NCBI GenBank assembly: GCA_002067745.1
Contig: MVRU01000023.1
Coordinates: 1 to 35,468 of the forward strand
Source of the DNA: Syntrophus sp. PtaU1.Bin005
GTDB lineage: Bacteria > Desulfobacterota > Syntrophia > Syntrophales > Syntrophaceae
Length of the DNA stretch: 35,468 nucleotides
Direction of reading: 5' to 3'
Numbering within the stretch: the first letter of the stretch is position 1; the number at the start of each line of letters is the position of its first letter. Positions 1 through 35,468 of this stretch are shown here, one piece after another. The notes under the pieces are model-generated. The model was given only the letters and a program-made list of their open reading frames with translations, was not told where the DNA came from and did no database searches. Both the position numbers and the translations under genes were made by a program.

Positions 1-20
1 CTGTTCTGAAACTTTTCTAA
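1..20 (+). CDS. possible 3' end of an upstream gene (flagellin?)
   Basis: One plus-strand frame reads V-L-K-L-F and then stops at 18-20. Flagellins often end in a short hydrophobic tail of this kind, and flagellin genes commonly lie just upstream of flaF/flbT. Only five codons are visible, so this is a context guess; other frames also stop within the first 35 bases. Confidence 0.2.
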
Positions 21-46
21 CAAAGAACGACTAACAGGCGCGGATT

Positions 47-75
47 GGCCGGGGAGGAAGAATTCCGCTCCGGCC
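47..75. terminator. strong GC-rich hairpin without a U-tract
   Basis: Bases 47-59 pair with 63-75 around a 3-nt loop: 12 pairs including one G-T wobble, plus one A-G mismatch. No run of T follows, so it is not a classical intrinsic terminator on the plus strand. It could terminate or stabilise the 3' end of the transcript entering from the left, or mark a processing site before the flbT-flaF genes. Confidence 0.4.
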
Positions 76-100
76 GACTCCGCCATTCGTGGGTAGCACG

Positions 101-595
101 ATGAATATCCATAGCGTTCATAAATTACAGGGCCTGCAGAACGTAGTGAACCCTGTCGGCGAAGAGAACCCCGGTTTCTCACGGGGAGCCCCCTCCAGGG
201 ATGCACCGCGTGTCGGCAAAAGGTTTCCGAATGAGCCGGCTGCCTTCGGACGGCGGCCCCAAGAGGCAAGTCCTCTTGACAACAGCCTCAGAAAAGAGGA
301 CCTGGAATCGGATCCAACCGTTGTTCATTATCCCCCTTTTTTCCCGATAGCCACGTACCAGCGCCTTGATCTCATCAAGAAAGCGGGAGGAATGGAAGAG
401 GCCGTCCAGGAACCCTCGCAGGGGAAGAGCACCTCGTCGACGGCCCCCGACAATATCTCGAGGGAGAAGACAACCGCTTCGGAGCTATCTGGAGCCAATG
501 GTGAGATTTTTGCTTTCCATGATCAATCAACCGGGAGGGGACAGCCATCTCTGAAAGGCAAGCAACCCGGTTCAATCCTGGATATAGAGGTATAG
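101..595 (+). CDS. hypothetical protein upstream of flbT
   Basis: An open frame of 164 codons from ATG 101; a GTG at 89 in the same frame would add four residues. I do not recognise the family. The product is polar and low in hydrophobic stretches, rich in P, S, G and charged residues, with no signal peptide or membrane segment, and ends in the short motif GSILDIEV. It stops 7 nt before flbT, so it may be the first gene of a flbT-flaF transcript. The position after a possible flagellin gene is where FlaG-like proteins often occur, but I do not see the FlaG C-terminal signature. No clear Shine-Dalgarno precedes 101. It could be a small flagellar accessory gene or a chance frame. Confidence 0.5.
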   Translation: MNIHSVHKLQGLQNVVNPVGEENPGFSRGAPSRDAPRVGKRFPNEPAAFGRRPQEASPLDNSLRKEDLESDPTVVHYPPFFPIATYQRLDLIKKAGGMEEAVQEPSQGKSTSSTAPDNISREKTTASELSGANGEIFAFHDQSTGRGQPSLKGKQPGSILDIEV

Positions 596-602
596 ACTTC
601 CC

Positions 603-1004
603 ATGGCGCTTAAAATACGTCTTAAACCACAAGAGAAAATGATCCTCAACGGCGCGGTCATCACAAACGGGAAGAGCCACTCCGAATTTGTTATTGAAAA
701 CCGGGTCATGATTCTGCGGGAAAAGGACATTCTGCGGATTGATGATGCCAAGAGTTATTGCAGCCAGATTTATCTGGCCATTCAGATGATGTACATCGAT
801 GGTGGGAAGAACCTGGCGGCATACCACAAAACCTTCTGGGACCTGGTCAGGGAACTCGTCAAGGCCGTACCGAGCACGGCCGAACATGTCGGCGTCATCA
901 GTGAACACCTGCTTAAAAATGAATACTACCAGGCCCTCAAGGCTGCGAGAAAACTAATGGATTATGAACAGGAGGTCTTGAATCGTGTACGCAGCGCAAA
1001 TTGA
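603..1004 (+). CDS. flbT: flagellin synthesis regulator FlbT
   Basis: 133 residues, normal length for FlbT. The N-terminus (LKIRLKP, then ILNGAVITNG), the central VMILREKDIL and the following IYLAIQMMY are FlbT hallmarks. In Caulobacter FlbT acts after transcription, binding the 5' leader of flagellin mRNA and destabilising it when hook assembly is incomplete; FlaF works with it and is needed for flagellin production. The gene overlaps flaF by 20 nt, so the two are probably translationally coupled. A GAGG about 12 nt upstream of ATG 603 is a possible but distant ribosome site. The family identity is firm; conservation of the regulatory mechanism here is inferred. Confidence 0.93.
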   Translation: MALKIRLKPQEKMILNGAVITNGKSHSEFVIENRVMILREKDILRIDDAKSYCSQIYLAIQMMYIDGGKNLAAYHKTFWDLVRELVKAVPSTAEHVGVISEHLLKNEYYQALKAARKLMDYEQEVLNRVRSAN

Positions 1005-1365
1005 AGCATACAGGGCGGCTCAGAAGGAAACTCTTTCCGGACGTGAGATTGAAGCTCTGGCGCTCACAAATGCGGCATTGAAGCTCAGAAAATGCCAGGT
1101 CGACTGGGATTCCGAGGACAGGGACGGGAAACGATTGAACGCGCTTCAGATCAACCAGCGGATCTGGACGATTCTTCAGGGTGAACTTGCAAAGGAGGAC
1201 AACCCCCTGCCGACACAGTTGAAGAAGGACCTGCTGACTCTGAGCCTTGTTGTCGACAAGCGGACGTTTGAAGTCATGGCGTTCCCGTCACCGGAAAAGC
1301 TGGACATGCTCATCAGGATCAACCTGAACATCGCTGCGGGACTTCGCGGCAACCCGGTGGAATGA
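985..1365 (+). CDS. flaF: flagellar biosynthesis regulator FlaF
   Basis: 126 residues starting at GTG 985, with an AGGAGG-like site at 970-975 that decides the start and lies inside flbT. Typical FlaF features are visible: MYAAQIEAYRAAQK at the N-terminus, the SGREIEALAL stretch, an alternating helical middle (NALQINQRIWTIL), and a C-terminal block ending near residue 115 (MLIRINLNIAAGL). FlaF partners FlbT in control of flagellin synthesis and secretion. It ends 12 nt before the stop codon of the convergent giant glycosyltransferase gene, so no terminator fits between them. Confidence 0.92.
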   Translation: MYAAQIEAYRAAQKETLSGREIEALALTNAALKLRKCQVDWDSEDRDGKRLNALQINQRIWTILQGELAKEDNPLPTQLKKDLLTLSLVVDKRTFEVMAFPSPEKLDMLIRINLNIAAGLRGNPVE

Positions 1366-1377
1366 CGGCACCTCTTT

Positions 1378-4300
1378 TCATGACCCGTTTATTTGAGCGG
1401 CCTCAAGGCCATGAGAATTTTTACAGTACGAACCCGAGGCTCCAGCCATCCATTTCAGGATGAGCTCCGCCTCATCCTTTTTCCCGTAAGAGGAAAGTTT
1501 TTCACTGATATGTTTCAAGGTGGCTGATAGCGGAATCCCTTTCAGCCTTAACTGCCGGGACAATTCCCGGGCCTGTTCCTCTTTGTCTTCCAGGCAGTGA
1601 ATAACCGCCATCAGAGACAACGCGGGGGGATAGTCAGGCATGTCCCGGAGCAGCTCTTCCAGCGCTGATGAAGCGGCGTTCAGCGAGCCGGCGATCATTT
1701 CACAATAGGCGTAAACATTTACATAGGCTGGCAGCTTGATCCTGGACTCTTTCATGGCTTTGCGTGCAAGCTCCAGCGCCTCGTCGCAACGATCAAGCAT
1801 GATGTAAGCTGAGGCAAGCTGAATGTATATCTCCGGCAACGGATCTCCACAGGATATGGCGGCAATGGTTTTATACCCCGCGGACTCCGGGTTTTCCCTC
1901 AAGAGATCCAGGAGTTCCAGCCAAAGACGGGCGGCTTCATCATATTTCTTCAGCAGTTGGGCTTGCTTTGCCAACTCGTAGACATATTTCATATTCTTCG
2001 GATCACGTTCATACTTCATCCTGCCCAGCAGATAGTACTCTCTGCTTTTCATCCCCTCCCGTTCCGTGTCCAGTTTTCCGTAGTGATGGACGACGATACT
2101 GGATCTGAGGATGGGGATCTTTGCTTGATGCAGTGAATACTCCACCAGTTCATGGACGGGGTTGGAGAACCGGATATTGCTTCTTCTTTTGAAAAGCCGC
2201 ACCTTTGCGCTTGGGATCCATCCCGCTCCCATTTCCTCGGGATATTGTCCGTCATTCGCCGTCCAACCGATGATTCCAAATTTTTCCACATAATTCCTGG
2301 TGGTAATCAGATAAGCTGCCGGGGAAGAGGAAGGCGTTTCAATTAATGTACGCAGTTCTTTAAAATCGCGTGGAGAAAGGACCTCATCGGCATCGAGCAC
2401 AAAAATCCAATCGCCGGTCGCCTGGGCAAGCGAAGCATTGCGGGCCGCCGAAAAATCTCCCGTCCAGGGAACCTCAAATACCTTTGCCCCGAAAACCCTC
2501 GCGATCTCCATGGTCCTGTCCGTTGAACCGGTATCCACAACAATCATTTCATCCACGATATCCCGGACGCTCCTCAAACATGCGGCCAGGTGCTTTTCTT
2601 CGTTTTTCACAATCATGCAAAGCGACAGCGTGCTTTTCTTTGACGGGTTCTCGATTTTCGATGGGCCGATCTTATCCCGCACAGCCATGGCCGCGTTCAA
2701 AACGCCCTCGTCAATGCCGAACAAGGCGAGGGCGTCTTCGATTTTCAGCAGGGCCTCCTTGAGCTTTCCCAGTTGGAGAAGAATGTCAATATATAAGAAA
2801 GCGAGGTTTTTATTCTGTGGATACAGAGAAACGGCTTCCCGGAATTCAGCCTCCGCATTGCGGAACAGCCCCAGGGAAGAGATGGCGGAATAATAAAGGG
2901 AGCTCGAATCGGGTACCGTTGGAGATAACATGAACCCCCTGCGCAGACAGGCAAGGCCCTCCTCCTTCTCGTCGATCCCCCAGAGAAGAACGCCCAGGTT
3001 TGTAGAGGCCTCCCCATAACCGGGATCCACCTCAACGGCCTCCCGAAAATAATCGACGGCCTCTTCTTTTGCTCCGCTCTTATAGGCCAGAACACCTTTA
3101 AGATTCAGCGCCTCCGGGCAACTGCCATTTTGCAGCAGGATTCTCTCCGCATATCCCGCCGCTTCGCCATCCAGCCCTAAGCCTTCCTGGGTGTAACCCG
3201 CGTACTGAAGGCCCTTCAGGTCATTTTTCACGGCCTCGGGCATGGTCCCGACAACGTCCCATGCCTCGGAAAACTGTCCGGATTCCATAAAGAGCCTGAC
3301 CAGTTCAAAATAAACCTCCTTGGAATCGGGAATGAGCTTGATGCAGTTGATGAGCGTATCGACGGCTTGTCCCATCTTCCCCTTCTGGTACAGATCACCA
3401 GCCAGCTCAGTGGCTTTCAATACCGCCAGCTTCTTTCCTTCGGGGCTGGCCGGACCCAGTTCCCACTTTTTGTTAAGAATCTGTCTGTCACCATGGGATT
3501 TTCCGCCTTCAAGACGGTGGACAAAAACATCGCCGGCAATGTAATTCCGATAATCGGCCAGAGCGGCTCTCAAGCAGTAGTCTTCGTCTTCAAAATGCCC
3601 ACTCTCAAAAGTTTCATCAAAAAGGCCGATCTTTTCGACCACCGAGCGCTTAAACAGCAGACAGAATCCGGCTACGCACCTGCAGGGAATCCGTCGGTGC
3701 CGGTATCGCTCCATGAATTTTGCCGCGTATTTATCCAGAAAATCGACAGATCGATAAGAATCGTCCAGGACCTGCTGGATACCGCCGCCGCGATTGGTCA
3801 TGGGTCCGACGATGCCGGCAGCGGAGCATCTGTTGAGGCATTGCAGCATGGAATCCAGCCATCCCCGGCTGACAAGGGCATCCTGATCCAGAAGCACAAT
3901 GTATTCGCCTTGGGCGGCATTGATGCCCTGATTGCGTCCTTTTATCAGTCCGACGTTTTCCCTGTTCTCAATGAGACGACAATCTTTATTTTCCTTGACC
4001 TGACGTTTCAGCCACTTCATCGTGCTGTCCTTGGAATCGTTGTCTACAAAAACGATCTCGTAGGGCCGGCGCGTGTGCCTGCGGATGCTGTTGACGCACT
4101 TTTTGGTAAAATCCAGCCGATTCCGGGTGACGATGACGATGGATACGCTTCCTTTGACGGTTTCGCGCCGCGTCGGGAACGTCGCCGCTCCGTCCGGATT
4201 CTCCTGAAACGCTTCGGGATGCCTTTTAAATTGTTCTTCATACCTGGATACGATTTTCTTCACTTCCGGGTTGCCAGGCTGCTTGAAGTTTGCCTGACTC

Positions 4301-7300
4301 ACCGTGTCCGCTGCATTCTGAAAATCGCCCTGTTCAAGAAAAATCCCGGAAAGAAGCACCAGGGAAGGAATGTGGTGAGGATCCGCCTGCAAAGCCCGCC
4401 GGGCATGGTCGATCGCCTCCTCCAACCGCCTCTGTTTTACCGCAATCGAAGCAAGCTGATAACAGGCTTCGGCAAAATCCGGGTCTCTGCTAAGATCATC
4501 CCGGTAAATGGCGCCGGCCTCCGCGTATTTTTTCTCATCGAGGAGTTGCTCCGGAAGCCGCAGGGCATCATAAGGATGGGCATACCGTGTCCAATCGCCA
4601 TTGACTTCGAGGCTATTCGCTTTTGCGATGAAATAGCTTTCCCCCCGGATTCGCCTCTGGAAAAACCAGGGCCATTCCTCTTCATTTTCACATCGGGCAA
4701 GTGCCATGCGCAGGGGACGGACAACGTTGAGGTTGATGACACATAAGGATAGATCCGCATAAGGGATCCTCTCAACTTCCGGAGCCGAATCCGGTTTGTG
4801 CGCATGAGTAAGGGCCCCATAGTTTCCTGTGGGAACCATCACGGCGACATCGGGATAGCACAGGGCGTATTCCGTCAATGCGGAAAGAATTTCCGGAGAC
4901 GGGGCAAGGCGGGAATCGATCAGCACCAAAAAATCGAATTCATTTTTTTCAAGGGCTTTCAGGATCAGCGCCGAGATCGTTTCGCCGCGGCCCGGGATGA
5001 TGTCTCCGTTATATTTTCTGGCTAAAGCGGCATAACCATATTCGGCACGTGATTTTTTCCCCCCCCTCCCCTTTTCAACGAAACAGACCCGGGGCGTTCG
5101 AATGGCTGTCCGTTCATCAACGGGGATCTCCTCATCCAGCCTGTAGGGTCTCACCTTGATGACCCCATCGGCCCCGACGGAAACCCGGTCGTTTTGCTGA
5201 AGCTTCCGGCGATATTTTTCCTTGTTGACATTCTGAGGGGCGCCGAAGAGATCCGGACGATCCTGCCTTGTCGTTACGCTGCCAAAATGATGGATAAAAA
5301 CATCATTGGCCACGAGCATCCTGTATCCTGCCAATGTGAGCCGCAGGGAAAAATCATCATCGCTGAATCCGTAGCCGCCCTCCCTGCCGTTGGTGGGGAG
5401 ATCGGGATCAAACCCGCCGATTCGCTCAAGAACAGATTTTTTCAATATATTCGCGACACCAACCACTCGATGAATGACGAAGTTGGACCCCTTGTGCCGT
5501 CTGCACCACTCGTCGGCAAATGCATGAAAGGCCTCCACCGTGTCGTACTCCGTCGGCATCATCTGGGGACCACTTACATTGTTCGAACGGGGCCCCACCA
5601 TGGCTATGTCGGGCGCCGATTCCATCTGCCGAATAAAATTTTCGAGCCAGCCCTCGTGTACGATGGCATCATTGGCCACACATGCGATATATTTCCCACG
5701 GGCAAGCGAAAACACATGAATACCGATTTCTTCCACGACCCTGTTCTGAAAATGCCTGATAACACGGGTGTCGGGATGAAAGTCCTTTACCCGCTCAAAG
5801 TACTCGAACGTTCCATCAGCAGAACCGTTGTCAACGAGCAACAGTTCGTACGAACCGTTCGTATAGTGCAGAATGCTTTCCACACACTGCCTCGTGTACT
5901 CCAGTTTATTGAATGCCAGGACGATGATGCTGGTCTCGATTTCCCTTTCCTCAGGGGTGACGGACTCTTCCGTGCATCCCCTTGGATCGGAACATCCTGG
6001 AGACGCCGCCTCTTCGCCCCCCGGGAAATCTGACACGCCGGGGTATGGGTTTCTGGTGCCGGCCGGCGCCGACTCTCCGGGAATGGCGGCAAATCCGAGA
6101 CACTCGAACATATCCTTCAGCCGATGAGACCAGGTATGTTCGGCCAGGGTGCGTTCATAACCGCGACGGGCGATTTCTTCACGCTCCTTGTCGTGCACCA
6201 GATAATAACGGCATTTGTCAATCAATTCCTCCAAAGAGGATGCGACGGCGACCTCTCTGCCGGGTTCATAGTATGCATCCAGATGTCCGGCGGGAATGGT
6301 CAAGAGAAAACCTCGGCAGCCCGGAACTTCAAAGGTCCGTTTCTTTATCTGCCTGGCTGCGAAATCACCGATATCGTTCAGGTTCAGGTTGATTCTGGAT
6401 TGGCGGAAGATTCGCACCATATCCGCTAAAGGCAGGGTCAGATCCTCCTGCCAGTCTGGTCCAAAGGTACCGACAGCCAGGCCGTGTTGCCTCATTTTCC
6501 TGATAATTTCTGAGCGATCGCCTTTTGCGGTCCCGCAAAAGCTGATCCCCCGGCTTCTCGGCGAAAACGGCAATGCGTAGGTGAAGGGATTGAATCCCCA
6601 TTGGGACATCATGATTTTTCTTCCGAAACCTGCGGCGGCATACCGTTGTGCGGAGTCGGGCGACAGGGTGACGATCAGATCCGCACACGCCTCCGAAAGC
6701 GCCAACCCGCCCCCCTGCCGTTCCTCTTGATCGTTCATCCAGAGAACGGTCTGCGTATCGGTTGAACCTGTAATCCGCTTTAAACAGGAACGCACAAACT
6801 CTGCAAAGCCGTCTGAAGAACCGCCATAGAAGAGGATGTCCGGTTTTTCCTTGAGGACGATGTTTCCCAGTTGCCCGCACATGGCTTCAATACCGCTGCG
6901 CCGCGCCTCGGCGGCGCAGTCGTAAAAATGCGCTTCAATATTCTCAAAGCGGTTGAGTGCATCAAAGAGATTCCACCAGACATAGTCGTAGCCCCGTCTC
7001 GCACTGCCGGATGCGTATTTGCTGCCGGCGGCCAGTACCCGGATTGCCGGCTTTCTGCCGATCAGGAACGATGTTCCACGGGCCTTCCGGGCATCAGCGG
7101 ACTTGGAGGAGGCCTCCGTGGACACTCCGCTGATTCTTACCCCTTCATCGGCAGCGGACGCATCGGCGCATGGCTCCACAGGTCTGCCGTTCAGGCGCGC
7201 GGCGTCATAGGTTACGGGATTGCCGCCTGAAAGACCGGCGGCCACTGCAGCCGGATGATGAATATCATTGTGATCAGTCATTTCATGAAGTTCCTCATTC

Positions 7301-7362
7301 AGATCCCGGAGAACACCGGATTGCAAGGCTTGAATGCCGGGATCAAACTCGTTCCAATCCAT
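1378..7362 (-). CDS. giant multi-domain glycosyltransferase with TPR repeats
   Basis: About 1994 residues from ATG 7362; two GTG codons just upstream (7368, 7365) are alternatives. Modules in order: a CgeB/GT-B-like domain (~105-425); a P/G/S-rich linker; a first GT2 domain (~475-700; VDNGSADGT, with ANDA in place of a canonical DxD); a divergent region resembling a degenerate GT2 (~755-910); TPRs (~935-1060); a second GT2 (~1070-1300; VDNDSKDST, LLDQDA); a long TPR array (~1315-1560); a third GT2 (~1575-1770; VDTGSTDRT, VLDADE); and terminal TPRs. No signal peptide or membrane segment is seen, so it is probably cytoplasmic. TPR-fused transferases often glycosylate proteins or build chains stepwise; here flagellin is the obvious candidate acceptor (inference). 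It is the last gene of the minus-strand operon and overlaps the methyltransferase gene upstream by 20 nt. The frame is intact throughout. Confidence 0.9.
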   Translation of the reverse strand: MDWNEFDPGIQALQSGVLRDLNEELHEMTDHNDIHHPAAVAAGLSGGNPVTYDAARLNGRPVEPCADASAADEGVRISGVSTEASSKSADARKARGTSFLIGRKPAIRVLAAGSKYASGSARRGYDYVWWNLFDALNRFENIEAHFYDCAAEARRSGIEAMCGQLGNIVLKEKPDILFYGGSSDGFAEFVRSCLKRITGSTDTQTVLWMNDQEERQGGGLALSEACADLIVTLSPDSAQRYAAAGFGRKIMMSQWGFNPFTYALPFSPRSRGISFCGTAKGDRSEIIRKMRQHGLAVGTFGPDWQEDLTLPLADMVRIFRQSRINLNLNDIGDFAARQIKKRTFEVPGCRGFLLTIPAGHLDAYYEPGREVAVASSLEELIDKCRYYLVHDKEREEIARRGYERTLAEHTWSHRLKDMFECLGFAAIPGESAPAGTRNPYPGVSDFPGGEEAASPGCSDPRGCTEESVTPEEREIETSIIVLAFNKLEYTRQCVESILHYTNGSYELLLVDNGSADGTFEYFERVKDFHPDTRVIRHFQNRVVEEIGIHVFSLARGKYIACVANDAIVHEGWLENFIRQMESAPDIAMVGPRSNNVSGPQMMPTEYDTVEAFHAFADEWCRRHKGSNFVIHRVVGVANILKKSVLERIGGFDPDLPTNGREGGYGFSDDDFSLRLTLAGYRMLVANDVFIHHFGSVTTRQDRPDLFGAPQNVNKEKYRRKLQQNDRVSVGADGVIKVRPYRLDEEIPVDERTAIRTPRVCFVEKGRGGKKSRAEYGYAALARKYNGDIIPGRGETISALILKALEKNEFDFLVLIDSRLAPSPEILSALTEYALCYPDVAVMVPTGNYGALTHAHKPDSAPEVERIPYADLSLCVINLNVVRPLRMALARCENEEEWPWFFQRRIRGESYFIAKANSLEVNGDWTRYAHPYDALRLPEQLLDEKKYAEAGAIYRDDLSRDPDFAEACYQLASIAVKQRRLEEAIDHARRALQADPHHIPSLVLLSGIFLEQGDFQNAADTVSQANFKQPGNPEVKKIVSRYEEQFKRHPEAFQENPDGAATFPTRRETVKGSVSIVIVTRNRLDFTKKCVNSIRRHTRRPYEIVFVDNDSKDSTMKWLKRQVKENKDCRLIENRENVGLIKGRNQGINAAQGEYIVLLDQDALVSRGWLDSMLQCLNRCSAAGIVGPMTNRGGGIQQVLDDSYRSVDFLDKYAAKFMERYRHRRIPCRCVAGFCLLFKRSVVEKIGLFDETFESGHFEDEDYCLRAALADYRNYIAGDVFVHRLEGGKSHGDRQILNKKWELGPASPEGKKLAVLKATELAGDLYQKGKMGQAVDTLINCIKLIPDSKEVYFELVRLFMESGQFSEAWDVVGTMPEAVKNDLKGLQYAGYTQEGLGLDGEAAGYAERILLQNGSCPEALNLKGVLAYKSGAKEEAVDYFREAVEVDPGYGEASTNLGVLLWGIDEKEEGLACLRRGFMLSPTVPDSSSLYYSAISSLGLFRNAEAEFREAVSLYPQNKNLAFLYIDILLQLGKLKEALLKIEDALALFGIDEGVLNAAMAVRDKIGPSKIENPSKKSTLSLCMIVKNEEKHLAACLRSVRDIVDEMIVVDTGSTDRTMEIARVFGAKVFEVPWTGDFSAARNASLAQATGDWIFVLDADEVLSPRDFKELRTLIETPSSSPAAYLITTRNYVEKFGIIGWTANDGQYPEEMGAGWIPSAKVRLFKRRSNIRFSNPVHELVEYSLHQAKIPILRSSIVVHHYGKLDTEREGMKSREYYLLGRMKYERDPKNMKYVYELAKQAQLLKKYDEAARLWLELLDLLRENPESAGYKTIAAISCGDPLPEIYIQLASAYIMLDRCDEALELARKAMKESRIKLPAYVNVYAYCEMIAGSLNAASSALEELLRDMPDYPPALSLMAVIHCLEDKEEQARELSRQLRLKGIPLSATLKHISEKLSSYGKKDEAELILKWMAGASGSYCKNSHGLEAAQINGS

Positions 7363-8479
7363 CACCACGCAACACGGCCACCGGCATCTTCAGGTTACAT
7401 TCCTGGCGGATCTTCCATGCCACCTCGTCGGAATAACTGCCGGCAATGACAAGAACGGCATCCACAGGATCCTCAAACAGGGCCTCAGGGGCAACAACGG
7501 GCAGGTGAGTGGCCGGGGTATACCTTCCCTGTTTGAACGGCGCGGAATCCACTACATACCGGATGCTTCCCGCAATGCCGGTCAGCGCGATCAGGGCCAG
7601 TGCCTGATGTCCCGCTCCCCAGACGGCTACGCGTTTTGCGGCGAATGGTTTCAGATAGGTCATCACTTCGGCTGTGATCTTCTCCTGATGCCTGTGGAAA
7701 TAGGTGATGTCCAATGGCGGACGCTTTTTCACAACGGCGGAAAGGACATAATCATTTCGAAGTTCCTCACAACCTGTCCATTCGAATCCGTTTAGCTGCA
7801 GGGTGGACTGCAGAGTCTCCCTCGTAAAGTAAAGAAGGTGATCGCCGATAAATTCCGAGAATAGTCCGTTCTTCAGCACCATGTCGAAATTCGGCACTTC
7901 AACCAGGCCGACGGCCTGATCCGTAAGGTTGTCATAAAGGGTCCTCAGTGCCGCATTGGGATCGGGCATGTGCTCTAAAAACATCAACAGCAGGAACGCG
8001 TCAAAGGGCCCGTTTTCCAGCAAACCCGTACACCCGCCGGGATAGCCCCGGGCGACATGCAGGCCGGCCTTGAGACACTCAGCGACGGACGTTTCCGAGA
8101 ACTCCAGCCCATAGGCCTGAACCTCCAGCGCCGACAGCAGGGAAAGGAACTCACCCCGTCCGCAGCCGATCTCGATCATTTTCTTTCCACGAAGGGAATG
8201 CTTTCCGATGAAATCAGCAAACTGCCGTGCCTTCTCCTTTTTTATCGCCTCGGAGACCACGGCAGCCCGTATCACTTCCCGATAATAGGGGACCGGTTCG
8301 CCGTTCAGCTGCACCAACCCGCACCCCATGCACTGACAGACCTCCAGGTCCAGCCCCGTCTCGTCGGCCAGATCCGCCGCCGCCGGGAAGTTCTGCGCGG
8401 CCTTCGGCATGTTTTCATACCGGAGCAGGGGTCCTCTGAACAACTCCCGTCCGCACACCCTGCATGCCCGAATTGCCAT
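7343..8479 (-). CDS. SAM-dependent C-methyltransferase, deoxysugar type
   Basis: 378 residues from ATG 8479, chosen because GGGAGAAGG lies just upstream; GTG 8500, overlapping the previous stop, is an alternative. The architecture matches the zinc-containing sugar C-methyltransferase family (NovU/TylCIII type): an N-terminal Cys module (C6, C9, C50, C53), a class I SAM site (IEIGCGRGEF ~102-111), and a C-terminal Rossmann-like domain beginning KRVAVWGAGHQ near residue 280. Known members methylate C-3 (or C-5) of NDP-4-keto-6-deoxy sugars, which would suit the CDP-sugar genes of this operon. Some relatives act on other substrates, so sugar C-methylation is a family-based inference. It overlaps the downstream transferase gene, implying coupled translation. 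Confidence 0.82.
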   Translation of the reverse strand: MAIRACRVCGRELFRGPLLRYENMPKAAQNFPAAADLADETGLDLEVCQCMGCGLVQLNGEPVPYYREVIRAAVVSEAIKKEKARQFADFIGKHSLRGKKMIEIGCGRGEFLSLLSALEVQAYGLEFSETSVAECLKAGLHVARGYPGGCTGLLENGPFDAFLLLMFLEHMPDPNAALRTLYDNLTDQAVGLVEVPNFDMVLKNGLFSEFIGDHLLYFTRETLQSTLQLNGFEWTGCEELRNDYVLSAVVKKRPPLDITYFHRHQEKITAEVMTYLKPFAAKRVAVWGAGHQALALIALTGIAGSIRYVVDSAPFKQGRYTPATHLPVVAPEALFEDPVDAVLVIAGSYSDEVAWKIRQECNLKMPVAVLRGDGLERV

Positions 8480-8496
8480 TTCCTTCTCCCTGATCT

Positions 8497-9615
8497 TCAC
8501 ACCTGTTTATGATCCGTCGGGAAATCATCGGACGCCGACTCTTCTTCCCCAACGACGTGAGGTGGCTGGTGCCCACAGCCCCGGCCAAAAAATGATCCGC
8601 GCAGATTCGCGACAGGAAATCCGTCAATGTTGTCCAGCGTGTAATGGCTGCTCGCGTAGATGTCACACCGAGCACAGGAATAATTCTCATGCTTCCTGTT
8701 TTCCAGCTGCATCTTCTGAAACTCATACCAGGGACTGGAGTTCCAGAGCTCCTGCAGACTCCGGTCATTTATATTTCCCAGATTCGTGCCGCCGATAAAG
8801 TCCACACAGCAGGGCGAGATGTCGCCGTTGTTGCGGACCGCCATCGTGGTGAACGGCATGGGGCAGGCGACACGGCGCGTCCTGCTGAGCCTGAGATCGG
8901 CCATTGCCTGGTCTGCACCGTCGTTATAATAATTCCTGATGAAATCCGCGTTTTCCACTTTGATCCAGGCATGCGGCTTGTCAATGTACGCTTCATCGGC
9001 AACATCCCGGTACAGGCGGATAAACCGTTCATTTTCCCCGCTGTAGGAATCAAGCATTTTGCACCCGACAAAGGGCCTTTCGGAATGGCTGGACTGCTTG
9101 ATTTCCTGCAGGATGCGGAGATTTTCATGAATGGCGCTGACCTTGGCCCCTGATCCGGTAACCGTTTCGTGCCGTTTTTGGTCGCACGCATAGATTGAGA
9201 CCCTCAGATAGTCCAGTTGGTGCTCCACCAGCTGTTCAGCGATGCCCCGGCTCAGAAGAGAGCCATTGGTGGTGGTTTCAATCCGCTCGGCAATGTCTGC
9301 ACGGCGCGCGATACTCAGCATGTTCCCGAAGTCCGGGTTGATGAGCGGCTCTCCGTACAGGCTGAGCTTCAAAACCTTGAGCTTCGGCCCCCGCCATGCC
9401 TTCAGTTGATTTATGACCTCCTGGAAACGCTCTATCGGCATGTTGCCCCGGATTCCGGTGAAGTAGGAGTCATCCCTGATGCTCTGGAAACACTGGATAC
9501 ACCTGAAATTGCAGAGGCTGGAAGGCTCGATGAGCACGGTAAAAGGCTTCGCAAGGGGCAGCACTTCCATCAGGTTCTGACGATTGGTGCTTTTCAGTTC
9601 CGTGTATTTAATCAT
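8497..9615 (-). CDS. radical SAM/SPASM domain protein (second copy)
   Basis: 372 residues from ATG 9615, preceded by GGCAGG, 13 nt after the previous stop codon; longer starts would run into the upstream gene. The radical SAM cluster motif is C35-x3-C39-x2-C42 (CNFRCIQC), followed by a GEPLIN element and a TTNGSLL strand typical of the partial TIM barrel. A C-terminal SPASM-type Cys set is visible (CPMPF, then ISPCCVDF about 20 residues later, then CARCDIY), which would hold auxiliary Fe-S clusters. Such enzymes oxidise or rearrange sugars (BtrN-like) or modify peptides (AnSME-like). In this operon a sugar intermediate or the flagellin is a likely target, but the substrate cannot be read from sequence. 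It is not closely similar to its neighbour at 9629-10678. Confidence 0.85.
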   Translation of the reverse strand: MIKYTELKSTNRQNLMEVLPLAKPFTVLIEPSSLCNFRCIQCFQSIRDDSYFTGIRGNMPIERFQEVINQLKAWRGPKLKVLKLSLYGEPLINPDFGNMLSIARRADIAERIETTTNGSLLSRGIAEQLVEHQLDYLRVSIYACDQKRHETVTGSGAKVSAIHENLRILQEIKQSSHSERPFVGCKMLDSYSGENERFIRLYRDVADEAYIDKPHAWIKVENADFIRNYYNDGADQAMADLRLSRTRRVACPMPFTTMAVRNNGDISPCCVDFIGGTNLGNINDRSLQELWNSSPWYEFQKMQLENRKHENYSCARCDIYASSHYTLDNIDGFPVANLRGSFFGRGCGHQPPHVVGEEESASDDFPTDHKQV

Positions 9616-9628
9616 GCGCGCACCTGCC

Positions 9629-10678
9629 TCATGACAAAAAGTCCTCCTTTTCAAAGGCTTCGCTCCAGTGAAGCGGCAGGGGTCTGCCATAAAATTTCGT
9701 CATGTAGTTTTGAATAAACCCCCTGTTTTCGCCGGACAGACAAAGCCGATTGAACCTGTTGAAAACCTTGATGCTCTGACCGCGACTGATGATGTCCGCA
9801 AGACGTTCTTCAAAGATGTTGCCGATGGAAATGTGGATGAACACACAGGGCAGGACATCACCGTACGGCGTCAGGTGCAGCGTGGAATGGACACAGCCGC
9901 ATCCCTTGTCCATGCCGTACGAGGGAAAGGTGTCGCGGTGCAGAACCGGGTACTCCTCATGGGCCTTCCTGAGAAACTCCGCATCTTCCGGCGTGATCAG
10001 CACCTCATGTCTGCCCTCCCACGCACCGATGGCCCGCGCCACCATGACATCGAGAGAAAAGCCGTTTTCCTGCGCGAACCTCGCCATTTGAAGAGTCCTT
10101 TCCGTGCTGCAATTCTGGTGAGTCACTACCGTCTGCACCACCACGCTGAGATCCGCATCGCGGGCATTCATCATTGCATCCAAGGCCTTCCTGTAGGCCC
10201 CGGGATGGTCCCGGTTGGCGTCGTGCAGCTTTTCGTCAAAATCATCCATGCTGATCTTTACCTTGTCCAGGCCGATCGCCTTGAGGTGCCTGGCCATGGC
10301 CGGTGTCAGAAAATGGCCGTTGGTACTCATGCTGAGGTGAAATTTGTCCGGTTGAAGTGCAGCGATAACTTCATCGAGATCCTTGAAAATCAGCGGCTCA
10401 CCGCCAGAGAGGTTGAACTGGCACAGGCCGAGAGCATCCGCCTCATCACTGAGGTTTTTCAAGTCGACAGGGGTCAGTTTGCGCCCTTTATTTTCAAATC
10501 TGGCCGCCGAACAATGCCGGCACTTCAGATTGCAGGCATGGCTGTACGCAATATCGATGATGGGTGTGGCAATCCCCTGCGCATGGCGTTCACTGATCCG
10601 GATGATTTTCTCATAGACGCCGGGCTTTTCACGGCGCAGTTTGGTTCGCTTGGCTTCTTCGATCGCTTTTTCCTGCAT
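9629..10678 (-). CDS. radical SAM/SPASM domain protein (first copy)
   Basis: 349 residues from ATG 10678, with GGAGG directly upstream and 20 nt after the previous stop. The cluster motif is C49-x3-C53-x2-C56 (CNLKCRHC), followed by LSGGEPLIF, STNGHFL and a KISMDD strand. The C-terminal portion has Cys residues in GCGCVHSTLHLTPYGDVLPC, a SPASM-like auxiliary cluster arrangement, then the SIGNIFEE element that follows it in SPASM enzymes. The first ~35 residues are a basic, charged helix (KRTKLRREK). Reaction and substrate are unknown; its neighbours argue for sugar or protein modification. It forms an adjacent pair with the radical SAM gene downstream. Confidence 0.85.
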   Translation of the reverse strand: MQEKAIEEAKRTKLRREKPGVYEKIIRISERHAQGIATPIIDIAYSHACNLKCRHCSAARFENKGRKLTPVDLKNLSDEADALGLCQFNLSGGEPLIFKDLDEVIAALQPDKFHLSMSTNGHFLTPAMARHLKAIGLDKVKISMDDFDEKLHDANRDHPGAYRKALDAMMNARDADLSVVVQTVVTHQNCSTERTLQMARFAQENGFSLDVMVARAIGAWEGRHEVLITPEDAEFLRKAHEEYPVLHRDTFPSYGMDKGCGCVHSTLHLTPYGDVLPCVFIHISIGNIFEERLADIISRGQSIKVFNRFNRLCLSGENRGFIQNYMTKFYGRPLPLHWSEAFEKEDFLS

Positions 10679-10698
10679 GGATCCTCCACTCCAATCTC

Positions 10699-11841
10699 TT
10701 ACGGAACCGCATAACATACGGTCTCATACTCAAGGTTTGTATGGTGCCTCAGAAAGATTCTATATTCGGGCACGAGGCTCTTTAAGTATGAGGGAATTTC
10801 CCAAAGGTGTTCCGGCCTGTGATACACGCAGACGGCAAGCTTCGGTTTCTGATTCCTGATGACTTCTTCAGCCCCCAGCAGAGCCTTTAACTCAGAACCT
10901 TCAATATCCATTTTGATGAAACTCACCTCGGCATCTCCCGTGATATCGGAGAGCCGGACAGCCCTGCCGCTTTCTCCGGGGGAACCGATCACATTCATAC
11001 AGGAGCTTTCACTTCCGGCCTCGCCACTTTTGTAGGATATCTCTGTCTGCTCATCCCAAAGACCGCAATTGTACAATGCGATCTTGTTCCTCAGCGCTGG
11101 TTCCAATTGGCCGCAGGCTCTTTCCAGGTCCGTAAAATTGTTCCTGTCCAACTCAAAGGCGAAGATGGATTTGAATTCCTTCCCGCTTCTGTCCACGAAT
11201 TCCAGCAGCGTGTCGCCATTATAGGCCCCGGCATCCACAAAGACTTCATCGGGCCGCAACTGTATAATATCAGACGGATAATACTGGTCCCTGGAAAAGA
11301 TACCGCGGTAGCCGGCACCTTCGATAGAAAAACGAAACCAGTTGCTGATCAGGACCAATAAAATCCTTCTGGATTGCTCGTCGCTCAACAGATCCACCAT
11401 CCTGACGGCGTTGCGCCTGATGACTTCAAGGTTTTCCGGGCGCTGGAGGTAGGCTTGATTCAGCAATCGATATTCCGTCATGACATGTATATTGTTCAAA
11501 CCCCTCTTTTTGAGCTGTTCGTGGATCTCGCGGTACGATTGCGTCGCGATGAGCACGGCAACATCATTGCCGAATCCAGCCAGTTCATCGGGCGAAAGGC
11601 ATTTCAGATTCTGATGGTAATAGGTTCCCCATTTGGCCGGATCGTTGTCACAGACAAAATCTATTTGGAGCGTCGTGAAATTTCTGATCGCGGCAACGAT
11701 CGGATGGGATATCGTGCCCAGACCGAAAACGCAGACATATTTTGAACCGTTTATGCGCTCGAGGATCTCCGCCACGGGATCCGGTTTCTGCTCCCCCACT
11801 TGGTCCAGCAGCTGTTCAATCTCTTTTTTATAATCTTTCAT
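10699..11841 (-). CDS. FkbM family methyltransferase, tandem paralogue 1
   Basis: About 380 residues from ATG 11841, chosen for the GAGG 5 nt upstream and because the paralogues align from this point (KDYKKEI / RDYQKEM / RDYRKDL). A longer start at 11901/11904 is possible. The N-terminal half holds a Rossmann-like module (YVCVFGLG, then CDNDPAKWG). The C-terminal half is the FkbM SAM domain (VFVDAGAYNGDTLLEF, FAFELDRNN, then FIKMDIEGSELKALLGAEE). FkbM proteins are mostly sugar or polyketide O-methyltransferases. The protein is clearly homologous along its length to the next two genes, indicating tandem duplication. Hydroxyl specificity is not readable. Confidence 0.87.
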   Translation of the reverse strand: MKDYKKEIEQLLDQVGEQKPDPVAEILERINGSKYVCVFGLGTISHPIVAAIRNFTTLQIDFVCDNDPAKWGTYYHQNLKCLSPDELAGFGNDVAVLIATQSYREIHEQLKKRGLNNIHVMTEYRLLNQAYLQRPENLEVIRRNAVRMVDLLSDEQSRRILLVLISNWFRFSIEGAGYRGIFSRDQYYPSDIIQLRPDEVFVDAGAYNGDTLLEFVDRSGKEFKSIFAFELDRNNFTDLERACGQLEPALRNKIALYNCGLWDEQTEISYKSGEAGSESSCMNVIGSPGESGRAVRLSDITGDAEVSFIKMDIEGSELKALLGAEEVIRNQKPKLAVCVYHRPEHLWEIPSYLKSLVPEYRIFLRHHTNLEYETVCYAVP

Positions 11842-11930
11842 CCGTTCCTCGGTCTGCCCCGCTGCCCATGCATTTTTTCCAGCGGCCTTCAACTCTCTCA
11901 TCACGTAAATCCCCGATCATGGAAGCCCTG

Positions 11931-13121
11931 TTAAATGGTGGCATAGCAAATCGTCTCGCAATCCAAAACGGCATGATGCCTGATGTATATCTTGTACTCA
12001 GGCACCAGGCGCTTCAGATAGAGGGGAATCTCCCACAGATGCCGGGGCTTGTGATAAATGGAGATGGCCAGTCTGGGTTTCTGCCGTACAAGCAGCTCCT
12101 CGGCCCCGGACAATGCCTCCATTTCAGAGCCTTCGATGTCCATGTTGAGATAGGTGACTTTTCTATCCTTCAACATATCGGAAAGTCTCACGACTTTGGC
12201 CACGTTGACGGCGCCGGCGGCTTCGCTGATGCGCGAATCTTCACCCTTGCGATACCCCGCTTCGTAGCCGATCATCTTTTCTTCGTTCCAGACGCCGCAG
12301 GGATATAAGTGAATTTTGTCCCTGGTTTGACCGTCCAGGCGGTTCACGGTGCTCTCCAGGGCCTTGAAGTTTCCTTGATCCAATTCGAAGGCATGGATCT
12401 CCTCGAACGAGCCCCTGGTTCGATCGATAAATTCCAACAGGGTGTCGCCGTTGTATGCACCGGCATCGACAAAGGATTCCTGATCCGTCAAATCAATAAT
12501 CCCCATGGGATAATGGGAATCTCCCGTGCAGATGGCTTTCAAAACGGCCCCGGAAAAGTCCGGATCGAACCAGTTTCGGATCAAGACGTTCAGAATGCCT
12601 CTGGAGTGGTCATCCTCCAGGATCTCCATCAGGTGCAGAACGTTTTTCCTGATGGCGGGAAGATTGTCCCTGTCGTGGAGAAAGTCGCGGTTGGCCAGCC
12701 GATATTCCCCGAATACATAGATTTGATCAAAATCCATTTCACAAAGCTGCGCATAGATGGGTTCCCAGAAGATCGATGCGACAATGACGGCGACCTCGGC
12801 CCGGTGCTTCCGGAGCTCCGCGGGGGAAAGGCAGACAAGGTCCCCGTAAAAACACTTTCCCCATTTCGCCGCATCGTTGTCGCACATGAAGTCGATTCTT
12901 AGAGCGAAAAGCGAGCGGAGCAGGAACACGATACGGTGCGACGTCATGCCGGCACCAAAGACGCAGACATATCTGGACTCCCGAATTCTCTCGATGGCCC
13001 GGTCCAGGCGATCCTCCCTTCCGGCCTTCAAGCCGTCCAGATAGGACGCCATTTCTTTTTGATAATCTCTCACGAAGAGATCCCTTTCCGTGATATCGTA
13101 ATGCCCCTCGCCATCATGCAT
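11931..13121 (-). CDS. FkbM family methyltransferase, tandem paralogue 2
   Basis: 396 residues from ATG 13121. Same two-part layout as the flanking paralogues: Rossmann-like module (YVCVFGAG, CDNDAAKWG) then an FkbM domain (SFVDAGAYNGDTLLEF, HAFELDQGN, YLNMDIEGSEMEALSGAEE). The ending HHAVLDCETICYATI parallels HHTNLEYETVCYAVP and HHGILEYDTVCYAVP in the copies on either side. The gene starts 15 nt after the previous stop with only a weak ribosome site, so translation probably depends on the upstream gene. Predicted SAM-dependent O-methyltransferase of a glycan; divergence from the sister copies suggests a different hydroxyl or sugar target (inference). Confidence 0.87.
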   Translation of the reverse strand: MHDGEGHYDITERDLFVRDYQKEMASYLDGLKAGREDRLDRAIERIRESRYVCVFGAGMTSHRIVFLLRSLFALRIDFMCDNDAAKWGKCFYGDLVCLSPAELRKHRAEVAVIVASIFWEPIYAQLCEMDFDQIYVFGEYRLANRDFLHDRDNLPAIRKNVLHLMEILEDDHSRGILNVLIRNWFDPDFSGAVLKAICTGDSHYPMGIIDLTDQESFVDAGAYNGDTLLEFIDRTRGSFEEIHAFELDQGNFKALESTVNRLDGQTRDKIHLYPCGVWNEEKMIGYEAGYRKGEDSRISEAAGAVNVAKVVRLSDMLKDRKVTYLNMDIEGSEMEALSGAEELLVRQKPRLAISIYHKPRHLWEIPLYLKRLVPEYKIYIRHHAVLDCETICYATI

Positions 13122-13136
13122 CCATCAATCCGGAGC

Positions 13137-14303
13137 TTACGGCACCGCGTAGCATACGGTGTCATATTCGAGAATTCCATGATGCCTCAGGTAAAGCTTA
13201 TAGTCTGGAACCGTTTTCTTCAGGAATAACGGCACCTCCCACAAGTGTTCAGGCCTGTGATAAACACAGACGGCAAGCTTCGGCCTGTGCCTTCTGATCA
13301 TCTCCTCAGCTCCGCGCAAGGCTTTCATCTCGAACCCCTCGATATCCATTTTCATGAACGTCACCGCTTCGCCTTTTAAAAGTTCCGACAACCTGGCAAT
13401 CCGACCGACATTCATTCCACGGCCGCCTTCAATGACACAGGAATTCAGCCCCTGCCCGCCTCCCTTTTCGTAACGGATCTCCTTTTCTTCATCCGCGAGT
13501 CCGACGGGGCACAGCGTTATTTTATCGCGTATCGACGCCTCCAGCTCATCGACGGTATGCTCCAGCCGGAGGAAATTGTCCTTGTCCAGTTCGAACGAGA
13601 AGATTTTAGCGAATTTTCCCCCGGTCCTGTCCAAAAATTCCATCAACGTATCGCCATCGTATGCACCGGCATCCACAAAGATCTCCTGCTCGCCCAACGA
13701 AATAATCCCCTCGGGATAATAGGGATGGCCGGAACAGATTCCCCCATAGCCGGCATCGTCCATGCTGAAATCGAACCAGTTGTGGACAAGGGTAAGCAGC
13801 ACTTCCTTCGATTCCTCGTCTTCCAATATCTCGAGCAGCGCCAGGGTTTTTTCCGCTATCGTATCGATATTGCCCTTGCTTTTGAAAAAATCGCCGTAAA
13901 GGAGCCGAAAGACCATCAGAACATGTATGGGGTTGAACCCACTGTTTCTCAATTGTTCGTAGATCTCCCCATAATATTGAGTGACTAGAACAACGGCAAC
14001 CTGCCCCTTGTAGGCTTCGAGATCATGAGGTGACATGCAGATCAAATTCCCGGGATAAGATTTCCCCCATTTGGACGGATCGTTATCTGAGAGCAGGTTG
14101 ATTTGAACGCCTGCATGATTCCTCAACGTGTCCATCACCGGGTGAAATGTTTTCCCGATGCCGAACAGGCAGACATGTTTTGATCGCCGGAGATCTTGAA
14201 GGGCAGCCTCCAGATAATTCCGCCCCTGGTCCCTGACCGTGTCCAGATAGGCGGCAAGATCCTTCCGGTAATCCCTGTTGCCCTTTTCTGAATGCGTACC
14301 CAT
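13137..14303 (-). CDS. FkbM family methyltransferase, tandem paralogue 3
   Basis: 388 residues from ATG 14303 with GGAG 4 nt upstream. Rossmann-like module (HVCLFGIG, SDNDPSKWG) followed by the FkbM domain (IFVDAGAYDGDTLMEF, FSFELDKDN, FMKMDIEGFEMKALRGAEE). It has the longest well-supported N-terminus of the three copies (MGTHSEKGN before the shared RDYRKDL block), which helps judge starts in the others. Predicted glycan O-methyltransferase. Its position first in the three-gene tandem suggests successive duplication, but the order of duplication cannot be told by eye. Confidence 0.87.
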   Translation of the reverse strand: MGTHSEKGNRDYRKDLAAYLDTVRDQGRNYLEAALQDLRRSKHVCLFGIGKTFHPVMDTLRNHAGVQINLLSDNDPSKWGKSYPGNLICMSPHDLEAYKGQVAVVLVTQYYGEIYEQLRNSGFNPIHVLMVFRLLYGDFFKSKGNIDTIAEKTLALLEILEDEESKEVLLTLVHNWFDFSMDDAGYGGICSGHPYYPEGIISLGEQEIFVDAGAYDGDTLMEFLDRTGGKFAKIFSFELDKDNFLRLEHTVDELEASIRDKITLCPVGLADEEKEIRYEKGGGQGLNSCVIEGGRGMNVGRIARLSELLKGEAVTFMKMDIEGFEMKALRGAEEMIRRHRPKLAVCVYHRPEHLWEVPLFLKKTVPDYKLYLRHHGILEYDTVCYAVP

Positions 14304-14318
14304 GGTTCTCCGATCTGT

Positions 14319-15494
14319 TCAGGGGATGAGAAATATGTCCGTATACGTATCCCTGTACCGCGTTGGCAGAAGATCGATCTCCGAAATGCTGTGAACGCTT
14401 TCGCCCTGGACATTCAGGTATTCCCGAACATCGACATATCTCGAGAAATGATCCTTGCAGAACCGGCACAGGAGCTCCGTCGTGTTTGTCTCCTCCAGGC
14501 CATACGGCCAGAATTCCATTTGTACGGCCAATTTCCCGAAACGGGATAACAGCCGCTCCGCTCCCCGGAGGACGAAATATTCATAGCCTTGAACATCAAT
14601 CCACATAAATGCGACATCATCGGCGCAATCTTTCGCCACGTCATCGATCGTTACGGCCACAATCCGTTCCACCTTTGAATCCGGAGCACGAGCCGCGCTG
14701 TTTCTCACCCGATGATCTCCCGATGAGTCCGGTGACAGGAGCAGATCGACAGGATCATTCGAATTGGAAGCGGCGGCGTGAATGGCTCTGATCTTGCCAT
14801 GGAGTTTGTTCAGGTAAATGTTGCACTGCAAGAGGGCAAAATTGTCGCTGGATGGCTCGATCGCTATCACATGGGACACATGATCATTTTTTGCCGCTGC
14901 CAGACTGGTGGTGCCGATGTTGGCGCCAACGTCCAGGAAAACGCCCCTTCTGGCGCCGAAATATGTTCCGGCCAAACCGAAAAAGGCATCCAGTTCTTTT
15001 TGAGAGAACGCTCCGCTGTTGATCAGAGAGGACGCGATGACCGCGTCATGAGACGGAACGAGAAATGTGAAATTATTTTTTTCAACAGGAACAATGGTGC
15101 CTTTTGTCACAGTGTATCTCAGGGAAATGCCGGACTGGTCATCAATATAATATTCATAGAGATTGCCTTCATCGTTCTTCATCAAAAAATTGGCAGCTAA
15201 AACAATCTTCTCTTTACGGACGCCCAGGCCAAGAAGTTGCCTGACCACCTGCTCCTGGTGAAGGATGATGGTGATGATCACGCTGTCAAAAGCGTAGTTC
15301 CGGATTTCTCCGGGATGAACGACCTCTGCGCCGTTAACGAGAACGCCTTGTTTCTGTTCATCGTTATCCATGAGGGCAACGACGTCATAGGTTTCAAACA
15401 GATCATCTTTCAAGGTATGGAAAAATTGGCCGATCCCGAAGACAATGACCTTCGATTTGGCCTTTTTTCCCGGGATCATTGGCTGTTCAAACAT
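14319..15494 (-). CDS. FkbM family methyltransferase, divergent fourth copy
   Basis: 391 residues from ATG 15494; ribosome site weak (ACGGA). The N-terminal Rossmann-like module (KVIVFGIG, LMDNDEQKQG) resembles that of the tandem copies, but the FkbM half is of another subtype: VFLDVGANIGTTSLAAAK, IAIEPSSDNFALLQCN, then FMWIDVQGYEYFVLRGAE. The VGANIG and IDVQGYE variants are classic in LPS and O-antigen FkbM proteins. It is therefore a separately acquired or older methyltransferase rather than part of the triplet. Predicted role: O-methylation of a sugar in the same glycan. Confidence 0.85.
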   Translation of the reverse strand: MFEQPMIPGKKAKSKVIVFGIGQFFHTLKDDLFETYDVVALMDNDEQKQGVLVNGAEVVHPGEIRNYAFDSVIITIILHQEQVVRQLLGLGVRKEKIVLAANFLMKNDEGNLYEYYIDDQSGISLRYTVTKGTIVPVEKNNFTFLVPSHDAVIASSLINSGAFSQKELDAFFGLAGTYFGARRGVFLDVGANIGTTSLAAAKNDHVSHVIAIEPSSDNFALLQCNIYLNKLHGKIRAIHAAASNSNDPVDLLLSPDSSGDHRVRNSAARAPDSKVERIVAVTIDDVAKDCADDVAFMWIDVQGYEYFVLRGAERLLSRFGKLAVQMEFWPYGLEETNTTELLCRFCKDHFSRYVDVREYLNVQGESVHSISEIDLLPTRYRDTYTDIFLIP

Positions 15495-15598
15495 AAAATT
15501 TTCCGTTCTTCGTTCAATTCAAAGCAGGCACGATGAGGCATGGAGGAGACATCATGGATTTTTTCCGTTTCGCAAGCCGTGCTGCCCCGTGAGCAGCT

Positions 15599-15934
15599 CT
15601 AAAATTCATAGATGAAAGCGGAGATCCCTTTTGCCCCTTCCTCATCGGCCGGTGCATGCCGGCATTTAAACGCCGCAGCCGTACAGACCGCCATAAAGTC
15701 ACGCATGAAGTCCGCATCCTGATATTTCCACATTCCTTCAAGTTCTCCCATCAGTTCCATGGGAGTCTCAAAGGCATATTCAAACATGGGTCGCTCAAAG
15801 AGTTTCAAATCAATTCTGTCTCTGAAATAACTATCGGAACCGCCGTCGGCATCGGGAAAGGCATTCGCGATTTTCCCGTTCAGCCGGGATGCGATTTCAT
15901 GAATTTTCGTTCTTTCCTGATCAGTCAGGCTCAT
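15599..15934 (-). CDS. small protein of unknown function coupled to carbamoyltransferase
   Basis: 111 residues from ATG 15934, preceded by a good GGAGG site inside the 3' end of the carbamoyltransferase gene, which it overlaps by 14 nt. I do not recognise the family. The sequence is soluble and acidic, with an N-terminal charged helix, a central block rich in F, M and E (KLFERPMFEYAFETPMELMGELEGMW), and two Cys near the end; no signal or membrane segment. The strong ribosome site and tight overlap argue that it is real. It may be a partner of the carbamoyltransferase or another glycan enzyme, but this rests only on position. Confidence 0.72.
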   Translation of the reverse strand: MSLTDQERTKIHEIASRLNGKIANAFPDADGGSDSYFRDRIDLKLFERPMFEYAFETPMELMGELEGMWKYQDADFMRDFMAVCTAAAFKCRHAPADEEGAKGISAFIYEF

Positions 15935-17759
15935 ATTCGTTCCTCCAATCCATCCCTTGCAACATCGGGTTTTGATCGCTTTTCAGAATAAGAAAATTCT
16001 CCAGAACCAGGACATCCAGATCCGTGTGCATAAAGCACGCATAGGCCTGCTGGGGAGAGCAGACGATGGGTTCACCGCGAACGTTGAATGAGGTGTTCAC
16101 CAGTACGGAACAGCCAGTGATTCTTTCGAAGGCCTTGATGATGCCGTAATAGAAAGGGTTGTCGTCCTCGCTGATGGTTTGGACTCGTGCCGTAAAATCC
16201 ACGTGTGTCACCGCCGGAATGGTCGATCTCTCCTTATTCACGATCGGCAGCATGTCATCCCCATTTTCAGCAAACAGCTCTGTCAGGTCAAAGGATCTGC
16301 GCAGCCCCTCCTTGACCTCGGCCACCAGAAGCATGTAGGGGCTCTCCTGATCCAGGTCGAAGTATCGGCTGACGGACTCGGAAAGAACCGTCGGGGCAAA
16401 GGGCCGGAAGGATTCCCGGAACTTGATCTTGACATTGAGCTTCGACTGCATTCCGCCGGTCATTGGGTTGGCAATGATGCTGCGATTTCCCAGGGCCCGG
16501 GGTCCGAACTCCATCCTGCCTGAAAACAGGCCGATGGTGTTGTTGTCGGCGAGCCGTTCGGCGATTTCCGCCGCCAGCGCCTGCTTGTCACCAAACAGGC
16601 GATAGGTGATGCCGTTCGAATCGAGATAGTGTTGTATTTCATTCAGGGAGAACCCGGGACCGAGATAGCTGTTTTTCTGCATATCGCGAACTCCGGTTGC
16701 GCGCTGCTTCCCTGAGCAGTGATAATAGAAGTACAGAGCACATCCCAGGCTACCGCCGGCATCCCCGGCGGCCGGTTGAATCCAGAGGTCGTCAAAGATC
16801 TTTTCCTTGAGCAGCTTCCCGTTGGCCACGCAGTTGAGGGCAACGCCGCCGGCCAGGCACAGCTTGGTTTCTCCGGTTATTTTTTTTGCTGTTTTTGCCA
16901 TCCTGATGATGACTTCTTCCGTGACGTTCTGAACAGATGCCGCCAGGTCCATTTCGCGCCTGGTAATGGGGGCATCGGCTTCCCGGCGCCGGCCGGCAAA
17001 GAGTCCACCGAAATAATCATCCGTCATTGCCGTATCCCTCGTGAAGGCGAAATACGTTGTATTGAGGCGGTATGAGCCATCCTCCTTGATCTCGATTAAA
17101 TGATCCTTGATCAGGTCGACATATTTTGGCTCTCCATACGGGGCGAGCCCCATCAGCTTATATTCGCCGGAATTGACCTTGAATCCGCAGAAGTATGTCA
17201 TGGCGCTGTAGAGCAGACCCAGCGAATGCGGATAGCTGATCTGCCTGAGGATCTCCACTTCGTTCTTGTTGCCCACGCCGATGGTTGTCGTAGCCCATTC
17301 GCCGACGCCGTCAACGGTCATAATCGCCGCACTCGAAAAAGGTGATGGATAAAATGCTGAACCGGCATGTGAAATATGGTGTTCGCAGACGAAAAGCTTC
17401 CCCTTTTTTCCCAGGCAACCGAGCGTCTCGCGGATCGCGTCATGCACCCAAAGCCTTTCGGCAAAGAGACTTGAGAAGGATTTCTCGATTAATTTTTTAC
17501 TGCCATCCCCCTCCTGGATACAGTTTTTCAGCCACCGATCCAGGGTCAGAAAGGGATTGTCGTAGTAGCAGACAGCGTCAAGATCATGGGGTTTCAATCC
17601 GCCGGTTTCCAGGCAGAAATTGATGGCCTGCACCGGGAGACCGTGATCATGCTTTCTTCTGGTAAACCGTTCCTCCTGGGCGGCTGCCACGATCTCTCCA
17701 TCCCTGATCAGCGAAGCGGCGCTGTCATGATAATAGGCGGATATTCCCAGCACATTCAT
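15921..17759 (-). CDS. carbamoyltransferase, NodU/TobZ family
   Basis: 612 residues from ATG 17759 with AGGAGAG upstream; it overlaps the preceding stop as ATGA. The N-terminal domain has the Kae1/ASKHA-like signature: NVLGISAYYHDSAASL, metal-binding HHISH (127-131), VDGVGEW and CLAGGVALNCVANGK. The C-terminal domain has GRMEFGPRALGNRS and FRESFRPFAPTVL, conserved in NodU and TobZ. These enzymes use carbamoyl phosphate and ATP to make carbamoyl-adenylate and pass the carbamoyl to a sugar hydroxyl. Here the acceptor is probably a sugar made or transferred by this operon. Length and motifs are complete. Confidence 0.94.
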   Translation of the reverse strand: MNVLGISAYYHDSAASLIRDGEIVAAAQEERFTRRKHDHGLPVQAINFCLETGGLKPHDLDAVCYYDNPFLTLDRWLKNCIQEGDGSKKLIEKSFSSLFAERLWVHDAIRETLGCLGKKGKLFVCEHHISHAGSAFYPSPFSSAAIMTVDGVGEWATTTIGVGNKNEVEILRQISYPHSLGLLYSAMTYFCGFKVNSGEYKLMGLAPYGEPKYVDLIKDHLIEIKEDGSYRLNTTYFAFTRDTAMTDDYFGGLFAGRRREADAPITRREMDLAASVQNVTEEVIIRMAKTAKKITGETKLCLAGGVALNCVANGKLLKEKIFDDLWIQPAAGDAGGSLGCALYFYYHCSGKQRATGVRDMQKNSYLGPGFSLNEIQHYLDSNGITYRLFGDKQALAAEIAERLADNNTIGLFSGRMEFGPRALGNRSIIANPMTGGMQSKLNVKIKFRESFRPFAPTVLSESVSRYFDLDQESPYMLLVAEVKEGLRRSFDLTELFAENGDDMLPIVNKERSTIPAVTHVDFTARVQTISEDDNPFYYGIIKAFERITGCSVLVNTSFNVRGEPIVCSPQQAYACFMHTDLDVLVLENFLILKSDQNPMLQGMDWRNEYEPD

Positions 17760-19009
17760 CTTGCACGCTCTCCTGTAGGCTCCAAATATCCGGAGGAATT
17801 GCGCCCCGGGGTAACGGCGAGGTCGCCTGCCTCTGCATCCCCCTGCTCCGGGCCGCATCGGCCTCCATGTGCCTGGTGCGCGAAGTCTTCATCATATCCG
17901 ACAAATTGAAAGACAAATTGCGCAATGGCTTCGTTTCCTGACTCGCTGTAATGGGCAAAATCCACATATGCGCTGTCTATTCCATCCAGGATGGACGTGG
18001 CATCAAGAATGAATCCGGATTGCCTCGCCAGGAGAGCCGCTTCTCCATAAAAACGCTCGATTGCCGATTTTTTTCCGTCGTCTTCCACCCCCTCAGCCTG
18101 ACGGTACAGCGAGGTCGGCTGCAGAAACGGGAGATATCGAATGTTGAATTCCTGGCAGATCGCCCTGATAATCCTCAGGTTTTGATACCAGCGTTGAGGT
18201 CGGTTCCCATGATTTTCACAGCCAAGGGTAACGCCTTTCAATTCATGGTTGATGCTGATGTCGATTCTGGCTGTCGCCTCGAACATGGTGTCGAAAGTCT
18301 TTTTACAGTAGGGATGAAAAAGGGGGTACTCCGGTTGCACCTCCAGAACGGCATCGTTGAAACCGTCAAAGGTGATGACGATATCAGGCGAGAGAGTCAG
18401 GCAATCCCTGATGCATTTCAGCATTTCCTGCGCGGAAAAGTACCCGGCGATTGCCCCGTTGTAGACGACGGCATCCAAGGAAGATTGAACGCACTGCTCA
18501 TGGAGATATTCCGGCCATGATTTATAGCCGCCAAAGGACGGATCCGATGTTGAACCGCCCAGCACGACGATTCTTGTTGCCCGGGCGGAATCTTTCCCGA
18601 AAATCTTGAAGCCCATGAGGTCGCCCCCCCGGTTGTATCCCAGGAAGGGATCGAGATAGTCCAGAGGGGCATAAAGATCATTAAACATCACCGTCTCAAA
18701 GTGGACACCCTCTTTCAACCCAAGTCCGACCAACTGCTCCTTGATTTGAAAAACATGGCAGTCCCGGCAGGCGCTGATCACGACCAGGATGTCGCTGATC
18801 TTCTCGTAGAGGATGTCGTAAGGCGAGTTGACGGCCTTTCCGAACATTCGATTTCCCTTTTTATAATTGTCGATAAAATACAGGACCTCGACTCCAGCCC
18901 TCTCGAAGAAGCGGTACAGCGCCTGTCCCCCGGTGCCGGCGCCGAAGATGATGATTTTTTTATCGGCATGTCTTTTTAAGAGATCCGCCGTCAAACCATT
19001 CATGTCCAT
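17756..19009 (-). CDS. Rossmann-SGNH hydrolase-like fusion, likely sugar O-acyl enzyme
   Basis: 417 residues from ATG 19009 (a second in-frame ATG lies at 19003). Residues ~15-115 form a Rossmann-like module (KIIIFGAGTGGQALYRFF, YFIDNYKKGNR) like those of the FkbM neighbours. From ~145 there is an SGNH/GDSL-type domain: VVLGGSTS (nucleophile Ser near 153), a Gly block in NGAIAGYFSAQ, GFND (217-218), and a C-terminal VDFAHYSESGNEAIA carrying the catalytic Asp-His pair. SGNH domains in polysaccharide loci add or remove acyl groups. The last ~45 residues look disordered. The stop overlaps the carbamoyltransferase start. Acyl transfer versus hydrolysis cannot be told. Confidence 0.78.
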   Translation of the reverse strand: MDMNGLTADLLKRHADKKIIIFGAGTGGQALYRFFERAGVEVLYFIDNYKKGNRMFGKAVNSPYDILYEKISDILVVISACRDCHVFQIKEQLVGLGLKEGVHFETVMFNDLYAPLDYLDPFLGYNRGGDLMGFKIFGKDSARATRIVVLGGSTSDPSFGGYKSWPEYLHEQCVQSSLDAVVYNGAIAGYFSAQEMLKCIRDCLTLSPDIVITFDGFNDAVLEVQPEYPLFHPYCKKTFDTMFEATARIDISINHELKGVTLGCENHGNRPQRWYQNLRIIRAICQEFNIRYLPFLQPTSLYRQAEGVEDDGKKSAIERFYGEAALLARQSGFILDATSILDGIDSAYVDFAHYSESGNEAIAQFVFQFVGYDEDFAHQAHGGRCGPEQGDAEAGDLAVTPGRNSSGYLEPTGERAR

Positions 19010-19029
19010 AGATCTGCTTCACCGTTATT

Positions 19030-20829
19030 TCAAAGATCAGCCGGTTGAATGATCATGTTGGAGCGATATTCCTCCCGGCTCAAAAAAGGCCACATATCCT
19101 CCAGGGGCCGTGAAGCCATCGAACCATCCGGCTGCTGGACGGAGGTTACCCTCGGCGCACGCTCCTCATCAGGCACAATCATCACATCACACACAACCGG
19201 TCCTTCCCTGTTTAGAATGCCTCTGATTTGCTTCCTCAGATCGCTGGGATCAAAAATGCGCACCGCATCGAGACCGTAAGCTCCGGCCACGTCAACGACA
19301 TCGGGAAGTGTCAAGCCGCTTGGCGCGTCCGCCCCGGTCAGCCGGCCGAAATAACCCTGCTGCGAGGAACGGATGGACCCATAACCCCGGTTGTTCATAA
19401 CAAAAAACGTGATGGGCAGCTCCAATCGCCTGACAACTTCCAGTTCCTGAATGTTCAACTGAAAGCCGCCATCTCCATCGATGCAGACGGTCGGCCTCTT
19501 TCCGCCGGCCAGGCATGCGCCGATGGCGGCAGGCTGGCAAAAACCCATGGCCCCGGTCCCTTTGTTGTGAAAAACGCGCTGCCCTTCCTTGACCTTGAAG
19601 GCCGTGAGGAACAGTTCGCTGGAATTGCCGGCATTTCCTGGAAGAACGATATGATCGCCGGAGAGCTCCTCTGAAAGGATGTCGGAAAATGCGTATACGC
19701 TGATGCCCTCTGTACCGGCGTGATGCCCGGGAAGAACGAAAGGATAGCGGGCTTTCCATTCCCCGCACCGCCGCTTCCAGTCTTCTGGATTCGGGAAGGT
19801 ATTCCGACCGGATTGCCGAAGGAATTCCTTGATGAAAAGTCCAGCATCCGTGCGGACGGGAATATCGATGATGTCGTTCACCTTGTTGATCTCAGCGGGA
19901 TCAATATTGACCATGATCTTTTTTGCCCCTCTGGCAAGGTTCTCAGGCGCATAGGCCATCAGGGCCATGTCCAGCCTTGCTCCCAGGATGAGAAGGCAAT
20001 CGGAATTCTGGAGGATGAAATTGGATGCGCGGGATGCAATGGAGCCCGGCATGCCGAAACACAGTTCATGAGCGGCAGGGATTAAGTCGACCCCCAGCCT
20101 TGTGGTTAAGACAGGCATTCCGAGAAGATCAACCAGTCTCAGGAAATCAGGCTGAACCCCCGAGAGCCTTATCCCGTTCCCGGCCAAAATCACCGGCCGT
20201 TTGGACATACTCAGTGCATCGATAACCTGAGAAACCTTGTACTCGAGGGAGTTCTGATCAACGGCCTGATCGGCTTCCTCCGCATCGAATCCATCAACCG
20301 CATCCGGGTCAATCCCGGCCGCCTGGACATCCAGCGGGATATCGATCCAGACCGGTCCCGGCCGACCCGATCTGGCCAAGTATGCAGCCTTCTCCAGATG
20401 ATAGCGGATGGTCGCGGGATCCGTTACGGTCACCGCATATTTGGTGATGGATCGGACAAGGGATACAATGTCGATTTCCTGCACGCCGAACTGCCTGACA
20501 CCGGAATCTTTTTTCATATCAGCACGCTTGACCTGTCCGGAAAAGAACAGGCAGGGTGTTGAGTCAAGCCAAGCACCGGCCACGCCTGTTAAGGCGTTGG
20601 TCCCTCCAGGGCCTGTGGTTACGATGGCGACGCCCAGATTGTTTGTGACGCGCGCATAGGCTTCAGCGGCAATGGCCGCTGACTGCTCGTGGAGCATGCA
20701 GACATAGCCGATGCCGGGATGGCTTCCGAGGGAATCATTCAAATGCATCGCACCGCCACCGGGAAGCATGAAGACATGCCCGACACCCTGCTTTGCAATA
20801 AACTGAATGACATAGTCCGACAGTTTCAT
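19030..20829 (-). CDS. acetolactate-synthase-like ThDP enzyme, possibly YerE-type
   Basis: 599 residues from ATG 20829, overlapping the upstream stop as ATGA, with AGGGGAAG before it. The three domains of the acetohydroxyacid synthase family are present: PYR domain with the catalytic Glu in MLHEQS (E48) and TTGPGGTNA; a central domain that may bind FAD; and a PP domain with GDGG at ~452 and NN ~25 residues later. Biosynthetic IlvB is unlikely because no small subunit is adjacent and all neighbours make sugars. YerE of Yersinia is a family member that adds a two-carbon unit from pyruvate to a CDP-3,6-dideoxy-4-keto sugar during yersiniose synthesis; rfbF, rfbG and rfbH homologues here would supply that substrate. 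This assignment is inference from family and context. Confidence 0.85.
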   Translation of the reverse strand: MKLSDYVIQFIAKQGVGHVFMLPGGGAMHLNDSLGSHPGIGYVCMLHEQSAAIAAEAYARVTNNLGVAIVTTGPGGTNALTGVAGAWLDSTPCLFFSGQVKRADMKKDSGVRQFGVQEIDIVSLVRSITKYAVTVTDPATIRYHLEKAAYLARSGRPGPVWIDIPLDVQAAGIDPDAVDGFDAEEADQAVDQNSLEYKVSQVIDALSMSKRPVILAGNGIRLSGVQPDFLRLVDLLGMPVLTTRLGVDLIPAAHELCFGMPGSIASRASNFILQNSDCLLILGARLDMALMAYAPENLARGAKKIMVNIDPAEINKVNDIIDIPVRTDAGLFIKEFLRQSGRNTFPNPEDWKRRCGEWKARYPFVLPGHHAGTEGISVYAFSDILSEELSGDHIVLPGNAGNSSELFLTAFKVKEGQRVFHNKGTGAMGFCQPAAIGACLAGGKRPTVCIDGDGGFQLNIQELEVVRRLELPITFFVMNNRGYGSIRSSQQGYFGRLTGADAPSGLTLPDVVDVAGAYGLDAVRIFDPSDLRKQIRGILNREGPVVCDVMIVPDEERAPRVTSVQQPDGSMASRPLEDMWPFLSREEYRSNMIIQPADL

Positions 20830-21314
20830 GATGCTTCCCCTTCCCTGCTTGACAAGATGAGATCGATCAGCTCTCGAACCGCACCCTGTCCACCTCCATG
20901 GCGAGTAACCATTTTTGCCCTTTTTCGGGCCGTTTCGTGAGCAGAGCACGGCGCCGCTGCCAGTCCCGCCGATTCCATGGCAGACACGTCGTTGAGGTCG
21001 TCACCCATAAAACAAATCTCCTCCAAGGGGATGCCGTTCTTTTGTGCAAAATGGATTAAAGCCGTCTTCTTGTCCTTGCAGCCTTTATAAATGTCGCCGA
21101 TCCCCATTTTCCAGGCGTACCGGTCAATCAGGGGATTGTCTTCACCGGATATCAAGGCGAAGATCAAACCGGCCCTTCTCCCCATGGAAATGCCCATGAC
21201 ATCAAGAAAGGAGAACTTTTTGTACTCCTCGCCATTCTGTCCCCAGATAAAGGTCCCATCCGTCAATACGCCATCCACATCCAATGCGACCGCTCTTATT
21301 CTATGCAAAGACAT
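20826..21314 (-). CDS. KdsC-type HAD phosphatase (3-deoxy-acid sugar phosphatase)
   Basis: 162 residues from ATG 21314; TTG 21308 may be the true start because AAGGAG sits 1 nt before the ATG but 7 nt before the TTG. The HAD motifs are clear: ALDVDGVLTDG (nucleophile and acid Asp), LISGED, a Lys in KGCKDKKTA and MGDDLNDVSAME. Length and lack of a cap domain match KdsC and the KDN-9-phosphate/Neu5Ac-9-phosphate phosphatases, which act as tetramers. Together with the overlapping NeuB-type gene it suggests a two-step route: condensation with PEP to a 9-phosphate (or 8-phosphate) sugar acid, then dephosphorylation. The gene lies between the synthase and the ThDP gene with both ends overlapping. 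Confidence 0.86.
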   Translation of the reverse strand: MSLHRIRAVALDVDGVLTDGTFIWGQNGEEYKKFSFLDVMGISMGRRAGLIFALISGEDNPLIDRYAWKMGIGDIYKGCKDKKTALIHFAQKNGIPLEEICFMGDDLNDVSAMESAGLAAAPCSAHETARKRAKMVTRHGGGQGAVRELIDLILSSREGEAS

Positions 21315-22179
21315 ACTCCTTGCGCCTGAGCTTCCTGAGAATCGGCATTTCTCTTTCAAAAACCTTTTTGGCGCCGTCGCCCATGGCTATTTCCACCAAT
21401 CGAATGCTGGACACCATTTTTATGATTCCGCTGGGCCCCAGCGATGCCGCCTGATCCGATCCCCACATGGCCCGCTCGAGGGTAATATGACGCTCCACCA
21501 CACAGGCGCCTAAAGCCGCCGCTGCAACGGATGAGGGGATGCCTGTCTCGTGGCCGGAATATCCGACAGGTACGCCATAGCATTTCTTGAGTCGGGGAAT
21601 CACCGACAGATTCAACTCTGAATATTCAGCAGGATACGTGCTTGTGGCCTGTAATAGCACCAGGTCCTCCCTGCCGAGCACGTCGACGGCGTGGTCAATC
21701 TGCTCCAAACTACTCATCCCTGTTGACAGGATGACCGGTTTTCCTCTGGATCGCGTGTAACGGATGAGATCGTCATCCGTTAAACTGGGAGAGGCGATTT
21801 TGTAACAGGGGACATCGAACCGTTCGATAAAATCCACGGAACGTTCGTCCCAGCAGGAGGCAAACCAGGGGATGCGCTTCTCTCTGCAATACCGGTCTAT
21901 TTCCTCGTATTCTTCAGTCCCGAATTCCAGGCCGTATTTCAAATCGCCGTTTGTCGTTCCAAAGGGACTTTCGCGAGGTTTGGCCAGTTCTTCCGGCGTA
22001 TAGACGATTTCGATGGTGCGCTTTTGAAATTTCACCGCATCGCATCCTGAAAATTTGGCCAGATCGATCAATCTCTTGGCGATATCGATATCGCCGTTGT
22101 GGTTGATGCCGATCTCCGCAACGATAAAACAGGGATGACCATCACCGACCAGGGTGTTTCCTATTTTTACCTCTGCCAT
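21301..22179 (-). CDS. NeuB-family sialic-acid-like synthase lacking SAF domain
   Basis: 292 residues from ATG 22179 with AAAGGAGAG upstream. The TIM-barrel NeuB domain is complete: FIVAEIGINHNGD, AVKFQKRT, KIASPSLTDDD, ILSTGMSS, QATSTYPA, VGYSGHETGIPSS and VVERHITLERAMWGSDQAASL. These carry the PEP- and metal-binding residues of N-acetylneuraminate synthases. Usual members have ~340-350 residues with a C-terminal SAF (antifreeze-like) domain; here the protein stops after EREMPILRKLRRKEYVFA, where that domain should begin. In meningococcal NeuB the SAF domain of the partner subunit contributes to acceptor binding, so an altered acceptor is plausible. No NeuC, PseB/LegB or NeuA-like gene is in the window. 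Confidence 0.88.
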   Translation of the reverse strand: MAEVKIGNTLVGDGHPCFIVAEIGINHNGDIDIAKRLIDLAKFSGCDAVKFQKRTIEIVYTPEELAKPRESPFGTTNGDLKYGLEFGTEEYEEIDRYCREKRIPWFASCWDERSVDFIERFDVPCYKIASPSLTDDDLIRYTRSRGKPVILSTGMSSLEQIDHAVDVLGREDLVLLQATSTYPAEYSELNLSVIPRLKKCYGVPVGYSGHETGIPSSVAAAALGACVVERHITLERAMWGSDQAASLGPSGIIKMVSSIRLVEIAMGDGAKKVFEREMPILRKLRRKEYVFA

Positions 22180-22191
22180 CTCAGCTCTCCT

Positions 22192-23295
22192 TTATTTGTC
22201 GGTTGCCTTGCTGAAGCAGCCGTCCTTGCATGAATGTTTCCGCTCCTGTCCGATATAATGACTTCTATACCAGCGCATTGTCTTGGTTATCGCTTCAGAT
22301 AGGGGAATGGTCTGGGATAGTCCGATCTCCGCTTGAGCTCGTGATGTGTCCGGCACATAGTAATCCTGGGCAACACCATCGCTCCATTTTCCCAGCGCAG
22401 CCACCTCCAGGGGAGGAATGGATTCCTGGGCTATGCTCTCGGCTATTGACCGGACGGTTATCGGAAACTCGGATCCCACGTTATACGGCCTGCAGGAAAC
22501 TCCTCTGAACAGAATGGCCCATAACCATATTGCAAGATCGGCCATATAGAGATACGAGCGTACAGCGCTTCCATCGCTTTTGATCGTAATGGATCTTTTT
22601 GACAGGGCATCCCGGATGAAATCTGTGACGGCAAAGGATCTTTCGAGCTGCAGGTAAGGTCCGATAAAGGAAAAACACCTGGCGATCTGTACTTCAAAGC
22701 GATTTTCTTTCGCATAAAGCACACTTAAGGATTCCGCCATTCGCTTGCCATGATGATAGGCCCAGGAGCTGTCCGCCGGGTCACAGGCATTGGAACAATT
22801 TTCCGGAATCGCGGACATATTGGCGGGAATCTCGCCATAAACAGCACCGGTGCTTACCAGAAGCATCTTTTTGATCTTTGCCCGAACACAGAACTCAAGA
22901 ACCCGTTTCGTGCCGCTTATCATTTCGTCAACCAGGGACAGGCCGCTTGGTTTTTCATGATCGGCCGGCCGGTAGACAGCGCTGTGAATCAGATGAGAGA
23001 ACGGGCCATCCGGGAAGGCAAAGTCCTTAATGTCTCCCTTCAAGAATTGAACAGCCGGATGGTGATACAGATGCGGTGCCCTTTGTGCAAAGGCCTCCGG
23101 ATTCCGCGACAGAACCAGCGCCTTAGCGTTCAGCTGGAGCTGATCATTCGCCCAGGCAAAACTTTCCAGAAGCCAGCAGCCGAAAAATCCCGTTCCGCCG
23201 GTCACAAAAATCCTCTGATCCCGAAGCTCCTCCCATAGAGGTGCCGTATGGCTGAGAATATGATTTAGATCGTCAGCGATAGGAGAAGATTTCAT
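22192..23295 (-). CDS. NAD-dependent epimerase/dehydratase (SDR), CDP-sugar modifying
   Basis: 367 residues from ATG 23295, one nucleotide after the rfbF stop; longer starts would lie inside rfbF. Extended SDR features: FVTGGTGFFGCWLLE (GxxGxxG), LKGDIKDF, LLVSTGAVYG, active-site Y-x3-K in WAYHHGK, and RCFSFIGPY. Placed between rfbF and the neuB-like gene, it may reduce or epimerise the 4-keto or branched intermediate, like CDP-abequose/paratose synthases or YerF. Which of these is not decidable from motifs. The last ~20 residues (HSCKDGCFSK) carry two Cys and look like an extra tail. Confidence 0.85.
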   Translation of the reverse strand: MKSSPIADDLNHILSHTAPLWEELRDQRIFVTGGTGFFGCWLLESFAWANDQLQLNAKALVLSRNPEAFAQRAPHLYHHPAVQFLKGDIKDFAFPDGPFSHLIHSAVYRPADHEKPSGLSLVDEMISGTKRVLEFCVRAKIKKMLLVSTGAVYGEIPANMSAIPENCSNACDPADSSWAYHHGKRMAESLSVLYAKENRFEVQIARCFSFIGPYLQLERSFAVTDFIRDALSKRSITIKSDGSAVRSYLYMADLAIWLWAILFRGVSCRPYNVGSEFPITVRSIAESIAQESIPPLEVAALGKWSDGVAQDYYVPDTSRAQAEIGLSQTIPLSEAITKTMRWYRSHYIGQERKHSCKDGCFSKATDK

Positions 23296-23296
23296 G

Positions 23297-24064
23297 TCAC
23301 CAGCTCTTCCAGGGGGCGCTATTCGCTTTCCACAGCGATTCCAGGTACTGGCGGTCCCGGACCGTGTCCATGCACTGCCAGAATCCCTCGTGTCTGTAAG
23401 CGTAGAGTTCCCCATCCTCCGCCAGTTTTTCCATCGGGGCGTGCTCCCACATGACATCTTCATCGATGTAATCCAATGCTTCGATACTCATCACAAAGAA
23501 GCCCCCGTTGATCCACCCTTCATGAAGGGTGGATTTTTCCTTGAAATGGCGGATCCTGTCTCCTTCAAATTCCAGGGCGCCGAAGCGGGCCGGGGGCCGC
23601 ACGGCGGTAAGGGTGACCAGGCCTCTGTGCTCCCGGTGAAAGTTCAGCAGGGCCTCCAGATTTACGTCACTGACACCGTCACCATAGGTCATCATGAAAA
23701 GATCCTCATCGATCAGGGAGGCCAGCTGCTTTAGGCGTCCGCCCGTCAGAGTGAACCGCCCTGTGTCGATGAGCCGGACGCTCCAGGATTCGCATCGATT
23801 GCTGCCGAGGCTCTGAACGGAACCGTCCGCGAGCGATACGGCAAGATCTCGATTTGAGGTGTAATAATCGAGAAAGTACCGTTTGATCATCTCACCCTTG
23901 TAGCCCAGAGCGATGATGAACTCATTGAACCCATACCGGGCATAATGCTTCATGATATGCCACAGGATGGGTCGCTCACCGATTTCGATCATCGGCTTCG
24001 GCTTCAAGAGTGATTCTTCACCGATGCGCGTGCCCATGCCGCCGGCTAAAATGACGACTTTCAT
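23297..24064 (-). CDS. rfbF: glucose-1-phosphate cytidylyltransferase
   Basis: 255 residues from ATG 24064, the usual RfbF start (MKVVILAGG); GTG 24073 would add three residues. Nucleotidyltransferase motifs: LAGGMGTR, KPKPMIEIG, TYGDGVSDVNLEALL and WINGGFFVM; length equals that of enteric RfbF/AscA/DdhA. It makes CDP-glucose from CTP and glucose-1-phosphate, the first step to all CDP-3,6-dideoxyhexoses. Its order after rfbG and rfbH differs from the common F-G-H order, and it is separated from rfbH by about 115 nt, the largest clean gap in the operon. Confidence 0.95.
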   Translation of the reverse strand: MKVVILAGGMGTRIGEESLLKPKPMIEIGERPILWHIMKHYARYGFNEFIIALGYKGEMIKRYFLDYYTSNRDLAVSLADGSVQSLGSNRCESWSVRLIDTGRFTLTGGRLKQLASLIDEDLFMMTYGDGVSDVNLEALLNFHREHRGLVTLTAVRPPARFGALEFEGDRIRHFKEKSTLHEGWINGGFFVMSIEALDYIDEDVMWEHAPMEKLAEDGELYAYRHEGFWQCMDTVRDRQYLESLWKANSAPWKSW

Positions 24065-24088
24065 GGCTTCCACCCCAACATATTTTTT

Positions 24089-24141
24089 CTGCAGCCCCGG
24101 ACCCTCTTCCTGAGAAACTCTCCGCTCTCGACTGGCTGCAG
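24089..24141. repeat. 8-bp inverted repeat in the rfbH-rfbF gap
   Basis: CTGCAGCC at 24089-24096 is the exact reverse complement of GGCTGCAG at 24134-24141, with 37 nt between. No T-run follows on the minus strand, so it is not a convincing terminator. It occupies the only gap longer than 100 nt near the start of the operon and could fold in the transcript or hold a regulator; chance is also possible. Confidence 0.3.
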
Positions 24142-24179
24142 GCAGCCCGTATCCGTCAACATTCGAATCATTGGCCTCC

Positions 24180-25502
24180 TCAAGAGATGCGCTCTCCGGC
24201 CATGAAGCGGTCGAACACGGTCTGGATATGACTCAGATGCCTGTCATCGATTCCCGGATACACGCCGATAAAGAAGGTGTTGTTCATGACACGGTCCGTG
24301 TTCGTCAGGTCCCCCGCAATGCGGCACGTTACGTTCTCATAGGCTGGGTGACGCAGGAGATTGCCGCTGAAGAGGTTTCGCGTCTCGATGCGGTTGGCTT
24401 CCAGAAAGGCCGTCAGGTCGTTTCGGGAAAAGCCGGCTTCATCCTTTACCGTGATGACATACCCGAACCAGGAGGGTTCGGAATTCTCCGTGCCCCTGGG
24501 AAGGAACAGGCGATCTCCGTGTTCCTGCAGCCTCCCGGTCAGATTCAGAAAATTCTCTCTGCGCACGGAGACGAACCGGTCAAGTTTCGCGAGTTGCGCA
24601 CAACCGACGGCGGCCTGCAGATCTGTGGCTTTCAGGTTATAGCCGATGTGGCTGTATACGTATTTATGGTCATAGCCGAAAGGCAGGGAACCAAACCGCC
24701 CGCTGAAGCGCCTTCCGCAACGGTTGCTTTCCCCCCCCCCACAGCAGCAATCCCGCCCCCAATCACGGAAGGATTGAACGATGCGGGCCAGGTCATCGTT
24801 GTTGGTGGCGACGCACCCCCCTTCGCCCATTGTGATGTGATGGGCCGGGTAGAAGGAGAAGGTGGAGAGGTGACCGAAGGTGCCCGTCAGCTTCCCCCGG
24901 TAGGTCGAACCCAGGGCGTCGCAATTGTCTTCAATGAGCCAGAGCCTGTGCTTCTTCACGAGATCCATGACGGCGTCGAGACAAAAGGGGACCCCCAGAG
25001 TGTGCGCCATCATAATGGCCCTGGTCTTCGGACCGATCGCCCCGGCAAGTCTTTCGGGGATGGCGGTGTAGTCGCCGAGGTTCACATCGACAAAAACGGG
25101 GACCAGTTGATTCTGCACAATGGGGTTGACCGTTGTGGGAAAAGCGCAGGCCGTGGTCAGGACTTCATCTCCCGGCTTCAGGCGGCGATCCTTGAGCCTG
25201 GGGGACGTCAGGGCGGTCAGGGCCAAAAGATTGGCCGATGATCCGGAATTCACAAGCCGTGCATGGGACAACCCCAGATAATCGGCAAACTCTCTCTCGA
25301 AGCGTTGAGCATAACGGCCGGCCGTCAGGTAGAAATCCAGGCCGGCATCGACCAGATTCACGATTTCCTCTTCATCGAAAACCCGTCCGGCATAGTGAAC
25401 CATCTCCTCATCAGGATTGAAGACTTTAGGGGCGAACTTTACCTGATGGTATTCTTTGACAAGGGCCAGAATTTCCGCACGGATTTCTTCAGCAGTTCTC
25501 AT
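24180..25502 (-). CDS. rfbH: CDP-4-dehydro-6-deoxyglucose 3-dehydrase (E1)
   Basis: 440 residues from ATG 25502, overlapping the rfbG stop as ATGA. It belongs to the DegT/AHBA aminotransferase fold, but the PLP lysine is replaced by His (YPAHHIT, H221), as in enteric E1. A [2Fe-2S] set with the exact spacing C-x57-C-x1-C-x7-C is present (C194, C252, C254, C262), within EDNC and [13 protein letters not shown]1 uses PMP to dehydrate C-3 of CDP-4-keto-6-deoxyglucose and needs an E3 reductase (AscD/DdhD) to finish 3-deoxygenation; no E3 gene lies in this window. With rfbF and rfbG it commits the pathway to a CDP-3,6-dideoxy sugar. Confidence 0.95.
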
Positions 25503-26638
25503 GAATACACCACCGCCCCGGAGAGAATTGCCTCAACGTCCGGATCCGGATGCTTTCCGGCGGCCTGATTCATGTAGTCCCGGATCTGTTCAATGCAGAG
25601 AGCGGAAAGATCGCGGTCCTGCCCTTGCCGGTAGTAGTTCCGGTACCATTGGACCGTCATTCGGATACACGTGTCAACGGAAAGAACATTGTGCCAGCTG
25701 AGCTCGGCATGGGCCTTGTCACAATTCAGCCTGAGAAGTTTCGCCTCATGAGGTGATCCGGGATCGGAGATATCCACCCGGACGCCCTCTCCCCAGAATT
25801 TGATCAGGAGGTCCGTCAATGCGAGGACTGTCAGATGGCCTGCGTCGTCGGGTCCAAAATTCCAGGCCCCGGAATACTTTTCAGGATTTTTTGAAAGACA
25901 GGCGCCAAGAAGAAGATACCCGCCGAGTGCTTCCAGGACATGCTGCCAGGGCCTGACGGAATGTGGGTTGCGGAGAAAGATGGGTTGGTGACGGCTCAAA
26001 GAGCGAATGCAGTCGGGAACAAGTCGGTCCACCGCCCAATCCCCTCCCCCGATCACATTGCCCGCACGGACGGAGGCAGCACCGATAGGCCTGTCATGGC
26101 CGCCGCCTTTTGAAAAATACGATTTCAAATAGGCATTGAAGACCAGTTCCGCGCAGCCCTTGGAGGCGCTGTAGGGGTCAGGACCGCCCAGCGGGTCAGA
26201 TTCCCTGTAGCCCCAGACCCGGTCCCTGTCCGCATAGCATTTGTCGCTGGTGACATTGACCAAAACTTTGACGCTGGAGGTGTTGCGGACAGCTTCCAAA
26301 AGGTTCACCGTGCCGCCGACATTCGCATCGAATGTCATTTTCGGCTCCCGGTAAGAAAAGCGCACAAGGGGCTGAGCGGCAAGATGAAAGACAAATTCCG
26401 GCTGATATCTGGTGAAAGTATCCAATAACCGGTCGAGATCACGGATATCGCCGCGAATATCCGTGATTTTTTCCCGGAGATTCGTCGCCTCGAAATTGTT
26501 GGGCTGGCTTGGAGGATCAAGGGAATATCCGACGACATCCGCGCCCAGTTCCCTGAGCCAGAGGGCCAGCCAGGATCCCTTGAAGCCTGTATGGCCAGTG
26601 ATCAATACGGTTTTGTTTTTGTAAACGTCATGAAACAC
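25499..26638 (-). CDS. rfbG: CDP-glucose 4,6-dehydratase
   Basis: 379 residues from GTG 26638; GGGGA about 9 nt upstream is the likely ribosome site. Extended SDR with [17 protein letters not shown] (the GHTGFKG form typical of CDP-glucose dehydratase), [41 protein letters not shown] (active-site Y-x3-K) and [12 protein letters not shown]. It forms CDP-4-keto-6-deoxyglucose from the RfbF product. It is the first gene of the minus-strand operon and lies ~105 nt downstream of the predicted start from a sigma-54 type promoter. Confidence 0.95.
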
Positions 26639-26754
26639 GTTTTCGTTTCCCCGAGATAGTATGTCTTCAAGAAGATCACGGTTGAAGCAGCCGTTTTAAA
26701 CCAGGGATTCAACCCTTTATCTGTGAAAAAAGTCACTCTGGTACTGCTGAATTG

Positions 26755-26770
26755 AGCAATATTGGTGCCA
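26755..26770 (-). promoter_or_regulatory. sigma-54 promoter for the sugar operon
   Basis: On the minus strand the site reads TGGCACCAATATTGCT, matching the RpoN consensus TGGCAC-N5-TTGCW at every position with correct GG-N10-GC spacing. Initiation would fall near 26744, about 105 nt before the rfbG start. Sigma-54 drives middle flagellar genes in many deltaproteobacteria, so the operon would need an enhancer-binding activator such as a FlrC/FleR-like protein (not in this window). Confidence 0.8.
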
Positions 26771-26780
26771 TTTTATTTTC

Positions 26781-26807
26781 TAAAGTTTGCCGGGCTTGTT
26801 CCGATAA
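26781..26807 (+). promoter_or_regulatory. sigma-28 (FliA) promoter for the TPR/Ig gene
   Basis: TAAAGTTT at 26781-26788, an 11-nt spacer, then TCCGATAA at 26800-26807. The FliA consensus is TAAAGTTT-N11-GCCGATAA, so only the first base of the -10 differs. It lies 10 nt from the opposite-facing sigma-54 site. Initiation would fall about 6-8 nt past the -10, at or next to ATG 26815. Confidence 0.85.
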
Positions 26808-26814
26808 TATCAGC

Positions 26815-28023
26815 ATGGAAATACAAACCGCCGCCACGCAGACCAATGCCGATCTTCTTTTTTCTTCGACCACGCCAACGGCCGCCAATATGGAGTTCAT
26901 CTCCGGCCAGGCCCTGTCGCGAGGCATTGATGCGTATTCCAGCGGCGACTACAGGAGGGCTGCCCGGGAATTCAAGCTGGCCATTTCTTTTGAGCCCTAT
27001 TCGTACAACGCGCTCGATGCCTTCCAGTATCTGGGGGTTGCCCTCGAAAGCGACGGCGACGTGCGTGGCGCGATGAGGGCCTATCGCGAGGCCATCGCCT
27101 TATTCCCCACGGAAAGCGGGTTCAACGTCAGCCTTGGAAACCTTCTGTTTTCAGAGGGGAAGCACGAGGAGGCGCTGCAGCAGTACAACGACGCCATCAA
27201 AAAAAACCCGGCGGACAGCGAGATTCACTATGCCCTGGGTCAGGCCTATCTGACCTTGGAGAAGTTTGATCAGGCGGAGGAGCAGTTTCAAAGGGTCATC
27301 CAGATGTCCCCGAAGGAGACCGCCGGCTATTATGCCCTGGGGCAGGCATACCGGCAGCAGGGAAAATTCAAGGAAGCGGAAATGCAGCTGGGAAAGGCCC
27401 TGGCCATCGAGCAGGATTTTGCCAATGCCCATTATGAGCTTGGGTTGCTTTATGCTGAGACGAAGCAGATCGACAGGGCAAATGAGGAGCTCGAATTTCT
27501 TGCCGCAAACGCGGGAAGGGGTTCCGATTTTTATTCCAACCTGGATTTCACGATCGACGAACATACCGCCCCCAGGTTCATTGCCGCCTACAGCGCTCAG
27601 CTCAATCTCGCCTCAGGACCGGGCACCCGGGTGTCAACCCTCGATAACTCCCTTAAAACACCCGGCGAAAGCAAAAATTATACGATATCCTTTGCCTTTG
27701 ACAAAGAGATGGACACGACCTCCGTCCAGAACATCTCCAACTGGGACATCAGCAGGTCCACCAGTACATCGACCGGCGGTCTCTACAACTGGGGCTTCAA
27801 GACGAGTTCCACAGAAATCGACCTGTCCGCAAGGCCCGTCAACGTGATTTACGATTCCAAAACGCTGTCCGCCAAGGTCAGCTTCAAGGTTACCCAGAAT
27901 GCTTCCGGCAACGGGACAGTCGACCTTTCGCACCTCGTGTTCAAGTTTCAGGGAAAGGACATCTACGGGAATTCCATGGATCCTTCGGCGGATCAATACA
28001 ACCGTTTGTCGCTGGTCGTATAA
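26815..28023 (+). CDS. TPR protein with C-terminal Ig-like domain, flagellum-linked
   Basis: 402 residues from ATG 26815. An in-frame TTG at 26752 is rejected because the sigma-28 promoter lies between it and 26815; a later ATG at 26890 is possible. Residues ~27-230 are a run of TPRs, with repeats such as EALQQYNDAIKKNP and QAEEQFQRVIQMSP. From ~245 a beta-rich domain (ISFAFDKEMDTTSVQNISNWDIS) resembles SbsA/Big_5 Ig-like domains. There is no Sec signal peptide. The gene sits where fliK is often found upstream of flgD and has a late-class promoter, suggesting a flagellar protein, perhaps an assembly factor or a substrate of the flagellar export apparatus. Function unknown. Confidence 0.85.
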   Translation: MEIQTAATQTNADLLFSSTTPTAANMEFISGQALSRGIDAYSSGDYRRAAREFKLAISFEPYSYNALDAFQYLGVALESDGDVRGAMRAYREAIALFPTESGFNVSLGNLLFSEGKHEEALQQYNDAIKKNPADSEIHYALGQAYLTLEKFDQAEEQFQRVIQMSPKETAGYYALGQAYRQQGKFKEAEMQLGKALAIEQDFANAHYELGLLYAETKQIDRANEELEFLAANAGRGSDFYSNLDFTIDEHTAPRFIAAYSAQLNLASGPGTRVSTLDNSLKTPGESKNYTISFAFDKEMDTTSVQNISNWDISRSTSTSTGGLYNWGFKTSSTEIDLSARPVNVIYDSKTLSAKVSFKVTQNASGNGTVDLSHLVFKFQGKDIYGNSMDPSADQYNRLSLVV

Positions 28024-28029
28024 TGGAAA

Positions 28030-28064
28030 TTTCCCCTCCCACGAGGGAGGTTTCGGAGGGGAAA
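28030..28064 (+). terminator. hairpin after the TPR/Ig gene with two alternative folds
   Basis: TTTCCCCTCC at 28030-28039 is the perfect reverse complement of GGAGGGGAAA at 28055-28064. Inside it, CCTCCC (28035-28040) can instead pair with GGGAGG (28045-28050) around ACGA, followed by TTTC. It begins 7 nt past the stop codon and probably ends the sigma-28 transcript, though the U-tract is short. Confidence 0.5.
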
Positions 28065-28158
28065 AATGTGCCTTTCATGGAATATTTTTCCTGCGGGGTC
28101 ACAACCTGATAATTCTAAAAAGGGGAAAGGAAGGCAGAGTCAAAGGCCGACAAAGGGA

Positions 28159-28186
28159 TTTTCCTACCCCTGAAGGAGTAGGGAAA
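28159..28186 (+). repeat. imperfect palindrome in the pre-flgD gap
   Basis: CCTAC at 28163-28167 pairs with GTAGG at 28178-28182, extended by TTT/AAA outside and CC/GG inside around a TGAA loop, with one internal mismatch. Its TTTCC...GGGAAA arms echo the hairpin 100 nt upstream, so the two may be ends or copies of a short dispersed repeat. This cannot be tested within one window. Confidence 0.35.
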
Positions 28187-28290
28187 TGTTGAAATCCTTC
28201 ATAGTGATGAGCTGTTAACACCGTCATCCATTCCATTGAACCTGTCTCGCAGACCGATCTTCGGCTCCTTCCCGAACGGACAATTTATGA

Positions 28291-28306
28291 TGGCATCCCT
28301 TTTGCT
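28291..28306 (+). promoter_or_regulatory. sigma-54 promoter for flgD-flgE
   Basis: TGGCATCCCTTTTGCT has the GG-N10-GC spacing of RpoN promoters and differs from TGGCAC-N5-TTGCW only at the sixth base (T for C). It lies 160 nt before the flgD start, giving a leader of about 145-150 nt. Hook genes are classic sigma-54 targets, which supports it. Confidence 0.72.
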
Positions 28307-28465
28307 CAACGCACCTTCAGAACGGATTGAAGGAAAAAAGGAAGAAAAGCGAGAGCCGGCCGGATCCATTCCGTTGTTCTGTTCACGCCAAAAAACTGAA
28401 AATCGAGAAGGTCTTCTACGGATAATGACTGCTGCCGTTACGGGAAGATCGCCGAGGAGGAGAAA

Positions 28466-28879
28466 ATGATTACGAGCGCCGTCAGCCCATCGGATTCATC
28501 AGCAAAAGAACTCACCAACCGCAATGCCTACGATATGAGAACAGAGGATTTTCTGGGGCTTCTCCTCACCGAGCTCAAGAACCAGGACCCCATGGAACCG
28601 GTCAGCACCAGCGAGATGGCCACCCAGTTCGCCACCCTCACCCAGGTGTCGCAATTGAACACGACCAACGGTTATCTGAAAACCCTCAGCCATACCCAGG
28701 CCGTTGATTATCTTGGCAAAACAATCACCTATGCCGGCGAAAAAAATGCGGATGGAACCTCTGCGGAAAAAACATCCCTGGTTACCGGCGTCGTCTACAA
28801 GGACAGTGTTCCCTACCTCATAACAGAAGGTGGGGATCACGTCGCCGCGGGTTCCGTAACAGGGGTTTCAGAATCATAA
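28466..28879 (+). CDS. flgD: flagellar hook capping protein FlgD, short form
   Basis: 137 residues from ATG 28466 with GGAGGAG just upstream. The FlgD N-terminal motif is clear: FLGLLLTELKNQDPMEPVSTSEMATQFATLTQVSQL (residues ~29-63, with a similar helix after it). After ~80 there is one short beta region and the protein ends. Usual FlgD has ~220-230 residues with Tudor-like and Ig-like (FlgD_ig) C-terminal domains; the Ig domain is missing here. FlgD caps the growing hook and is shed when the hook is complete. First gene after a sigma-54 promoter and followed by flgE. Confidence 0.9.
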   Translation: MITSAVSPSDSSAKELTNRNAYDMRTEDFLGLLLTELKNQDPMEPVSTSEMATQFATLTQVSQLNTTNGYLKTLSHTQAVDYLGKTITYAGEKNADGTSAEKTSLVTGVVYKDSVPYLITEGGDHVAAGSVTGVSES

Positions 28880-28935
28880 AAAGTCACCGGTTCTTAGGAC
28901 ATCAACGTTTCCAGAAAGACGAGAAGGAGAACATC

Positions 28936-30123
28936 ATGAGTTCATTTTATACAACCCTGACGGGATTAAATGCCTTTCATTCCCAGATAGAACAGATCAG
29001 CAATAATATGGCCAATGTTGAAACGACGGCATACAAATCGAACAACATATCTTTCAAGGAAGTCCTTACGAATACGATGACGCTGAATTCCGCTTCTTCC
29101 GTTGTGGCCGGAAAGGGTGTCAAGATCATGGGAAGTACCACCTGCTGGGAGCAGGGGGATCTGACCGAAACGGGCAACACCAATGATCTTGCCATATCGG
29201 GTGAGGGGTTCTTCATCGTTTCTGATGACTACGGGACCTACTACACCAGGGACGGGAGCTTTCAATATGACGAGGACGGCCTGCTGGTGAACAATTACAG
29301 GATGGCGGTCCAGGGATACGCCATCAACGAAGACGGGACCCTTGGAAATTTAGGAGATATCCAACTCTCCACCGCGCCCATCCTGCCGACGGCCACTTCG
29401 GAAATATCCACGCAGCTCAATCTCAACTCGGGGACCACCGCTACCGAAACATTTGATACGACCGTTTCGGTCTATGATTCCCTTGGGAATAAAATCCCCA
29501 TGGAAATCACCTTTACCAAAACCGCCACAGCCAACCAGTGGACATGGGCAGCGGGCATCCCGGCAGGATTAGGATCAACCGTCTCAGGAGGAACTATTAC
29601 ATTCGATAATAACGGAAACTTAGCCGCCTGTACGAAGACCATCAATTTAACCTTGACCAACGGAGCGACTACTCCGCAGGCAATAACCTGGGACATTGCG
29701 GCCACCGATCTGACCCAATACCCCTCCGACTCCAGGCTCGCAGCCTCGTCGCAGGACGGGAACGCCACGGGAACCCTGGCTAACGTCACTGTGAACGACG
29801 ATGGAATCATCACCGGAAACTACTCCAACGGCGAAATCCGCAGTCTGTACCAGGTCGCACTGGCCCTTTTCTCCAATAATGACGGCTTGGATAAGGTGGA
29901 CAACAGCCTCTACGTCGCGACGGGTTCTTCGGGAGCAGCCGTCATCGGCGCAGCGGGAACGGATCAGTACGGAAGCATTACCCCTGGGGCGCTTGAAGTT
30001 TCCAACGTGGACATGGCGGCGGAAATGGCTGATCTGGTCATTGCACAGCGGGCCTACGAGGCCTGTGCAAAACTGATGAAGGCTGAAAGCGAAATCATGC
30101 AGACCACCGTAAACATGACCTAA
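28936..30123 (+). CDS. flgE: flagellar hook protein FlgE
   Basis: 395 residues from ATG 28936 with GAAGGAGA upstream, close to enteric FlgE length. The N-terminal D0 rod helix (MSSFYTTLTGLNAFHSQIEQISNNMANVETTAYK) carries a variant of the ANVNTTGYK motif; GEGFFIV, YTRDGSFQYDEDGLLVN and the C-terminal LEVSNVDMAAEMADLVIAQRAYEA follow. The central part (~180-320) is Thr-, Gly- and Asn-rich and would form the outer hook domains, a possible glycan acceptor surface (inference). Exported by the flagellar type III apparatus; no Sec signal. Confidence 0.94.
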   Translation: MSSFYTTLTGLNAFHSQIEQISNNMANVETTAYKSNNISFKEVLTNTMTLNSASSVVAGKGVKIMGSTTCWEQGDLTETGNTNDLAISGEGFFIVSDDYGTYYTRDGSFQYDEDGLLVNNYRMAVQGYAINEDGTLGNLGDIQLSTAPILPTATSEISTQLNLNSGTTATETFDTTVSVYDSLGNKIPMEITFTKTATANQWTWAAGIPAGLGSTVSGGTITFDNNGNLAACTKTINLTLTNGATTPQAITWDIAATDLTQYPSDSRLAASSQDGNATGTLANVTVNDDGIITGNYSNGEIRSLYQVALALFSNNDGLDKVDNSLYVATGSSGAAVIGAAGTDQYGSITPGALEVSNVDMAAEMADLVIAQRAYEACAKLMKAESEIMQTTVNMT

Positions 30124-30175
30124 CGCCCGCTGAAGGCCTGGGACGTTTCGGAAAGATAGAAGGGGAAGATGAGCA

Positions 30176-31549
30176 ATGAATTCGATATCGGGATCGATCT
30201 ATTCTGTATTGAGCGCCCTGAACACCTATTCCGCTGCGATTGACGTCACAAGCACGAATATCGCCAATGCCGAATCCGCCGGTTATTCGAGACAGACCGC
30301 CGTCATCTCGGAAAAGCTCGCTGCCGACGGAACGGGATACGGCGTGGACGTTTCAACGATCAAACGGGCATACGATTCCTTTTTGACGGCTCAGCTCCGC
30401 CGCGCCAGCCAGGATCTCGGGAAATCGAATGTTGAAGTGGAGATGTTCAGAGCCATCGAAGCCGTATTCACGGATTCCGAGAACACCGGCCTTTCCAAGG
30501 CCATGAGCCAATTCTGGAACGCCTGGCAAGGCCTGGTCAACGATCCCTCCAGCCCAACGGCGCGTTCCGTTCTAGCCTCCTCTTCCGACACCCTCGCAAA
30601 GACCTTCAACAGCACAAGCTCAGACCTGTCGGCAATTTCTTTGAAAATGGACGACGGCATCCATGAAACGGTGGAGGAAATCAACAAACTCACCCGGCAA
30701 ATTTCGGACACCAACCAGAAGATCATCGCCATGGAGGCCTCCGGTCTCAGCGCCAACAGCGTGCGCGACCATCTGGACAGCCTGGTTCAGGAGCTGTCTT
30801 CCCTCGCAGAAATAAACATTTCCACGAATGATGCCGGCCAGATCAATGTTCAGATGGCCAATGGGAAACCCCTTGTGGAAGGGACGAGCACATGGATGTT
30901 ATCTGCTGAGAAAGACGCAAACACCGGCCTTCTGGATGTCACCTGGCTGGACACGGAAGGGAATTCGATCGTTGTCACGCAATCCGTGACGCGCGGGAAG
31001 CTGGCAGGGTATCTGGAGGCGCGAAATGAGCTTGCATCGTACCAGGATCAATTGGACGCATTGGCCGTGAGCATGATGGACCAGATCAATACGCTTCATC
31101 AAGGCGGGTATGACCTTTACGGAAGTTCAGGCGCCGCCTTTTTTTCGGGGACCGGTGCGGCGGACATGAAGGTCCAGGCGGCTATCCTGAATGATCCGGG
31201 AAAAATCGCCGCAGCATCCGCAGGGGGCGGCACTGGAGGCAGCGCCAACGCGGAAGCAATCGCTGAGCTTCAGACCAGTTTTCTCATGAACGGAACCTCA
31301 ACCTACAGCGACTATTTCAACGCCATGGTAGGAAACATCGGCTCGGCGGTCCAAGCCGCGGAGATCGACAACGAAGGCCTGTCGAATGCCCAGACTTTTT
31401 ACACAAATCAATGCCTGTCGGTCTCCGGGGTATCCGTGGACGAAGAGATGGCCAGGCTGGTCCTGTATCAGAACGCTTACGATGCGGCGGCGAAGCTTAT
31501 GACCGTCTTTGATGAAATGATGCAGACGCTCATCGCCACGATGGATTGA
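30176..31549 (+). CDS. flgK: flagellar hook-associated protein 1, FlgK
   Basis: 457 residues from ATG 30176, with AGGGGAAG upstream; somewhat shorter than the ~550-residue enteric form because the middle domain is reduced. N-terminus: SGSIYSVLSALNTYSAAIDVTSTNIANAESAGYSRQ, then LRRASQDLGKSNVE. C-terminus: VSGVSVDEEMARLVLYQNAYDAAAKLMTVFDEMMQTLI, the typical HAP1 ending. FlgK forms the hook-filament junction with FlgL. It follows flgE with a 52-nt gap; there is no flgN, flgM or flgJ between. Confidence 0.94.
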   Translation: MNSISGSIYSVLSALNTYSAAIDVTSTNIANAESAGYSRQTAVISEKLAADGTGYGVDVSTIKRAYDSFLTAQLRRASQDLGKSNVEVEMFRAIEAVFTDSENTGLSKAMSQFWNAWQGLVNDPSSPTARSVLASSSDTLAKTFNSTSSDLSAISLKMDDGIHETVEEINKLTRQISDTNQKIIAMEASGLSANSVRDHLDSLVQELSSLAEINISTNDAGQINVQMANGKPLVEGTSTWMLSAEKDANTGLLDVTWLDTEGNSIVVTQSVTRGKLAGYLEARNELASYQDQLDALAVSMMDQINTLHQGGYDLYGSSGAAFFSGTGAADMKVQAAILNDPGKIAAASAGGGTGGSANAEAIAELQTSFLMNGTSTYSDYFNAMVGNIGSAVQAAEIDNEGLSNAQTFYTNQCLSVSGVSVDEEMARLVLYQNAYDAAAKLMTVFDEMMQTLIATMD

Positions 31550-31644
31550 TCGAAATCCTGCCATGGGCTGAAGCCGCGGGCATGACGGAGCCGGCGGCTG
31601 ATCCCGGGAAGGCCGGTGGATGCTGAACAATACGGGAGGGAATC

Positions 31645-32754
31645 ATGAGAATCACCCGCAGCATGATGGTGAACAACATGTTGTACTGGACGGAAAAGCA
31701 GATGGGAAGGCTCAACGACCTATCGAACATCGTCGCGTCGGGAAAGCAGATCAACAAGCCGTCGGATGACCCTTCCGCTGCGGGACAGATTCTGTCGGAC
31801 CGCACGACATTGTCGCTTTTCGGGCAGTATGAGCTGAACATCACCCAGGCAACGACATGGATCAAAACGAGCAGCACAACCCTGGAGACGACCGGCCGTT
31901 TTTTAGAAACGGCCCAGGGCATCATGTACTCCCTGTCAACGGCCGATAAGGCCGCAAAAGAGGGGTACCTGGAGGTGCTGGAAGACCTTTACGACCAGGT
32001 CGTGGATCTTGCCAATTCGAAATACGGGGGCGGCTACATGTTCAGCGGAAGCTTCAGCGACACCCAGCCCTTTTCACCCGATTTCAGCACAACGGTTACC
32101 GCCGGGGTCGGAAAGGACATCGCCTTCGATCTGGCAGATGCCGCTTCCAATGTGACGATAGAAATTACCGATTCCAACGGCACGGTCGTCCAGACCATCA
32201 CCCCTGCCCAGCCCTGGGTCAAGGGGGCGAACACGGTTTCGTGGACTCCGGCTGTCGGCCTTGACGGCGATTACGGCTTCCGGGTGACGGCTACCGGCAT
32301 CGGTGGCGATCCGGTGGCCGCTTTCGCTTCCTACAAGGGAAACGCCATGGAGAAGACCGTCATGGTCGGAGAGGGAAGTTCCATATCCCTCAACAGCAAC
32401 GGGGGGCAGATTTTCAGCAATGCCCTGTCCGTCCTGAGCCGGGCGATCACAGCCACCCGTGAAGCCATCACGGATCCGGATTACGAAGTGGATCTGGGGG
32501 AGAATTTCACCCTGGCATTCTCAACCCTGGAAGCTGAAGAGGTTTCTCTGGCCAACAGTTCTCTGCAACTGGAGTTTAAATCAGACCGTTTGAAACAACT
32601 CATGACGAACGCCAATGACAGGATCTCCGAAAAGGAAGTGGGAAGCACACAAGAAGCGGCGATCAAGCTGCGAACGCAGCAGACTTCCTATGATGTGACC
32701 CTGGAGGCTGTGGCGAGCGTATTGAAAATGACCAAACTGTCGGATCTCGTTTAA
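31645..32754 (+). CDS. flgL: hook-associated protein 3 FlgL with FlgD-type Ig insertion
   Basis: 369 residues from ATG 31645 with GGGAGGG upstream. Flagellin-like ends: RITRSMMVNNMLYWTEKQMGRL, SGKQINKPSDDPSAAGQIL, then SKYGGGYMFSGSFSDTQPF, and a C-terminal helix ending VASVLKMTKLSDLV. Residues ~160-218 (about 32122-32298) form an inserted beta domain whose pattern VTIEITDSNGTVVQTI, then G-x-NTVSW, then GDYGFRVTA, matches the FlgD C-terminal Ig domain, which FlgD of this locus lacks. The insertion replaces part of the surface-exposed domain. FlgL joins FlgK to the filament. Confidence 0.93.
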   Translation: MRITRSMMVNNMLYWTEKQMGRLNDLSNIVASGKQINKPSDDPSAAGQILSDRTTLSLFGQYELNITQATTWIKTSSTTLETTGRFLETAQGIMYSLSTADKAAKEGYLEVLEDLYDQVVDLANSKYGGGYMFSGSFSDTQPFSPDFSTTVTAGVGKDIAFDLADAASNVTIEITDSNGTVVQTITPAQPWVKGANTVSWTPAVGLDGDYGFRVTATGIGGDPVAAFASYKGNAMEKTVMVGEGSSISLNSNGGQIFSNALSVLSRAITATREAITDPDYEVDLGENFTLAFSTLEAEEVSLANSSLQLEFKSDRLKQLMTNANDRISEKEVGSTQEAAIKLRTQQTSYDVTLEAVASVLKMTKLSDLV

Positions 32755-32757
32755 GGC

Positions 32758-34875
32758 TCATTCCCGTTTTTTCAGCTGGTTTTCCTCTTCAAGAGCCACA
32801 AGAATTCTGGAATCAGCAAGGGAAATTCCGCTGCCGGCGCGATGGACGAAAACCGGATTGAGGTCGATCTCGGCGATCCGGGGGGCATCGACAAGCAGAG
32901 CGGCGACGCGGCAGATCAGATCCGCCAGCGCCTCCACGTCCCGGGGCGCCTGCCCCCGGCGGCCCTGGAGAATCGGCCAGGCCTGGAGTCCGCTCAGCAT
33001 GTCCAGGGCTTCATTTCTTGTCACCGGTGCAATGCGGACGGCCGTGTCCCGGAAGATCTCCAGAAAAATTCCCCCCAGACCGGCCACGACGACCGGTCCG
33101 AAAACCGGATCCTGTCGGCCGCCGACAAAAAATTCCTGGCCTTCGGCAACCATTTCCTGAACGAGAAACCCCTCTACGGACACGTCCGGAGCACGCTCCG
33201 AAACCGAGGTGCGGATCGCCTCCAGGGCCTTCCCAAGGGCATCCCGGTCAGGCAGGTTCAACCGGACCCCGCCGACATCCGACTTGTGAGACGCCTGGCT
33301 CGACAGGAGCTTCACCGCCACGGGGAAAGAAATCGCCCCATCCTCCAGATCCCCGATCTGTTTTATTTTGATGCTCCGGATAAAATTCAAACCAGCCGCC
33401 TCCAACAGGTCGATACATTCGTCTGCCAGGGGATGGCGTTTTTCCTCGATGAAGGCGGCCAGGCGTTCCTGCAGGGATGGCGGGGAAAGGGAAAAGCCGC
33501 CCCCTTCGCCCCGGGTGTCCCTCAACTCCTTTCGCTCCGCATAGGTTGCCGAAATATGGAGGGCTTTTATGGCCGCCAAGGGGCTGGTGTATACGGGAAA
33601 GCTTTTCAGGATTTCCATGGTTTCCGCCGCATCGGTGATGACGGCCACAGCGGCGGGCTTATTGTACTTGCGGACCAGGGAATCCAGCTCCCCCAGGAAG
33701 GTGCGCGACATGTCCGACTCGTAATGGGACTGGTAAACGTGATTGAACAGGGCACCATCGACGCAGTCGAGCTTCAGCGCCTCTTCGAGGATCCGGGCGT
33801 AGATCCGGTAATCGAATATTTCCCCGAGGTCGAGAGGGTTCTGCGGGGCGATGACCCGCCGCGTGTAGAGGGTATTGAGCCGTTCAAAGAAACTTTCGGG
33901 AAAGGGAACGAGATCGAATCCGTATTGGGAACAGGCGTCGGCGGTAATGACGGCATGGCCCCCGGAACGGGAGAGAACCGCCAGCCGCCTGCCCCTCATC
34001 AGGGGCTGCTGGAGTATTTTGACGGCGGCAATGGCCTCCTGTTCGTCCTCCACCCGGATCACGGCCGCCTGACGGCACGATCCATCGACCACATCATCGC
34101 TGGCCGAAAGGGCGGCCGTGTGGGAGCGGGCAATGCTGGCGCTCAGGGGATTGCGGTTGGATTTCTGGAGGATAATGGGCTTGGAGGCGGACAGGGCGGC
34201 CTGGAAGAAATCCCGGCCCCGTTTGAAGCCCTCCAGATAAACGACCACCATATCCGTCGCTTCGTCCCCCAGAAAATACCGCAGAAAATCGGTTTCATCG
34301 AGTTGGAGCTTGTTGCCCATGCTGACCATCTTGCCCGGCCGCACGGAGTTTTCCGGAAGGCCCTCCAGGTAGATATGACCAAGCCCCCCGCTCTGGGCGA
34401 TCATGCCCACGCGCCCACCGGGCAGACTTTGCTTGTAAAGGAGAAAGGGCATGACCAGGTTGAGATCGTAATTGACGATCCCGATGCAGTTGGGACCCAC
34501 GAAACGAATGCCGTAACGTTCGGCGATTTCCAGGATCTTCGTTTCCAGGGCATCGTTCTCATCGCGGGAAAACTCGCTGAAGCCGCTGGATTCGATCACC
34601 GCGCGGCGAATGCCCCGCTTCCCGCATTCCTCGAGCAGATCCGGAATGGCGGCTGCCGGGGTAATGAAGAGGGCCACATCCGGCGTCTCCGGCAAGCTTG
34701 CAAATTCCCTGTAAATACGGATGCCGGCAATCTCGCCTTCCTCGGAACTGACCCCGTAGAGCCGGACCTTGCAGCCCAGCCGGACATTGTTCAGAATAAT
34801 CAGATGCCCCAGATTTTTCTTTCTGGGCGACGCCCCGACTACCACCATGCTCTGCGGATAAAAAAAAGTCCTCAT
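32758..34875 (-). CDS. ADP-forming acyl-CoA synthetase (acetate-CoA ligase family)
   Basis: 705 residues from ATG 34875 with AAGGAGAG upstream. Order: CoA-binding Rossmann domain (VVVGASPRKKNLGH, ESSGFSEF, FVGPNCIGIVN); CoA-ligase domain (AQSGGLGHIYLEG, then the phospho-His loop with H252 in SHTAALSASD); then a C-terminal ATP-grasp domain (~480-690: FPVAVKLLSSQASHKSDVGGV, FLVQEMVAEGQEFFVGGRQDPVFGPVVVAGLGG, EIDLNPV). Such enzymes interconvert acyl-CoA, ADP and Pi with free acid, ATP and CoA, conserving energy in anaerobes. Substrate unclear. It converges on flgL with 3 nt between stop codons. A 732-codon antisense frame covers it but lacks protein-like features. Confidence 0.9.
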   Translation of the reverse strand: MRTFFYPQSMVVVGASPRKKNLGHLIILNNVRLGCKVRLYGVSSEEGEIAGIRIYREFASLPETPDVALFITPAAAIPDLLEECGKRGIRRAVIESSGFSEFSRDENDALETKILEIAERYGIRFVGPNCIGIVNYDLNLVMPFLLYKQSLPGGRVGMIAQSGGLGHIYLEGLPENSVRPGKMVSMGNKLQLDETDFLRYFLGDEATDMVVVYLEGFKRGRDFFQAALSASKPIILQKSNRNPLSASIARSHTAALSASDDVVDGSCRQAAVIRVEDEQEAIAAVKILQQPLMRGRRLAVLSRSGGHAVITADACSQYGFDLVPFPESFFERLNTLYTRRVIAPQNPLDLGEIFDYRIYARILEEALKLDCVDGALFNHVYQSHYESDMSRTFLGELDSLVRKYNKPAAVAVITDAAETMEILKSFPVYTSPLAAIKALHISATYAERKELRDTRGEGGGFSLSPPSLQERLAAFIEEKRHPLADECIDLLEAAGLNFIRSIKIKQIGDLEDGAISFPVAVKLLSSQASHKSDVGGVRLNLPDRDALGKALEAIRTSVSERAPDVSVEGFLVQEMVAEGQEFFVGGRQDPVFGPVVVAGLGGIFLEIFRDTAVRIAPVTRNEALDMLSGLQAWPILQGRRGQAPRDVEALADLICRVAALLVDAPRIAEIDLNPVFVHRAGSGISLADSRILVALEEENQLKKRE

Positions 34876-35078
34876 GATCCTCTCCTTCCGTCCTGCCCCG
34901 GGTCAACTGCACGAGCGATTCTTCATGAGCGGAAAAGTATTGGAAGAATGGGCTTCAAAGTCAAGCAAAAATCGGCGGAGATCGTTTCCCTTTTGAAGCG
35001 GCGACTCGCAGTAAGATTCCGGTTGCGTTCGACGGGTTAAGGGAGATAATAGGTCTCGGGTTAAAAACGGGATTCGGC

Positions 35079-35468
35079 ATGCTCAGAGAAAAGGGACATC
35101 ATCAGAAAAGGGACATGGAAGGCGGGAAAGAAAGAGAAGGGGCGCTCCTTTATTCCCCGGACGATCTGCTGATTTTCCGGGAAAGGGTCGAGACGCTGCT
35201 GCGGGGCCGGGAAGGAATCCTTGCCCCCGGTGCGGGAATGGCCGCTGCAGGCCTTGCCTTCCTGGAATGTCCCTACGGGGAGCACACCCTGGAAGGAGAG
35301 GGTCCGGAGCGGCTTGTCATCAATCTGCGCGAACTGGACTGCATGACCTTCCTGGAAAATGCCCTGGTTCTGGAGCGGCTGGTCCGAACCAGTGCGACGG
35401 CCTTTGCGGATTACGCCGCAACCCTTCAAAAGGTCCGCTACAGGAAGGGCACGTTAAACGGCTATGCC
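35079..35468 (+). CDS. DUF1460-type protein, 5' part only
   Basis: Open to the window edge: 130 codons from ATG 35079, with ATG 35115 as a second possible start; ribosome sites are weak for both. The segment LVINLRELDCMTFLENALVLERL, with the conserved Asp-Cys-x-Thr-Phe core, followed by YAATLQKVRYRKGTLNGYA, matches the DUF1460 family (NlpC/P60-like Cys enzymes annotated as N-acetylmuramoyl-L-alanine amidase-like). No signal peptide is seen in the visible N-terminus, unusual for a cell-wall enzyme. Divergent from the acyl-CoA synthetase gene across a 203-nt gap in which no clear promoter is seen. Confidence 0.72.
   Translation, partial: MLREKGHHQKRDMEGGKEREGALLYSPDDLLIFRERVETLLRGREGILAPGAGMAAAGLAFLECPYGEHTLEGEGPERLVINLRELDCMTFLENALVLERLVRTSATAFADYAATLQKVRYRKGTLNGYA

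Follow-up and report, generated by a model that had tools for sequence, protein, structure and literature searches.

Divergent sigma-54 and sigma-28 promoter elements between a glycan operon and a TPR gene of Syntrophus: probable sequential use and a predicted leaderless late message

How two promoters read by different sigma factors are used when 10 nt separate them is the question raised by an intergenic region of Syntrophus sp. PtaU1.Bin005, in which a sigma-54 element and a sigma-28 (FliA) element face outwards, towards an operon led by rfbG and towards a gene encoding a TPR protein, respectively (Table 1). The window analyzed here is the whole 35,468-nt stretch of contig MVRU01000023.1. 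A preliminary description of this DNA had reported a perfect RpoN site and a one-mismatch FliA site, back to back and 10 nt apart, and had proposed that polymerases bound at both would crowd each other, making a switch between glycan production as the middle class and a TPR/Ig gene as the late class.

Table 1. Coordinates of the features discussed, as positions in the window.
Feature	Position	Strand	Description
Sigma-54 (-24/-12) element TGGCACCAATATTGCT	26755-26770	minus	0 mismatches to TGGCAC-N5-TTGCW; putative promoter of the rfbG-led operon
Sigma-28 (FliA) element TAAAGTTTGCCGGGCTTGTTCCGATAA (TAAAGTTT-N11-TCCGATAA)	26781-26807	plus	Putative promoter of the TPR gene
Candidate regulator site TGTGAAAAAAGTCACT	26722-26737		GTGA-N6-TCAC palindrome; predicted at about +5 to +25 of the sigma-54 transcript
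Interval from -10 to ATG	26808-26814	plus	7 nt; predicted leaderless mRNA
TPR protein	26815-28023	plus	402 aa; superhelical TPR domain (about 23-250) and beta-rich C-terminal domain (about 255-395)
rfbG, CDP-glucose 4,6-dehydratase	25499-26638	minus	TIGR02622, 472 bits (cut-off 278); first gene of the divergent operon
Remainder of the sugar/glycan cluster	1378-25502	minus	25-kb same-strand cluster with rfbG
flbT and flaF	603-1365	plus	Pfam; immediately before the TPR gene in the island-free relative G009
Sigma-54 promoter of flgD-flgE-flgK-flgL	28291-28306	plus	1 mismatch; core identical in G002

Both elements are present as described: TAAAGTTTGCCGGGCTTGTTCCGATAA departs at a single position from the sigma-28 consensus TAAAGTTT-N11-GCCGATAA, the sigma-54 element is perfect, and the coordinates bear out an outward-facing pair with a gap at 26771-26780. 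Shuffling the window 300 times with its dinucleotides preserved gives expected counts of 0.037 for perfect sigma-54 sites and 0.003 for sigma-28 sites within one mismatch (spacer of 11 or 12). Genome-wide pattern searches at looser thresholds gave no enrichment, with 58 sigma-54 matches at up to one mismatch against 67 in a reversed-pattern control, and 18 sigma-28 matches at up to three mismatches against 25 in the control. Since loose matches do no better than controls, the case for both sites is made by near-perfect match, position and conservation together, and not by the motif alone. The genome encodes both RpoN (PF04552, 223.5 bits) and FliA (TIGR02479, 253 bits for a cut-off of 189.6). 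Among its other perfect sigma-54 sites, one lies upstream of a gene named by eye as ammonium-transporter-like, and ammonium-transporter genes are classical sigma-54 targets. The sigma-28 consensus of Bdellovibrio, TTAAG-N16-CCGATA, agrees with the relatives that have an N12 spacer here (PMC3627812). The only perfect sigma-28 site of the genome is found elsewhere, at L032 (G000 C19:28196-28222, minus strand), 349 nt before a CHASE2-like open reading frame named by eye; no Rfam family was detected between the two, and the interval may hold a small RNA or a long leader. An Rfam search of the window returned nothing.

Comparison with a congener (G002), whose TPR protein is 74% identical to that of the window and adjoins the first glycan-cluster genes in the same order, suggests that both promoters are functional. 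The sigma-54 element is identical at 14/16 positions (88%), with 39-60% identity in nearby non-element DNA, and identity reaches 88% in the sigma-28 -10, 75% in its -35 and 86% in the 7 nt ahead of the ATG. The 10-nt gap is also present in G002, the DNA between the elements having drifted. Since the only gap in the intergenic alignment is one of 2 nt, retention of the spacing argues only weakly for selection on it. The sigma-28 site of G002 is weak (12/16, a score reached in 10/200 shuffles). A perfect sigma-54 site also precedes an RfbG-like gene in a further relative, G041/L109.

With the TPR protein alone as query, no named relatives were found, and the family was gathered by searching relatives and by running a profile (A3) against GTDB genomes, which yielded at least 125 loci, from Desulfobacterota and Nitrospirae. 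A sigma-28 promoter (score of at least 13.5 out of 16.5) lies upstream of 47 of the 74 family members with readable upstream regions, where shuffles expect 0.2; the relatives are not independent, and the count overstates the number of events. It is thus very probable that TPR genes of this family are, as a rule, late flagellar genes, although about a third of the 74 regions lack a strong sigma-28 site. Where neighbors are recognizable they are flagellin, FlbT, FlaF, hook or glycan genes, and many family loci have none of these reference genes nearby. The TPR part of the preliminary name stands: Pfam TPR matches occur in 16/16 members examined, the AlphaFold2 model (mean pLDDT 92) combines a TPR superhelix with a beta-rich C-terminal domain, and the PDB structures that it matches belong to TPR proteins, among them OGT, PilF and MamA. 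The Ig part was not confirmed, since all Pfam matches are of the TPR type and TPR proteins make up the top 50 matches listed by Foldseek, leaving the C-terminal domain beta-rich and unnamed. These results place an unnamed, widespread TPR family in the late, sigma-28 class of flagellar genes.

Sigma-54 sites with at most one mismatch lie on the opposite strand in 10/74 of the same upstream regions, a count likewise inflated by relatedness, against about 0.4 expected (scaled from the window shuffles); on the same strand there is one. The genes behind these divergent sites belong mostly to sugar or glycosylation-type operons and sometimes to fliK-flgD-flgE. They comprise RfbG (window, G002, G041/L109), PseB-PseC-NeuB/PseI (L123, L164), radical SAM, methyltransferase and glycosyltransferase genes (L113), a large TPR glycosyltransferase (L138), an FkbM-like gene below cut-off (L132) and fliK-flgD-flgE (L150, L157; FliK named by eye). 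Different sugar operons thus occupy the same place beside the TPR gene, in fewer than ten independent events, and the recurrent divergent promoters tie the family to flagellin-glycosylation-type sugar operons in Desulfobacterota and Nitrospirae. The earlier assignment of the glycan operon to the middle, sigma-54 class and of the TPR gene to the late, sigma-28 class, read from divergent promoters, is supported. The 10-nt gap is confined to the species of the window and G002; elsewhere the elements stand 85 nt (G041/L109), 132 nt (L164), 165 nt (L132), 182-184 nt (L138, L123), 198 nt (L113) and 216-217 nt (L150, L157) apart. In G009, L110, L111 and L112 the sigma-28 promoter is retained with no sigma-54 partner.

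Besides rfbG, the glycan cluster contains rfbH, rfbF, an epimerase, a NeuB-type synthase, a TPP enzyme, FkbM methyltransferases, a large TPR glycosyltransferase, and carbamoyltransferase-like and radical SAM genes (both named by eye). Its far end abuts flaF (1365/1378), flgD-flgE-flgK-flgL follow the TPR gene, and from this position we infer that the cluster acts in flagellin glycosylation. The gene adjoining flaF (1378-7368) encodes a 1996-aa glycosyltransferase with TPR repeats, whose relatives also lie by flaF in L088, L090 and L095, which suggests an FlmG-like flagellin glycosyltransferase. At the other end of the region, positions 28291-28345 hold the flgD sigma-54 promoter followed by a G002-conserved, partly palindromic stretch around CTTCAGAACGGATTGAAGG; this is a position at which activators of flagellar genes, FlrC among them, can bind. 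The contig begins (1-600) just downstream of the place taken by the flagellin gene in relatives. No flagellin other than FlgL was found in the assembly, probably because of an assembly gap. In G009 the gene order is flagellin-u89-FlbT-FlaF-TPR. This relative carries the sigma-28 promoter but lacks the island, so the simplest account of the tight junction is that the glycan island arrived beside an existing late promoter, the alternative being loss of the island in G009.

The most unusual feature of the locus, missed by the preliminary description, is the placement of the TPR start codon 6-7 nt past the sigma-28 -10. The distance is exactly 7 nt in the window, G002, G009, G041/L109, L110 and L111, and 6 nt in L112, and no Shine-Dalgarno sequence precedes the TPR ATG in these seven closest species. 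On both grounds, the TPR mRNA is predicted to be leaderless in all seven. The start codon is secure, since Phe16, invariant in a 16-sequence alignment, precedes the next methionine (26), and G002 and G009 have no earlier in-frame start. In most other relatives the promoter lies further upstream and the leader is longer, and the ATG often follows a Shine-Dalgarno-like sequence; the interval is short (5-11 nt) in L139, L143, L151 and L167, two of which have a purine-rich motif. The sigma-28 -10 motif of C. jejuni, CGATwt, lies 6-8 nt ahead of the transcript start (PMC3847290), and by analogy a start is predicted here at 26813-26816 on the plus strand. If the prediction holds, a sigma-28 promoter and a start codon are fused at a near-fixed distance across seven species. 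A literature search found no report of a leaderless flagellar gene transcribed by sigma-28, which does not prove that none exists.

Taken together, these observations lead us to regard the region as probably a divergent intergenic region of an ordinary kind, used at two steps of the flagellar hierarchy, with promoters that fire sequentially and independently, owe their closeness to the island and include one for a leaderless late message. Sigma-54 polymerase, opened by an enhancer-binding protein, would transcribe the glycan operon leftwards alongside the hook genes, and flgD, with its own sigma-54 promoter, would be expressed in the same middle step. Later, after export of the anti-sigma factor, sigma-28 polymerase would transcribe the TPR gene rightwards together with flagellin, the transcript beginning at the ATG or within 2 nt of it and being translated without a leader. 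The two promoters would then be used one after the other without reference to each other, and would have come to lie close together when the glycan island landed between flaF and a TPR gene already driven by sigma-28. RpoN-dependent flagellin-glycosylation enzymes are established in H. pylori and C. jejuni (PMC3930126, PMC5368276), and in Caulobacter glycosylation components are expressed ahead of the secretion chaperone FlaF (PMC7591256).

The proposed crowding switch, in which the two holoenzymes cannot occupy the junction together, sigma-54 holding the TPR gene back early and sigma-28 shutting the glycan operon down late, is unlikely. It draws on the 10-nt gap and its retention in G002, and on the predicted starts: the 8-13 nt rule (PMC3847290) puts the sigma-54 start at 26742-26747 on the minus strand, so the two would be about 70 bp apart. 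Judging by typical holoenzyme footprints, the stretches contacted by the two polymerases could have anything from a few to about 20 bp in common, and promoter interference is for that reason possible within the genus of the window. The overlap distance that a promoter-occlusion switch would conserve is nonetheless not conserved: the gap of 10 nt is limited to the species of the window and G002 and widens to 85-217 nt in the other genomes with both promoters, several close relatives lack the sigma-54 site, spacing kept across an alignment with one 2-nt gap says little, and the timing of the flagellar hierarchy already accounts for sequential use. A literature search on sigma-54 promoter interference gave nothing bearing on this case. 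A stronger version confined to the genus, in which either holoenzyme, once at the 10-nt junction, physically bars the other and the arrival of sigma-28 both starts the leaderless message and stops glycan-enzyme synthesis, seems to us slightly less likely again; if true, it would amount to a one-way checkpoint written in promoter spacing.

Somewhat more plausible, if still doubtful, is that the main added control over the glycan promoter comes from a regulator bound at the GTGA-N6-TCAC palindrome and not from crowding, a reading compatible with sequential use. The block is palindromic, lies just downstream of the predicted sigma-54 start and is identical to G002 at 19/21 positions (90%) amid drifting DNA (39-54%), but it occurs only in the window and G002, and such a palindrome turns up in 31/100 shuffles of a window-size sequence, so that chance is not an unlikely source. 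As a general flagellar activator site the palindrome was rejected: a pattern search found no other copy with 0-1 mismatch in the genome, and there is none at the flgD promoter. Least likely of all is that one or both promoter motifs are spurious and other promoters drive the genes. The failure of looser matches to exceed controls and the weak sigma-28 site of G002 would fit such a coincidence, yet near-perfect sites are rare in shuffles, both are conserved between species, and they recur across the TPR family.

The locus has several partial parallels. Helicobacter and Campylobacter have no counterpart of the TPR gene that is known to us. The flagellar hierarchy of these genera resembles the arrangement here in assigning hook and flagellin-glycosylation genes to sigma-54 and late filament genes to sigma-28 (PMC3930126, PMC5368276), whereas here a sugar operon and the late TPR gene are read outwards from a single short region. 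In E. coli, flgAMN and flgBCDEFGHIJ also run outwards from one intergenic region with the involvement of sigma-28 (PMC12781870), but the pair described here combines sigma-54 with sigma-28 and drives other genes. Leaderless mRNAs of Campylobacter and Helicobacter (PMC3847290) and of Leptospira (PMC5243855) resemble the predicted TPR message in having a -10 directly before the ATG, in lacking a Shine-Dalgarno sequence and in being gained or lost between related species; those reported in C. jejuni carry sigma-70 -10 elements (PMC3847290), whereas the -10 here is of the sigma-28 type. Caulobacter FlmG offers a further likeness, with a TPR domain that binds flagellins and glycosylation components made early (PMC7591256). 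Flagellin binding by the TPR protein is on this account a reasonable guess. FlmG is a TPR-glycosyltransferase, and no glycosyltransferase domain is present in the TPR protein described here.
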